Notes under the pieces: generated by a model
What the model was told of the DNA's origin: nothing
Databases searched by the model: none
What the model saw: only the letters and a program-made list of their open reading frames with translations
Shown here: positions 1 through 64,000 of the stretch, in pieces
Position numbering within the stretch: position 1 is the stretch's first letter
Layout: each line of letters opens with the position of its first letter
Assembly: GCA_903821995.1 (NCBI GenBank)
Contig: CAIJNI010000068.1
Coordinates: 1 to 64,000, forward strand
Reading direction: 5' to 3'
Length of the DNA: 64,000 nt
DNA from: an uncultured beta proteobacterium
GTDB lineage: Bacteria; Pseudomonadota; Gammaproteobacteria; Burkholderiales; Burkholderiaceae
Position numbers and translations under genes: made by a program

Positions 1-74
1 ATCGGATGCGCGACAAACCTCGCCATTCATGGCGGGGAAGAATAGCGCGGACGGCGCAGCCGTCCTAGAACTTA

Positions 75-473
75 ATGTGGTGTTTGTTGTTGTTCGATGT
101 ACTGCCGAATAATCGCTATTGGCGCTCCGCCGCAACTCCCCATATGTCTAAGTCGAGCAAAGGCACTATCGAAAACCCCGGCAAGAATGTCAAAGCCAAG
201 TCCGGCTTAAACAAGGCCATCTTAAATCAAGGCTGGGGTGAGTTTAGGCGTCAGCTAGAGTACAAGATGGCCTGGAATGGCGGCATGGTGATTACAGTGC
301 CACCGCAATACACCAGCCATGCTTGCCCTAATCTCCAATGCGGCCGCATTGCCAAAAAGAATCGCAAGACCCAATCTCACTTTAAGTGTGTATCTTGTGG
401 AGATCCGATGTCGTTAGATCGATCTGTGAAGCAAGAACCCACCGAGACGACTTTCGATGCTCTTGCAGCCTAA
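75..473 (+). pseudogene. TnpB (IS200/IS605, IS1341-type OrfB) C-terminal remnant
   Basis: GKNVKAKSGLNKAILNQGWGEFRRQLEYKMAWNGG..VPPQYTSHACPNLQCG...KTQSHFKCVSCG matches the TnpB RuvC/zinc-finger C-terminus; the N-terminal part and the ADxxGAxN RuvC-III segment are missing. Confidence 0.8.
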
Positions 474-516
474 GCGTGGTAGGAATCCTCTCACTTTAGG
501 GAGGGGGGGATGTCAA
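474..516 (+). mobile_element. Right-end-like terminal hairpin of the IS605/IS1341-type remnant (gtaggaatcctctcactttagggaggggggatgtcaa)
   Basis: Pattern GGAATCCyCTC-loop-GAGGGG-GATGTCAA, typical of IS1341-type right ends, directly after the TnpB remnant stop. Confidence 0.65.
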
Positions 517-1924
517 TTCGAGCAATAGTAATTGCGGCGCGGACTTGGGTTGGAGCAGTTCCTCCAACTTGAAGTCTTGATGATACCGACCCTTCAAGTG
601 TAAGCACCTCAAATACATCCTCCCCGAGGAGATCAGACTGTTTTTCAAGCCCACACGCCATGCTTAATGTTCTTAAATCAAGGTCAGCCAAATCGCATTG
701 ATGAGAGACGCAATATTTGATTGCATTTGCTACGGACTCGTGTGCATCTCTAAAAGGGATACCCTTTTTTACAAGATAGTCAGCTAAATCAGTTGCTGTA
801 GCATAGCCTTTTAATGCTGCAATTCTGAGATTTGCAGCATTAAATTCAATGTGAGGGACCATATCAGTAAAAATTCTAAGAGTATCAAGGACTGTATCTG
901 CAGAATCAAATAGGGGCTCTTTATCTTCTTGATTATCTTTGTTATACGCAAGGACTTGGCCTTTCATGAGGGTGAGCATGCTCATGAGATTGCCATACAC
1001 TCGACCGGTTTTCCCCCTTGCGAGTTCTGGTACATCGGGATTTTTCTTTTGCGGCATGATAGAACTACCGGTACAGAAACGATCTGGTAGTGTGATAAAG
1101 CCAAATTGTGGGCTCATCCACAAAATTAATTCTTCGGATAGTCTAGAAATATGGGTCATGATTAATGCGGTGACAGCGCAGAATTCAATAGCAAAGTCCC
1201 GGTCAGATACGGCATCAAGAGAGTTTTGACAAACGCCTTCAAAGCCTAAAAGCTCTGCTACACGTTCACGATGAATCGGGTAGCTTGTTCCAGCTAAGGC
1301 TGCCGACCCTAAAGGAAGTTGATTGACTCTTTTGCGACAATCTTTTAAACGCGCAGTATCTCTAGCGAACATTTCAGCGTATGCCATTAAATGGTGACCA
1401 ACTGTAATGGGTTGAGCTACCTGTAGATGGGTAAAGCCAGGCATGATCATATCGGCATGTTTTTCTGCAAGATCAAGCATGCCAGTACGCAGTTCAATTA
1501 ACTGCAACACTAGAACATCAATTTGACCTCTTAACCACAAGCGGATATCTGTTGCCACTTGGTCGTTTCGAGATCGGGCGGTATGAAGTCGTTTACCTGC
1601 GTCGCCAATCATCTGTGTTAACTTGGCTTCTATGTTGAGGTGAACATCTTCTAGTGAGATTTGCCAAGTAAATCGTCCTTCAATGATATCTTGCAAAATC
1701 TCATTAAGACCTTGTTTAATCTGTTCAAAGTCTTTTTGTGAAATAATATTTTGTTCGGCAAGCATTTGTGCGTGAGCAAGGGACCCTTGAATGTCAACTT
1801 GAGCTAGGCGTTTGTCGAAATTAATAGAGGCGGTATAACGTTGGACGAGTTCTGATACGGGTTCAGAAAACCTGGCTGACCATGCATTAGACTTATTATC
1901 GAGAGAATTATTAGAAGATGTCAT
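491..1924 (-). CDS. argH: Argininosuccinate lyase
   Basis: [30 protein letters not shown]..., [26 protein letters not shown] signature. Start taken as MTSSNNS (ATG 1924), not the longer ORF start. Confidence 0.95.
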
Positions 1925-2882
1925 GAACCATAGTATATTGCCACCCCAAAAATTAGTCATTGCTTCTCGCGAAAGTCGGCTTGCAATGTGGCAAGCTGAA
2001 CACGTTAAAGCACTGTTAGAAGCCATTTATCCTGAGTGTGACGTCTCCATTTTAGGGATGACCACTCGTGGGGATCAGATTCTGGACCAGGCGTTATCCA
2101 AAATTGGGGGTAAAGGCTTATTTATTAAAGAGTTAGAAAATGCACTCCTGGGACATCAGGCGGATCTAGCAGTCCATTCTTTAAAAGATATGCCAATGGA
2201 GATTCCCTTGGGCTTTGCTTTGGGAGCGGTATTATCTCGTGAGGACTCTCGGGATGCTTTTGTTTCTAATGAGTTTGCACAATTGAGAGAACTTCCAGCA
2301 GGTGCGGTTGTGGGAACTTCTAGTCTTAGGCGTGAGGCACAAATTAGAAAAAATTATCCACATCTTAAAATTCAGGCTCTTAGGGGTAATTTAGATACTC
2401 GTTTAGCTAAATTAGACCGGGGAGAGTATGCTGCGATTATTTTGGCTGCAGCTGGCTTAAAGCGTCTTGGGCTTGCTTCACGAATCAAATCTTTCTTATC
2501 CATTGAGGAATCTTTGCCTGCTGCTGGGCAAGGCGCTTTAGGAATTGAGATACTTTCTGAAAATAAGCCTTTATTTGATTGGTTACGTCCACTCATTGAT
2601 AATAAAGTTACATTGGCTGTTTCAGCTGAGCGAGAAGTATCGAGGCGCTTAGGAGGTTCTTGTGAGGTTCCAATTGCGGTTTATGCGAATTGGCATAAAG
2701 ACAATAGCTCCCAATTAGAACTTCGGGCTTTGTTAGCTGATCCCACTGGTACCCAATTGATTACAGCATCGTCAACTCAAGCAATCACCTCATTGGATGA
2801 AGCTCTAATACTCGGGCAAATCGTAGCTGATCAACTCATTGCTCAAGGTGGTCAACAACTAGTGGATTCTTTAAGTGTCTGA
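1923..2882 (+). CDS. hemC: Hydroxymethylbilane synthase (porphobilinogen deaminase)
   Basis: [49 protein letters not shown] (cofactor Cys). Confidence 0.95.
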
Positions 2883-3726
2883 TATGACTTATTCCCCGCC
2901 TTGTCGAATTATCATCACACGCCCTAGGGCACAGTTGGACCACTTGGTTTCTCTTGTGGGGCACTTTACATCGTTGCTGGGTGTTTCTATTCCGGTAACG
3001 GGCTTACCCTTGCTAGAAATTGTTCCAAATACAGAATTAGGTCTGAAAGAGCAATTAATTGAGGGGTTAGAGAATTCGAATTGGGTCACCTTTTCTAGCC
3101 CGAATGCTTTTTTAGTCGCTAATGACATGCTTTTAGCTAATCAGCTAGAATGGCCAACACATTTAAGGGTTGCTGTGGTTGGCGGTGGTACAGCGCAGGT
3201 CATAGAAGACTCAAGGTTTAAACCTAAAGAAATCTTATTTCCCCAAAATGATAACGAATGGGACTCAAGTGGACTTTTGAGTGCTATGCAAAGCCATGTG
3301 AGTTCTTGGGAAGGTCAAAAGATAATGATCATCAAGGGTCAAGGTGGTCGTGACGAATTGGCAAAGTCGTTTCAGGAGAGGGGGATCTCGTATTCTGAAT
3401 TAGCCATTTATCGAAGGACTCCTCTAGCGCTTACTGATCCAGCTTGGCTTAACATCATCAAGTTGTATCAAGAAGATCAGGTGAACGTGGTACATCAGAA
3501 ACCAACGTGGGTTTGGGTGTTCACATCTTCAGAATCAATCAAAAACCTATCAAAAAGTATTCTGGATTTACAGATATCAGAGTCTATTCTGAAACAATCG
3601 GTAGCAATTGTGACGCATCAACGTGTGGCGGATTCTGCCCAGGCTTTAGGTATGCGTGAAGTACATCTCGCTCAAGCTGGGGATGTTGGAATAACCACAA
3701 AGTTAATACAGATTTTGCTAAAGTAA
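2875..3726 (+). CDS. hemD: Uroporphyrinogen-III synthase
   Basis: [11 protein letters not shown]-terminus, position between hemC and hemX, HemD-like length and divergence. Confidence 0.85.
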
Positions 3727-3754
3727 ATGCTTGATAATGGTTTTTTAAAAACAA

Positions 3755-4606
3755 ATGATGGTAAAAAGAAGTATGACCCAATCCTCTTCAGCCCCTACCC
3801 AAGCTTCTAGTGATCTTCAGCAAACAAGGAAGAATCAAGAAAAAGGCTTGTGGAGTAGAAAGCTTGTGCAAATTATCTTAACTTTAGTTGTTATTGTGTT
3901 GGCAGGATTAGTCACCTACCTTGTGGTGAGGTTGTACAGTATGGGCAAACAAATCCAAACGCTAGAGATATCGGCAACGACTGCGAGTAATCAGTTAAAC
4001 AATCTCAATAAAATTTTAGGAAAGGCTTTAGATACTGATCGCGTCGACACTTCCCAATCTTCGATCACCTTAGAAAAATCTTTAGTGGTTCTTAAGAAAG
4101 TTTCAGATTTATTAGAGCGGGTTGATGCTTTAGAGATCCGTCCTGATGAGATATCTAGAAGTCCTCCAGTCAAGACCCCTAAGCCTAAAATTAACTCAGT
4201 CTTACCCAAAGCTGAGCTACCTAACTCAGAAATGTTTTGGTGGAGTATCGCTTCCCAAAAAGTCCTTAGCCCTCTAAAAGAGTACTTCACAGACCTAGTT
4301 AAAATACAGATCATTGATACGCCTGAGATTCATCAATTAGCTATTGATCAAGTCAGTCAAAAGTTGCTCAAAGAAGAGCTCAAGATGCGTTTATTGACAG
4401 CGCGTCAAATGTTATTGAATGGTTGGTTAAAAGAGGCTTCTCTTGAGCTTCAGATTATTTCGAATCTTGTTACAAAAGAATTTTCAGCACAAAATAATAA
4501 TGTCATTGAGTACTTACAAGCGCTTTCGGATGCTCGTAATGAAATTCAATCGATTCAGGCAAGTACCCTATCAAAGAGTCCTAATAAGGCTGGGGTAAAT
4601 AAATAA
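3755..4606 (+). CDS. hemX: HemX-like membrane protein (uroporphyrinogen-III C-methyltransferase-related)
   Basis: Single N-terminal TM, coiled coil, hemCDXY order. Confidence 0.75.
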   Translation: MMVKRSMTQSSSAPTQASSDLQQTRKNQEKGLWSRKLVQIILTLVVIVLAGLVTYLVVRLYSMGKQIQTLEISATTASNQLNNLNKILGKALDTDRVDTSQSSITLEKSLVVLKKVSDLLERVDALEIRPDEISRSPPVKTPKPKINSVLPKAELPNSEMFWWSIASQKVLSPLKEYFTDLVKIQIIDTPEIHQLAIDQVSQKLLKEELKMRLLTARQMLLNGWLKEASLELQIISNLVTKEFSAQNNNVIEYLQALSDARNEIQSIQASTLSKSPNKAGVNK

Positions 4607-5808
4607 TGCGTTTTGTCATTTGGTTAGTCATATTATCTATCTCAGCAGTTTTGACAGCATGGGTAACTTCAAGTAATCATGGACACGTCACAATGTTTTG
4701 GACGAGTTACCGAATTGATTTAAGTATGAATCTTTTTCTAAGTATTTCTCTAGTGTGTTTTTTCGGGTTATTTTTTCTTTTTAGGTTTATTGATACGGTA
4801 ATTAATTTACCAGTCCGTGCTAAAAATTACCGATTACATCAGAAGGAATTGATTTCTGCAAAGGCCTTATCTACGAGCATAGAACATCTTTTTGCGGGTA
4901 GATATGCTAAGGCGATCAAATTTGCCGAGCAAGCAGGTTTATCAAGTTTTGTCTCTGATACGAGCTTGATGATTTCAGCATTTGCAAGCCACCGGTTAAA
5001 GAAATATTCTGAAAGAGATCATTATCTTAATAAAATAAAGACTTCCTCTTCCCAGCAAGCCCGATTGATTTTGCAAGCAGATATGCTTGTTGATGATCGA
5101 GATGGTAAGGGGGCTCTAGAGATCATTCAACAATTACAAGAGGGTGGAGCTCGGCAATTCCTAGTGCAACATATTGCGATGCGGGCCTATCAAGTTGAGC
5201 AGAAATGGCCTGAAATGATCCAAATTGCGTATAGTTTAACTAAAAGAAATTATCTTCCTCCTCTTTTAGGGCAGGCTAGAATTCATGAAGGACTCACGCG
5301 ATGGATTCAATCGGGGCGTATTCATCAGAAGGTTTTAAAAAGTCTATGGGATGAATTAAACCTGCTGGATACGCAACAGCATATTGGCTTAATTAAGCTG
5401 TTTGTGCAGGCATTTTTGGAGGTTGGTGACACAATTCAGGCGAAAAATATTTTGGAAGCTGTCTTAAAGAAAGGATTACAAACTTCTTTGGTTGAACTTT
5501 ATCCTAAATGCACTAGTGGTATGAGTGATGAAAAAATTAAACCAATTCAATTAATGCAACAGGTAGAACAGTGGTTAAGACTCTACCCTGCTGACCCAAT
5601 TCTGAATTTTGCCCTTGGGAAGTTATGTGTTATGGAAAATCTATGGGGTAAGGCCATTGCAAATTTTGTTGTAGTCATCGGAGCACCACGGGCGGAGATT
5701 GCAATACAATTACAGGCTCACTTAGAGCTATCAAAAATCTATGCAACGATTGATGATCTTGAGAAAAGTTTGGCGCATCAACAAGACTACTTACGCTTAG
5801 TTTCTTGA
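4606..5808 (+). CDS. hemY: HemY-like TPR membrane protein
   Basis: N-terminal TMs with TPR-like region, hemCDXY order, TAATG overlap with hemX. Confidence 0.8.
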   Translation: MRFVIWLVILSISAVLTAWVTSSNHGHVTMFWTSYRIDLSMNLFLSISLVCFFGLFFLFRFIDTVINLPVRAKNYRLHQKELISAKALSTSIEHLFAGRYAKAIKFAEQAGLSSFVSDTSLMISAFASHRLKKYSERDHYLNKIKTSSSQQARLILQADMLVDDRDGKGALEIIQQLQEGGARQFLVQHIAMRAYQVEQKWPEMIQIAYSLTKRNYLPPLLGQARIHEGLTRWIQSGRIHQKVLKSLWDELNLLDTQQHIGLIKLFVQAFLEVGDTIQAKNILEAVLKKGLQTSLVELYPKCTSGMSDEKIKPIQLMQQVEQWLRLYPADPILNFALGKLCVMENLWGKAIANFVVVIGAPRAEIAIQLQAHLELSKIYATIDDLEKSLAHQQDYLRLVS

Positions 5809-5864
5809 GTTTTTAACTCAAGTACCTTATCTAGATGAGTAATAAATTTTGGATTACAGGGTTA

Positions 5865-6002
5865 TCAACCTAATACGAACCCAATATGAGCGGCTGCTAG
5901 GGCAAACAGAATTGCCAAGCAGGTCGCTGCAGCGAGCATCACAATAAGAGTAATCATTTTCTTATTGATTTCTTCTTTTGAATCCTTGTGCCATTCGTTC
6001 AT
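5865..6002 (-). CDS. Small single-TM protein, 45 aa (MNEWHKDSKEEINKKMITLIVMLAAATCLAILFALAAAHIGFVLG)
   Basis: Hand translation of the minus strand; below the ORF-track cutoff; charged N-terminus followed by a clear hydrophobic helix. Confidence 0.55.
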   Translation of the reverse strand: MNEWHKDSKEEINKKMITLIVMLAAATCLAILFALAAAHIGFVLG

Positions 6003-6050
6003 ACAAATTATCCAAAAATTTAGGGTAAAACATTATTATCCACTAGTTTT

Positions 6051-6809
6051 TCAACCTCTTCCAACAAACGGCATATTTGTAGCCATTATGGTCATAAACA
6101 GTACATTGGATTCGAGCGGTAGTTTTGCCATATTACAAACTGCTTGGGCAACATGATTAACATCCATTCGCATTTCTGGTTTTGTTGAGCCATCTGCTTG
6201 GATGATGCCAGAGGCCATCCGATCAGTCATCTCAGTAGCTGCGTTCCCAATATCGATTTGGCCGCATGCAATACCAAAAGGCCTACCATCTAGCGCTAAG
6301 GACTTTGTTAAGCCTGTAATAGCGTGTTTTGTAGCTGTATAAGGGGCAGAAAAAGGTCGCGGTGTATGTGCTGAAATTGAGCCATTATTGATAATTCGAC
6401 CTCCTTGGGGGAGTTGTTCTCGCATGAGTTTAAATGCTTGTTGAGCGCATAAAAAAGCGCCTGTCAGATTTACATTGACCACAGCTTGCCATTCGTCAAA
6501 CGTTATTTCGTCAAATAACTTAGCTGGTGTGCCTTGTCCAGCATTATTAAATAGAAGGTCGAGTCTGCCAAATTTTTCTCTAATAAATGTAAACAGTGCC
6601 AGCACTTCGTTTGGTTTTCCAATATCAAGTGCAAAAGTAGAACCTAAATGAGGATGGGGAGATGATTTAAGTGATTCATCTAAACGATCTAGCCTTCTTC
6701 CAACGAAAATAACGTTATAACCCTCTTTTAAAAGGGCATATGCAGTTGCCTTACCTATACCGGTTCCTGCCCCAGTCACTATCGCAACTGGTTTTATCGT
6801 TGTATGCAC
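6051..6809 (-). CDS. SDR family oxidoreductase
   Basis: [24 protein letters not shown] motifs. Confidence 0.93.
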
Positions 6810-7687
6810 TTCAGTCTCCTATCCGTCTCATGAAATAATAAATAGAGTCCGCTTGCAATCACAATGATTGCTCCCCACACCGTATCCCAATGAGGCAATT
6901 GCCCAAACACTACAAACCCAAAGAAAACCATATAAATGATTTGTTGATAGATAAAGGGGGTTAGCGTAGTTGCTTTTGCGAAACGATAAGACACTGCGAG
7001 CAATAAATGACCCACGAATCCTAAGAGCCCGGTGATAAAGATAGCGAGCATATCAATTGAAGTTTCTGGCGTTTGCCAGACATGGATTGCAAATGGTGCG
7101 AGTATTAAGGTTGGGCCTAAAGCAGAAAAAAACATGGTGATGCCAGGGTCTTCAGTGGACGCCATTTTTCGTGACATTAAATTAAATGAGGCAAATACCA
7201 GGGCGTTAATTACAGCAATCAGCATTGCTGGGTGAAAGTTGTGGGCAAAAGGATTAAGAATAACAAGGATGCCCATAAACCCACCTAAAATCGCAAGCCA
7301 TTTTTTTAAAGGTAAATTTTCTTTAAATACAAAAAAGCTAAAAACTGAAATTAATATCGGAGTAGAAAATTGAATTGCAGAAGTTTGCGCCAATTGTAAA
7401 TATTGCAAGGCAAAAAAGTTTAGTGCAGTCATGACTAGCATCATCAAGGACCTGAGTACTTGGAGACGTGGTTGTTGTACCTTAAAGATAGTCGCACCTT
7501 TTTTTGGAAGAATCCATGCGGCAGTAATCAAGAAATGAATGAGAAAGCGAAACCAAACTACCTCAATGACAGGTAAGTGAGTGACTAACCACTTACCTGC
7601 AGTATCCAAACCTGCAAAGCTCAATGTCACTAGGCTAAAGAGAATGATCCCGGTTCGGCGATTTGAGGGTGTATTGTCGAAATGCAT
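6794..7687 (-). CDS. DMT/EamA family transporter
   Basis: About ten hydrophobic segments; EamA-like repeats. Confidence 0.88.
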
Positions 7688-7698
7688 TAGTTGTAGGT

Positions 7699-7721
7699 AG
7701 TTCCTAACATCCTTAGGAACT
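7699..7721. terminator. Inverted repeat AGTTCCTAA-CATCC-TTAGGAACT downstream of the PII gene
   Basis: Perfect 9-bp stem, 5-nt loop; no clear U-tract. Confidence 0.4.
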
Positions 7722-7755
7722 TAAACATGAACTTAAAGTTTCATCTAGCGGTATG

Positions 7756-8127
<372 letters not shown>

Positions 8128-8152
8128 CTAATAACAGGCATCTGCATCAGTA

Positions 8153-9808
8153 TTAACCACGATATTTTGACGTGATAGGATATCTCCAATCTCTGCCAAA
8201 AGCTCTTTGTGTAATTCTGACGCCAATGGGCGATTGTCGTCTTTTGTATTCATTGATCTTAATGAGGCGCGTCACTTGATCAACATCTTCTGTTGTAAAG
8301 CCAGCATCAATTAATTCCTGGATAGGGGTATCATTTTCCATATAACGTTCAATGATTCCATCAAGAATTTCATAGGAGGGCAAGCTGTCTTGATCTTTTT
8401 GGTCTGGACGAAGTTCCGCTGAAGGTGGGCGAGTAATAATTCTTTCTGGAATAATTTCTGATATTTGATTACGGTATTGGCATAAGCGATAAACTAATGT
8501 TTTGACCACATCTTTAATCACAGCAAACCCACCCGCCATATCTCCGTAGAGTGTGCAATAACCAACAGCCATTTCACTTTTATTTCCTGTTGTTAAGACT
8601 ATTCTGCCGGTTTTGTTAGAAAGTGCCATGAGTAGCGTGCCGCGAATTCTAGCTTGAATATTTTCTTCAGTTGCATCTAAAGCTAAGCCCTTAAAATTCG
8701 GAGCTAGACTAGCTTCGAAGGAATCGAACATTGGGGAGATAGGAATTTCTTCATATTGAACTCCAAGGCGTTTAACCATCTCTTGGGCATCAATCCAAGA
8801 AATATCAGCAGTGTATCGTGATGGCATCATGACTGCACGAACATGATCTGCACCGAGTGCATCAACTGCTATGGCAAGAACAAGTGCAGAGTCAACACCT
8901 CCAGACAAGCCAATGATTGCGCCAGGGAAACCATTTTTCCCGAGATAGTCTTTTACGCCTAAAACAAGGGCATCATAAACTTGCTTTTCGATGGAATTGA
9001 CTGGTGCGATAGATCCCGGGACGGGTGCGCTATTAACGACGTCAACTATACCAAGGCATTCCTCAAATTGAGGAAAATAAGAAGAAATTTTACCGGCAGA
9101 ATTAAGTACAAAAGACGCACCATCAAAGACAAGTTCATCTTGTCCGCCGACACAATTAGCGTAAATCATGGGTAGACCAGTTTCGAGGACTTGTGTTCTT
9201 GCAACCTCATGTCTTAAATTGATTTTTTCAAGATGAAATGGTGACGCATTTGGAACAACTAAAAGTTCGGCACCCGCATTTTTTGCCAACATGGCAGGGC
9301 CAGAATGCCATGCATCCTCACAAATAATGACGCCAATTTTGACGCCACTCACATCAAATACACAAGAGTCTTTACCAGGTTGAAAATAGCGTACCTCGTC
9401 AAATACTTCATTATTAGGTAATTTTTGTTTGGCATAACTTGCTATGACACGCCCATTTTTGATCACGGATGCCATATTAAAAAGGCCTTGGTCATTTGGG
9501 TCAAGATCACGTCTTTGGGGATGACCCACAATGACAGTCAGTTTGTCTGCGAAGGCTAATTCAATCATCAATTTCTTAAGATGAGTACTAACTGAATCAA
9601 TAAATGCATTTCGAAATAGTAAATCTTCAGGAGGATATCCTGTTAAGGAAAGCTCAGGGGTTATTAAAAGATCAACGCCTAAATGCTGAGCTTTTTTTGC
9701 TAGCTCTAAAATCTTTTGACAATTACCCGCTAAGTCACCCAAAATTGGGTTCATTTGGGCAATCGCAATTTTTAAATTAGAAGTGTTTGGCATTGCATTC
9801 TTTGGCAT
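8153..9808 (-). CDS. nadE: Glutamine-dependent NAD+ synthetase
   Basis: N-terminal nitrilase-type glutaminase domain (ELSLTGYPPEDLL, VIICEDAW) plus synthetase SGGVDSALVLAIAVDALG. Confidence 0.95.
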   Translation of the reverse strand: MPKNAMPNTSNLKIAIAQMNPILGDLAGNCQKILELAKKAQHLGVDLLITPELSLTGYPPEDLLFRNAFIDSVSTHLKKLMIELAFADKLTVIVGHPQRRDLDPNDQGLFNMASVIKNGRVIASYAKQKLPNNEVFDEVRYFQPGKDSCVFDVSGVKIGVIICEDAWHSGPAMLAKNAGAELLVVPNASPFHLEKINLRHEVARTQVLETGLPMIYANCVGGQDELVFDGASFVLNSAGKISSYFPQFEECLGIVDVVNSAPVPGSIAPVNSIEKQVYDALVLGVKDYLGKNGFPGAIIGLSGGVDSALVLAIAVDALGADHVRAVMMPSRYTADISWIDAQEMVKRLGVQYEEIPISPMFDSFEASLAPNFKGLALDATEENIQARIRGTLLMALSNKTGRIVLTTGNKSEMAVGYCTLYGDMAGGFAVIKDVVKTLVYRLCQYRNQISEIIPERIITRPPSAELRPDQKDQDSLPSYEILDGIIERYMENDTPIQELIDAGFTTEDVDQVTRLIKINEYKRRQSPIGVRITQRAFGRDWRYPITSKYRG

Positions 9809-9844
9809 GATTTCATTATGACATCATGCCAAATTTAGAGTTAT

Positions 9845-10378
9845 TTAAAGAGAACTATCGTAGCGCTTAATTCCATCAAGTATTTCTTTATGAGCAGATT
9901 CAGGGCCTTCCCAACCTTTAACTTTGACCCACTTGCCTGGTTCAAGATCTTTATAGTGCTCAAAAAAATGTTGGATTTGATTTAAGCGAAGCGTATTCAT
10001 ATCTTCAGGTTTTTGCCAATGTTGATAGATCGATAGAACTTTATCTTCTGGCACGCTCAGTAATTTAGAGTCTCCGCCGGCTTCATCTTCCATTTTTAAA
10101 ACACCGATAGCTCGGCAGCTAACAACCACGCCAGGTATCAGGGGAAAAGGGGTGATCACAAGAACATCTAGCGGATCACCGTCTTCGCCTAGCGTTTTTG
10201 GGATATAACCGTAATTACAGGGGTAGTGCATTGACGTTCCCATAAATCGGTCCACAAAAATTGCGCCACTTTCTTTATCGACCTCGTACTTAATTGGATC
10301 TGAATTCATTGGAACTTCAATAATGACATTAAAAAGTTCAGGTATTTTTCTACCTGGCTTGACGTTATCCAGACTCAT
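9845..10378 (-). CDS. ppa: Soluble inorganic pyrophosphatase
   Basis: DGDPLDVLV signature; [30 protein letters not shown]. Confidence 0.95.
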
Positions 10379-10466
10379 TTCTTCTCCAAGAGATTATTAA
10401 AGGGCATTAGGATTAACAGGCCAAGAGAATTGACAATTAAAAAACTAATATGAATCATAATTTTGG

Positions 10467-10478
10467 CTAGTTAACTAG
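10467..10478. promoter_or_regulatory. Perfect 12-bp palindrome CTAGTTAACTAG in the ppa/hppA divergent spacer
   Basis: Seen directly; operator function is inference. Confidence 0.3.
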
Positions 10479-10561
10479 GGTTAATCTCTATATTATAACG
10501 ATTGCCTATAATTGGAGTTACCTTATAGCATATAAGAACTAAAAAAAATGGAGACTTTTGA

Positions 10562-12649
10562 ATGAATCAAATCGATATCGGAATATATTTCGCAATGGGA
10601 TGTGGTGTTTTAGCTGTTTTATATGGCTTATTCACTCGTAGTTGGATCCTTTCTCAAGACGCTGGTAATGCTAGGATGCAAGAAATTGCAGAAGCAATAC
10701 AGCAGGGGGCATCTGCCTATTTATCTCGCCAATACAAGACGATAGGGATCGTGGGAGTCGTTTTAGCTGTGCTAATAGCGGTCTTTTTAGATAGGTTTTT
10801 AGATAACACTTCTGCCATTCCCTTAACCGCCATTGGCTTTATTGTCGGGGCTGTTTTATCAGGTGCTTGCGGCTTTATTGGGATGAATGTTTCCGTCAGG
10901 GCTAATGTGAGAACTGCTCAGGCAGCTACTGTAGGGATGAAAGAAGCTTTTAATGTGGCATTTAAAGGTGGGGCTATTACGGGAATGTTGGTTGTAGGGC
11001 TTGGGATTTTAGGCGTAGGACTTTTTTATCTCTTTCTAAAGAGTCAGTCTCCACAGGCTGAGTTATCAGATGTCTTACATCCATTAATTGGGCTTGCCTT
11101 TGGTTCATCACTGATTTCAATTTTTGCACGTTTAGGGGGCGGAATTTTTACTAAAGGTGCTGACGTAGGAGCTGACCTTGTAGGTAAGGTTGAGGCAGGA
11201 ATACCTGAAGATGATCCAAGAAACCCAGCGGTGATCGCAGACAATGTGGGAGATAACGTTGGCGATTGTGCAGGTATGGCAGCGGACTTATTTGAAACAT
11301 ATGCTGTGACTTTGATTGCAACGATGGTACTTGGGGCTTTGACAATTAAATCAGCTGGTATTGCCGCTGTAGCTTATCCTTTAGTCTTAGGTGGGCTCTC
11401 AATCATTGCTTCGATTATTGGGTGTAGCTTTGTTAAAGCAACTCCAGAGATGAGAAATGTAATGCCAGCTTTATATAAGGGGCTCATTATTTCTGGTGTT
11501 CTCTCATTAATTGGCTTTTACTTTGTGACGAATTGGTTGATGCCGGATGATGTTGCTGGTGGAGCTGGCTCTTCGATTCGTTTATTTGGTTCAACTATTG
11601 TAGGGTTAGTTTTAACGGCAGTACTAGTTTGGATCACAGAATATTACACAGGTACAAACTATCCTCCTGTACAGCATATTGCTGAGGCATCCACTAAAGG
11701 GCACGGCACAAATATTATTGCTGGCCTTGGGATTGCTATGAAATCAACGGCTTGGCCTGTACTCTTCGTTTGTGTGGCTATCTACGCAGCATTTGCACTA
11801 TCAGGTATTTATGGAATTGCTGTTGCAGCAACTGCGATGTTGTCTATGGCTGGGATTGTGGTTGCTCTTGATGCTTATGGGCCGATTACAGATAACGCCG
11901 GTGGAATTGCAGAGATGGCTGAGTTACCTGAGTCTGTCAGGAACATTACGGATCCTTTAGATGCAGTTGGTAATACAACAAAGGCAGTGACTAAAGGTTA
12001 TGCCATTGGATCAGCCGGTTTAGCATCTTTAGTCTTGTTTGCTGACTACACTCATGCTCTTGAGAAGGTAGGTCAACACGTTAGTTTTGATTTATCTAAT
12101 CACATGGTCATTATTGGTCTCTTTATTGGTGGATTAATTCCTTACCTGTTTGGTGCCATGGCCATGGAAGCTGTTGGAAGGTCTGCTGGCGCGGTTGTTG
12201 AGGAAGTACGCCGCCAATTTAGAGAAATTAAGGGCATTATGGAAGGTACTGCAAAGCCAGAATATGCGCGCGCGGTAGATATGCTCACAACTGCTGCTAT
12301 TAAAGAGATGATTGTGCCATCTTTACTACCTGTAGTTGTCCCAATTTTGGTGGGTTTGTTCTTAGGACCGGAGGCTTTAGGCGGACTCTTAATGGGCACA
12401 ATTGTTACGGGTCTATTTGTTGCTATTTCAATGTGTACAGGTGGCGGTGCTTGGGATAATGCCAAAAAATATATTGAAGATGGTCATTTTGGTGGCAAAG
12501 GATCTGAGGCTCACAAGGCTGCAGTGACGGGTGATACTGTTGGCGATCCTTATAAAGATACTGCTGGCCCAGCTGTTAATCCTTTAATTAAGATCATTAA
12601 TATCGTGGCATTACTTATCGTGCCATTGATGCATTTTTCTGCAAAATGA
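10562..12649 (+). CDS. hppA: Membrane-bound proton-translocating pyrophosphatase, predicted K+-independent
   Basis: [63 protein letters not shown] (Lys variant). Confidence 0.95.
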
Positions 12650-12671
12650 TTTGATTCACTGCAATAGAAAA

Positions 12672-12705
12672 CAGCCGTCAAGTTTGATCTTGACGGCTTT
12701 TTAAT
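12672..12705 (+). terminator. Rho-independent terminator after hppA
   Basis: AGCCGTCAAG-tttgat-CTTGACGGCT followed by TTTTTAATTT. Confidence 0.85.
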
Positions 12706-12732
12706 TTGTAATGCGTGAACAGTAGAGGGGGG

Positions 12733-13734
<1,002 letters not shown>

Positions 13735-13766
13735 TCACTTCGTCCGCGTGAGTTTACAATGACTTT

Positions 13767-16112
13767 ATGGCGAAAAAACCAATTCAAACAAGGTCAACGC
13801 ACCCCGAAAACAAATCCTCTGAGCAGGGGATAGGTCAAGTGACTTCTCAAAATACTGAGCGTTTCAATAAATTGCTGTCAGAAATCAAATGGCTGGCAGC
13901 TCTAGCGTCTTGCGTTGCTTTGTTTTTGATTTTAGTGACGTATTCCACAGGCGATCCTGCTTGGTCGAATAATTCTGGTGGAGCAGTTAAAAATATTGGT
14001 GGCAGGGCTGGGGCGTTCATTTCGGATTTGATGTTATTTATTTTTGGAATTTCAGCGTATTGGTGGGTTATTCTTTTTGCGAGAAGGGTCATGGATGGCT
14101 GGAAAAAAGTGTCCCCCCAAGAGCAAAATTCGAGTCAAATAACGCAACCTCAATTTTCTATTAAAGATTCATGGTTGGTAAGATGGTTAGGATTTCTAAT
14201 GACTTTGGGAGCAAGTGTTTCTCTTGAATCCATTCGTATGCATTCGCTTAAGGTAGCTCTTCCAAATCATCCTGGTGGAGTTATTGGAGAAATGATCGGC
14301 GATCCTCTTCAAGCCTTGTTGGGATTTACAGGCTCAACTTTATTTTTATTAGTTATATTTTTTGCAGGGTTATCTTTATTTCTCCATTTTTCTTGGATTA
14401 GCATCTCTGAGAAATTAGGACGATTTATGGAGTTAAGTTATTTGAGGCTTCGTTATAAGAAAGACCAAGAAGAGGATAGGAAAATTGGTGAACTTGCTGC
14501 TGTTGAGCGTGAAGAAATCGTTGATGAAGAATTAGAAAAATTTGATGATTTTGAGCCCGTTCATATTGTTAGGCAAAATCCAGTTGTTGAAAAGAGCTCG
14601 CGTGTTGAAAAAGAAAAGCAGCAACCACTTTTTTCAGAAATCGTTGATTCTGAGCTACCCCCTTTGTCCCTTCTTGATGAACCTCCAGAGGTGATTGAAA
14701 CCATTTCTGCTGATACGCTTGAATTTACTTCCCGTTTAATAGAACGAAAGTTAAAAGACTTTGGTGTTGAGGTGAGAGTGATTGCTGCCTATCCAGGGCC
14801 AATCATCACGCGCTATGAAATTGAGCCGGCGGTAGGTGTTAAGGGAAGTCAAATTGTTAATTTATCAAAAGATCTCAATCGCGCCTTAGGCACACAAGCA
14901 CTCCGGGTCGTAGAAACAATCCCCGGGAAAACTTGTATGGGTCTAGAAGTACCCAATCCTAAACGTCAAATGATTAGTTTGACAGAAATACTTAGTTCAC
15001 AAGTTTATAACTCAAGCAATTCTTTATTGACCTTAGCACTGGGGAAAGATATCTCGGGCCAACCCGTCGTATCAGACTTGGCAAAGATGCCACATATTTT
15101 AGTTGCAGGTACTACAGGTTCTGGAAAATCGGTTGGTATAAATGCGATGATTCTATCGCTTCTTTACAAAGCTAAGCCAGATGAAGTGCGTTTAATCCTA
15201 ATTGATCCCAAAATGCTAGAAATGGCAATGTATGAAGATATTCCGCATTTACTGACGCCTGTGGTTACCGATATGCGTCAAGCCAGTAATGCACTCAACT
15301 GGGCGGTCAAAGAGATGGACCGCCGATATAAATTAATGAGTAAATTTGGCGTTCGTAATCTAGCTGGATTTAATAAAAAAATTCAAGACGCAGAAGAAAG
15401 TGGCACGCACTTATTTAATCCTTTTAGCTTAACGCCGGAAGATCCTGAGCCCTTACACAAAGCACCAATGATCGTTATTGTGATTGATGAGTTGGCTGAT
15501 CTGATGATGGTGGTTGGTAAAAAATTAGAAGAACTGATTGCCAGAATTGCGCAGAAAGCACGTGCGGCAGGTATACACCTTGTTCTTGCTACGCAAAGAC
15601 CTAGCGTTGATGTGATCACAGGACTAATAAAAGCTAATGTTCCAACACGCTTATCCTTTCAGGTGAGTAGCCGGATCGATAGCCGCACAATTCTTGATCA
15701 ACAAGGTGCTGAAAGCCTCTTAGGAATGGGCGATATGCTCTATATGCCGCCGGGCACGGGGCATCCTGTTAGATTACATGGTGCATTTGTGTCGGATAAC
15801 GAGGTTCAGCGGGTCGTGAATTGGTTAAAAGAACGCAGTCCTGCGAACTATATTGAAAATGTCATTGAAGGACAGAGTGAGGAGGGTGGTGGCGATGATG
15901 GAGCTGGTGGTGAGGCTGATGCACTTTATGATCAGGCAGTAGCAATAGTTCTAGAGAACAAACGCGCCTCTATTTCTTTGGTGCAAAGGCACCTTCGAAT
16001 AGGCTATAACAGAGCTGCAAGAATGCTTGAAGATATGGAGCGTGCAGGCGTTGTTTCTAAAATGTCTGGCAGTGGTAATCGAGAGATTCTCGTACCTACC
16101 GGCAAAGACTAA
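13767..16112 (+). CDS. ftsK: DNA translocase FtsK
   Basis: N-terminal TMs, [21 protein letters not shown] Walker A, C-terminal gamma winged helix. Confidence 0.95.
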
Positions 16113-16122
16113 GTTGACATCA

Positions 16123-16788
16123 ATGTTGAAATTATCATATGCACTTAAATTATTTGTGTTTGGAACGATGGTTCTACCGTATATTTTATTTGCGCAAGAT
16201 GGCGTGATTCAACTGAAGAACTTTGTTCAACAAGTCAAGAGTGCCGATGGCGAGTTTATACAGCAACAGGTCAGTTCCCAGTTGGGGAGTGATGGTAAGG
16301 CTCGAGTCACAAAAACCCTTGAAGGAAAGTTTTCTTTTTTGAGGCCAGGTAAATTTATTTGGGAAGTTCAAAAGCCTTTTGAGCAAAAAATGATAGCCGA
16401 TGGCAAACAGCTTATTTTATGGGATAAGGACCTTAATCAAGCAACTTATCGACCATCCAGTCAGGCGTTAGCAGCCACTCCAGCGGCAATTATTTTTGGG
16501 GATGTTGCATTAGATAAGTATTTTGATTTGAGCCCAGTGGGTGAAAAAGGTGGTTTAGTTTGGGTTGAATTGACCCCTAAGGTTGGTAAAGCCAATATTG
16601 AAGATATTCCATATAGCAAAATAGGAATTGGGATGAGTAATGATCTTCCACAGGCGATGGAGTTGAGAGATAACTTTGGTAATGTAGTGTTGCTGACACT
16701 GAGTAAAATAAAAACAAATACTGTTTCTAACCAAAATAGGTTTTTATTTAATCCTCCGGCAGGAACAGAAATCGTTAAGTTGCAATAA
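16123..16788 (+). CDS. lolA: Outer-membrane lipoprotein carrier protein
   Basis: Signal peptide plus EGKFSFLRPGKFIWEVQKPFEQKMIADGKQLILWDKDLNQATYR; start at ATG 16123 preferred to ORF start 16027. Confidence 0.9.
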   Translation: MLKLSYALKLFVFGTMVLPYILFAQDGVIQLKNFVQQVKSADGEFIQQQVSSQLGSDGKARVTKTLEGKFSFLRPGKFIWEVQKPFEQKMIADGKQLILWDKDLNQATYRPSSQALAATPAAIIFGDVALDKYFDLSPVGEKGGLVWVELTPKVGKANIEDIPYSKIGIGMSNDLPQAMELRDNFGNVVLLTLSKIKTNTVSNQNRFLFNPPAGTEIVKLQ

Positions 16789-16806
16789 ATTAAAAGGTAT
16801 TAAGAA

Positions 16807-18138
16807 ATGATTGATCCGCAGTTACTTCGTAAAGATATTGAATTTGTAGCAGCGCGTTTGCTGCAGCGAAAATTTATTTTAGATAAAGAGATGTTTATTC
16901 GCCTTGAAAACAGTCGTAAGCAAGTTCAAGCAAAGGCAGAGGAACTGCAAGGAAAACGAAATCAATTAGCAAAAGCTATTGGTATGAAAAAATCAAAAGG
17001 AGAGGATGCCTCAAGTGAAATGCTCGAAGCAACTACTGTTAATGAATCCTTAGTATTAATATCTCAAGATTTAGAAAAAATCCAGTTTGAGTTAAATCAA
17101 TTTTTTTTAAACATACCTAATTTGCCACATGAGTCTGTGCCGAGTGGTCGAGATGAAACTGAGAATCAAGAAATAAAAAAATGGGGCATTACTCCGCAGT
17201 TTTCATTTTCCATTAAAGACCACGTAGAAATTGGTTTGTTGCATGGTCTTGATTTTGAATCAGCAGCAAAAATAAGTGGTTCAAGGTTCGTCGTGTTGAG
17301 AGGTCAATTAGCTAGAATTCATAGAGCGCTTGCCCAATATATGATGGATTTGCACACACTTAAGCATGGGTACGAAGAAATAAATGTTCCGTTGATGGTT
17401 AATGCTGCGAGTATGCGCGGAACTGGCCAGCTTCCTAAATTTGAAGATGATCTCTTCAAAGTGCCGCGAAAAATGGGTGGTAAAGAAGAGGGTGAAGATG
17501 GGGAGGCAAGGATAGAGAATTTTTATCTTATTCCTACCTCAGAGGTGCCTGTCACCAATATGGCGCAAGATAAAATTTTTACTTCAGAAGAGATGCCGCA
17601 AAAATTTGTTGCGCATACACCATGCTTTAGGTCTGAGGCCGGGAGCTATGGAAGAGATGTGAAGGGAATGATTCGTCAGCATCAATTTGAAAAAGTTGAA
17701 CTTGTACAAATGGTCAAGCCAGAAGATAGTTTAACGGCTTTAGAGCAGCTCACTCTTGATGCTGAGGCTGTTTTAGAAGGCTTGGAAATCCCCTATCGAC
17801 GACTACTCCTGTGTACTGGAGATATGGGCTTTGGAAGTATGAAGACTTACGATTTAGAAGCGTGGGTTCCATCACAAAATACATATCGTGAGATTAGTTC
17901 ATGCTCAACGATGGGAGATTTTCAGGCAAGAAGAATGCAAGCGAGATTTAAAGTTGGGCAAGCCAAACCAGAGCTGATACATACACTTAATGGTTCAGGT
18001 GTAGCAATTGGCCGGTGTTTAGTCGCACTTGTTGAAAATCATCAGTTAGAAGATGGTAGTATTCGGATACCCAAAGTATTGATTCCATATATGAATGGAA
18101 TAGAAGTGCTTAAGTCGCATGTAAGTACTAAGAAGTAA
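16807..18138 (+). CDS. serS: Seryl-tRNA synthetase
   Basis: [62 protein letters not shown]. Confidence 0.97.
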
Positions 18139-18141
18139 ACA

Positions 18142-18231
<90 letters not shown>

Positions 18232-18384
18232 CCAGTATTTACGTAACATAAGAGCTTTTACTCTCTTGAAAACTGCATTTGTGGTGAGATATCACCTTTA
18301 TCCGCGTAACTTAGAGCTGATAAATAGTTTTGGTAGGTTCGGTTTTATTAACATCATTTGAGATGAATGACTTTAAAAGTTTTT

Positions 18385-19161
18385 CTATTCGGCAGAAACG
18401 CCTTTTAAAAGCTCATGTTGAACTTTCTCAAGAGCTAGCGCGAGAGATGCGCGGCAATTTTTTTCTAATTCTTTAGTTAACCTGACCTCTGGAACAACAA
18501 TACTTAAAGCCCCAAGTGGTTTTGTGCCCAATCCAAAGACTGGAACAGCAAAGGCAGCAACACCGGGAGTATTCTCACTTCGTGACGTCATGATGCCATC
18601 ATTAGAGTCTTTTTTGATTCTTTTTCTAAGATCTAGCTCATTGATCGCTGTCTTATTAGTGACGAGATCTAGTTTTGCTTGTTTAAAAAATAGTTGGAGT
18701 TGTTCTTCAGACAATGCATTTAATATAGCTTTTCCTGCGGCGGTTGAGTGGAGTGGAAATTTGACCTTACTATTGACTCTATAGTTAAGTGGGTAGCTCG
18801 CTTCAACACCTAAGACGCGCTCAACATAAGTATCTTTAAAAAGATAAAAAGCAGAAGCTTCTTTAGTTTTTTCGGTCATCCAGTTTAATTGGAGTTGAGC
18901 AATATTCAGAATGTTGCTAGAGTTTTTGCCAAGATGCAAAAGTTCGAAAAAAGCCGGTCCAAGAGAATAGGTATTATCAGGGCTAATTTTTTTAAGGTAG
19001 TTTCTATCTGCTAAATTTTTAAGGATGCCAGTTAAGCTACTTTTAGGAATATTTAGGCTATAGGCAATTTCAGAATGGGATGCCGAGTTCCCTCTTCTAC
19101 TTAAAAACTCTAAAACATCTAGAACTCGATCGGCTGATTTTATAGAAGAATCGGATGACAT
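18385..19161 (-). CDS. IclR family transcriptional regulator
   Basis: RVLDVLEFLSRRGNSASHSEIAYSLNIPKSSLTGILKNL HTH plus C-terminal effector domain. Confidence 0.93.
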   Translation of the reverse strand: MSSDSSIKSADRVLDVLEFLSRRGNSASHSEIAYSLNIPKSSLTGILKNLADRNYLKKISPDNTYSLGPAFFELLHLGKNSSNILNIAQLQLNWMTEKTKEASAFYLFKDTYVERVLGVEASYPLNYRVNSKVKFPLHSTAAGKAILNALSEEQLQLFFKQAKLDLVTNKTAINELDLRKRIKKDSNDGIMTSRSENTPGVAAFAVPVFGLGTKPLGALSIVVPEVRLTKELEKNCRASLALALEKVQHELLKGVSAE

Positions 19162-19224
19162 AAATTTTGCTTTCTGAAGGGAAAAATTTTGACTAAATGA
19201 TTGTTAGATGCTAAAATATAAACA

Positions 19225-19242
19225 TGTTCATATATATGAACA
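19225..19242. promoter_or_regulatory. Candidate IclR-family operator, TGTTCATATATATGAACA
   Basis: Perfect 18-bp palindrome in the divergent spacer between the regulator and the operon. Confidence 0.6.
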
Positions 19243-19310
19243 AAATATATTAAAGCGCAAATTAAATCAAGAGAAATACATCATCTTGGTCGGGCGTGGA
19301 GGAGACACTC

Positions 19311-20282
19311 ATGAAAGTTGTAAAACTGATTAGCCAGATAATTTCTATTCTGTGCTTATTTTTAAACTTCCCCAATAGCATGGCAGCATTTCCCGAAAGA
19401 CCCATTTCGATGGTGGTCTCTTTTGCTCCAGGTGGCGCTACTGATATTACTGCACGGATTGTTTCAACTGCTATGACTAAAAACATGGGGCAGCAAATTG
19501 TGGTTGATAATCGTCCTGGAGTTGGAGGTGCTGTAGCTGTTGGAGTTGTAAAAAGTGCTAAAGCTAATGGTTACACATTGATGCTAACTTCCAGTGTTTA
19601 TGTCGTAACTCCAAGTCTTAAGAAACCATCTCCATATGATCCGGTAAAAGATTTTATTCCCGTCTGTGAAATTGGGGATGCGCCTAACGTTATCGTAGTC
19701 AAAGCAGATTCTAAGATAAATACGCTGAGTGATCTCATTGCATTAGCGCGAAAAGATGCTGCAGGAGTGAGTTACGGTAGTCCGGGAACTGGAACAACGC
19801 CTCATTTAGCAGGTGAGGTATTACAAATTCGTGAAAATATAAAGATGACCCACATTCCTTACAAAGGAGCTGGTCCAGCAATGACAGATCTTTTGGGTGG
19901 TCACACACAAGTGCTATTTAGTAGTTTGGCTTCGGTAATTTCTAATATTCAAGCAGGTCAGGTGCGTGCCATTGCTCAAACTGGAGAAAAAAAGTGGCCT
20001 GACCTTCAACAAGTGCCGACCTTAGCTGAATTAGGTATTCAAAATGCAGTATCAGATACTTTTCAAGCAATCTTTGTGGTTGCTGGCACCCCACCTGAAA
20101 TTGTTAGTCAGTTAACTAAACAATGTTTAGCCGCACTTAAACAACCAGAGGTCATCGAAAGTTTAAAGCAGGCAGGGTTAGCAACTACAGCAGTAGATTC
20201 AGAAGGATTGCATAAAAGAATTTTGAGAGAAGTGCCTTATTGGAAAGAAGTCATTGATAAAGGTGGCATTAAGGCAGAGTAG
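19311..20282 (+). CDS. Bug/TctC family tripartite tricarboxylate transporter substrate-binding protein
   Basis: Signal peptide; FPERPISMVVSFAPGGATDITARIV, VDNRPGVGGAVA. Confidence 0.93.
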   Translation: MKVVKLISQIISILCLFLNFPNSMAAFPERPISMVVSFAPGGATDITARIVSTAMTKNMGQQIVVDNRPGVGGAVAVGVVKSAKANGYTLMLTSSVYVVTPSLKKPSPYDPVKDFIPVCEIGDAPNVIVVKADSKINTLSDLIALARKDAAGVSYGSPGTGTTPHLAGEVLQIRENIKMTHIPYKGAGPAMTDLLGGHTQVLFSSLASVISNIQAGQVRAIAQTGEKKWPDLQQVPTLAELGIQNAVSDTFQAIFVVAGTPPEIVSQLTKQCLAALKQPEVIESLKQAGLATTAVDSEGLHKRILREVPYWKEVIDKGGIKAE

Positions 20283-20318
20283 GTGTTTTCTTAATATATA
20301 AATTAATAGGAGAAAAAA

Positions 20319-21116
20319 ATGAAAATATGGTGGCAGAGTAGTACCCCAATACATCGTTTAGATGATTATCGCAATACTCTAACAAAGAATATCAATGAGC
20401 TAAAAAGATCTGATGTAGAAGTTCATGTGAATGGAGTAGATGACGGTTCTATGGACCTTCATTACAATGCCGTGGTAGCCATTAATAGTTATGGTGTTGG
20501 CGGTGTTCTGAATAAAATGATGCAAGCTGAAGAACAAGGTTATGACGCAATAGCCATCGGATGCTTTTTAGATCCTGCGATGCAAGAAGCTCGTGAAATT
20601 TTAAAGATTCCCGTCTTTGGTTTAGGTGAAACTAGCATGATGATGGCGTGTATGTATGGACATCGATTTTCAGGGATCGCTTTTCATAAGAAGCAATCAC
20701 AATACTACGATCGTAAAGCATTTGAATACGGATTATCGGCAAGACATATTCCGTTTGGTGACTTAGGTATCGATTTTAATGAAGTACAGAAAGCGTTTAC
20801 AGATCCGGGGCAAATGACAGACAACTTCTTAAAGGAATCTAGACGTTTAGCTGCTGAAGGTGCAGAGGTTATTCTTGCAGCTTGCGCAACAGTGAACGCC
20901 ATTATTCGTCGAGAAAATATTAAAGAAGTCGATGGCGCTTTGATTATGGATTGCAATGCAGTTTTACTAAAGACAACAGAGGCAATGGCTGACTTGAGTA
21001 AAACAATTGGCTTAACATCTAGCCGTAGCCTTTTGTATCAATCACCAGGAAAAGCTGCAATTGATCAATGGAAGAAAATTTATGGATTTAGGTCTGCTGC
21101 GCAGCTAAAGTCTTAA
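20319..21116 (+). CDS. Asp/Glu racemase (hydantoin racemase-like) family protein
   Basis: Two Cys motifs AIAIGCFLDPAMQEAR and VILAACATVNAI typical of the fold. Confidence 0.8.
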   Translation: MKIWWQSSTPIHRLDDYRNTLTKNINELKRSDVEVHVNGVDDGSMDLHYNAVVAINSYGVGGVLNKMMQAEEQGYDAIAIGCFLDPAMQEAREILKIPVFGLGETSMMMACMYGHRFSGIAFHKKQSQYYDRKAFEYGLSARHIPFGDLGIDFNEVQKAFTDPGQMTDNFLKESRRLAAEGAEVILAACATVNAIIRRENIKEVDGALIMDCNAVLLKTTEAMADLSKTIGLTSSRSLLYQSPGKAAIDQWKKIYGFRSAAQLKS

Positions 21117-21144
21117 CAGTTAACTAAAGGCTTGTGATTGAGAA

Positions 21145-22023
21145 ATGAGACATATTAGAACGGCTTTATACGCACCTGGAATTAACACGAAGGTGATGCA
21201 AAAAGCGATGACTACTGCTGTTGATGCTGTAATTTTTGATTTGGAAGACTCAGTTCCTATTGCCTCAAAGGGGCAAGCTCGAGAGTTAGTCAGGCAAGCG
21301 ATTACAGAATTACATCACTCCACAGCAGAGGTAAAGCCTTATGTTATGGTGAGAACAAATGCTGCAGATACTGGTTTATTAGAGGATGATATCCGAGCGA
21401 TGTGTGTTGAAGGCTTAGGTATGTTGTTTATCCCTAAGGCAGAACAGATCGCAGATATTTCTCAGGCGAGCCAGCTGATTGAGCAGCTCGAAAAAGATCG
21501 GAAACTTTCTGATATTGCGATAGGTTTACAAATTGAGACTGCACTTGGCGTATACAATTGCTATCCACTGATTAAGGCATCTCCACGAGTACAACTCACT
21601 TCCATTGGTACGGCAAAAGATGGTGACTTACAAAATGACTTAGCATGTGGTTGGTCAGTCGATGGCATAGAAATGCTATATGCCCGATCAAAAGTTTTAT
21701 TAGACTCACGAGCTGCTGGAAATGTAACGCCAATTGATGGAGTGTTTGCAAATTTAAATGATGATGCTGGATTATTAGTAGAATCAACTTTATCTGCAAA
21801 ATTGGGGTATGTAGGTAGAACAATTATTCACCCTAAGCAAATTCAGGCAGTTGAACAAGCTTACGGAATTCCTCAATCGACCCTAGATTACTACGCCAAT
21901 CTTATTGAAGAATTTGAGAAAGCTGAGAAACAAGGAATTGCGGCGATCAAAGTTAACGATCAACTAGTGGACTATGCGATGTATCGACAGGCCAAACGAA
22001 TTATTTCAATTTATCAAAAGTAA
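21145..22023 (+). CDS. HpcH/HpaI (CitE-like) CoA ester lyase
   Basis: RTALYAPGINTKVMQKA...AVIFDLEDSVP, FIPKAE, GRTIIHPKQI. Confidence 0.88.
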   Translation: MRHIRTALYAPGINTKVMQKAMTTAVDAVIFDLEDSVPIASKGQARELVRQAITELHHSTAEVKPYVMVRTNAADTGLLEDDIRAMCVEGLGMLFIPKAEQIADISQASQLIEQLEKDRKLSDIAIGLQIETALGVYNCYPLIKASPRVQLTSIGTAKDGDLQNDLACGWSVDGIEMLYARSKVLLDSRAAGNVTPIDGVFANLNDDAGLLVESTLSAKLGYVGRTIIHPKQIQAVEQAYGIPQSTLDYYANLIEEFEKAEKQGIAAIKVNDQLVDYAMYRQAKRIISIYQK

Positions 22024-22027
22024 AAAA

Positions 22028-23170
22028 ATGAACTTCGAATTAAGTAATGATCAGCAAAATATTCAACATCATTTAAATGATTTGCTCAAGGATATTTGTA
22101 CCCCTGAATATGTGAGTCAATGTGACGAACAGCAAAAACCTCCTAGAGAAGCATTTGATGCGTTAGCCAAAAATGGGTGGTTAGGTTTGATTGGACCTGA
22201 AGAATATGGCGGTGCAGGCGGGAGTCCAACTGACCTTGCTGTCATGCTCGATACATTAGGTTATCACTTTGAAGAGTTAGGTTTATGGGTATTTCGAAAC
22301 TTAACTTATGGTTGTTTTGCAGTTTTAAAGCACGGAACAAAAGAACAAATTGAGCACATGGTTCCCAAAGTGTTAAAAGGAGAACTCTCATTTTGTTTCG
22401 GTTTAACTGAGCCAGATTCAGGTTCAGATGCGAGTGCATTGAAATTAAAAGCAGTGCATGACGGCACAGATTACATTGTGAATGGCCGTAAAGTATATAC
22501 ATCTGGAATGGATATCAGCGACTATTGCATCTTAGTCACAAGAACTAAGGTGTTAGAAAAGAAACAGCAAGGGATTACTAATTTTTTAGTTGATACTAAA
22601 TTACCGGGTATTGAGGTAAAAAAACTTGCAACCCTAGGACAGCGTTCTATTGGGACTACTGAGGTTTTATATAGTAATACACGCGTACCAGAAAGTGCCA
22701 TGTTAGGGGAGTTAGATCAAGGTTGGAAATGTGTTGATAATTACTTATGTTATGAAAGATTATGTTTATCAGCAGCTAGAACTGGCGCAGCAAGAGCAGC
22801 TTTTGAATATGCTTTAGAGTATGCAAAATCAAGAGAGCAATTTGGTCGGCCTATTGGAAAGTTTCAAGCTGTGTCGCATAAATTAGCTGAAATGAAATCG
22901 ATGCTTGATATTTCCCAAACGATGGTATATCGCTATGCTTGGCTTGTTGAGAATAAAAAAGATACACGTGCAGATGCTGCAATATTAAAGTTATATACTG
23001 CTGAGTCATATAAATCTATAGCAGATATGAGTTTGCAAATTTTAGGGGGCTACGGATATTGCATGGAATATCCAATGCAGCGTTTCTTTAGAGACTCACG
23101 GTTAGCTACTATTGGTGGCGGTACATCAGAAATACAAAAAAATATTATTGCTACTAGTTTAGGTCTATAA
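22028..23170 (+). CDS. Acyl-CoA dehydrogenase
   Basis: GLTEPDSGSDASALK, SREQFGRPIGKFQAVSHKLAEM, GGGTSEIQKNI; start at ATG 22028. Confidence 0.93.
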   Translation: MNFELSNDQQNIQHHLNDLLKDICTPEYVSQCDEQQKPPREAFDALAKNGWLGLIGPEEYGGAGGSPTDLAVMLDTLGYHFEELGLWVFRNLTYGCFAVLKHGTKEQIEHMVPKVLKGELSFCFGLTEPDSGSDASALKLKAVHDGTDYIVNGRKVYTSGMDISDYCILVTRTKVLEKKQQGITNFLVDTKLPGIEVKKLATLGQRSIGTTEVLYSNTRVPESAMLGELDQGWKCVDNYLCYERLCLSAARTGAARAAFEYALEYAKSREQFGRPIGKFQAVSHKLAEMKSMLDISQTMVYRYAWLVENKKDTRADAAILKLYTAESYKSIADMSLQILGGYGYCMEYPMQRFFRDSRLATIGGGTSEIQKNIIATSLGL

Positions 23171-23178
23171 GGTTTACT

Positions 23179-24384
23179 GTGTCCAAATCATTAACTGGTG
23201 TTCGTATTATTGAGTTAGGACAAATTATTGCTGGGACCTATGGTGGCCAGATTCTTTCTGATATGGGTGCAGAGGTCATTAAGGTTGAGTCTCCAAAAGG
23301 TGATTTGGGGAGAAATCCATCTGTAGCACCTTTGGGTGAGGTTAGTGGCTTATTTCTAACATTTAATCGAAATAAAAAAAGTATTGTCATCGACCTAAAA
23401 AATCCAAAGGGAAAAGAAGTTTTCTTAGACCTAGTTAGAAATTCGGACGTAGTTGTAGATAATTTTCGACCTGGGGTGATGAAGCGCTTAGGTATTGACT
23501 ATGCCGTACTATTTGCGACTAATCCAAAAATCATTCACTGTTCAATCACAGGATTTGGATCTGATGGGCAATATCGCGACTATCCCGCTCTAGATATTAT
23601 TATTCAAGCCATGAGTGGCCACATGGCCGTCACGGGTGAAGATGGTCGGCCTCCAGTTAGGCTTGGTATACCTTTAGCTGATTTAAGTGGTGGATTGTTT
23701 TCTAGCCAGGGGATTTTGGCAGCCTTATATGAGCGAGAAAAAACGGGATGTGGTCAACACATGGAGTTATCGATGTTCGATGCAATGTTAAGCTTATTAA
23801 CCTACATGGGAACTATGTGGTTGAATAATGGCGAGTTACCTAAACCCCCGGGATCTTCACATGAGTATTCTGTGCCATGGCAGGCCTTTAAAACTTTGGA
23901 TTCATATGTTGTTGTTGCCGCTAGGGAAGAGGTTCATTGGAAGAACTTTTGTAGATCTTTAGAGATGCCAGAGTTAATGGAAAATTCTAATTTCACGACG
24001 AATTTTTTAAGGGTGAAGCATCGACTGGTATTGGTGCCGATTCTAGAAGCTGCAATGGCAAAGCAAACAACTGACTTTTGGATGCAAAAATTTCGTCAAG
24101 AGGACGTACCAGCTAGCCCTGTAAATCATCTTAACCAAGCTTTTGCTGAAGCGCCTGCGATAGAAAATCACGCAGTTCTTGAGTATGATCATCCAAACCT
24201 TGGGAAGATTAAGATGCCTGCCTATCCTGTAAAAATGGGTAGTCAGGGCAATCTTATTTCTACTCCGGCACCGGAGTTGGGGCAGCATTCTATTGAGATA
24301 CTAAAAGAAATACTTTCGTATTCAGCGGAAAAAATTCACGATTTACAAGGAATTGGCGCAATTATTGATAAGGGAGCAAACTAA
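23179..24384 (+). CDS. CaiB/BaiF family (class III) CoA-transferase
   Basis: LTGVRIIELGQIIAGTYGGQILSDMGAEVIKVESPKGDLGR; VDNFRPGVMKRLGIDY; GTG start. Confidence 0.93.
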   Translation: MSKSLTGVRIIELGQIIAGTYGGQILSDMGAEVIKVESPKGDLGRNPSVAPLGEVSGLFLTFNRNKKSIVIDLKNPKGKEVFLDLVRNSDVVVDNFRPGVMKRLGIDYAVLFATNPKIIHCSITGFGSDGQYRDYPALDIIIQAMSGHMAVTGEDGRPPVRLGIPLADLSGGLFSSQGILAALYEREKTGCGQHMELSMFDAMLSLLTYMGTMWLNNGELPKPPGSSHEYSVPWQAFKTLDSYVVVAAREEVHWKNFCRSLEMPELMENSNFTTNFLRVKHRLVLVPILEAAMAKQTTDFWMQKFRQEDVPASPVNHLNQAFAEAPAIENHAVLEYDHPNLGKIKMPAYPVKMGSQGNLISTPAPELGQHSIEILKEILSYSAEKIHDLQGIGAIIDKGAN

Positions 24385-24830
24385 TGGTTGGATTGTATTG
24401 GGAAGAATGGACTATCGGTAAATCGTTTGAGAGTGCAGCTCGAACAGTTACAGAAACAGATATTGTTAATTTTGCAGGGATTTCTGGAGATTACAATCCT
24501 TTGCATATTAATGAAGAGTATTGTAAAAAGACTCAATTTGGTACGAGAATAGCTCATGGCCCCTTGGTATACGCTATTGCTGCTGGGCTTTTATTTCAGT
24601 TACACCTTTACGACGACACCTTGATTGCTTTTTTAGGTTTCGAAAATTTGCGCTTTACTAAACCGGTCAAAATTGGCGATACTATTTTTGCAAAAGTTAC
24701 AGTAACTGAACTTGTAGAGACATCCAAACCAGACCGCGGGGTGATGAAGAGGCAACTGCAAGTCATTAATCAACATGGGGAAATTGTTCAAGAAGCAATT
24801 CAGGCATTTCTTTTGAAGCGAAAAGGTTAA
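24384..24830 (+). CDS. MaoC family dehydratase/hydratase
   Basis: Hydratase-2 motif NFAGISGDYNPLHINEEYCKKTQFGTRIAHGPL; TAATG overlap with previous gene. Confidence 0.92.
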   Translation: MVGLYWEEWTIGKSFESAARTVTETDIVNFAGISGDYNPLHINEEYCKKTQFGTRIAHGPLVYAIAAGLLFQLHLYDDTLIAFLGFENLRFTKPVKIGDTIFAKVTVTELVETSKPDRGVMKRQLQVINQHGEIVQEAIQAFLLKRKG

Positions 24831-24904
24831 TCGCCGTTTGAATATATAGGGGTTTATTTGACCCTATTTAAACAATTGAACCAATAGATTTTTCATTAGA
24901 ATCT

Positions 24905-25324
24905 TTGTTAGATCACTACAAGCGCCCACTTTTGAAAAAAATCCTCTTTATTTGTTTGCTCCTTATTCAAGCCTCAGCTTGGGCCGAGTGGAGATTATTG
25001 TCTGAAAGCGTGACATCCAAAGTATTTACGGAGTCTAAAGGCGCAAAAAAAAGTAAAGGGCTCATGCGGATTTTGACGATGATAGATTACAAGTCATTAC
25101 AGACTCACACGATTAGTTCTGGAGGTTACAGTTATATTTCTTCAACTGCGCTTCACGAAGTTAATTGCACCGAAGAAACCAAGAAAATTGTTCTCTTAAA
25201 GTACTATTCAGATAATATGGGTCTTGGCAAGTTAGTTTATTCAATAGAATCCACAAAACCTGAGATGTACATTCTTCCAGATTCATTTGATGAAGCAATT
25301 TTTAGAATTGCTTGCAAAAAATGA
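24905..25324 (+). CDS. Secreted protein resembling surface-adhesin E domain proteins
   Basis: Signal peptide, EWRLLSES...YKSLQT..., conserved Cys pair; start uncertain (TTG 24905 or 24932). Confidence 0.6.
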   Translation: MLDHYKRPLLKKILFICLLLIQASAWAEWRLLSESVTSKVFTESKGAKKSKGLMRILTMIDYKSLQTHTISSGGYSYISSTALHEVNCTEETKKIVLLKYYSDNMGLGKLVYSIESTKPEMYILPDSFDEAIFRIACKK

Positions 25325-25349
25325 AAGAATGATGAGTTTAGCTAGAAGC

Positions 25350-25541
25350 TTAGTGAAGGTTTAGATTATTTCTTGGTAGCATGAAGTTAACCCGAGTGAC
25401 TTTAACTGTCATCTCGTCAAATTCTAGCTGAGTAACTGGTTGCAGTCCACGAGCAGTCCGTCGATGATTAAATACTTCAAGTTCTTGGTTGTTTGAACCG
25501 AGGACATTTGCTAACTTGACTAATAAATCACTTGATTTCAC
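25350..25541 (-). CDS. Hypothetical small protein (about 63 aa)
   Basis: GTG at 25541 preceded by TTGGAGAG (SD-like); amphipathic coding-like composition. Confidence 0.5.
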   Translation of the reverse strand: MKSSDLLVKLANVLGSNNQELEVFNHRRTARGLQPVTQLEFDEMTVKVTRVNFMLPRNNLNLH

Positions 25542-25814
25542 GTTACTCTCCAAAAATGATGGGGGCTAACTTAAATTGACACTTAATGCATTAACCTTAA
25601 TATTTAAACGCCCTCGAACCATTAAAGTTGACAAAAGTACTAAATATCTCAACATTCTGTTCTTTTATTAAGGCATTGAATCTAAAGTAAAAAATTATTT
25701 TTTAGCTTATTCAGGTCAAAAATTTTGTTAATTTTTTCAAAATCTCTCTCTTCGCAGAATGGACCGGACTCTTCCTAGAGTCAAAAGAAGTCTGAAAATC
25801 ACAGAAAAAAGTAC

Positions 25815-26531
25815 TTAGAGAGCTGATTTACAGAGTATTTGCGATAATTCAAGGAGGTTATTGACTGAGTAGTCAAAAAAATCAACATTGGGCATGTTTT
25901 TGGGAGATTTTTGACCAAATTCAAAAGGGCGATGAATATAGGCCGTTTGTAAGCCGCATTGTTGTGCTGCCAACAAATCATCTGTATGAGCAGCTGCTAG
26001 CATCACTTCGTTAGGTGAAATTTCAAATAGTTCAGCAACTCCGAGATAAGTTTCAGGATCGGGCTTGTAATGTTTAAAAACTTCAGCCGATAAAATTAAG
26101 TCCCAAGGCAAAGCTCCATTTTTTGCCATATTAGATAGAAGAGAAAGATTGCCATTAGAAAGGGTTGTGATCGTGAACTTTGCCTTCAATCGTGTCAAAC
26201 CCTCTACGGTATCTGGCCAGGGAACTAAACGATGCCAAACAAGATTTAACTCTTTCTTTTGCTCTTCGGAAAGACTTGTTATTTTGAAGTCTTTTAATAC
26301 TTGATCTAGCATCATGCGGTGTAAATGATCAATTTTTGTCCAAGGCAGTTCGCCACTTCGTACTCTTGCCATTGCGGGGTAATAGCCTTTTCTCCATGCA
26401 TTAGCGAATAAATCAGGATCAATGCCTAGATTTAAATTTTTGAGCTCATTAGAAATAGAGCTATGCCAATCAACGACTGTACCAAAAACATCAAATGCGA
26501 TAATTTTGGGGAGAAGTGTATTTTTGAGCAT
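25815..26531 (-). CDS. Haloacid dehalogenase type II / HAD hydrolase
   Basis: IIAFDVFGTVVDWHSSI, TLSNGNLSLL, HYKPDPETYLG, AAAHTDDLLAA. Confidence 0.9.
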   Translation of the reverse strand: MLKNTLLPKIIAFDVFGTVVDWHSSISNELKNLNLGIDPDLFANAWRKGYYPAMARVRSGELPWTKIDHLHRMMLDQVLKDFKITSLSEEQKKELNLVWHRLVPWPDTVEGLTRLKAKFTITTLSNGNLSLLSNMAKNGALPWDLILSAEVFKHYKPDPETYLGVAELFEISPNEVMLAAAHTDDLLAAQQCGLQTAYIHRPFEFGQKSPKNMPNVDFFDYSVNNLLELSQILCKSAL

Positions 26532-26733
26532 ATTGGTTAATTGAAAGCTTGATCTAGGAGTGGTGAGCAGTTATTTAGTCATTTTAATATACAGTACTCT
26601 TTAGTATGGAAGTGAGCTTGGGTGCTAGGTCACTTATGTTACTTGTAGAGCTTGTATTCAAAACCCATTAAAATAAATGATTCTCATGGTGACTTGACTG
26701 TGTTTAAAACAATAAACTAAGGTGTGAACTTAA

Positions 26734-27822
26734 ATGATGGTTAATTATTTTAATGAAGTTAGAAATAAGAATATAGTGATAAAATTTTTTTTAGTCTTAA
26801 GTACTTTGTTTATTACTAGTACTTCGTTCCACTCCTTTGCCCAAATTAGTGAAACTAAAGTTGTTGATAATTCAAGTCTAAACTTTGTTTCCCGTGAAAA
26901 AATAGAGTTACTTTCAAATATAGCTTGTAATAATTTTTCGGATTTAGCCAAAGCATATCAGCAAAAATTTGTAAACAAAATGAGCGAGTGGAGTCGGGTG
27001 AATTTATCAAAAGCAAATTATCAAACAGCTTTTTATCCATTCTCCGGCCCAGATGTTGTTACTGTGATGTCTATATATCCTAAAGCCAATTATTACGTTT
27101 TGGTCGCTGATCAGGCTCCTGAATATGAATATATCAAGCATCCTGAAAAAATGAGTGGTAAATCACAGGCATTTGAATGTCAAATGATTAGCAATTTTTC
27201 ACAGAGAGGTTATTACCTCACTAACGATTTAAATGGTAAGAATGGGCCTACCCCACGTTTTATTAAATTACTCATCTATAACATTGCATTTTCAGGATCA
27301 AAAATTCTTGAAATGAATTTATTAAAAGTAGATGTAAAGGGTTTAATAGTTCCTGCAGAGCCTCAAGATGATCCGAACGGCGTGCGTTTTATCCTTGAAA
27401 ATAAGGAGGGTAATCGCATCACATTGGACTATTTAAAAGCAGATTTATCGAATCAGGGGCTTGATAAGCATAAAGATTTTTTAAGGGCATTTGAACGAAA
27501 GAGTTCTCAGGTTGTGCTTTTAAAGTCAGCATCACATCTTTTGCAGAATGATTATTTTTCAATAATGAAAGATACGCTTGTAAAAAATGCGAAATGGATA
27601 ACTCAAGATGAAACTGGGTTAGATATCATTCCGTTAGCTGAAACTTTCAATTTAGAGCTCTACGGGAAATTTATTTCTCCCAATGGTTTGTGGGCTAAGA
27701 GCCCATCAGCGCAGCGTTTAGCTGAATATTATTCCCGGCATCCTAGTAAAGAGGACTTACCTTTTTTATTAGGTTACGAAAAAAAAGGCGGTTCAATGTT
27801 AATGGTTGGCGAACGCAAGTAG
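26734..27822 (+). CDS. Hypothetical exported protein
   Basis: N-terminal hydrophobic signal ending SFAQ, 362 aa; family not recognised. Confidence 0.65.
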   Translation: MMVNYFNEVRNKNIVIKFFLVLSTLFITSTSFHSFAQISETKVVDNSSLNFVSREKIELLSNIACNNFSDLAKAYQQKFVNKMSEWSRVNLSKANYQTAFYPFSGPDVVTVMSIYPKANYYVLVADQAPEYEYIKHPEKMSGKSQAFECQMISNFSQRGYYLTNDLNGKNGPTPRFIKLLIYNIAFSGSKILEMNLLKVDVKGLIVPAEPQDDPNGVRFILENKEGNRITLDYLKADLSNQGLDKHKDFLRAFERKSSQVVLLKSASHLLQNDYFSIMKDTLVKNAKWITQDETGLDIIPLAETFNLELYGKFISPNGLWAKSPSAQRLAEYYSRHPSKEDLPFLLGYEKKGGSMLMVGERK

Positions 27823-27826
27823 CTAC

Positions 27827-29296
27827 TTAATAGGTTCTGTTGGGTGAGGCAAATAAAACGATTTGCTTTGTTAGTTTCTCTTGATCTAGTGGGCGAAGTG
27901 ACCACAAATCTAGCTCGAGTCGCTCTAACAAAGGGTTCAGATAAACATTATCCTTACGTAATTCGAAATGTAAATGGGGGCCTGTGGAACGACCTGTTGA
28001 TCCCACATAGCCAACCTCAAGTCCTCGCCTTACTTCGCTACCCTCTTCTAGCTCAGGATTAAACGCGCTTAAATGGGCGTAGTAAGTTTTGTAATTGCCT
28101 GGGTGTTCGAGGATCACTAAATTTCCAAAGCCAGACATCGGGCCATAGTGAATAATTTTTCCGTTTGCGACTGCATAAATGGGAGTGCCAGGAGGTGCGG
28201 CAAAATCGATTCCTTGATGTCCGCCATAGACAGTATAGGATTGCATCACCACAATATTTTTATTCCCTTTTCTAATGGTTTTTGGCCGGGTAGTCCTCGA
28301 TGCAAATGGACCAACGCCTCTAGAGATTCTTGTGTAGTTAAGGGGATTAGTCCAGAAGTTTTGCTCAAGCTCAGAGCCATATGATGTGAAAAATCCTCCC
28401 GGGATATCATCACGTGCAACCCAAAACGCATCAGCTAAAACAATTTTTTGGCTACTATCTAAAATTTCAACACATACAATCTGTGCCCATTGGTTTTTGT
28501 CGCCACTATCATAGACGACCCTTAAAAAGCTATTGTCTGAGTTGATATTCTTTGGGTAAATCTCTTTAACAATTGAGGCTAGTTCCCAAACTAATTCAGG
28601 AGGAATTTCTGTTTTACCTTTATTGGATTGGAAAATGACATCATTTAAACGCAGGGTTACTTCAAGATACTGACTAAATCCATTTCCTAGCTTTTGAGTC
28701 TCAACGATATAGCTTCCCGTTGTTGGTGACTTCTCTACAGTAATGATTGTCGTATTTTTATCTCTACGGTTGTCACTGAGTATTGAAAAGGATTGAACCT
28801 TGTCGCCGTCACCTAGAGATACTGCATAGGGTAGGCATGCTGTAGAAGAGTTTTTAATAAAATCGGGAACTTGCGTGTCAAAAAAGAAACCAAAGGCATC
28901 ATCTTTAAGAGGGATACGTTTTAAAAAACTCGACATATCATTAGATTTGATTCCGCAACCATATTTAATATTGTTTCGAGCAATGGCTGAGCCAACTGAT
29001 TTGATAATTTCAGGAGTCGGAGTTTGAAGAATGTTCTCTATGGTATTTGGAGTCGGAAGAGGTCCAAAATTATTGAATGAATTTGAATTATCTGACGGTG
29101 CGCGAGAGCCCAATTTAGGAAGATAGTTATTTTTGGGTAAGGGCGCGATTACTTTTTTTGAGACTGAATTTGTGTTCTTTTTAGTTGTATGGAGTGGTTG
29201 CTGGGCAAATGAAGTTTCAGAAAAAATACCTATACAAAGTGTAGAGGTCATTATCAGTGAAAAAATTCGATTTTCAAATATTCTTTTTGACAACAA
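27827..29296 (-). CDS. M23 family metallopeptidase (LytM domain)
   Basis: GGHQGIDFAAPPGTPIYAVANGKI, GNLVILEHPGNYKTYYAHLS, GSTGRSTGPHLHFELR. Confidence 0.92.
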   Translation of the reverse strand: MLSKRIFENRIFSLIMTSTLCIGIFSETSFAQQPLHTTKKNTNSVSKKVIAPLPKNNYLPKLGSRAPSDNSNSFNNFGPLPTPNTIENILQTPTPEIIKSVGSAIARNNIKYGCGIKSNDMSSFLKRIPLKDDAFGFFFDTQVPDFIKNSSTACLPYAVSLGDGDKVQSFSILSDNRRDKNTTIITVEKSPTTGSYIVETQKLGNGFSQYLEVTLRLNDVIFQSNKGKTEIPPELVWELASIVKEIYPKNINSDNSFLRVVYDSGDKNQWAQIVCVEILDSSQKIVLADAFWVARDDIPGGFFTSYGSELEQNFWTNPLNYTRISRGVGPFASRTTRPKTIRKGNKNIVVMQSYTVYGGHQGIDFAAPPGTPIYAVANGKIIHYGPMSGFGNLVILEHPGNYKTYYAHLSAFNPELEEGSEVRRGLEVGYVGSTGRSTGPHLHFELRKDNVYLNPLLERLELDLWSLRPLDQEKLTKQIVLFASPNRTY

Positions 29297-29298
29297 AA

Positions 29299-30216
29299 TT
29301 AATTTAACTTTCCTAAAAAACTCTCTAAATCTTGATTAAATTCAGTCGCCTGATCTACAAATAGGGCATGACCGGAATGTTCATAAATGGTCATTTCTCC
29401 CTGAGGGTGCTTTGCCGCAAATATTAATGCCTGCTCAGAATACCGTGGTGTTATAGCATACCAAATAGGCACGGGGGTAGCATAAATTGTATCTTTGTAG
29501 AATTCCCTAGGGTAAGGTTTGTGTAGGATAGAGAAAGCATTTGATGGTTTGTCGGCAAGCCTTAGGGCTGAATTTTCTACTATCTTCATAAAATCTGCGG
29601 GAGGATCTGACTTAAATATAGCTTTAACAAATCCTTTCGCAAAACTAATGAACTTGGGGGTGGTCATTGGTTTAGAACTTTTGGCTGTGGCTTTAGGTGG
29701 CGTCCCTTCTCCAATCGAGTTGTCGATAAGAACCAAAGATTCCAATCCTTGAGCGCCGAAGCGATTAATGTAATCCAGCGCCTCCATGACCCCGAGTGAC
29801 CATCCAATCAACACAAAGCGCTTGGCCTCTGTATACTGAAGTATCTCCTTAATATCTCTTGCGCGCACAGTAGCTAAATTTTTGCCCGTATAGACATCTG
29901 ATTTTCCTTGGGAGCGAGGGCTAAAAGAGATTACTTTGTAAGATTTAGAAAAGTAGTTCAGTTGCGAATTAAAGATTTCTGCTGGCATGAGCCAACCTGG
30001 AATAAAGAGTAATGTAACTTCACCTTGCCCCCCGGCTAAATAAGAAATCTTAATGCCATCGGAGGTTACAAAAGTTTTTTCTTTGATTTCCTTGGACATG
30101 GACAGTTGATGAGCTAACGAGGTGTTAAAAGATAGTGGCAAAATAGAGAGTACACCCCATATAAAGGGTAACAAAAGGTTCTTATAATTAAAATTCATTA
30201 ATCTATTGTTGCTCAT
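29299..30216 (-). CDS. Alpha/beta hydrolase
   Basis: LLFIPGWLM, LIGWSLGVMEAL nucleophile elbow, HSGHALFVDQ. Confidence 0.88.
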   Translation of the reverse strand: MSNNRLMNFNYKNLLLPFIWGVLSILPLSFNTSLAHQLSMSKEIKEKTFVTSDGIKISYLAGGQGEVTLLFIPGWLMPAEIFNSQLNYFSKSYKVISFSPRSQGKSDVYTGKNLATVRARDIKEILQYTEAKRFVLIGWSLGVMEALDYINRFGAQGLESLVLIDNSIGEGTPPKATAKSSKPMTTPKFISFAKGFVKAIFKSDPPADFMKIVENSALRLADKPSNAFSILHKPYPREFYKDTIYATPVPIWYAITPRYSEQALIFAAKHPQGEMTIYEHSGHALFVDQATEFNQDLESFLGKLN

Positions 30217-30250
30217 TTTACTTTTTCATTCAACTTAGAATTCACCCAAT

Positions 30251-31588
30251 ATGTCTGACGTTAACGCCACCCCTAAAATTACGCCAATAACTAATGAGCC
30301 GGCGCATTCATTAAGAACGATTGATATCACCTCTCTCATTGTCGGGACGATTCTTGGTGCGGGTATCTTTAAGGTGCCCTCCTTAGTCGCTGGCCAATTA
30401 CACAGTGAACCTATGATTTTAATCGCTTGGCTACTAGGAGGGCTAATTTCTTTGGTGGGAGCATTATGCTACGTGGAACTAGCTACTTCATTTCCGAATG
30501 TGGGTGGAGAGTATTTTTTCCTTCAAAAAGCGTATGGTAAAAAAATAGCTTTTTTATATGGTTGGGCAAGGTCGGTGATCATAGTGACGGGTTCTATTGC
30601 ACTTTTGGGAATTACTTTGGGCGACTATATGTCCAAAATATGGCCTCTTGGGCTATATTCCTCAACAGTTTGGGCGATGTTAGTTGTCATTGGATTAAGT
30701 TTATTAAATTGCCTGGGTATAAAAGAAGGAAAGACGGCTCAAAATATATTGACCATTTTTGAAGTGGGTGGTGTGATAGCTATTATCGCAACGGGTTTTA
30801 TGGCTGATTCTGCTCCAAGTATTGTGCAAGTTACGCAAACAACCCCTGAGTTGGGCGCTTTAAGCTTGGCGATGGTGTTTGTCTTGTTGACATATGGCGG
30901 ATGGAATGAGGCTGCTTATATTTCAGCAGAAGCAATAGATCAAAAGAGGGGAATTTTAAAGGGGCTAGTATTAGGTCTAGGTTTAGTAACAATCTTATAT
31001 GTATTAGTTAACCTATCCTATTTTCATGCCTTTGGAGCACAAGGCATGGGGCAATCAAATGCTTTAGCAAGCGATCTCTTCGAACTAGCTTACGGCCACG
31101 GTTCAGCGGTTATTTTTAGCGCTATTGTGGTATTTTCGTGCTTAAACTCAATTAATGCCACAATTATCTTTGGATCAAGAAGCAGCTTTGCGTTGGGTAA
31201 AGATTGGAAAATTTTGAGTTGGATTGCAGAATGGCATGATTCAGGCACTCCAAGAAAGGCGATCCTATTGCAGTGTGTGATTTCATTGCTATTAATTTTT
31301 GGAGCAGCATTTGTTCGTCAGGGGTTTGAGTCTATTGTGGAATTCACAGCACCCGTATTTTGGTTTTTTATTATGTTAGTAGGGTTGTCGTTATTTATTC
31401 TTAGGAAACGTTACCCAAACACGCATCGTCCGTTTAGCATACCGATGTATCCGATTTTGCCCTTAATTTTTACCATGACATCTGGTTGGCTCTTATGGTC
31501 AAGTTTGGCATATTCAGGAATTGGAGCGTTGGTAGGTGTTGGATTTTTAGGATTAGGTGCTATTGCACTATTGTTTGAAAAAAAGTAA
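30251..31588 (+). CDS. APC family amino acid permease
   Basis: GTILGAGIFKVPSLVAG, about 12 TM segments. Confidence 0.9.
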   Translation: MSDVNATPKITPITNEPAHSLRTIDITSLIVGTILGAGIFKVPSLVAGQLHSEPMILIAWLLGGLISLVGALCYVELATSFPNVGGEYFFLQKAYGKKIAFLYGWARSVIIVTGSIALLGITLGDYMSKIWPLGLYSSTVWAMLVVIGLSLLNCLGIKEGKTAQNILTIFEVGGVIAIIATGFMADSAPSIVQVTQTTPELGALSLAMVFVLLTYGGWNEAAYISAEAIDQKRGILKGLVLGLGLVTILYVLVNLSYFHAFGAQGMGQSNALASDLFELAYGHGSAVIFSAIVVFSCLNSINATIIFGSRSSFALGKDWKILSWIAEWHDSGTPRKAILLQCVISLLLIFGAAFVRQGFESIVEFTAPVFWFFIMLVGLSLFILRKRYPNTHRPFSIPMYPILPLIFTMTSGWLLWSSLAYSGIGALVGVGFLGLGAIALLFEKK

Positions 31589-31670
31589 GTTACTTGTATT
31601 ACAGCGAAATGTCTTAAGTGGTAGAGGCTCTGAATAATAAATTTATAAACTTTAAAAAAAGGAAATTTCT

Positions 31671-31913
31671 ATGAAAACTGCTGTCTTATTCGTTTTTTTA
31701 GCTACATTTGTTAACTCTACATATGCCCAGAATTCTTGTGCAATGGCTGCAACTGAAAAAAAACTTGCGGGTGCGGCTAAAACAAGCTTTTTGAAAAAAT
31801 GTGAAAAAGATGCTCGTGCGGCTTGTGCGAGTGATGAGGTTAGCCAGCGTACAAGTGGTGCGGCTAAAGATGCGCATATTAAAAAATGTGTCAAAGAAGC
31901 TGTTGGAAATTAA
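31671..31913 (+). CDS. PsiF-repeat-like small secreted protein
   Basis: Signal peptide plus two KLAGAAKTSFLKKC / RTSGAAKDAHIKKC repeats. Confidence 0.65.
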   Translation: MKTAVLFVFLATFVNSTYAQNSCAMAATEKKLAGAAKTSFLKKCEKDARAACASDEVSQRTSGAAKDAHIKKCVKEAVGN

Positions 31914-31970
31914 TTCGACACAACTGTGTTGAATCATAGATTGAAAAGAAAAATATAAGATGGGTTACTT

Positions 31971-33602
31971 ATGTTAAAAAAAATTTCAACATTGTCTAGG
32001 TACTATATATGGGTGATTTGTGTTGTATTAACAATTGCTTTCTCGCAAGGAGTTATTTCTAACCCTGAGTTACTGAGCTTAAAAATAGTTGTTGGTATTT
32101 TCTTGTTGCTAAGTTTGCTAGGGGTTAGAGACCTTTTGCAGAGTAAGCACGCAATTCTTAAGAACTATCCAGTGATTGGTCATTTACGTTTTTTATTTGA
32201 AACTTTTAGGGTTGAGATTAGACAATATCTTTTAGAGTCTGATACTGAAGAATTACCTTTTTCAAGAAATCAAAGAGCCCTTGTTTATCAGCGATCAAAG
32301 GGGGAATCAGATAAAAGACCTTTAGGTACGATTATCGATGTATACCAACCAGGAACAGAATGGTTGTTACATACAATGAATCCCCAAAAGCACATCAAAC
32401 CAGAAGAGCTTCGGGTTAAAGTGGGCGGCGTTGATTGTTTACAGCCTTATGATATTTCTGCATTTAATATTTCAGCAATGAGCTTTGGAGCATTATCTGC
32501 GAATGCGATTATGGCTTTAAATAAGGGGGCACAAATGGGCGGGTTTGCTCATGATACGGGTGAAGGCTCAGTTTCAGATTACCATCGACGCTATGGCGGT
32601 GATTTAATTTGGGAGCTTGGCTCTGGTTATTTTGGATGTCGAAATGAAGACGGCACTTTCAATGCAGATAAATTCTCTCAAGTTGCTAATGAGCCACAAA
32701 TTAAAATGATTGAAATTAAAATGTCTCAAGGTGCTAAACCGGGCCATGGTGGAGTTTTACCAGCAGCAAAAATAACTCCAGAGATTGCAAAAACGCGTGG
32801 GATTCCGTTAGGTCAGGACTGCGTTTCACCTGCAGGACATTCTGCTTTCAGTTCACCGATTGAATTGTTAGAGTTTGTCCAAAAACTTCGGCAACTCTCT
32901 CATGGTAAGCCTGTTGGTTTTAAATTATGTATTGGCAAGCCAACTGAATGGTTTGCCATTATTAAAGCGATGTTGTCTTCTAAAATTTTGCCTGATTTTA
33001 TTGTGATCGATGGTAGTGAAGGTGGAACTGGCGCTGCACCTGTTGAGTTTGTAGATCATGTGGGAACTCCAATGCAAGACGGATTAAGACTAGTCCATGC
33101 TACTTTAGTTGGAGCGGGACTTCGAGATCAAATTAAGTTAGGGGTAGCTGGTAAAATTATTTCTGCTTTTGATATTGCGCGTGCTTGCTCTATTGGCGCT
33201 GATTGGTGCAATGCTGCTCGAGGCTTTATGTTTGCAGTAGGATGTATTCAGGCGCGTTCTTGTCATACTGATCAATGTCCAACCGGGGTTGCGACTCAAG
33301 ATCTAATGCGGCAAAGTGCTTTAAATCCAGAGGATAAGTCTCATCGTGTATTTCACTATCATCAGAATACTTTAATAGCATTAAGTGAACTTTTGGCAGC
33401 TGCTGGTTATTTACACCCATCAGAACTCACTTCAGATTCTGTGATTCGTCGAGATGAGCATGGTAAAGCAGTGCCTCTGAGTCGAAGTTTACTCACTTTA
33501 AAATCAGGAGAACTGCTCTCTGATAATGCAGATCAACATTTAGACAGGCACTATATGGGACTTGGAGTAACTTGGCAGAATGCATCGCATACGCATTGGT
33601 AA
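31971..33602 (+). CDS. FMN-binding glutamate synthase family protein
   Basis: GGVLPAAKITPEIAKTRGI, IDGSEGGTGAAPVEF, CHTDQCPTGVATQD. Confidence 0.9.
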   Translation: MLKKISTLSRYYIWVICVVLTIAFSQGVISNPELLSLKIVVGIFLLLSLLGVRDLLQSKHAILKNYPVIGHLRFLFETFRVEIRQYLLESDTEELPFSRNQRALVYQRSKGESDKRPLGTIIDVYQPGTEWLLHTMNPQKHIKPEELRVKVGGVDCLQPYDISAFNISAMSFGALSANAIMALNKGAQMGGFAHDTGEGSVSDYHRRYGGDLIWELGSGYFGCRNEDGTFNADKFSQVANEPQIKMIEIKMSQGAKPGHGGVLPAAKITPEIAKTRGIPLGQDCVSPAGHSAFSSPIELLEFVQKLRQLSHGKPVGFKLCIGKPTEWFAIIKAMLSSKILPDFIVIDGSEGGTGAAPVEFVDHVGTPMQDGLRLVHATLVGAGLRDQIKLGVAGKIISAFDIARACSIGADWCNAARGFMFAVGCIQARSCHTDQCPTGVATQDLMRQSALNPEDKSHRVFHYHQNTLIALSELLAAAGYLHPSELTSDSVIRRDEHGKAVPLSRSLLTLKSGELLSDNADQHLDRHYMGLGVTWQNASHTHW

Positions 33603-33617
33603 TATTCATAAGGACTT

Positions 33618-34895
33618 TTGATGACCCCCAAAAAAGTAATTTTAATTAGTTCTATAGTTTTAGTAGTACTAATCTATGTAGTGCTCCAATATATAGTTCC
33701 TGCCCCACCGAAAAAAATTGTAATTGCAACAGGTGGAAAATCTGGGCAATATTATCGTTTAGGGCAAGATCTCAAATCAAGTATTGAAAAAAATGGAATA
33801 CAGGTTGAGGTATTAGAAACCAAGGGGTCTGTAGAAAATTTAAAGCTATTAAACACAAAAGATGCGCATGTTGATATTGCTTTAGTTCAATCTGGCACTG
33901 CGACAAATAAGGAATTTCCTGAGGTGGAGTCTTTAGCTGGAGTTTTTTACGAACCTCTTTGGGTTGTTTATGACCCAAAATCTTTTTTGGGGCTTGGCAG
34001 ACAACCTGACAAAATATCAGACTTAATTAATAAAAATATATCTATTGGAGCTTTGGGGAGTGGTACCTATCAACTGGTAGAACAAATGTTTTTGCAAGAC
34101 CATGTCTCAGTGGATCGTCCTAACTTTTATGCTTTTAATTACGAAGACTCCTTAAAAAAATTGAAGGATCACTCAGTTGATGCCATATTTTTATCGATTA
34201 ATCATCGTGCTGACATTATGCAGAGAATTTTAAAAGATCCTGAGTTAAAAATCATGTCTTTCACGCAAGCTTATGGATATCCTCCAAGGATACGTGGGAT
34301 TAGTGTGATCCAGATTCATCGGGGAGTTTTGAATATTACGACAGATTCACCTGATAGAGATATTTTATTACCTGCAGCTACTGCAGAAATTGTTGCACTT
34401 AATGATTTACATCCTGCAATTACTTCTTTGATTATCGATGCTGCTGACGATATGCTTTCTGGGGCTGATATCCTAAATCCCGAAAAGACTTTCCCAAGCC
34501 CTAATCATTTGAGCTTTGAGCCAAATGATGATGCTCAAAAATACATGCGTGATGGGCCATCTTTTTTACATCGTTATTTACCCTTTTGGGTTGCCGTTTG
34601 GGCAGATCGATTACTAAGAGTCATCATTCCATTGTTAGCGATTTTGATTCCACTTTTTAATTTCTTGCCAGCCATTATTGTTTACCGCACAAAAGCAAAG
34701 TTTGCTAAGGTGTATAAAGAGTTAAGAGAGATTGAAAAAACTATCAAAGTAGGGGGATTCGATAAGGGGGATATTAATCAAGATCTTGATCGCTTGAGTG
34801 AATTAACAAAGTCACTCAAGGTGCCGCAGTTTAATAGTAAAGATACCTACGATCTCTTGGCGCACATCGATGACGTTAAAAAACGGATTAAATGA
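33618..34895 (+). CDS. TAXI family TRAP transporter solute-binding protein, membrane-anchored form
   Basis: IVIATGGKSGQYYRLGQDL; N-terminal TM plus additional C-terminal hydrophobic region. Confidence 0.85.
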   Translation: MMTPKKVILISSIVLVVLIYVVLQYIVPAPPKKIVIATGGKSGQYYRLGQDLKSSIEKNGIQVEVLETKGSVENLKLLNTKDAHVDIALVQSGTATNKEFPEVESLAGVFYEPLWVVYDPKSFLGLGRQPDKISDLINKNISIGALGSGTYQLVEQMFLQDHVSVDRPNFYAFNYEDSLKKLKDHSVDAIFLSINHRADIMQRILKDPELKIMSFTQAYGYPPRIRGISVIQIHRGVLNITTDSPDRDILLPAATAEIVALNDLHPAITSLIIDAADDMLSGADILNPEKTFPSPNHLSFEPNDDAQKYMRDGPSFLHRYLPFWVAVWADRLLRVIIPLLAILIPLFNFLPAIIVYRTKAKFAKVYKELREIEKTIKVGGFDKGDINQDLDRLSELTKSLKVPQFNSKDTYDLLAHIDDVKKRIK

Positions 34896-34896
34896 T

Positions 34897-35538
34897 TTAA
34901 CGGATTATAAAAAGGTTGAGAAAACTAAGAGACAGGTTAACGAGTGGTTCGAGCCATAAGCTTCCGAGGACCCCAACAAATGACAAACCAAGCACAATAA
35001 AAAATCCGTAAGGCTCTAATTGAGAAACAAAGCGTGCTGATTGATAAGGAAGCACCCCGACTAAAATCCTACCCCCATCAAGTGGGGGGAGTGGGAAGAG
35101 ATTAAATATAGCGAGAACAATGTTCCAATATATGCCTGCTTTGGCCATCTCCATCACAAAAGGTACATCAGAAAAAAAGGGGAAAAGAGAAAAGATTAAT
35201 GTCCAAATAAAGGCTTGGATAAAATTCGAGCCTGGTCCAGCTAAGGCGACCCAGACCATGTCAGATTTAGGATGATTTAAAGCTGAAAAATTGACTGGTA
35301 CCGGTTTTGCATAGCCAAATAAGAAAGGAGCGCCTGATAACTTCAGGAGTAGCGGAATTAAAATCGTACCAATAGGATCAATGTGCTTTAAAGGATTGAG
35401 GGTCACTCTACCCAAAACAAATGCAGTACGATCGCCAAGGAGTTTGGCTACATATCCATGAGCGGCCTCGTGTAAAGTGATAGCTAAAATCAAAGGTGGC
35501 CCATCGATCAGGATGGTTTCGATTAGGTTTGGATTCAT
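34897..35538 (-). CDS. Site-2 protease family (M50) protein
   Basis: LHEAAHGYVAKLLGD (HExxH variant), NLFPLPPLDGGRIL. Confidence 0.92.
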   Translation of the reverse strand: MNPNLIETILIDGPPLILAITLHEAAHGYVAKLLGDRTAFVLGRVTLNPLKHIDPIGTILIPLLLKLSGAPFLFGYAKPVPVNFSALNHPKSDMVWVALAGPGSNFIQAFIWTLIFSLFPFFSDVPFVMEMAKAGIYWNIVLAIFNLFPLPPLDGGRILVGVLPYQSARFVSQLEPYGFFIVLGLSFVGVLGSLWLEPLVNLSLSFLNLFIIR

Positions 35539-35572
35539 TTAATGACCTTTGATTAAAGTTATTTCGAGAATA

Positions 35573-36370
35573 TTAGTTCAGTTGGCCAACGGCAAAGCTT
35601 AGCATGCTAATTGAGCTCATTTCTATACCATCAGTGATAAGAGTAATTTTTTCATAATTTTGTTTTAGACCTAACGTATAAATTGCCGGCCAGTAATGTT
35701 CAGGAGTTGGTATCGATAATCTCGCCCCATGATCGGCATCTTTCCAATGCACAAGTGAATCAAGAGTTTCGAGGCGTAACTGTGCTTTAAAGAAGTTATT
35801 AAATTCGATTGCCCAAGGGGCTGGTAAAGCATGATTCCCCCATGTGATTTGTTCTAAGTTATGAACTACGTTACCACTGCTGATGATGAGTATGCCCTCA
35901 TCCCTCAGAGGGATGAGCTTTTCTGCTAAGTCTAGATGATCCTGCTCAGATAAAGTAGCATCTAGACTCATTTGCACGACGGGTATGTCTGCTTGAGGGA
36001 ACATATATTTAAGCACTGACCAAGTCCCGTGATCGAGTCCCCATTCAGATTCTTCTAAAGTAATATGCTGGGTTGTTGAAAAAAGGAGGTCACGCACTCT
36101 TTCTGCTAACGCAATTGAGCCAGGCACTGGGTATTGAATCTGAAATAAGTCTTCAGGAAAACCTCTAAAGTCGTGGATCGTAGGGGGATTTTCCATTGCT
36201 GTGAGCCAAATGCCGCGAGTCACCCAATGGGCGGAGATCGCTAAGATCGCAGTAGGTTGAGTTGGAAGCCTTGCGCTTAATTGCGACCAAACCTCAGTAT
36301 ATTTATTGGGTTCAAGTGCATACATGGGGCTGCCGTGCCCTAAAAAAATAGCAGGCAATCTAGCCATCAA
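35573..36370 (-). CDS. DODA-type (YgiD-like) extradiol dioxygenase
   Basis: PAIFLGHGSPMYALEPN, ISAHWVTRG, LDHGTWSVLKYMFP, SSGNVVHNL. Confidence 0.9.
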   Translation of the reverse strand: MMARLPAIFLGHGSPMYALEPNKYTEVWSQLSARLPTQPTAILAISAHWVTRGIWLTAMENPPTIHDFRGFPEDLFQIQYPVPGSIALAERVRDLLFSTTQHITLEESEWGLDHGTWSVLKYMFPQADIPVVQMSLDATLSEQDHLDLAEKLIPLRDEGILIISSGNVVHNLEQITWGNHALPAPWAIEFNNFFKAQLRLETLDSLVHWKDADHGARLSIPTPEHYWPAIYTLGLKQNYEKITLITDGIEMSSISMLSFAVGQLN

Positions 36371-36390
36371 TATGCTCCTGAGAACTCATT

Positions 36391-37104
36391 TTAGGAGAGT
36401 GCTTTATTGGGTAGATCAAACAGTAAAATTTCAGATCCGACACCATGAGAGAGTTGAACTGAACTTTCTTTTGCAAGCATTAGTGCATCTCCAGCTTCAA
36501 GTATTTCGCCATTAATATGTATTTGTCCGCGAGCAACATGAATATAGGCTAACCGATCTTCTGTGAGGTGATGGGTGCAGTTTTCAGCGCCTTCAAATAG
36601 ACCCGCATATAAACGTGTACTAGAGTGAATTCTGACGGACCCATTCGCGCCGTCGGGAGACGCCACTAATCGTAATTTTCCTCTTTTTTCATCTGCAGGA
36701 AACATGGTTTGTTCATAGCTCGGTGGCACTCCAATTTCATCGGGCTGAATCCAAATTTGTAATAGGTGAGTGGTTTTATCTTTGGAGTGATTAAATTCAC
36801 TATGCATCACGCCTTTACCAGCGCTCATTCTTTGAACTTCATTTGGGTAAATAGCTCTGCCATTTCCCATATTATCTTTATGAGCTAGTTCTCCTTCGAG
36901 GACATAAGTAATAATTTCCATATCACGATGTCCGTGTGTTCCAAAGCCCATTCCGGCCGCAATCCAGTCCTCATTAATCACGCGTAAGGGCCCAAATCCC
37001 ATAAAATTGACGTCATAGTAATCCGCAAAAGAAAAACTATGAAAAGATTTGAGCCAACCATGGTCGCCGCGCCCACGAGATTCGGATAAACGTTTGTAGA
37101 TCAT
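36391..37104 (-). CDS. Pirin family protein
   Basis: GFGTHGHRDMEIITYVLEGELAHKDNMGN, QRMSAGKGVMHSEFN. Confidence 0.94.
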   Translation of the reverse strand: MIYKRLSESRGRGDHGWLKSFHSFSFADYYDVNFMGFGPLRVINEDWIAAGMGFGTHGHRDMEIITYVLEGELAHKDNMGNGRAIYPNEVQRMSAGKGVMHSEFNHSKDKTTHLLQIWIQPDEIGVPPSYEQTMFPADEKRGKLRLVASPDGANGSVRIHSSTRLYAGLFEGAENCTHHLTEDRLAYIHVARGQIHINGEILEAGDALMLAKESSVQLSHGVGSEILLFDLPNKALS

Positions 37105-37234
37105 ATTTTAACTTTACATTGAAAAGATTAATTGTGCTGAAAAAAGATAAAAGACTATTTTAAAAAAACAAGTCTATAAATTGTACGATGAGGTCAGTTA
37201 CACTTAAAGCTATCTTAAATAGAGGAAATTTTAA

Positions 37235-37462
37235 ATGTTGGCACCTGCTTCGATAATTTTTGGATTTGTAATGGGTTTTCTCATGTCAGCTACATTAACA
37301 TTTATTTATACTGTTTTGCATCACAGCCTAAGCTCAGATTTTTTAATGTTTTGGATAAAAATGTGGATTGTTGCATATCCATTGGCGTCATTGGCAATTA
37401 TTTTATATCGCCCTAGTGCTATGAAAATTACGCAATATATTTTAGAAAGAGTTCGATATTAA
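37235..37462 (+). CDS. Small two-TM protein, DUF2798-like
   Basis: Two hydrophobic segments, W..MW..AYP..S pattern; 75 aa. Confidence 0.55.
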   Translation: MLAPASIIFGFVMGFLMSATLTFIYTVLHHSLSSDFLMFWIKMWIVAYPLASLAIILYRPSAMKITQYILERVRY

Positions 37463-37483
37463 GGTAACTCTTGGCCAAGTTAC

Positions 37484-37516
37484 AAAAAATCCCCACTTTT
37501 ACAAGTGAGGATTTGA
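37484..37516 (-). terminator. Rho-independent terminator of rhlE
   Basis: Minus strand: CAAATCCTCACTTGTAAAAGTGGGGATTTTTTG; stem-loop followed by T-tract. Confidence 0.75.
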
Positions 37517-37554
37517 TTGCCACATAAAGGTACTTTTCAGTACTTAAAAATTAT

Positions 37555-39150
37555 TTAACTGCTTCGTGTTGTTGGTTTATCTGAACGACCTCGAGCAAAC
37601 CCACCCGAAGGTTTTGCAAACGGTTTTGATGCGGTATGTGTTCTTGGTTTGCCAAATTCACCAAAGGTTTTAGGCTTTGCGCTTTTATACTCTGAGGTAG
37701 GAGCGGCTGAGCGATCATCGCTACGTTGACCTTTGCCATATCTCTTTTCCTTTGCAGGACCGTCTGAATTTCTAGGTGTTGTAGCAGAGTGATCAGCATT
37801 GGAGCGAGCTGGACCACGGTCGCCTCCTCCGCCAGTATTGCCGGCATATCGAGCACTACTTCCACTGCCACCACCGCTTGGTCTTCCACCGCTACCACCA
37901 TTTGGTCTTCCACCACCACCGGATCTGCCACCAGGTCGTCCGCCGCTAGGTCTTCCACCACCCGGCCTACCGCGTCCAGCATTTTCAGGTTTAGATTGTG
38001 GTTCAAGTCCAGGGATAACTGATGGATTAAGAGTTTGTTGAGTAAACCTCTCAATAGCGCGAATTTTAATACGTTCACGATGTTCTGCGATGGTAATGGC
38101 TACACCGTTTCGACCGGCACGACCTGTTCTACCAATACGGTGAGTATAGTCTTCAGGCTTCATTGGTAGACCAAAATTAATAACATGGCTAATTGTTGGC
38201 ACATCGATACCACGAGCTGCTACGTCCGTTGCTACAAGAATTTTAGTTGTACCTTTACGGAGTGAATCGAGGCGACGATTTCTAACGGCTTGAGGCATCG
38301 CACCGTGTAAGGCGCTAGCTTCAAAACCATTTGCCCGCAAATTATCAGCAATTTCTTCGCTTTCGATTTGTGTGCTTGCAAAAACAACAGCTTGATCAAG
38401 ACTAGGATCAGATAACCAGTGTTTAAGAATTTTATGCTTATGGGCTAAATTATCAGCCCAGTGCATTGTTTGGGTAATATTTGTATGAACATCTCCAGCA
38501 TGAGCAAGTTCTATGCGAGTGGGTTGATTCATTAAATGCGCAGCTAGTTCCATGATTCGAGGAGCAAAGGTTGCAGAAAACATCATCGTCTGCTCACGTG
38601 CAGTGCAGCGGGCATGAATTGCTTCTAGATCATCAGCAAAGCCTAGGTCGAGCATACGATCTGCTTCGTCAACCACGAGTTGTTTAACTTTATCGAGCTT
38701 GATTGCTCGACTATCGTTAAGATCTAAGAGTCGACCAGGCGTAGCCACTACTAGGTTCGCGCCTTTAACTTGAGCGATCTGTTTTCCATAAGGCATTCCG
38801 CCCATAATAGTAGCGATTCTGATACCTTTACAAAATTTTACGAGGTCAATTGCATCCGCCGTAACTTGTTGAGCAAGTTCACGGGTTGGGCAAAGAACAA
38901 GTACCTGAGGTTCGGCACGACCCGGCACTGGTTTGCCATAGGCACTTGATTCGAGGATTTGCTGCAATATTGGCAATAAGAAGGCAGCAGTTTTTCCGCT
39001 CCCTGTTTGGCTACTGACCATTAAGTCTCCACCCTGTATTGCAGCTGGGTAGACTTCTTCTTGAACTGGCGTAGCATTTTCAAAGCCGAGGGCTTCAACA
39101 GCTTGTAGTAGTGGGGGGGCTAAGTTTAAATCTTTAAATGAAACAGGCAT
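37555..39150 (-). CDS. rhlE: DEAD-box ATP-dependent RNA helicase with Gly/Arg-rich tail
   Basis: SQTGSGKTAAFLLPILQ, VDEADRMLDLGF, SATFAP, HRIGRTGRAGRNG; start MPVSFKDLNL at 39150. Confidence 0.93.
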   Translation of the reverse strand: MPVSFKDLNLAPPLLQAVEALGFENATPVQEEVYPAAIQGGDLMVSSQTGSGKTAAFLLPILQQILESSAYGKPVPGRAEPQVLVLCPTRELAQQVTADAIDLVKFCKGIRIATIMGGMPYGKQIAQVKGANLVVATPGRLLDLNDSRAIKLDKVKQLVVDEADRMLDLGFADDLEAIHARCTAREQTMMFSATFAPRIMELAAHLMNQPTRIELAHAGDVHTNITQTMHWADNLAHKHKILKHWLSDPSLDQAVVFASTQIESEEIADNLRANGFEASALHGAMPQAVRNRRLDSLRKGTTKILVATDVAARGIDVPTISHVINFGLPMKPEDYTHRIGRTGRAGRNGVAITIAEHRERIKIRAIERFTQQTLNPSVIPGLEPQSKPENAGRGRPGGGRPSGGRPGGRSGGGGRPNGGSGGRPSGGGSGSSARYAGNTGGGGDRGPARSNADHSATTPRNSDGPAKEKRYGKGQRSDDRSAAPTSEYKSAKPKTFGEFGKPRTHTASKPFAKPSGGFARGRSDKPTTRSS

Positions 39151-39515
39151 AACATATTCCGCCCAAAAAAGGGCGTCTCCAAAGTTGCACGAAAACCTAA
39201 AGTAGGATTCAATGTGCTGGTCAAAAGGCATCAACCATCAACATTTAGGAGTAGGCGCTTGGATAAAACATGTAAGAGTAAATGTTACCTTTACGTTGCG
39301 GCTACATCATTAAGACAAGCATTTATACCAAAGGGGTAAAAATGCGTCAGCAGTGCTGGGGGTGATGAAAAGTAAAGCAACCGCTATTATCCCATGAATC
39401 ATTAGGGTTTGCACTAATCTTTTAAGAATGTCCTTAGTTTGTGTCTTAATTAAACACAAAAAACCACATAAAATAGGTGTTAATTACTAAATCTTATTTT
39501 ATAAAAGTTAAACAA

Positions 39516-40079
39516 ATGAATCAACACAACACATTAAATTTCCAAAAAGCCTTACTTGGTGGGGGCTGTTTTTGGTGTTTAGAAGCGGTTTATCAGGAAC
39601 TCGTTGGTGTAGTAAAGGTGATCTCTGGATACGCAGGGGGGCATGATACACAACCTAAATATGAGGCAGTTTGTGATGGTAGAACGGGTCATGCGGAAGT
39701 TGTTGAAATACTCTTTGATCCTGCAATAATTTCTTTTAGACAGATACTAGAAGTATTTTTTGTTATTCACGATCCAACGACTTTAAATCGACAAGGACAT
39801 GACAGCGGAACCCAATATAGATCTGTGGTCTATTGCCAGGATCAACAGCAACTGTTGGAGATTGAGAAGTTCATTCAGGAATTAAAAGATCAAAAAGTTT
39901 ACGCAAGCCCGATTGTGACAGAGGTCACATTGGCGCCTATTTTTTATCCTGCAGAACAATATCACCAAAACTATTTCAGAACAAACCCATTTCAAGGTTA
40001 CTGTATGGGTGTAGTAGCTCCCAAGCTCGACAAATTTAGAAAAACATTTACCAGTTTGCGAATATCATCAGAAGAGTAG
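39516..40079 (+). CDS. msrA: Peptide-methionine (S)-S-oxide reductase
   Basis: ALLGGGCFWCLEAVYQELVGV, GYAGG, GTQYRS; start at ATG 39516 preferred. Confidence 0.94.
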   Translation: MNQHNTLNFQKALLGGGCFWCLEAVYQELVGVVKVISGYAGGHDTQPKYEAVCDGRTGHAEVVEILFDPAIISFRQILEVFFVIHDPTTLNRQGHDSGTQYRSVVYCQDQQQLLEIEKFIQELKDQKVYASPIVTEVTLAPIFYPAEQYHQNYFRTNPFQGYCMGVVAPKLDKFRKTFTSLRISSEE

Positions 40080-40090
40080 TTGAGATAACT

Positions 40091-40726
40091 CTATGGTGCA
40101 AGTCTTACGATATTCCAGGAATTTTTTTCATTTACAAAAAGGATTCGGTCATGAAGTCGAGAGGGTCTACCTTGCCAAAATTCAATTCGCAATGGGTTTA
40201 AGATAAAACCTCCCCAGTGAGCTGGTCTTGGCGGATGTTCTCCCCATTTTTTTAAAAAACTTTTCTCTTCTTTTTCTAAAAATGATCTATCAGGAATGAC
40301 TGCACTCTGGGGTGATGCCCATGCACCGATTTTTGAGCCGAGTGGTCTTGATTCATAATACTCATCGCTCATATCGGAAGTTGTTTTACTTGCAACACCA
40401 TCAATTCGGACCTGTCTTTCTAGCTCATGCCAATAAAACAATAAAGAAGCTTGTGGGTTAGCTATTAGTTCAAATCCTTTTTGACTTTCATAGTTTGTAT
40501 AAAAAACAAAGTTACCTTCTGATATACCTTTAAGTAAAACTGTCCTTGCACTAGGGATGCCATCTAGTGTTGCAGTTGCAAGAGTCATTGCATTTGGCTC
40601 TGGGCACTTCGCTAACTGAGCTTGTTTAAACCACTTATTAAATTGTTTGATAGGGTCTTGGTTTACTTGACTCTCACTTAGTTTTCCACGAGTGTATGAT
40701 TGGCGTAAATCAGCTAAATTATTCAT
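40091..40726 (-). CDS. pdxH: Pyridoxamine 5'-phosphate oxidase
   Basis: [59 protein letters not shown]. Confidence 0.95.
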
Positions 40727-40768
40727 AGAATTAGTATAGCCAAAAAAGTTAAAAATAACTAAGAAAAT

Positions 40769-41548
40769 ATGACGGAAAAAATACCAATTAATACCCTATT
40801 AGTAGAGGAGCGCCGCTTAGGAGGTGTTTCAAAACTTTATGGAGAGACGGCCTTTGAGCATTTAAAGAAGATGCATGTCGTTGTTATTGGTCTAGGTGGC
40901 GTTGGATCTTGGGCTGCAGAAGCCTTAGCAAGAAGTGCAGTAGGAGAAATAACCCTTATTGATTTTGACCATATATCGATCAGCAACACCAATCGTCAAC
41001 TGCATGCTTTAGATGGTGAGTACGGTAAAGCAAAAGTGGAAGCCATGTCACAGCGTCTTAAAAAAATAAATCCAGAACTCATTATTCATGAAGTTGATGA
41101 ATTTGTTAAACCAGAAAATATTGAGGCTCTTTTACCTAAGTCAGCGGTCATTCTTGATGCCACTGATGATTTTTTGAGTAAAGTATCTCTTGCTGTATGG
41201 TGCCATAAAAATGCCATCCCACTGGTTATTAGTGGAGGTGCAGGAGGGAAAATTGATCCCACAAAAATTCAAATTGATGATCTATCAAAAGCCACGCATG
41301 ATCCGCTGCTATCGAAAATGCGAGGTATTTTGCGTAAAGAGTACGGTTTTGAGAAAGATCCTCAGAATAAGATGAAACTCAGGGTAGTCTATTCTTCGGA
41401 ACCACGTTTAGGTGTAGCTCTTGGTGGGTTAGCTTGTAGTGGTTATGGCTCTGCTGTAACGGTGACAGCAAGCTTTGGTTTGGCAGCGGCAGCTGAGGCT
41501 ATGCGATTAGGGGTAGTAATGGCCTCCGAATTACAAAAAACGATCTAA
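40769..41548 (+). CDS. tcdA: tRNA threonylcarbamoyladenosine dehydratase (ThiF/E1-like)
   Basis: [44 protein letters not shown]. Confidence 0.92.
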
Positions 41549-41992
41549 AACCTTTTTGCTAAATTTGTCTAAATTTTTCTGATGTCTAATGAAATATTGA
41601 ATTCCATTAGCATCCGTAATAATGAGGCTATCTGTACCCACTCTGCGAAGATCTTGCTCGCTGTTTAGCTTTAACTTTGTTTTACCTCTATCCGTATTGA
41701 TTTCCCATACGCTAGGCAAGGCAAAGGAGTTAAGTCCTGTGATCTTTTCTATTTCGGGAATAAATTCCATTTGGGCTAATTCGTTTTTAAGAATTTCTTG
41801 TGTGCAGGAGCTCAGTTGATCGAGGTGATCTAGCCAAACCAGTTCATGTCCATCTTGATTAAGAATTGAAATTCCTTGAAGGGGCTCTGAAATTGGAAAA
41901 GCCCTCACAACTTTTACATTCTCATGGTAGGCGCCATTCTCATCTATTAAATGAAGACATCCAAATTGATCGACATTAAATGAAATATTCAC
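41531..41992 (-). CDS. Cyanophycin-associated DUF1854-like protein
   Basis: EINTDRGKTKLKLNSEQDLRRVGTDSLIITDANGIQYFIRH; position next to the ABC exporter and cphA genes. Confidence 0.75.
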   Translation of the reverse strand: MNISFNVDQFGCLHLIDENGAYHENVKVVRAFPISEPLQGISILNQDGHELVWLDHLDQLSSCTQEILKNELAQMEFIPEIEKITGLNSFALPSVWEINTDRGKTKLKLNSEQDLRRVGTDSLIITDANGIQYFIRHQKNLDKFSKKVLDRFL

Positions 41993-44280
41993 TCTGCAAC
42001 CTCATCAAAATCAGTACTGCCAGCAATTTCGGCAGCATGTCGAGCTTGAGCCTGATATAACTGAAAGTAGGCCCCCCGGCTTTTCATTAATTCATCATGA
42101 CTTCCAACTTCTACAATTTCACCTTTATCCATAACAATGAGGCGATTAGCTTTACGTAAGGTGGATAGTCGATGAGCAATTGCAATAGTAGTTCTACCTT
42201 GCACTAAATTGTCTAAGGCTTTCTGAATTTCTTTTTCAGTAGTAGTGTCCACAGATGAAGTTGCTTCATCTAGTATAAGAATTTTAGGATTAATGAGAAG
42301 TGCACGCGCAATAGAAATTCTTTGGCGTTCACCACCAGAAAGTGACTGTCCTCGTTCACCGACTAAAGAATCGTAGCCTAAGGGTAGTCGCAAAATAAAT
42401 TCATGAGCATTTGCTGCGCGAGAAGCTTCTACAATCTCTTCCTTAGTGGCATCTGGTTTTCCATAAGCTATATTTTCAGCGATCGTCCCAAAAAATAAGA
42501 AAGGTTCTTGCAAAACCAAACCAAAGAACTTCCTAAGTTCCTTGATGGCAATTGATCTGACATCGAAACCGTCGATTAAAACAGCACCCTCGCTGACATC
42601 ATAAAAGCGACAAATTAAATTCACAAGAGTACTTTTTCCTGAGCCACTATGACCAACTAGTCCGATCATTTCGCCGGGTGCAATATCTAAATTTATATTT
42701 TTTATGACTGCGCGATTGCCATATCTGAATCCAACCTGTTTTAATTGGATGGATCCAGTGACATGACTAACTTTTACAGGGTTTAATGATTCAGGAACAC
42801 TTGACTTGTGATCTAAAATATCAAATAGACGTTTTGCTCCTGCAGCAGCTTTTTGAGTATGGGAGACTATTCTACTCATGGAATCCATACGACCATAAAA
42901 TCTACTGATATAGGCCAAAAAGGCAGATAAAACTCCTACAGTAATATTATCGTGGGCTACTTGCCAAATCCCAAATCCCCAGACCACTAGGAGTCCAACT
43001 TCAGTTAATAGGGTAACGGTTGGAGCAAAAACTGACCATGTCCGATTCACTCGGTCATTGATGGCTAAATTGCGTTTATTCGCCTCAAGGAAGCGATTAT
43101 TTTCTCGATCTTCCTGTGCAAATGCTTTGACGACTCTAATGCCAGGGATGGTGTCGGAGAGAATATTTGTGACCTCTGCCCAGTTGCGATCCACTTTTTC
43201 AAAACCAAAGCGTAGTTTATCTCTAACAATGTGGATCATCCAAGCAATAAAAGGTAGGGGAAGAAGAGTGACAATAGCAAGCCAGGGATCAATGCTAATC
43301 AAAATAACTGCTGTCATGATTAACATTAAAGAATCAGTAGCAAAATCCAATAAATGCAGTGATAAAAAAACACAAATTCGATCTGTTTCATTACCGATAC
43401 GGGCGATGAGATCACCCGTTCGTTTTGCGCCAAAATACTCCAGTGACATATTCAAAAGATGCTCAAAGGTTGTTGTTCGAAGCTTTGCGCCAATACGCTC
43501 ACTCACTAGGGCTAGGATATACGTTTTCCACCAGCCAAGGCCCCAGGCAAATAGTGCGGCAAAGAGTAGAGCGCCTAAATACTTTCCTGCCAGTTCATAT
43601 TGCATGACATGAGTGGTTTGAAATGGAATTAGAACCTCATCCATGAGAGGCATAGCAATATATGGCGGGATTAATGTAGCGGTAGTTGCTGCTAGGGTTA
43701 ATAAAAACCCCAATATTAATTGACCTTTATACGGTTTTGCAAAGCGCCACAATTTTAATAAGGTAAGAGTTGAAGGCGGGATCTCATTTTCCGGATCGCA
43801 GACCAGGCAATGGTCTACATTTTCAGGAATGAGGCTTTGGCATAAGGGACAGATTTGAACTAGACGGTTTATAGTTTCTAGTGAGTTTGCTTGCTCATTT
43901 GACCTCTGTCGCTCGGGGAATATTTTTTGAAACTGGTTAATTGCTTGATTGATGGCTAGAGTGTGGTTCCAAGTAGCCACCTTTCGTGAAGCTGTTTGAA
44001 GTGACAAATGCCCAACACCCGCATGGTCAAAATGACTTAAAAAGGCGTCGTCTTCGAGAATCCAGCTCTCAGATTCACCGTCTTCATGAAATACATCAAT
44101 GCGATGGTGCCAGAGGACTAGTAGCGATTTAGAAAAATGTAAGTGATTATTTAAGTCTAATTCGACCCAACACAGCGGCCCCACTTTGCTTTTGCCAATA
44201 ATCAGTTTTGCCACGGCCGAGTTTTGCCAAGTGCTCGGAAGCAAAACGGGAAAAGAGGGGGTATCACGAATCTCAGACAT
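41989..44280 (-). CDS. ABC exporter (TMD-NBD fusion) with N-terminal extension and zinc ribbon, cyanophycin-associated
   Basis: GHSGSGKSTLVNLICRFYDVSEG, LSGGERQRISIARALLINPKILILDEATSSVD; CPLCQSLIPENVDHCLVC upstream of the TMD. Confidence 0.9.
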   Translation of the reverse strand: MSEIRDTPSFPVLLPSTWQNSAVAKLIIGKSKVGPLCWVELDLNNHLHFSKSLLVLWHHRIDVFHEDGESESWILEDDAFLSHFDHAGVGHLSLQTASRKVATWNHTLAINQAINQFQKIFPERQRSNEQANSLETINRLVQICPLCQSLIPENVDHCLVCDPENEIPPSTLTLLKLWRFAKPYKGQLILGFLLTLAATTATLIPPYIAMPLMDEVLIPFQTTHVMQYELAGKYLGALLFAALFAWGLGWWKTYILALVSERIGAKLRTTTFEHLLNMSLEYFGAKRTGDLIARIGNETDRICVFLSLHLLDFATDSLMLIMTAVILISIDPWLAIVTLLPLPFIAWMIHIVRDKLRFGFEKVDRNWAEVTNILSDTIPGIRVVKAFAQEDRENNRFLEANKRNLAINDRVNRTWSVFAPTVTLLTEVGLLVVWGFGIWQVAHDNITVGVLSAFLAYISRFYGRMDSMSRIVSHTQKAAAGAKRLFDILDHKSSVPESLNPVKVSHVTGSIQLKQVGFRYGNRAVIKNINLDIAPGEMIGLVGHSGSGKSTLVNLICRFYDVSEGAVLIDGFDVRSIAIKELRKFFGLVLQEPFLFFGTIAENIAYGKPDATKEEIVEASRAANAHEFILRLPLGYDSLVGERGQSLSGGERQRISIARALLINPKILILDEATSSVDTTTEKEIQKALDNLVQGRTTIAIAHRLSTLRKANRLIVMDKGEIVEVGSHDELMKSRGAYFQLYQAQARHAAEIAGSTDFDEVAE

Positions 44281-44488
44281 ATTAAAAAGTATAGACGAGT
44301 ATGAGGAAGATATGCTTTTGAAGGTACTGAACTTTGGCGCGTAAAATCCAATGTGGAACTGTTTCTTCCTTACATTTTGTCAACTTTTCTGCCAAAATGG
44401 CGTTATCAAAACTATAAAGCAACATTTTTAACATATTTGGCAACAATATCAATTCCACTTTATCCTTTCTTAAATTAAATACACTTAT

Positions 44489-46663
44489 ATGCCTCAACTA
44501 CTTGATAAGACTATAGAAGTCCTTAAAATCAAGTACATCCGTGGGCCAAACATGTGGACCTGGGTTCCTGTGATTGAGGCTTGGGTAGATATTGGTGATT
44601 TGGAAAACTTTCCTTCAGACAAAATTCCTGGTTTCTATGAGCGCCTCATTTCAACAATGCCTAGTTTGATAGAACACAGGTGTAGTTATGAAGTGCGTGG
44701 TGGATTTCTCAAAAGAGTTGAGGAAGGGACATGGCCTGGCCACATTTTAGAGCATTTAACTTTGGAGCTTTTAGGGCTTGCTGGCTTGGAAGTAGGGTTT
44801 GGTCGAGCCCGAGAAACTAGTGTGACGGGTGTCTACAAAATCATTATTGCAGCACCTCAAGAAGATGTGGTTTACAGGGCGATTTTAGAAGCAAAAGAAC
44901 TATTACTTGCTTTGATACAGGATCGTGGCTTTGACCTTGAAAAATCACTCGTGTACTTAAAAGATCTTGTAGAGGATCTGTGTTTAGGGCCAAGTACAGG
45001 GTGTATTGTTGCTGCCGCAAAGGAGAATAGAATCCCATCGATTCGGCTAACTAAAGGCAATTTAGTGCAACTTGGTTACGGCGCAAAGCAAAGGCGTATT
45101 TGGACGGCTGAGACAGATCAAACAAGTGCTATAGCGGAATCAATTTCACGAGATAAAGATTTAACTAAAAACCTCCTAACTTCCCTGGGCGTTCCAGTTC
45201 CTATGGGACAAATTGTTGCGAGTAGTGAGTCTGCCTGGGAGGTAGCGCAAGATCTAGGCTTACCTGTTGTAGTAAAACCGCAGGATGGTAATCATGGTAG
45301 AGGGGTATTTACTAATTTGTTTACCCAAGAGGAAATCACTTCTGCTTATGAGGTAGCCCTGCAAGAAGGTAGCGGTGTGATTGTAGAAAAATTTATATTA
45401 GGAGATGAGCATCGGCTATTGGTTGTGGGTGATCAAGTTGTTGCTGCAGCAAAAGGAGAATCTGCCTGGGTAACCGGAGACGGAATACATTCTGTTGATG
45501 AGTTGATTCAAATTCAGATTAACATTGATCCACGTCGTGGTCCAACAGAAGATTTCCCGCTAAATCTTGTACGAATTGATTCGGCAGCCCTTTTTGAACT
45601 CAAGCGCCAGGGCTTTTTGCCTGAAGGTGTTCCACTGAAGGGGCATGCTGTTTTGATTCAGCGCAATGGTAATGTTTCAATTGATGTGACCGATCAAGTC
45701 CATCCACTAGTTGCTAAAAGAGTAGTTCTTGCCGCAAAAATTGTTGGACTAGATGTAGCGGGAGTTGACTTAGTTATTCAGGATATTTCAAGACCATTGG
45801 AAGAGCAGGGTGGTGCTATTGTTGAAGTCAATGCTGGTCCAGGCTTACTAATGCATCTAAAACCTGCACAAGGAAAGCCTAGGGCAGTAGGTCAGGCAAT
45901 CATCAAGCACCTATTTCCAGATCCAGAAAGTTGCCGTATTCCTTTAATAGGAATTACAGGATCTATAGGAGCTTCTTTCGTAGCTGAAATGTCAGCGCAT
46001 ATTCTTAAATTAGCCAATTTTTATGTTGGGCTTGTGTCACAACAAGGTTTGTTTTTTAACCAACGTTTAGTTGAAAAAAATAACGATGCCTCATGGGCTT
46101 TGTCGCGACGAGTGGTGATGAACCGAATGGTGACTGCGGCTGTCATTGAGGCTACTCCTCTATCAATTCTTAACGAAGGCTTAGCTTACGATCTATGTAA
46201 GATTGGCGTAATTACAAATATTGATAAAAATATCTTCTTTCCAGAAGAGTCAATCAATGATGAAGACGGCTTATTTAAAGTCTTTCGAACTCAAGTTGAT
46301 GTTGTTTTACCTGAAGGGACTGCTGTACTTAATGCGCAGGATCCTATGATTGTTGAGATGACTGACCTGTGTCTTGGCGAAATTATTTTTTATGCTGAAG
46401 ATATGAATCATCCAGTTTTACAACAAAGAATTGCTCTTAATAAAAAAATTATTTGTCGGCAAGAAAATTCGATTATTTTGCAAGAGGGGAAACAACATAT
46501 TTGGAGTTTTGATTTAGGATTAGTGAGATTTATGAATAATAAGCTTGCCGAGCCAATCGGTGAACTAATGGCAGTGATTGGCGTATGCTGGGGCTTAGAT
46601 TTAGATTTTCAATTGATAGAAGCAGGATTGGAAACTTTTACTGTAGAAAAGTTGGAGGCTTAA
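44489..46663 (+). CDS. Cyanophycin synthetase-like paralog (CphA'), degenerate Mur-ligase P-loop
   Basis: IRGPNMWTWVPVIEAW N-domain; ATP-grasp VVKPQDGNHGRGV; the C-domain has GITGSIGASF where GTNGKTTT is expected. Confidence 0.88.
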   Translation: MPQLLDKTIEVLKIKYIRGPNMWTWVPVIEAWVDIGDLENFPSDKIPGFYERLISTMPSLIEHRCSYEVRGGFLKRVEEGTWPGHILEHLTLELLGLAGLEVGFGRARETSVTGVYKIIIAAPQEDVVYRAILEAKELLLALIQDRGFDLEKSLVYLKDLVEDLCLGPSTGCIVAAAKENRIPSIRLTKGNLVQLGYGAKQRRIWTAETDQTSAIAESISRDKDLTKNLLTSLGVPVPMGQIVASSESAWEVAQDLGLPVVVKPQDGNHGRGVFTNLFTQEEITSAYEVALQEGSGVIVEKFILGDEHRLLVVGDQVVAAAKGESAWVTGDGIHSVDELIQIQINIDPRRGPTEDFPLNLVRIDSAALFELKRQGFLPEGVPLKGHAVLIQRNGNVSIDVTDQVHPLVAKRVVLAAKIVGLDVAGVDLVIQDISRPLEEQGGAIVEVNAGPGLLMHLKPAQGKPRAVGQAIIKHLFPDPESCRIPLIGITGSIGASFVAEMSAHILKLANFYVGLVSQQGLFFNQRLVEKNNDASWALSRRVVMNRMVTAAVIEATPLSILNEGLAYDLCKIGVITNIDKNIFFPEESINDEDGLFKVFRTQVDVVLPEGTAVLNAQDPMIVEMTDLCLGEIIFYAEDMNHPVLQQRIALNKKIICRQENSIILQEGKQHIWSFDLGLVRFMNNKLAEPIGELMAVIGVCWGLDLDFQLIEAGLETFTVEKLEA

Positions 46664-49237
46664 TTGGAAGTCCAAAGAATTCGCGCATTAAGAGGGCCTA
46701 ACTTATGGAGCCGCCATACTGCTATTGAAGCAATCATTGAGTGCGCCCCAAATGAGCGATCCATTGAGAACTTAAATGAATTTGAAGTTAGATTAAGAGT
46801 CCTTTTCCCACAATTACGCTTAATGCGTTTAGGAAGTTATGATGAAGTCATCTCTATGGCTCACGTCGTGGAGCACGTAGTTTTAGGGCTACAAGCACAA
46901 GCAAGTTGTCCTGTGACCTTTAGTCGAACAGTTAAGACTAGTGAAGAGGGAATTTATCAAGTTATTGTTGAGTATAGTGAAGAAGCTGTCGGTCGTTTAG
47001 CATTTGAGATGGCCATGCGGATTATTGCTGCTGCGTTAAATGATGAACCTTTTGATTTGAATAAAGCTTTAAAAGAACTTACCGATTTAGATGAAGATGT
47101 TCGTTTGGGTCCGAGTACAGGTTCGATTGTTCAAGCTGCGGTAGAAAAAAATATTCCTTATCGCAGAATGACTGATGGCAGCATGGTTCAATTTGGATGG
47201 GGTAGTAAACAAAAACGTATTCAGGCTGCTGAGACGAGTGATACCAGTGCAATTGCTGAAGCGATTGCACAGGACAAGGAGTTAACGAAAGAATTACTGC
47301 ATGCCGCGGGTGTATCTGTGCCCTTAGGTAAGGTCGTCACTACAGTAGAAGAAGCCTGGGCAGTTGCTCAGGAACTAGGTCGAACGATAGTAATAAAACC
47401 CAAAGATGGCAATCAAGGTAAAGGGGTTGCAGTTAATATTCAATCTGAGGATCAAGTTCGGCAAGCTTTTGAAGTTGCAAAAAATTATGGTTCAAAAATC
47501 ATTGTAGAGCGCTACTTACCTGGGCAAGACTTTAGGCTACTTGTTGTGGGAGATCATCTAGTTGCCGCTTCTAGACGAGATCCACCTCAAGTGATTGGGG
47601 ATGGCGTATTAACTATTCAAGAGCTTGTTGATCAGGTGAACCTTGATCCTCTTCGTGGGGATGGACACGCTACACCGTTGACAAAAATTCGCCTTGATGA
47701 CATTGCAATTGCAACGTTAGCGAAGCAAGATTTAAATACGCATTCTGTTCCAAGAAATGGCGCACGTATTATTCTTAGAAATAATGCAAACTTAAGTACG
47801 GGCGGAAGTGCAACCGATGTCACAGATGACGTTCATCCGGAAATGGCAGCGAGTGCTGTTGCAGCTGCCAAAATGGTTGGATTAGATATATGCGGAGTCG
47901 ATATCGTATGTGAAGCTGTTTATAAACCACTTGAGGAACAAGGGGGTGGGATTGTTGAGGTCAATGCTGCTCCGGGACTTAGGATGCACTTAAATCCATC
48001 TTATGGAAAAAGTCGTCCAGTGGGTGAAGCAATTATTAACACGATGTTTCCTCATGAAGAAAATGCTCGCATACCAGTCGTGGCGGTAACAGGAACTAAT
48101 GGTAAGACGACAACTGTTAGGTTAATTGCTCACATCATGAAACAAAACAAGTGGCGAGTTGGAATGACAACCACAGATGGTGTTTATGTTGAGGATGAGC
48201 GAATTGATACAGGTGATTGTAGCGGGCCTAAAAGCGCAAAAAATATACTAATGCATCCTGAAGTCGATGCGGCAGTATTTGAGACTGCTCGAGGAGGGAT
48301 ACTTCGAGAGGGTCTTGGATTTGACATGTGCCAAGTTGCAGTTGTCACAAATATCGGACAAGGTGATCATTTAGGAATGAGCTATATCTCAACTGTTGAA
48401 GAATTAGCGGTTGTTAAACAGGTTGTAGTTCAAAATGTTTCCCCATCGGGCATGGCTGTTCTTAATGCAAGCGATGCCAATGTGGTGAAGATGGCTAAGA
48501 CGTGTCGTGGAGCGGTCACTTTTTTTGCGATGAACCCTCATCATCCTGTGATATCAACCCATCGCGCTCATGGTAATAGAGTGATCTATGCGGATCAAGA
48601 CGCAATTATCGTTGCAATAGGTAACTCAGTCATTCAAAAAATTCCTTTCGCAGAGATCCCATTAACCGATTCTGGCCGATTAGGGTTTCAAATTGAAAAT
48701 GTCATGGCAGCTATAGGTGCGGTTTGGGCAATCGATATAGACTGGTCTAGGATACTTCAGGGTTTAAGCCATTTTGTGAGCACAACTGAAAGTGCCCCTG
48801 GTCGATTTAATATCTTTAAACATAATGGCGCTACTGTGATTGCTGATTATGGGCATAATCCTGACGCCATCAGAGCGCTGGTGAGTGCTACAAATGCCAT
48901 AGAAGCTAAAGAGAGATATGTCGTCATTAGTGGCGCCGGAGATCGCCGAGACGATGATATCCGAGAGCAAACCAAGTTATTAGGCGCCGCTTTTGATCAT
49001 GCAATTTTGTATCAAGATCAATGTCAACGAGGTAGGGAAGATGGAGAAGTGATAGCGCTTCTTAGAGATGGTCTTGTGGGCGCTAAGAAAACAAAATTCA
49101 TTGAGGAAATTCGGGGTGAGTTTTTAGCCATAGATACAGCATTAGAAAAATTAAAGCCTGAAGACCTATGCTTAATCCTGATTGATCAAGTAGAAGAATC
49201 ACTTGAATATTTGTCAAAGGTAACAAAATCTAAATAA
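46664..49237 (+). CDS. cphA: Cyanophycin synthetase
   Basis: LRGPNLWSRHTAIEA, VIKPKDGNQGKGVAVN, VAVTGTNGKTTTVRLIAHI, ETARGGILREGLGFD; TTG start with GGAGG upstream. Confidence 0.94.
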   Translation: MEVQRIRALRGPNLWSRHTAIEAIIECAPNERSIENLNEFEVRLRVLFPQLRLMRLGSYDEVISMAHVVEHVVLGLQAQASCPVTFSRTVKTSEEGIYQVIVEYSEEAVGRLAFEMAMRIIAAALNDEPFDLNKALKELTDLDEDVRLGPSTGSIVQAAVEKNIPYRRMTDGSMVQFGWGSKQKRIQAAETSDTSAIAEAIAQDKELTKELLHAAGVSVPLGKVVTTVEEAWAVAQELGRTIVIKPKDGNQGKGVAVNIQSEDQVRQAFEVAKNYGSKIIVERYLPGQDFRLLVVGDHLVAASRRDPPQVIGDGVLTIQELVDQVNLDPLRGDGHATPLTKIRLDDIAIATLAKQDLNTHSVPRNGARIILRNNANLSTGGSATDVTDDVHPEMAASAVAAAKMVGLDICGVDIVCEAVYKPLEEQGGGIVEVNAAPGLRMHLNPSYGKSRPVGEAIINTMFPHEENARIPVVAVTGTNGKTTTVRLIAHIMKQNKWRVGMTTTDGVYVEDERIDTGDCSGPKSAKNILMHPEVDAAVFETARGGILREGLGFDMCQVAVVTNIGQGDHLGMSYISTVEELAVVKQVVVQNVSPSGMAVLNASDANVVKMAKTCRGAVTFFAMNPHHPVISTHRAHGNRVIYADQDAIIVAIGNSVIQKIPFAEIPLTDSGRLGFQIENVMAAIGAVWAIDIDWSRILQGLSHFVSTTESAPGRFNIFKHNGATVIADYGHNPDAIRALVSATNAIEAKERYVVISGAGDRRDDDIREQTKLLGAAFDHAILYQDQCQRGREDGEVIALLRDGLVGAKKTKFIEEIRGEFLAIDTALEKLKPEDLCLILIDQVEESLEYLSKVTKSK

Positions 49238-49445
49238 TTGAGTGATTATTTCTTTGTAAGAATATTCTGATTCAATTGTAGGTAATTGTAGGTAATTAAA
49301 AATCCCCTCTTGATTTTAAAAAGAAAACTATTTTTTCTTCAACGATTCTATTGAATTTGTTGATTTTGATTCATTTCAAGCACTAGTCAATATGTAATTC
49401 CTTTTGTAGACTCCGGCAGTTAATTGTGAATAAAAGGAGTAGTGC

Positions 49446-50867
49446 ATGACGAATCAACACCGAAATAAAGCTGTATCTGCGGATCAGGTTATTGAGGAGT
49501 CTCATTTAAAACGGCACTTAAAATCGAGACATATTCTTCTGATGGCATTAGGTTCAACAATTGGTGTAGGACTGTTTTTAGGTTCTGGAACAGCTATAGC
49601 TCATGCAGGCCCATCAATTCTTTTGGCATACCTCTTGGCTGGTGTTGTTGCATTCATCGTTTTAAGAGCCTTGGGTGAAATGGCAGTCCATAATCCAATC
49701 GCTGGATCATTTGCTCATTATGCACACGAATATGTGGGCCCCCTTGCCGGGTATTTGGTAGGATGGGGATATTGGTTTTATTGGGTGATTGTTGGTGTGG
49801 CAGAAGTCAGTGCGGTAGGAATTTATATGGGTATTTGGTTTCCTGAGATGCCTCAGTGGATATGGGCAATTAGTTCATTGATATTTATGGGGGGGCTCAA
49901 TTTTATTGCAGTTAAGCTTTTTGGAGAATTTGAATTTTGGTTTGCATTAATTAAAGTATTTGCAATTATTGCCATCATTGCATTTGGAGGGATGGTTATA
50001 TTTTTTGGCTTAAGTAATGGAGGGGTTCCATTGGGGCTCACAAACCTATGGGCTAATGGCGGATTCTTTCCTACTGGATTTGATGGGTTCTTATTTTCAT
50101 TACAAATGGCTTTATTTGCTTATGTGGGTATAGAAATGATTGGGTTATCAGCAGGTGAGGCAGAAAACCCAGAAAAAACATTACCGATGGCGATTGATTC
50201 TCTGATCATTCGCATTGTGGTCTTTTATGGTGGAGCATTACTTGTTATCTTATGTATTTATCCTTGGAATGAAATGGGAAGTCAAGGCAGTCCATTTGTG
50301 GTGATGTTTGAAAGAATGGGATTAAAAGAAGCGGCTGGAGTAGTTAATTTTGTAGTGATTACTGCAGCATTATCTTCCTGTAATGCTGGAATCTTTAGCG
50401 GGGGTAGACTGCTTATGGGCTTAGCTCAAAAAGGATTTGCACCCGCTCAGATGAAAAAAATATCAAAAACGGGGGTACCTTCACTGGCAGTCATAGCGAC
50501 TGTATCAACCGCTATCGTTGGTTCGATATTGAACTTCTTTGTTCCAGAGAAAGCATTTATTTGGGCTACTTCAGCTGTCACATTGATTGGATTATGTGTT
50601 TGGCTAGTCATCCTGATGACTCAATTACAGTTTAGAAAAAAGTTATCTCAAGAGCAGCTTGATGGCCTGACTTATAAAAGTATACTTTGGCCCTATAGCA
50701 TTTGGTTTGCTATCGCATTTATTCTTTTGGTGATTTTTATTATGTGCATACACCCTGAGGGGATCATTGGATTAATTGTGGGAGTGCCAATTATTTTATT
50801 CTTAGTTCTTATCTACTATCTAAAAGGGTTTAATAAGAAAGAATACCTAGGTCAAAAAACTAATTAA
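49446..50867 (+). CDS. Amino acid permease (APC/AAT family)
   Basis: LKSRHILLMALGSTIGVGLFLGSGTAI, about 12 TMs. Confidence 0.92.
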   Translation: MTNQHRNKAVSADQVIEESHLKRHLKSRHILLMALGSTIGVGLFLGSGTAIAHAGPSILLAYLLAGVVAFIVLRALGEMAVHNPIAGSFAHYAHEYVGPLAGYLVGWGYWFYWVIVGVAEVSAVGIYMGIWFPEMPQWIWAISSLIFMGGLNFIAVKLFGEFEFWFALIKVFAIIAIIAFGGMVIFFGLSNGGVPLGLTNLWANGGFFPTGFDGFLFSLQMALFAYVGIEMIGLSAGEAENPEKTLPMAIDSLIIRIVVFYGGALLVILCIYPWNEMGSQGSPFVVMFERMGLKEAAGVVNFVVITAALSSCNAGIFSGGRLLMGLAQKGFAPAQMKKISKTGVPSLAVIATVSTAIVGSILNFFVPEKAFIWATSAVTLIGLCVWLVILMTQLQFRKKLSQEQLDGLTYKSILWPYSIWFAIAFILLVIFIMCIHPEGIIGLIVGVPIILFLVLIYYLKGFNKKEYLGQKTN

Positions 50868-51918
50868 GTTGAATTTTCCTAGAGGGGAACTCAATATATT
50901 TATATAGGTAGTGGGCTGCAATCCAGCTCATTACCCAAATCCCTAATATAAATAAAACAGGACTTAATGTGAGGTGTGGGGCAGTCATTGTATATAAAGT
51001 ATTCATTAAAAGAATGAAACAGAAATGAATTAGAAATGCACAATAAGAGCGTTGACTAAACCAAATATTGACCTGAGCCCATTTGGGGTTAAGGTGATCA
51101 TATGAAAGCGAACCGCCCCAAGAAATCACTAAAGCGATGAGGATCTCCAAAATATTTTTAATGTGTAATTCAAAAAAAGTTTCAGATAAAACAGCAAAAA
51201 AAACGATGAGAAGAATGAGCTTTGAATGGGTTTTTAGTAGCTGGTCTTTTGCGTCATTAGAAAGATATGAAATGATACCTAGGCCATAGGCCCCTAAAAA
51301 GTAAATGAAATAGTTATCAAATATGAAACTCTTACTAAAGAACAATAGAGAGCAGAGGACAACCGCCCCTAGAAACCAAATACCCGTTTTGAAATTTTTA
51401 AAAATGAGTATGAAGAATGCTAGAAACACATAAAGCTGCCAGTCAATAGCAACATACCAAACCCCAACAGAAATAGACTCAAACCCAAAAATATGCTGGA
51501 GAAAAAATATGTGTGCTAAAAATTGTTGCCATGTTTCTGGTAGTCCAATGTATTCTTCAAAATTGTAGTACCTTGCAATCATAGCGCAGAGCATAGTAAG
51601 AAGAAGTGCAACTACATAGGTTGGGATTAAACGTAAGTAGCGATTATGTATTGCTTTAATAAAACCAACTTTAAGCATGCTAAAGGGTAGATTCTTGGCG
51701 GCTAAATATCCCCCTGTGACTAAAAATATTTGTACAGCTAAGTTGCCATAATTAGAAATCCAATACATGATTCCTGGGAGTAAGGCTTGGGCGTCGCGTG
51801 AGATTTCGCCATAATTGCTAATATGGTGAAAAATAATAAGTTGAACCGCGAAGGTTTTTAAGATATCTAGAATCACAAAGTGATTCTTAAAAGAAATAGG
51901 TTTGGACGATATCATCAA
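50860..51918 (-). CDS. Acyltransferase 3 family membrane protein
   Basis: ILKTFAVQLIIFHHISNYG, FLVTGGYLAAK, multiple TMs. Confidence 0.85.
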   Translation of the reverse strand: MMISSKPISFKNHFVILDILKTFAVQLIIFHHISNYGEISRDAQALLPGIMYWISNYGNLAVQIFLVTGGYLAAKNLPFSMLKVGFIKAIHNRYLRLIPTYVVALLLTMLCAMIARYYNFEEYIGLPETWQQFLAHIFFLQHIFGFESISVGVWYVAIDWQLYVFLAFFILIFKNFKTGIWFLGAVVLCSLLFFSKSFIFDNYFIYFLGAYGLGIISYLSNDAKDQLLKTHSKLILLIVFFAVLSETFFELHIKNILEILIALVISWGGSLSYDHLNPKWAQVNIWFSQRSYCAFLIHFCFILLMNTLYTMTAPHLTLSPVLFILGIWVMSWIAAHYLYKYIEFPSRKIQLN

Positions 51919-52008
51919 GGCTAATCGAACTCATTTGAGTCTAGGAAAAGGTTGATTTTAAGCGAAATTCAATTTTCTGTTGAATTAAACTGTAAGCACT
52001 AACTTTTT

Positions 52009-53016
52009 TTATAGACCTTGATGGTACTCGAGCAACTTTGCGACCTCATTTTTGGAGCCTAAAATGACTGATACGCGTTCATGCAACTTGAGTGGTTGAA
52101 TGCTCAGGATATTCTGCTGGCTATTAATCGATGCACCACCAGCTTGTTCAATTAGAAAGCTCATTGGATTTGCTTCGTACATTAAACGCAATTTTCCAGG
52201 CTTTCCTGGCTCCCGTTGATCCCATGGGTACATAAAAATTCCCCCGCGCGTCAAGATGCGATGGACATCTGCCACCATAGAGGCAATCCATCGCATATTA
52301 AAGTCTTTTTGGCGAGGCCCAGTGCTACCCGCTAAGCATTCTTCAACATATTTTCTAACCGGAGGTGCCCAGTGGCGCATATTTGACATATTGATCGAAA
52401 ATTCTTTGCTATCCTCTGGGATAAGTACATTCTCTCTAGTCAATAGGTACTCTTTGGTAGATTTATCAAGGGTAAACATGAACACACCCTGTCCTAAAGT
52501 GAGGACTAGAGTTGTCTGTGGGCCGTAGAGTACATATCCTGCCGCAACTTGTTCAGAACCTTTTTGAAGAAAATCTTTTTCTGAAATTAAATTGTGATGT
52601 GTTGGTTTTTTTAAAATTGAAAAAATAGTTCCTATTGAAACATTCACATCAATGTTCGATGAACCATCAAGGGGGTCAAAGAGGAGAAGGTAATCTCCGC
52701 TTGAGTATTGACTGGGAGTGATTAAAATTTCATCCAATTCTTCCGAGGCTAGTCCAGATAGGAATCCACTAGCCTGACAGGAATCGATCAACATATTATT
52801 TGTTAAAACATCTAATTTTTGTTGTGTTTCACCTTGGATATTTGAAGATTCTGCTGAGCCAAGAACATTTTCTAATGCACCTTGACTAACAAGCCCACTA
52901 ATTTTTTGGCAGGTATGAGCAATAGATTCTATTAATGAGCAAAGGTTTTGATCCGTTTTATGGGCTTGTTGTTGACTATTTAAAAATAATTTTAGACTGA
53001 GATGATTAGTATTCAT
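52009..53016 (-). CDS. fbp: Class 1 fructose-1,6-bisphosphatase
   Basis: [45 protein letters not shown]. Confidence 0.95.
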
Positions 53017-53043
53017 TAGGCTTTTGATTGTATAGATTAAAAA

Positions 53044-55665
53044 TTAGGTCAGGGATTTTTGAATGACTTCCATTACATCAGCGGAAAGCTTGGGGGTCGA
53101 CAAAACACGCTCTAGTGATTTTTTCATATTAGTTTGATACGGGATAGCAAATTTTGTCCAACGATCCAAGCCTCGCGCTAATCTAGCAGCAACTTGTGGA
53201 TTAATCAGATTAAGTTCTATGACCTGATCTGCCCAAAAATCATAGCCTAATCCCGCACTATCATGAAATCCTGCCGGATTAGCTAAACAGAAAGAATGGA
53301 TTAAGCTTCTGACGCGATTAGGATTTTTAATTTTAAAAGCAGAATGTGATTTTAAGCTTAATACATTTTCTAAAATATTGATATTTGGCTGCGGTTGTCT
53401 TGTCGCTTGTAGGCTAAACCATTTATCAATGACTAGGTCATCGCTTTCATAGCGCTTGTAGAAATCAGCTAGACATTCCTGAGCTTGGTTTGAGTTATTT
53501 TGAATAAGGCACGAAAGAGCCGCAAAACGATCCGTCATATTGTTAGCTTGAGTGTACTGCTGGTAAGCTAGCTCATCCCCATGTGATGAAAATCCATCAC
53601 ACAGCATACTTAAAGCAAGATTTTTTAATGCTCTTGCACCGGATTGTTTGGGGTCAGGTGAGTAAACTGCATTTGAGCAAAGTTGCTCATAGGTAATGAG
53701 CCAATCGTTTTTTAGTGCATTAGCAAATAGGTTGCGAACGGAGTTTCTAGCTTGATGAATTTCTTGTGGATTAACAACGGTTACTTTTTCATGAAGAAAA
53801 ATTTCAGTGGGCAGAGTAAGCGCTAATTGCTTAAACGCTGGATCAAGTAGATTGTCTCTTAAAAGCGTTTGCCAAGCTGATATTAAAGCTGTTGAGTCTT
53901 GTGGCCTTTCTAAGATCGTATGAATAGCAAGGTTTTGTCCTGCTTCCCAACGGTTAAAAGGATCATCATCATTAGCAAATTGAAATAAAAGATCTTCATT
54001 GGATTGCTTGAATTTAAGATTTATTGGGGCAGAGAAATTACGATTAATCGATAGAATGGGTCGAGTATTTAAATCATTAAATATGAACGTTTCTGTTTGT
54101 TGTTTCAGTTCAATTAAAAACTCGGCAGAACTATTTTCTTTAGAAAGAAATTTAGTTTGCAGTGGGATATGAAAAGGTTCTTTATGACTTTGTCCTGGTG
54201 AGGGGCTACATGTTTGAGTTAATTTCAATTGGTAACTCTTTTCGGTGGTGTCATAATTTTCTTCAACGATGACCTCAGGAGTGCCAGCTTGGCTATACCA
54301 GTTCCTAAATTGGTCGAGGTCAGCATGATTAGCATCTGCCATTGCTGATACAAAATCATCACAAGTAACTGCTTGCCCATCGTGGCGTTTGAAATATAAA
54401 TCCATGCCCTTTCGAAAACCAGAAATTCCTAGAAGGGTCTGTTGCATTCTGACGACTTCGGCACCTTTTTCATAGATAGTTACCGTATAGAAATTATTGA
54501 TTTCTTGATAACTATCTGGACGAATGGGATGCGCCATGGGGCCAGCATCTTCTGGAAATTGCACCTGTCTTAAAAGTCTGACATCTTCTATACGTTTGAC
54601 TGCTCTACCAGAAAGGCTACCCATGAGATCAGCTGAAAATTCTTGGTCTCTAAAAACCGTAAGTCCTTCTTTTAGGGAGAGTTGAAACCAGTCTCTGCAG
54701 GTAACTCGGTTTCCAGTCCAGTTATGGAAATATTCGTGACCGACAACACTTTCAATATTTGCAAAGTCCGTATCTGTTGCAGTTTGTGCATCAGCCAGGA
54801 CATACTTAGTATTAAAAATATTAAGTCCTTTATTCTCCATTGCCCCCATATTAAAATCCCCAACAGCAACAATCATAAATCGCTCTAAATCAAGTTCTAG
54901 TCCAAACCGTACCTCATCCCATCGAATTGCATTGATGAGTGATTCCATTGCAAAGTCTGCTTTAGGTAAGTCCTTTTCTTCCACCCAAACTTCTAAAAGT
55001 TTTGTTTTGCCAGAGGAGCTGACGATAGATTGTTGTATGCAGCTTAATTTACCAGCAACAATCGCGAATAAATAACTAGGTTTTAAAAATGGGTCTTCCC
55101 AGACGGCCATATGCTTTGTATCGTTTAACAATTTTTGTTCGATGAGATTGCCGTTAGAGAGTAAGACTGGGTAATCATTTTTATCAGCAATTAGCGTGAC
55201 AGTAAATTTAGACAGGACATCTGGTTGATCCAGATAGTAGGTTATTTTTCTAAAACCCTCAGCTTCGCACTGGGTAAAAAAATTATCATTTGAAACATAA
55301 AGGCCCATTAATGTTGTGTTTTCCTTTGGGCGGTTTGTGCAGATAATCTCTAGAGCACATATATCCGGTAGATTTTTGATGACTAATTCTTGGTGAGATA
55401 GTTCAAACTCATGGCACAAAATGCCATCAATTTTGATAGAGATTAACTCAAGGTCTTCTCCTTTCAGAATTAATGGGCCCTGATTAAGTCTACGTATTTG
55501 TAAAACTGAAGTTATAACTGTTTTAATTGGATTGAGCTCAAACTGAAGCGCTACTTGATCAATCGTAAATAAGGGTGGTGAGTAATCTTGGCGATGAAAT
55601 GTGACAGAATTTTCGGTTTTCAGCATGATATTTATTTTATTGGGGAATATATCAATCATAACCAA
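53044..55665 (-). CDS. pepN: Aminopeptidase N (M1)
   Basis: GAMENKGLNIFN, VVGHEYFHNWTGNRVTCRDWFQLSLKEGLTVFRDQEFS. Confidence 0.95.
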   Translation of the reverse strand: MVMIDIFPNKINIMLKTENSVTFHRQDYSPPLFTIDQVALQFELNPIKTVITSVLQIRRLNQGPLILKGEDLELISIKIDGILCHEFELSHQELVIKNLPDICALEIICTNRPKENTTLMGLYVSNDNFFTQCEAEGFRKITYYLDQPDVLSKFTVTLIADKNDYPVLLSNGNLIEQKLLNDTKHMAVWEDPFLKPSYLFAIVAGKLSCIQQSIVSSSGKTKLLEVWVEEKDLPKADFAMESLINAIRWDEVRFGLELDLERFMIVAVGDFNMGAMENKGLNIFNTKYVLADAQTATDTDFANIESVVGHEYFHNWTGNRVTCRDWFQLSLKEGLTVFRDQEFSADLMGSLSGRAVKRIEDVRLLRQVQFPEDAGPMAHPIRPDSYQEINNFYTVTIYEKGAEVVRMQQTLLGISGFRKGMDLYFKRHDGQAVTCDDFVSAMADANHADLDQFRNWYSQAGTPEVIVEENYDTTEKSYQLKLTQTCSPSPGQSHKEPFHIPLQTKFLSKENSSAEFLIELKQQTETFIFNDLNTRPILSINRNFSAPINLKFKQSNEDLLFQFANDDDPFNRWEAGQNLAIHTILERPQDSTALISAWQTLLRDNLLDPAFKQLALTLPTEIFLHEKVTVVNPQEIHQARNSVRNLFANALKNDWLITYEQLCSNAVYSPDPKQSGARALKNLALSMLCDGFSSHGDELAYQQYTQANNMTDRFAALSCLIQNNSNQAQECLADFYKRYESDDLVIDKWFSLQATRQPQPNINILENVLSLKSHSAFKIKNPNRVRSLIHSFCLANPAGFHDSAGLGYDFWADQVIELNLINPQVAARLARGLDRWTKFAIPYQTNMKKSLERVLSTPKLSADVMEVIQKSLT

Positions 55666-55852
55666 ATGAAAGATATGAAAAAAAATATCTTTATGACAAA
55701 ATAAAGAATATATAGTAAAAAACTATCATAAATTTATATAAATACAATTTAACTATTTAGGTATTAACTCTTAAACTACGTTTGTCGATGAATTAAGTAA
55801 TTTTGGTTTCATAGACATTCATAAAAGATATTTAACTTAAATGGAGTTATAA

Positions 55853-56287
55853 ATGGCAACTTTAAAAGGTTCTAAAACAGAAAATTGCTTGAAAGAAGCA
55901 TTTGCAGGCGAGTCAATGGCAAATCGTCGTTATTTGTATTTCGCAAACATGTGTGACATCGCTGGTGAAAATGATGTTGCAGCTTTGTTCCGCTCAACTG
56001 CAGAGGGTGAAACTGGTCATGCACACGGTCACATGGAGTTTTTAATTGATGGTGGTGCAGGTGAGCCCGGAACTGGTTTGCCAGGTCGCACACCAAAAGA
56101 GGCTTTAGAAGCAGCTGTTCATGGTGAAACACATGAATACACAGATATGTATCCAGGAATGGCTAAGACAGCACGCGATGAAGGCTTTGATGAAGTTGCT
56201 GATTGGTTTGAGACTTTAGCTAAAGCTGAACGTTCACACGCGAACAGATATCAAAGAGCGTTAAACGAGTTAGTTGCTGCGCAATAA
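55853..56287 (+). CDS. Rubrerythrin-family diiron protein lacking a rubredoxin domain
   Basis: [44 protein letters not shown]; no CxxC pairs. Confidence 0.92.
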
Positions 56288-56306
56288 GTAAATAAAAGTT
56301 TTTTTA

Positions 56307-56334
56307 GGATTCCTCACCTTCGGGTTGGGAATCC
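56307..56334 (+). other. Intercistronic hairpin with cUUCGg tetraloop
   Basis: GGATTCC-TC-ACC-TTCG-GGT-TG-GGAATCC inverted repeat. Confidence 0.6.
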
Positions 56335-56374
56335 GATAAAAAATTTTTAAGTTGCATCATTTTGGAGAATTGTA

Positions 56375-57715
56375 ATGAAACGAGAAGGAAACCTAGAGGC
56401 ACCCACAAGGCATCCTTTAGACTGGAAGAATCCAGAATTTTATGATCAAGCGAAATTGGATGTTGAGTTAGAAAGAGTATTTGATATTTGCCATGGTTGT
56501 CGAAGGTGTGTGAGTTTATGTGGATCTTTCCCATCTTTATTTGACCTCGTTGATGCTACTGAGGATGGTGAAGTTCATGGCATAGATAAAAAGGATTACG
56601 CTGCAGTTGTAGACCAATGTTATTTGTGTGACCTTTGCTATATGACCAAGTGTCCTTATGTCCCACCCCATGAGTGGAACTTAGATTTTCCTCATTTAAT
56701 GCTGCGCGCTAAAGCAGTCAAGCATGAAAATAAGGGAACTAGTTTTAGGGATAATTTATTATCATCTACCGATAAGCTAGGAAGCTTTGCAGGTATTCCA
56801 ATTGTGACTCAAGCAGTTAATGCCATTAATAAGATTCCTGCAGTACGAACCGTAATGGAGTCAACCTTAGGCGTTGATAAAAATGCTTGGATACCAGAGT
56901 ATGCGCCTAAAAAATTCAAGCAACTTGCCACGAAGTCTTCTGCATGGCCCGTTAAAAACGGCACTAAGACTCCTGGTAAAGTGGTTATTTATGCGACCTG
57001 TTTCATTAATTACAATGAGCCAGGAATTGGTCAAGATCTTATTAAGTTACTCGATCATAATGAGATCCCCTATGAGCTCGTGAATAAAGAGGCATGTTGT
57101 GGCATGCCTAAGTTAGAGCTTGGCGATTTGAATGAAGTTGAGAAACTAAAGGATATAAATATCCCTCAACTGAGTAAATTTGCTAAAGAAGGCTATGCCA
57201 TCCTCACGCCTATTCCTTCCTGTACCTTAATGTTTAAGCAAGAGTTACCTTTAATGTTCCCTGATGAAGTTGATGTGCAGTTGGTGAAAGAAGCGATGTG
57301 GGATCCTTTTGAGTATTTGATTGCAAGGAAAAAAGACGGTTTACTTAAAGAGGACTTTAAGGAAGAACTAGGTCATGTGAGTTATCACGTCCCCTGCCAT
57401 TCACGAGTACAAAACGTAGGTAAGAAGACCGCTGAAACCTTAGAGATGATTCCTGGCACAACAGTGAATGTGGTTGAAAGATGTTCTGGGCATTCAGGTA
57501 CGTGGGGAGTTAAAAAAGAGTTTCATGCTATGGCAATGAAAATTGGTAAGCCAGTGTTTAAAAATATGGCGAATAACGAGCCGGATTATATTAGTTCAGA
57601 TTGCCAGTTGGCTGGACATCATATTGAACAGGGAATGGCAGAGGCTGGCTTAAAGCAAGCAAAAATGATGCACCCTATTTCTTTGGTAGTGAAGGCTTAC
57701 GGTTTAGCAGAATGA
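56375..57715 (+). CDS. (Fe-S)-binding heterodisulfide reductase/GlpC-like protein
   Basis: CHGCRRCVSLC and CYLCDLCYMTKCP cluster motifs; CCGMPKLE and CSGHSGTWG domains. Confidence 0.9.
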   Translation: MKREGNLEAPTRHPLDWKNPEFYDQAKLDVELERVFDICHGCRRCVSLCGSFPSLFDLVDATEDGEVHGIDKKDYAAVVDQCYLCDLCYMTKCPYVPPHEWNLDFPHLMLRAKAVKHENKGTSFRDNLLSSTDKLGSFAGIPIVTQAVNAINKIPAVRTVMESTLGVDKNAWIPEYAPKKFKQLATKSSAWPVKNGTKTPGKVVIYATCFINYNEPGIGQDLIKLLDHNEIPYELVNKEACCGMPKLELGDLNEVEKLKDINIPQLSKFAKEGYAILTPIPSCTLMFKQELPLMFPDEVDVQLVKEAMWDPFEYLIARKKDGLLKEDFKEELGHVSYHVPCHSRVQNVGKKTAETLEMIPGTTVNVVERCSGHSGTWGVKKEFHAMAMKIGKPVFKNMANNEPDYISSDCQLAGHHIEQGMAEAGLKQAKMMHPISLVVKAYGLAE

Positions 57716-57722
57716 CATTTAA

Positions 57723-58340
57723 TTGAGAATAAAGATGATGAAAAGAGAAGAAATAACAGGAAAATTATTGCGCGATCAACTAATGACATTAGAGACCTAT
57801 CATAAGGCTAGACCGCAATTTCGTGAAAAAGCGATTGCAGAGAGAAAGAAACGAACTATTCGGCTTGGTGAGCATTTAAGTCTTATATTTGAAAATACTT
57901 TTTTAATCCAATATCAAATTCAAGAAATATTAAGAGTTGAAAAGGTGTTTACGGAAGAAGGGATTGAAGATGAGTTACAAGCTTATATTCCATTAATTCC
58001 AGATGGATCCAATTTTAAAGCCACAATGATGCTTGAGTATCCCAATGAAGCAGACCGACACATTGCATTGGCTAAACTAATTGGTGTAGAGGATAGAACC
58101 TTTATTCAAATAGAAGGTCAGCCAAGAGTTTATGGTATTGCGGATGAAGATTTAGATCGATCGACTGCAACAAAGACTTCGGCAGTTCATTTTATAAGGT
58201 ATGAGTTAACGCTTGATATGAAAAGGGCCCTACAGGCAGGAGCTCAAATGATGATAGGGTGCGACCATTCACAGTACCCCATGCATGTCGATTCCATTGC
58301 CCCAGAAACATTAGCTTCATTCATCAGCGATTTAACATGA
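57723..58340 (+). CDS. DUF3501 family protein
   Basis: KRTIRLGEHLSLIFENTFLIQYQIQEILRVEKVF; RYELTLDMKRALQAG; position after the rubrerythrin/Fe-S pair. Confidence 0.75.
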   Translation: MRIKMMKREEITGKLLRDQLMTLETYHKARPQFREKAIAERKKRTIRLGEHLSLIFENTFLIQYQIQEILRVEKVFTEEGIEDELQAYIPLIPDGSNFKATMMLEYPNEADRHIALAKLIGVEDRTFIQIEGQPRVYGIADEDLDRSTATKTSAVHFIRYELTLDMKRALQAGAQMMIGCDHSQYPMHVDSIAPETLASFISDLT

Positions 58341-58399
58341 TTCTGAGTCAAAAAAATAGTCAAGTTAAAAGTGGAAGATTTTTGTTGGATAATAGCTAG

Positions 58400-59305
58400 G
58401 TGAAATTATCTAACACTTTTGACTTTGTGCTGCTGAGTGCTTTGTGGGGCGGATCCTATCTGTTTATCAGATATACAGTAGGTTACATAGAGCCAATTGC
58501 CTTAGCTGAAATGAGAATGCTCACCGCAAGTATTGTATTAGGACTTTTAGTCCTATCTAAAAAAGAGTGGCGACAGCAAGTTTTTAGTTATCGAAAGAAA
58601 TTAAGAACTTTATCGATAGTGGCGTTCTTTAACTCGGCTTTTCCTTTTGCAGTAATTACATACTCCATGCAACATATGAGCGCTGGGGTTGGGGCCGTGA
58701 TTAATTCCACATCTCCTATATGGACTGCAATTGTTGGGGTCATTTGGTACCGAAATGTGATGGGATGGAGTAAGTATTTAGGTTTGGTTTTAGGATTTTT
58801 TGGGATTATTTTTTTAATGTGGGGTAAGGCGAGCTTTACGAATGATGGCTTAGGTTTTGCCATATTAGCCAGCATGATTGGGACATTCTCATATGGGATT
58901 TCATCCAACTACATTAAACATTATGCGAATGATTTTGAGCCCATACCCATGACTTTTATCACCATGTTTATTGGTGCGCTGATGTTGTTATTGCCTGCAT
59001 TAACGCAAATTCCAACTGAGCCTATGCCAATTTCAGCATGGGCAGGAATGCTTTGCTTAGGTGTTGGATCAACTGCAATAGCGTATATTCTATTTTATAG
59101 ACTTGCAACGAATACCAGTGCGACACTGGCGATTACGGTTACTTTTTTAGTGCCTGTTTTTGGAATGTTGTGGGGTTGGTTGTTCTTAAATGAAACCTTA
59201 ACATTGCACATGATGGTTGGTGCTGGGATTGTTTTATTAGGAACGGGATTAACGGTCGGTGTTATTAATTTTGATCGTTTTAGAACCAAACCAAAGTTTC
59301 TCTAG
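58400..59305 (+). CDS. DMT/EamA family transporter
   Basis: Ten TM-like segments; ALWGGSYLFIRY. Confidence 0.88.
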   Translation: MKLSNTFDFVLLSALWGGSYLFIRYTVGYIEPIALAEMRMLTASIVLGLLVLSKKEWRQQVFSYRKKLRTLSIVAFFNSAFPFAVITYSMQHMSAGVGAVINSTSPIWTAIVGVIWYRNVMGWSKYLGLVLGFFGIIFLMWGKASFTNDGLGFAILASMIGTFSYGISSNYIKHYANDFEPIPMTFITMFIGALMLLLPALTQIPTEPMPISAWAGMLCLGVGSTAIAYILFYRLATNTSATLAITVTFLVPVFGMLWGWLFLNETLTLHMMVGAGIVLLGTGLTVGVINFDRFRTKPKFL

Positions 59306-59312
59306 GTCCAAT

Positions 59313-60023
59313 CTATTGGCTACTCCAGCCTAATTTTCTTTCAATAAAACGTTGACCTAATTCTGTTTGTGGTTTCTGAAAAAAAGTTCTAGTCTTACCA
59401 GTTTCAATCACTTCACCTTGAGATAGAAAAACAATATCTTCTGAGAGTCGCTTGACCTGAGCTAAATCATGACTCGCGATTAAAAACTTAGTCCCATTAA
59501 TAATCATTTTTTTGATGAGTAATTCACTTTGGTCTGTTGCGCTTGGATCAATACTCGATGTGGGTTCGTCTAACAGCACAAGATCTGCCCCTAATAATTG
59601 GGCTCGAGCTAAAAAAACACGTTGTTTTTCACCAGCTGAAATCTTTGTTGCAGGTCTATCTGCAATTTTCATTAGTCCAAAATCCATTAATGCTTCTTCA
59701 ATTTGTGCGTGAGTTAATTTCTTGACGCGTCCTTTAAGCATTTTTAAGTTATCTCGGACTGACATTTTTATTAAATGGGCATCATGAAGTACCATGGATG
59801 TTGATTTAAATTCTGAATAGATTTTTCCTGCAGTTGGCAATAGTAATCCTTGGATCAATTTTAAGAGAGTGGTTTTCCCAGAACCATTTGGTCCAATGAT
59901 TGCGGTGACAGAATGTACAGACAAAGAGAGTTCTGGAATTCTTAATATAAGTTCCGAGCGCAAATTTTCATTTGAGTTGTATTCGATATCTCTCATAGAG
60001 ATAGTCAGTATTTGATCAGCCAT
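59313..60023 (-). CDS. tupC: ABC transporter ATP-binding protein (tungstate-type)
   Basis: IGPNGSGKTTLLKLIQGLL, SAGEKQRVFLARAQLL, operon with TupA/TupB-like genes. Confidence 0.8.
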   Translation of the reverse strand: MADQILTISMRDIEYNSNENLRSELILRIPELSLSVHSVTAIIGPNGSGKTTLLKLIQGLLLPTAGKIYSEFKSTSMVLHDAHLIKMSVRDNLKMLKGRVKKLTHAQIEEALMDFGLMKIADRPATKISAGEKQRVFLARAQLLGADLVLLDEPTSSIDPSATDQSELLIKKMIINGTKFLIASHDLAQVKRLSEDIVFLSQGEVIETGKTRTFFQKPQTELGQRFIERKLGWSSQ

Positions 60024-60711
60024 ATTTCGCTTCAGTATTACTTTTTAAGAAGTAAATCAAAACATTAACGATTAAAACAATTGCAAGCAAAACAAAGCCC
60101 AAAGCCAGAGCTAGTGGTAAATCGCCCTTACTGGTCTCTAATGAAATTGCCGTAGTCATAGTTCTAGTGGAATGTGCAATATTGCCGCCGACAATCATGA
60201 CGGCGCCGACTTCAGAAATGGCCCTACCAAAGCCAGCCAAAATAGCAATACTAAGAGAAAAACGACAATCCCAAAGAATCCATTTAATTCGAGAAATCAC
60301 CCCTAGACCGAGTGCCTTTAGTGTTTCACCATGAATATTCCAACCGTCAGCGATGATTTGTCGTGAGAGTGCTGCGATGATTGGGGTAGTGAGAATAGTT
60401 TGCGCTAGGATCATCCCCTTAATCGAAAATAACCAATTCAGATTACCCAAAGGTCCATTTCTAGTAAGTAAGAGATACACAAGAACACCAACAATGACAG
60501 TGGGAATACTCATCAAGCTATTTAAAAGAATGATGACAAGGCGTCTTCCCCAAAAATGTTGAGTTGCAACAAAGCCTCCTAGAGGAAGGCCCAAAAGGGT
60601 CCCCAGAAACAGTGCTGAAATACTGACTTCAAGTGAAACCCAGATGATGTGCCAGACATCAACATTCAACTGAAGCAGAAGTTCAATTGCTTGGCTAAAC
60701 TCATTCAACAT
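60016..60711 (-). CDS. tupB: ABC transporter permease (tungstate-type)
   Basis: GFGRAISEVGAVMIVGGNIAHSTRTMTTAISLETSKGDLPLALALG; start MLNEFSQAIELL at 60711 preferred. Confidence 0.8.
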   Translation of the reverse strand: MLNEFSQAIELLLQLNVDVWHIIWVSLEVSISALFLGTLLGLPLGGFVATQHFWGRRLVIILLNSLMSIPTVIVGVLVYLLLTRNGPLGNLNWLFSIKGMILAQTILTTPIIAALSRQIIADGWNIHGETLKALGLGVISRIKWILWDCRFSLSIAILAGFGRAISEVGAVMIVGGNIAHSTRTMTTAISLETSKGDLPLALALGFVLLAIVLIVNVLIYFLKSNTEAKYG

Positions 60712-60728
60712 GAAGTTAGGTACCGATC

Positions 60729-61556
60729 CTATTGAGAGGCATTTGGAAAAAACAATTGTTGACCAGATATTTTGTAGGAGGCAATTATTTTTTGACCTTC
60801 CGGAGATATAAGCCAATCTATAAACATTTGTCCCTCTTTTACTTTAGTTTGTGGATTTTTGTCAGGATTAACCAGCATGACCCCATATTGGTTAAATAGT
60901 TGTGAATCACCTTCAAATAGAATTTTTAAATCGCCACGGTTTTTAAAGGAAATCCATGTGCCACGGTCAGCTAGAATATAGGCGTTCATTGCTGAAGCCG
61001 TATTAAGTGCAGGCCCCATACCAGATCCTGTTTCTTTATACCAAGCTTGTTTTGTGGCGCTTGGGCTCATAGCAATCATGTTCCAATAGCGTAATTCAGC
61101 AGCATGAGTACCACTTTTGTCTCCTCTAGAAACAAATGTAGCTCCTTGGTTATATATTCTTGTGAATACAGTTTGAGTATCTTTGCTTTGCGCTATATTT
61201 GCAGGATCCGTTTTAGGGCCAATTAATACAAAATCGTTATACATGACGTTGTAGCGAGTTCGACTAAACCCTTGGGATAAAAATTTTTCTTCAGCTTGTT
61301 TATCATGAACGAGCACCACATCAGCATCACCACGGCGGCCCATATCCAGGGCTTGGCCTGTTCCGACAGCTACAGCTTTAGCAATAATTCCAGTTTTCTT
61401 TTCAAAGGCGGGTAATAGAAATTCCAATAGCCCAGATTGCTCTGTCGACGTGGTCGATGCAATCACGATTGAGGTTTGTGCAAAGAGTGGATGTATTGTC
61501 AGGAATGCCAATAAAGGAATACTGATCAATTTCAGGGATTTAAGATAGAGCCACAT
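60729..61556 (-). CDS. tupA: Tungstate-type ABC substrate-binding protein
   Basis: IVIASTTSTEQSGLLEFLLPAFEKKTGI, GDADVVLVHDKQAEEKFLSQGFSRTRYNVMYNDFVLIGP. Confidence 0.85.
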   Translation of the reverse strand: MWLYLKSLKLISIPLLAFLTIHPLFAQTSIVIASTTSTEQSGLLEFLLPAFEKKTGIIAKAVAVGTGQALDMGRRGDADVVLVHDKQAEEKFLSQGFSRTRYNVMYNDFVLIGPKTDPANIAQSKDTQTVFTRIYNQGATFVSRGDKSGTHAAELRYWNMIAMSPSATKQAWYKETGSGMGPALNTASAMNAYILADRGTWISFKNRGDLKILFEGDSQLFNQYGVMLVNPDKNPQTKVKEGQMFIDWLISPEGQKIIASYKISGQQLFFPNASQ

Positions 61557-61609
61557 TTAAATATAAGGGATAATTAGTAATCATTTAAATATAAGGGATA
61601 ATTAGTAAT
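61554..61609. repeat. Perfect tandem duplication, 2 x 28 bp (catttaaatataagggataattagtaat)
   Basis: Copies at 61554-61581 and 61582-61609 are identical; the first contains the tupA start codon (minus strand). Confidence 0.97.
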
Positions 61610-61684
61610 GATTGGGTCAAGAACAATCTATTATCTACGTGTTTTAGTGATGTGAGTAAACCGCCTTTATTTTATTGAAAAAAT

Positions 61685-62158
61685 ATGAAAATCTTAAAAG
61701 ACAATATCCTTTCCCTGGTTTTATCGGGCGCCTTAACTTTATTTCTGACTCAAGCATCAGCTCAAGTGGCTGTTAATGGAAATATCCAGGTTGGTAACAC
61801 CTTTATTCGAGGGACGGTATCTGGCCAAACAGCGACAGGTGGATTTTTAGTGATTACCAATAGTGGTTCAGTATCAGATAAGTTGATTGGTGTTTCAAGT
61901 TCAACGATTGGAGAACTAGAGATTCATGAGATGAAGATGGAAGGTAACCGGATGCTCATGCGTGAGATTTCAGCATTAGAAATACCTGCTAAAAGTAAGG
62001 TTGAGTTAAAGCCAGGAGGCTATCACTTGATGATTACTGGGCTAAAGAAACCACTTCAAGAAGGGGAGATTTTGCCGATTCGTTTGAAATTTGAAAAAGC
62101 AGGCGAACTTACTGTAGATTTCCCAGTTAAATCTTTATCCACAATGAAGATGCACTAA
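61685..62158 (+). CDS. Periplasmic copper chaperone PCu(A)C family protein
   Basis: Signal peptide; FLVITNSG..DKLIGVSSS..ELEIHEMKMEGNRMLMREI; HLMITGLKKPLQEGEILPIRLKFEKAG. Confidence 0.92.
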   Translation: MKILKDNILSLVLSGALTLFLTQASAQVAVNGNIQVGNTFIRGTVSGQTATGGFLVITNSGSVSDKLIGVSSSTIGELEIHEMKMEGNRMLMREISALEIPAKSKVELKPGGYHLMITGLKKPLQEGEILPIRLKFEKAGELTVDFPVKSLSTMKMH

Positions 62159-62175
62159 TAGCGCATCTTCATTGT
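62141..62175. terminator. Hairpin ACAATGAAGATGC-actaatagc-GCATCTTCATTGT between convergent PCu(A)C and ilvD
   Basis: Perfect 13-bp stem with 9-nt loop, overlapping the PCu(A)C stop. Confidence 0.65.
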
Positions 62176-62184
62176 CTCTAGGAT

Positions 62185-63909
62185 TTACTCTTTATCGAGA
62201 TTAAGGTTGAGGTCAGTCACAGCGCCAAGACTTGCTGAGCTTGCCAGTTTGGCATATTTTGCTAGAATCCCGCGGGTATAGCGGGGGGCAGGTTTTTTCC
62301 AAGCGGCCCTTCTTTTTGAAATTTCATCCTCTGGAACATTGAGTTGAATCAGTTGTGTGTGCGCATCAATCGTGATGGAATCATTCTCTTCAATAAGGGC
62401 AATGGTTCCTCCAACATAGGCCTCTGGAGCAACGTGGCCGACAACCATTCCCCATGTGCCGCCAGAAAAACGTCCGTCAGTAATTAACCCAACGGTTTCG
62501 CCTAAGCCTTGTCCAATCAGTGCGGAAGTAGGTGATAGCATCTCACGCATTCCGGGGCCACCTTTTGGACCTTCGTATCGAATGACGACAACATCTCCGT
62601 GGGTAATTTTACTGGCCATGATCGCTGCCATAGCATCATCTTCGGAGTCAAATACTCTTGCAGGACCGGTAATAGAGGGATTTTTTAAACCAGTAATTTT
62701 TGCAACGCAGCCTTCTGGAGAAATATTGCCTTTTAAAATTGCGAGATGACCTTCCTTATACATAGGGTTTGATAAGGGACGAATAACATCAAATTTAGGG
62801 TCTAAAGTAGATGGAACATCTTTTAATGTTTCGGCGATTGTTTTGCCAGTGATTGTGATGCAGTCGCCATGAAGCATGCCTCCATCAAGGAGTAATTTCA
62901 TCACTTGGGGGATGCCCCCAGCTTCATGAAGATCTGTTGCTAGATACCTCCCAGACGGTTTCATATCGACTAGGACTGGAACCTTCCTACGAATTCTCTC
63001 GAAATCATCAATCGTCCACTCAACTTCTGCAGCGCTAGCGATAGCTAAAAAGTGTAAAACTGCATTGGTTGATCCGCCAACAGCCATGATCACGCTGACT
63101 GCATTCTCAATTGATTTCTTAGTGATGATATCCCTAGGGCATAAATTATTTTTAACTGCTTCAATTAAGACCTGAGCAGACTCAATCGTGCTATCAATTT
63201 TTTCTTGGTCGATGTTAGACATCGTAGAGGAGTAGGGGAGACTCATACCAAGAGCCTCGAAGGCAGAGCTCATTGTATTTGCGGTGTACATCCCGCCACA
63301 TGAACCACTGCTTGGGCAGGCATTTTGTTCGACACCTTTTAAGTCCTCTGCACTGAGTCGTCCGGAAGTGAATTCACCGACAGCTTCAAAGGCTGAAACA
63401 ATATTGAGTACTTTGCCTTTGTAATGACCTGGTTTAATGGTGCCGCCATAAACATAAATACTAGGAACATTGGTTCTTGCCATAGCCATCATGCCACCAG
63501 GCATATTTTTATCGCATCCACCAATAACAATAACGCCGTCTTGCCATAAGCCATTGACACAAGTTTCGATACTATCGGCAATGACTTCCCTGGATATTAA
63601 GGAATATTTCATACCTTCAGTTCCCATTCCCATACCATCTGAAATCGTGGGTGTGCCAAAAATTTGTGAGTTTGCTCCGCCATTTTCTAGAGCATCCACA
63701 GCAGCATCTGCAAGGACCTGTAGGCCACTATTGCATGGTGTAATAGTAGAATGACCATTAGCAACACCAATCATGGGTTTTTGAAAATCAGATTCTTGGT
63801 ATCCCATGGCGTAATACATCGATCGATTAGGTGCACGGGCAACACCTTCAGTAATGTTTTTTGAGCGACGATTTGAGGGGGTTTTTTGATCTGACATCAG
63901 AATCTCCAA
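62185..63909 (-). CDS. ilvD: Dihydroxy-acid dehydratase
   Basis: [62 protein letters not shown]. Confidence 0.96.
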
Positions 63910-64000
63910 AGCATTTAGTGTTGGTTGAAATTATAGAAGAACTCTATTTTGCCGTTTTTTTTAATAGATGCGGTAAATTATCTCAAATTAGGAATATTTC

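Follow-up and report, generated by a model that had tools for sequence, protein, structure and literature searches.

Two adjacent genes, cphA' and cphA, on a contig of an uncultured beta proteobacterium encode cyanophycin synthetase-like proteins that have lost opposite active sites, so that each protein probably needs the other. The N, G and M sites that CphA1 carries on one chain are here divided between the two: CphA' lacks the Asp recognition and the working M site of CphA1, and CphA lacks its N site. We propose, with moderate confidence, that one cyanophycin synthetase is built from CphA' and CphA as specialised subunits, each of which depends on the other. The window (the whole stretch of 64,000 nucleotides analysed, from contig CAIJNI010000068.1) carries both genes on the forward strand. 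Here, we describe the pattern of residues and how far it is conserved, along with the co-occurrence of the two genes and the phylogeny of the pair, and we weigh other ways in which the work might be shared.

Features of the cphA'-cphA locus (positions are those of the window)
Feature	Position	Strand	Remarks
'Cyanophycin metabolism-associated DUF1854 family protein' (NF052234)	41531..41992	-	4-base overlap with the ABC gene
'Cyanophycin metabolism-associated ABC transporter' (NF052233)	41989..44280	-	exporter-type; divergent from cphA'; 1282.8 bits, cut-off 880
cphA' gene, 724 aa	44489..46663	+	N-domain peptidase site kept; M-domain core degenerate; no lid
CphA' N domain, primer-generating metallopeptidase motif Cx19HxxEH, CSYEVRGGFLKRVEEGTWPGHILEH	44681..44755	+	aligned C-H-E-H, 126/126 CphA'
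CphA' G-domain P-loop VVKPQDGNHGRGV	45269..45307	+	holds His267 equivalent; alignment
CphA' G-domain segment AAAKGESA	45443..45466	+	Arg323 to Gly; alignment
CphA' shortened G-omega loop NGNVSIDVTD	45665..45694	+	alignment
CphA' GPGLLMHL	45836..45859	+	Arg458 to Leu; alignment
CphA' degenerate M-domain P-loop GITGSIGASFVAE	45950..45988	+	alignment to TeCphA1
CphA' degenerate M-domain motif EATPLSILNEGLAYD	46148..46192	+	Glu558 kept, Arg561 lost
cphA'/cphA junction	46653..46666	+	GGAGG, Shine-Dalgarno-like, inside cphA' end; TAA 46661-46663; TTG start 46664-46666
cphA gene, 857 aa	46664..49237	+	N-domain metal site lost; G-domain Asp-recognition residues, M domain and lid intact
CphA N-motif remnant RLGSYDEVISMAHVVEH	46826..46876	+	HxxEH there; Cys and surrounding segment deleted
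CphA G-domain P-loop VIKPKDGNQGKGV	47390..47428	+	His267 to Gln; alignment
CphA intact M-domain P-loop AVTGTNGKTTTVRL	48083..48124	+	alignment
CphA counterpart ETARGGILREGLGFD of degenerate CphA' motif EATPLSILNEGLAYD	48281..48325	+	alignment

Active sites of the two proteins

CphA' shares the N-G-M architecture and the fold of CphA1 (NF010623 / TIGR02068; PDB 7LG5, 7WAE), to which it is 34-36% identical over about 725 columns in the structure search. It retains the N motif and the ATP site of the G domain, and scores 684 bits where the equivalog cut-off of TIGR02068 is 850. The initial annotation had claimed that CphA' has lost its Mur-ligase ATP site, and motifs, Pfam scores and residue changes all agree with this. 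In particular, GSIGASF stands where GTNGKTT is expected, which leaves no usable Mur-ligase P-loop, and comparison with TeCphA1 gives Lys499 to Ala, Thr500 to Ser, Arg561 to Pro, Asp585 to Ile and His586 to Phe (M-domain sites are numbered as in TeCphA1/SuCphA1). Mutation of Lys499 to Ala impairs TeCphA1 (PMC9427784), and in SuCphA1 the Asp585Ala/His586Ala double change serves as the standard M-dead mutant (PMC9262961). The C-terminal lid is absent from CphA' when it is aligned to solved CphA1 enzymes; Pfam Mur_ligase_M reaches 18.5 bits, under its cut-off of 24, and the profile search gave no Mur_ligase_C match. The reported shortfall of 133 aa relative to CphA is exact, and the P-loop motifs run further than the 45950-45979 (CphA') and 48092-48115 (CphA) first assigned to them.

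The AlphaFold model of CphA' has a mean pLDDT of 84 and its Mur-type core is folded with high confidence; as modelled, the M domain is a folded one without a normal ATP site. The reading frames of cphA' and cphA are both open. Given the open frame, and given that the closest relatives (L005 and L006) show decay of these motifs too, a sequencing slip is an unlikely source of the changed M motif.

The N domain of CphA' has a complete CphA1-type motif, C65-x19-H85-x2-E88-H89, the counterpart of the residues that make up the primer-making metallopeptidase of SuCphA1 (Cys59, His79, Glu82, His83). The G domain is a more complex case. The ATP-grasp region had been called intact, and this stands for its ATP-binding and catalytic part but not for the Asp-recognition elements, which are gone. 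That is, the domain is ATP-competent by sequence, with the ATP/Mg residues and Arg309 in place, and the CphA1-type elements of Asp recognition (Arg323, the Asn394/Ser396 loop and Arg458) are missing, a five-residue deletion in the G-omega loop having taken out the ANLSTGG Asp-binding loop. In TeCphA1, the beta-carboxylate of the incoming Asp is bound by Arg323 and Asn394, its alpha-carboxylate is bound by Arg458 and Ser396 lines the pocket; replacing Asn394, Arg323 or Arg458 by Ala impairs the enzyme (PMC9427784).

The partner CphA has the M domain, lid and G-domain Asp recognition of CphA1 (Mur_ligase_M 75.8 bits, Mur_ligase_C 57.3 bits) and lacks the N-domain peptidase motif, which is present in 83% of CphA1 nr70 (PMC9262961). 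This loss does not remove it from CphA1, because primer-dependent CphA1s exist. Its TTG start is consistent with the N-terminal alignment to TeCphA1. Translation of cphA' and cphA is probably coupled, because the TAA stop directly abuts this start, with GGAGG just upstream inside cphA'.

The two genes on the opposite strand complete a four-gene module (cphA', cphA, ABC transporter, DUF1854). No cyanophycinase was recognised in the window's genome, an absence that is provisional as the genome is 93% complete. Within 41531-44280 on the reverse strand, the ABC exporter has an N-terminal extension with a CxxC...CxxC zinc-ribbon-like stretch, CPLCQSLIPENVDHCLVC. No paper mentioning the DUF1854 family was found in the literature searched.

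Relatives and conservation of the pair

A scan of genome contigs retrieved 80 loci, nearly all betaproteobacterial, and every one with enough contig had cphA' followed directly by cphA in the same order. Among 300 sampled genomes of the order, 115 had matches and nearly all of these carried two; of the few single-match genomes, some had a stand-alone CphA1, and in others the contig ended within the locus or the reading frame was interrupted. We added loci from many families and stand-alone CphA1 from the same order, from other gammaproteobacteria, and from alphaproteobacteria, Deinococcus and Chryseobacterium. The residue census was made on 126 CphA', 120 pair CphA and 16 stand-alone CphA1. 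One single match, in genome G200, was considered as an orphan CphA and rejected as a divergent ATP-grasp protein, and the two matches examined from a viral contig scan aimed at cyanobacterial CphA2 (L188, L191) turned out to be distant ATP-grasp proteins of other kinds.

The census reveals a nearly complete division of sites. The aligned C-H-E-H motif is found in 126/126 CphA', 0/120 pair CphA and 15/16 stand-alone CphA1; the N domain of pair CphA has a deletion spanning the Cys and its surroundings, and its HxxEH is being eroded. The pattern is inverted for Asp recognition: the ANLSTGG loop occurs in none of the 126 CphA', in 119/120 pair CphA and in 14/16 stand-alone enzymes, and Arg458 in 0/126, 120/120 and 16/16, its place in CphA' being taken by Leu or by Ile, Met, Ala or Gln. 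Arg323 is kept in all 120 pair CphA and is Gly in 81/81 CphA' assigned by BLAST; about 45 of the 126 CphA' (second retrieval) were assigned partly by this very change, and the Arg323 count is not independent there. Position 267 also differs, with His in 123/126 CphA', and Gln in 118 of the 120 pair CphA and His in the other two.

The M domain varies within CphA'. Asp585-His586 is found in 12/126 CphA' versus 120/120 pair CphA, and the M core averages an identity of 0.53 in CphA' versus 0.74 in matched CphA. The bias is opposite for the N domain, and the G domains are nearly equal. The loss of the M-domain P-loop is real in the window but not family-wide, as 66 of 81 close CphA' orthologues keep its Lys. 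Full-length orthologues keep NGKT/S, and some have K499 and D585/H586 intact. For example, the CphA' of L124-L131 (872-889 aa) keep NGKT and Asp-His, and for this reason the M domain of full-length CphA' may still work; the lid and M core of such proteins nevertheless evolve faster than in CphA. On the tree, full length versus truncated changes six times within CphA', so that decay of the M domain probably set in several times after the pair arose, and Asp-His retention coincides exactly with full length. Three features are old, to judge from their presence in practically all pair members: the lost Asp pocket and the intact N site of CphA', and the lost N site of CphA.

In a G-domain tree (quick method, unrooted), 51/51 CphA' form one group and 51/51 pair CphA another (support 99 each), and the stand-alone enzymes fall in neither. 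The genomes differ in content as well. DUF1854 (NF052234) is present in 36/36 pair genomes versus 0/12 stand-alone genomes, and cyanophycinase in 2/36 other pair genomes versus 12/12 stand-alone genomes (Fisher p 1e-11 and 1e-9, respectively, uncorrected for shared ancestry). That betaproteobacteria lack cyanophycinase had been noted before (PMC5178258; PMC10206079).

Several further arrangements were seen. A very divergent CphA' from another order (L140, genome G091), on a long branch and with gaps at several G-site positions, adjoins a typical pair CphA, which places the pair outside the order of the window's genome. A Chryseobacterium plasmid (L186) carries a single CphA1 with Gln267 and a partly lost N motif (C-H-I-Y); its gene is not beside a cyanophycinase, and this is a possible third arrangement. 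In the genomes of loci L132-L136, L138, L139, L141 and L142, a stand-alone CphA1 is adjoined by a shorter Mur-ligase-like gene of about 560-720 aa with intact M-site residues and without the N motif and most G-site residues; genome G269 has two such shorter genes on another contig, C5. Deinococcus plasmids NC_012528.1 and NZ_CP083456.1 carry separate genes of the 'Mur ligase family' that match CphA' in its C-terminal part only, and the same strains have a whole cphA on other plasmids.

The gene pair itself is widespread and has already been named. Krehenbrink 2002, Fueser and Steinbuechel 2007 and a 2013 gene-deletion study of Ralstonia eutropha H16 are all said to deal with cphA'. The tandem cphA of betaproteobacteria, described as 'two neighbouring copies of cphA' or, in Sideroxydans, 'CphA1, CphA2', and the Group 1 cluster of activated-sludge bacteria are apparently the same pair, with two adjacent cphA beside an ABC transporter and without cphB (PMC10687191; PMC5178258). 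Both copies are evenly expressed in Accumulibacter (PMC10687191), which speaks for the two-subunit model set out below. In these tandem-cphA papers, which treat gene content and expression, we found no mention of reciprocal site loss, of a lost Asp pocket or of a link between DUF1854 and pairs, and the literature searched yielded no account of active sites divided between the two proteins in this complementary way.

Proposed division of labour and competing readings

The initial annotation had offered CphA' as a possible structural partner of CphA, an idea strengthened by the abutting genes, their co-occurrence, the two clades and the complementary loss of active sites. From these patterns we infer a physical complex, a primer-making role for CphA' and an active G domain in CphA despite its Gln267. 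In the model that we favour, CphA would carry both polymerising activities, adding Asp by its G domain and Arg by its M domain, and would be unable to make its own primers. CphA' would supply them, its N-domain metallopeptidase cutting cyanophycin into short segments; its G domain would bind ATP and engage the chain end without recognising free Asp, and its Mur-ligase core, folded and mostly dead, would probably serve as an assembly surface. The work would have been divided once, early in the pair lineage, and the M domain of CphA' would have decayed repeatedly afterwards because CphA supplied the M activity.

Engineered enzymes provide a close analogy. A primer-dependent CphA1 no longer needed primer once SuCphA1 with dead G and M domains was supplied in trans (PMC9262961). 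A heterodimer of SuCphA1 engineered as N-G+M+/N+G-M- is also active, somewhat less so without primer (PMC9262961). The latter layout, with the peptidase site on one protomer and the synthetic sites on the other, nearly matches that of the natural pair and by analogy supports the model. The heterodimer was built from point mutants of one protein, whereas the natural pair comes from two genes, and the G site that is simply dead in the engineered protomer appears in CphA' as one with altered substrate recognition. Against the model, His267, Arg309 and the ATP/Mg residues are kept in CphA' about as strictly as in CphA, which suggests that its G domain still catalyses something; the M domain that may still work in full-length CphA' also counts against it.

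The weakest step of the model is Gln267 in CphA. His267Ala is the standard G-dead mutation of SuCphA1, and since 118/120 pair CphA have Gln there, the protein's own G domain could be weak. Gln267 seems tolerable, given Lys at this position in CphA2, Gln in the stand-alone Chryseobacterium enzyme and His in two of the pair CphA, but the doubt leaves room for a different allocation that we consider rather unlikely. Here CphA' would carry out backbone Asp ligation through His267, leaving CphA to ligate only Arg by its M domain; a composite G site may lie across a CphA'-CphA G-domain dimer. The opposed residues at 267 fit such a split, as do the lowered activity of TeCphA1 and SuCphA1 with His267Ala, the binding residue Glu215' shared across the CphA1 G-domain dimer (PMC9427784) and the about equal conservation of the two G domains. 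The assignment of CphA' as the Asp ligase and CphA as the Arg ligase is set back, although it remains a rival, by residues that CphA' has lost and CphA has kept, namely Arg323, Arg458 and the Asn394/Ser396 loop. Changing Arg323, Arg458 or Asn394 to Ala impairs TeCphA1 (PMC9427784), and CphA2 is an active ligase with Lys267.

The gene content suggests another role. Given the opposite distributions of cyanophycinase and DUF1854 in pair and stand-alone genomes, the invariant N motif of CphA' and the ABC-exporter family gene adjoining the pair here, the N-domain endopeptidase of CphA' might replace cyanophycinase, with the ABC transporter moving the fragments and the G domain only binding chains. 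We think this quite unlikely: known N-domain activity is slow and yields roughly 4-mers rather than dipeptides (PMC9262961), and other, unrecognised cyanophycinases may exist. It is, however, compatible with CphA' also being the priming subunit of our model.

CphA2 was the other comparison first proposed, with CphA' performing a single ligation of beta-Asp-Arg dipeptides. CphA2 (PDB 7TA5, Gloeothece; 8FXH/8FXI, Stanieria) does resemble CphA' in having no usable M-domain ATP site, its M domain being degenerate and its lid missing (PMC9427784). In the other features compared, the two differ. At the G site, where the Gloeothece sequence was compared at positions 267 and 323 and in the loop, CphA2 (7TA5) has Lys267, Arg323 and ANISAGG and CphA' has His267, Gly323 and a deleted loop; the Cx19HxxEH motif of CphA' is absent from CphA2 (PMC9262961); and in the structure search the best matches of the CphA' model are CphA1 structures, ahead of those of CphA2. 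Moreover, CphA2 is cyanobacterial and uses cyanophycinase products, whereas no cyanophycinase that could supply the dipeptide is recognisable in the window's genome or in 34/36 other pair genomes. Polymerisation of dipeptides by the G domain of CphA' is thus very improbable. Least credible, at a probability close to nil, is a decaying duplicate without function: the M-domain motifs vary freely and were lost several times, but the N-site residues are invariant in 126 proteins, the ATP residues of the G site are nearly so, conservation of the N and G domains is roughly as strong as in CphA and cphA' is retained beside cphA across many families, so that we rejected a pseudogene on conservation.

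Implications for cyanophycin metabolism

Cyanophycin synthetase has been described as a polymerase whose primer-making site lies on the polymerising chain itself, an arrangement in which expression cannot adjust cutting and building independently (PMC9262961). The pair lineage seems to have put the two on separate genes, which opens the primer model to genetic tests. A broader scheme, speculative and on the whole rather improbable, would recognise two cyanophycin systems. One is single-chain CphA1 with cyanophycinase. The other would be an obligate CphA'-CphA heteromer with the ABC exporter and DUF1854, in which expression sets the ratio of cutting to building, CphA' both primes and mobilises, and either its altered G domain joins a compound other than Asp to the ends of chains or the cells export the polymer instead of storing it.

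The pair may account for some of the CphA1s without an N motif, and it sharpens the question of how betaproteobacteria, lacking cyanophycinase, mobilise the polymer. For production, it implies that a betaproteobacterial cphA expressed alone may fail without its partner.
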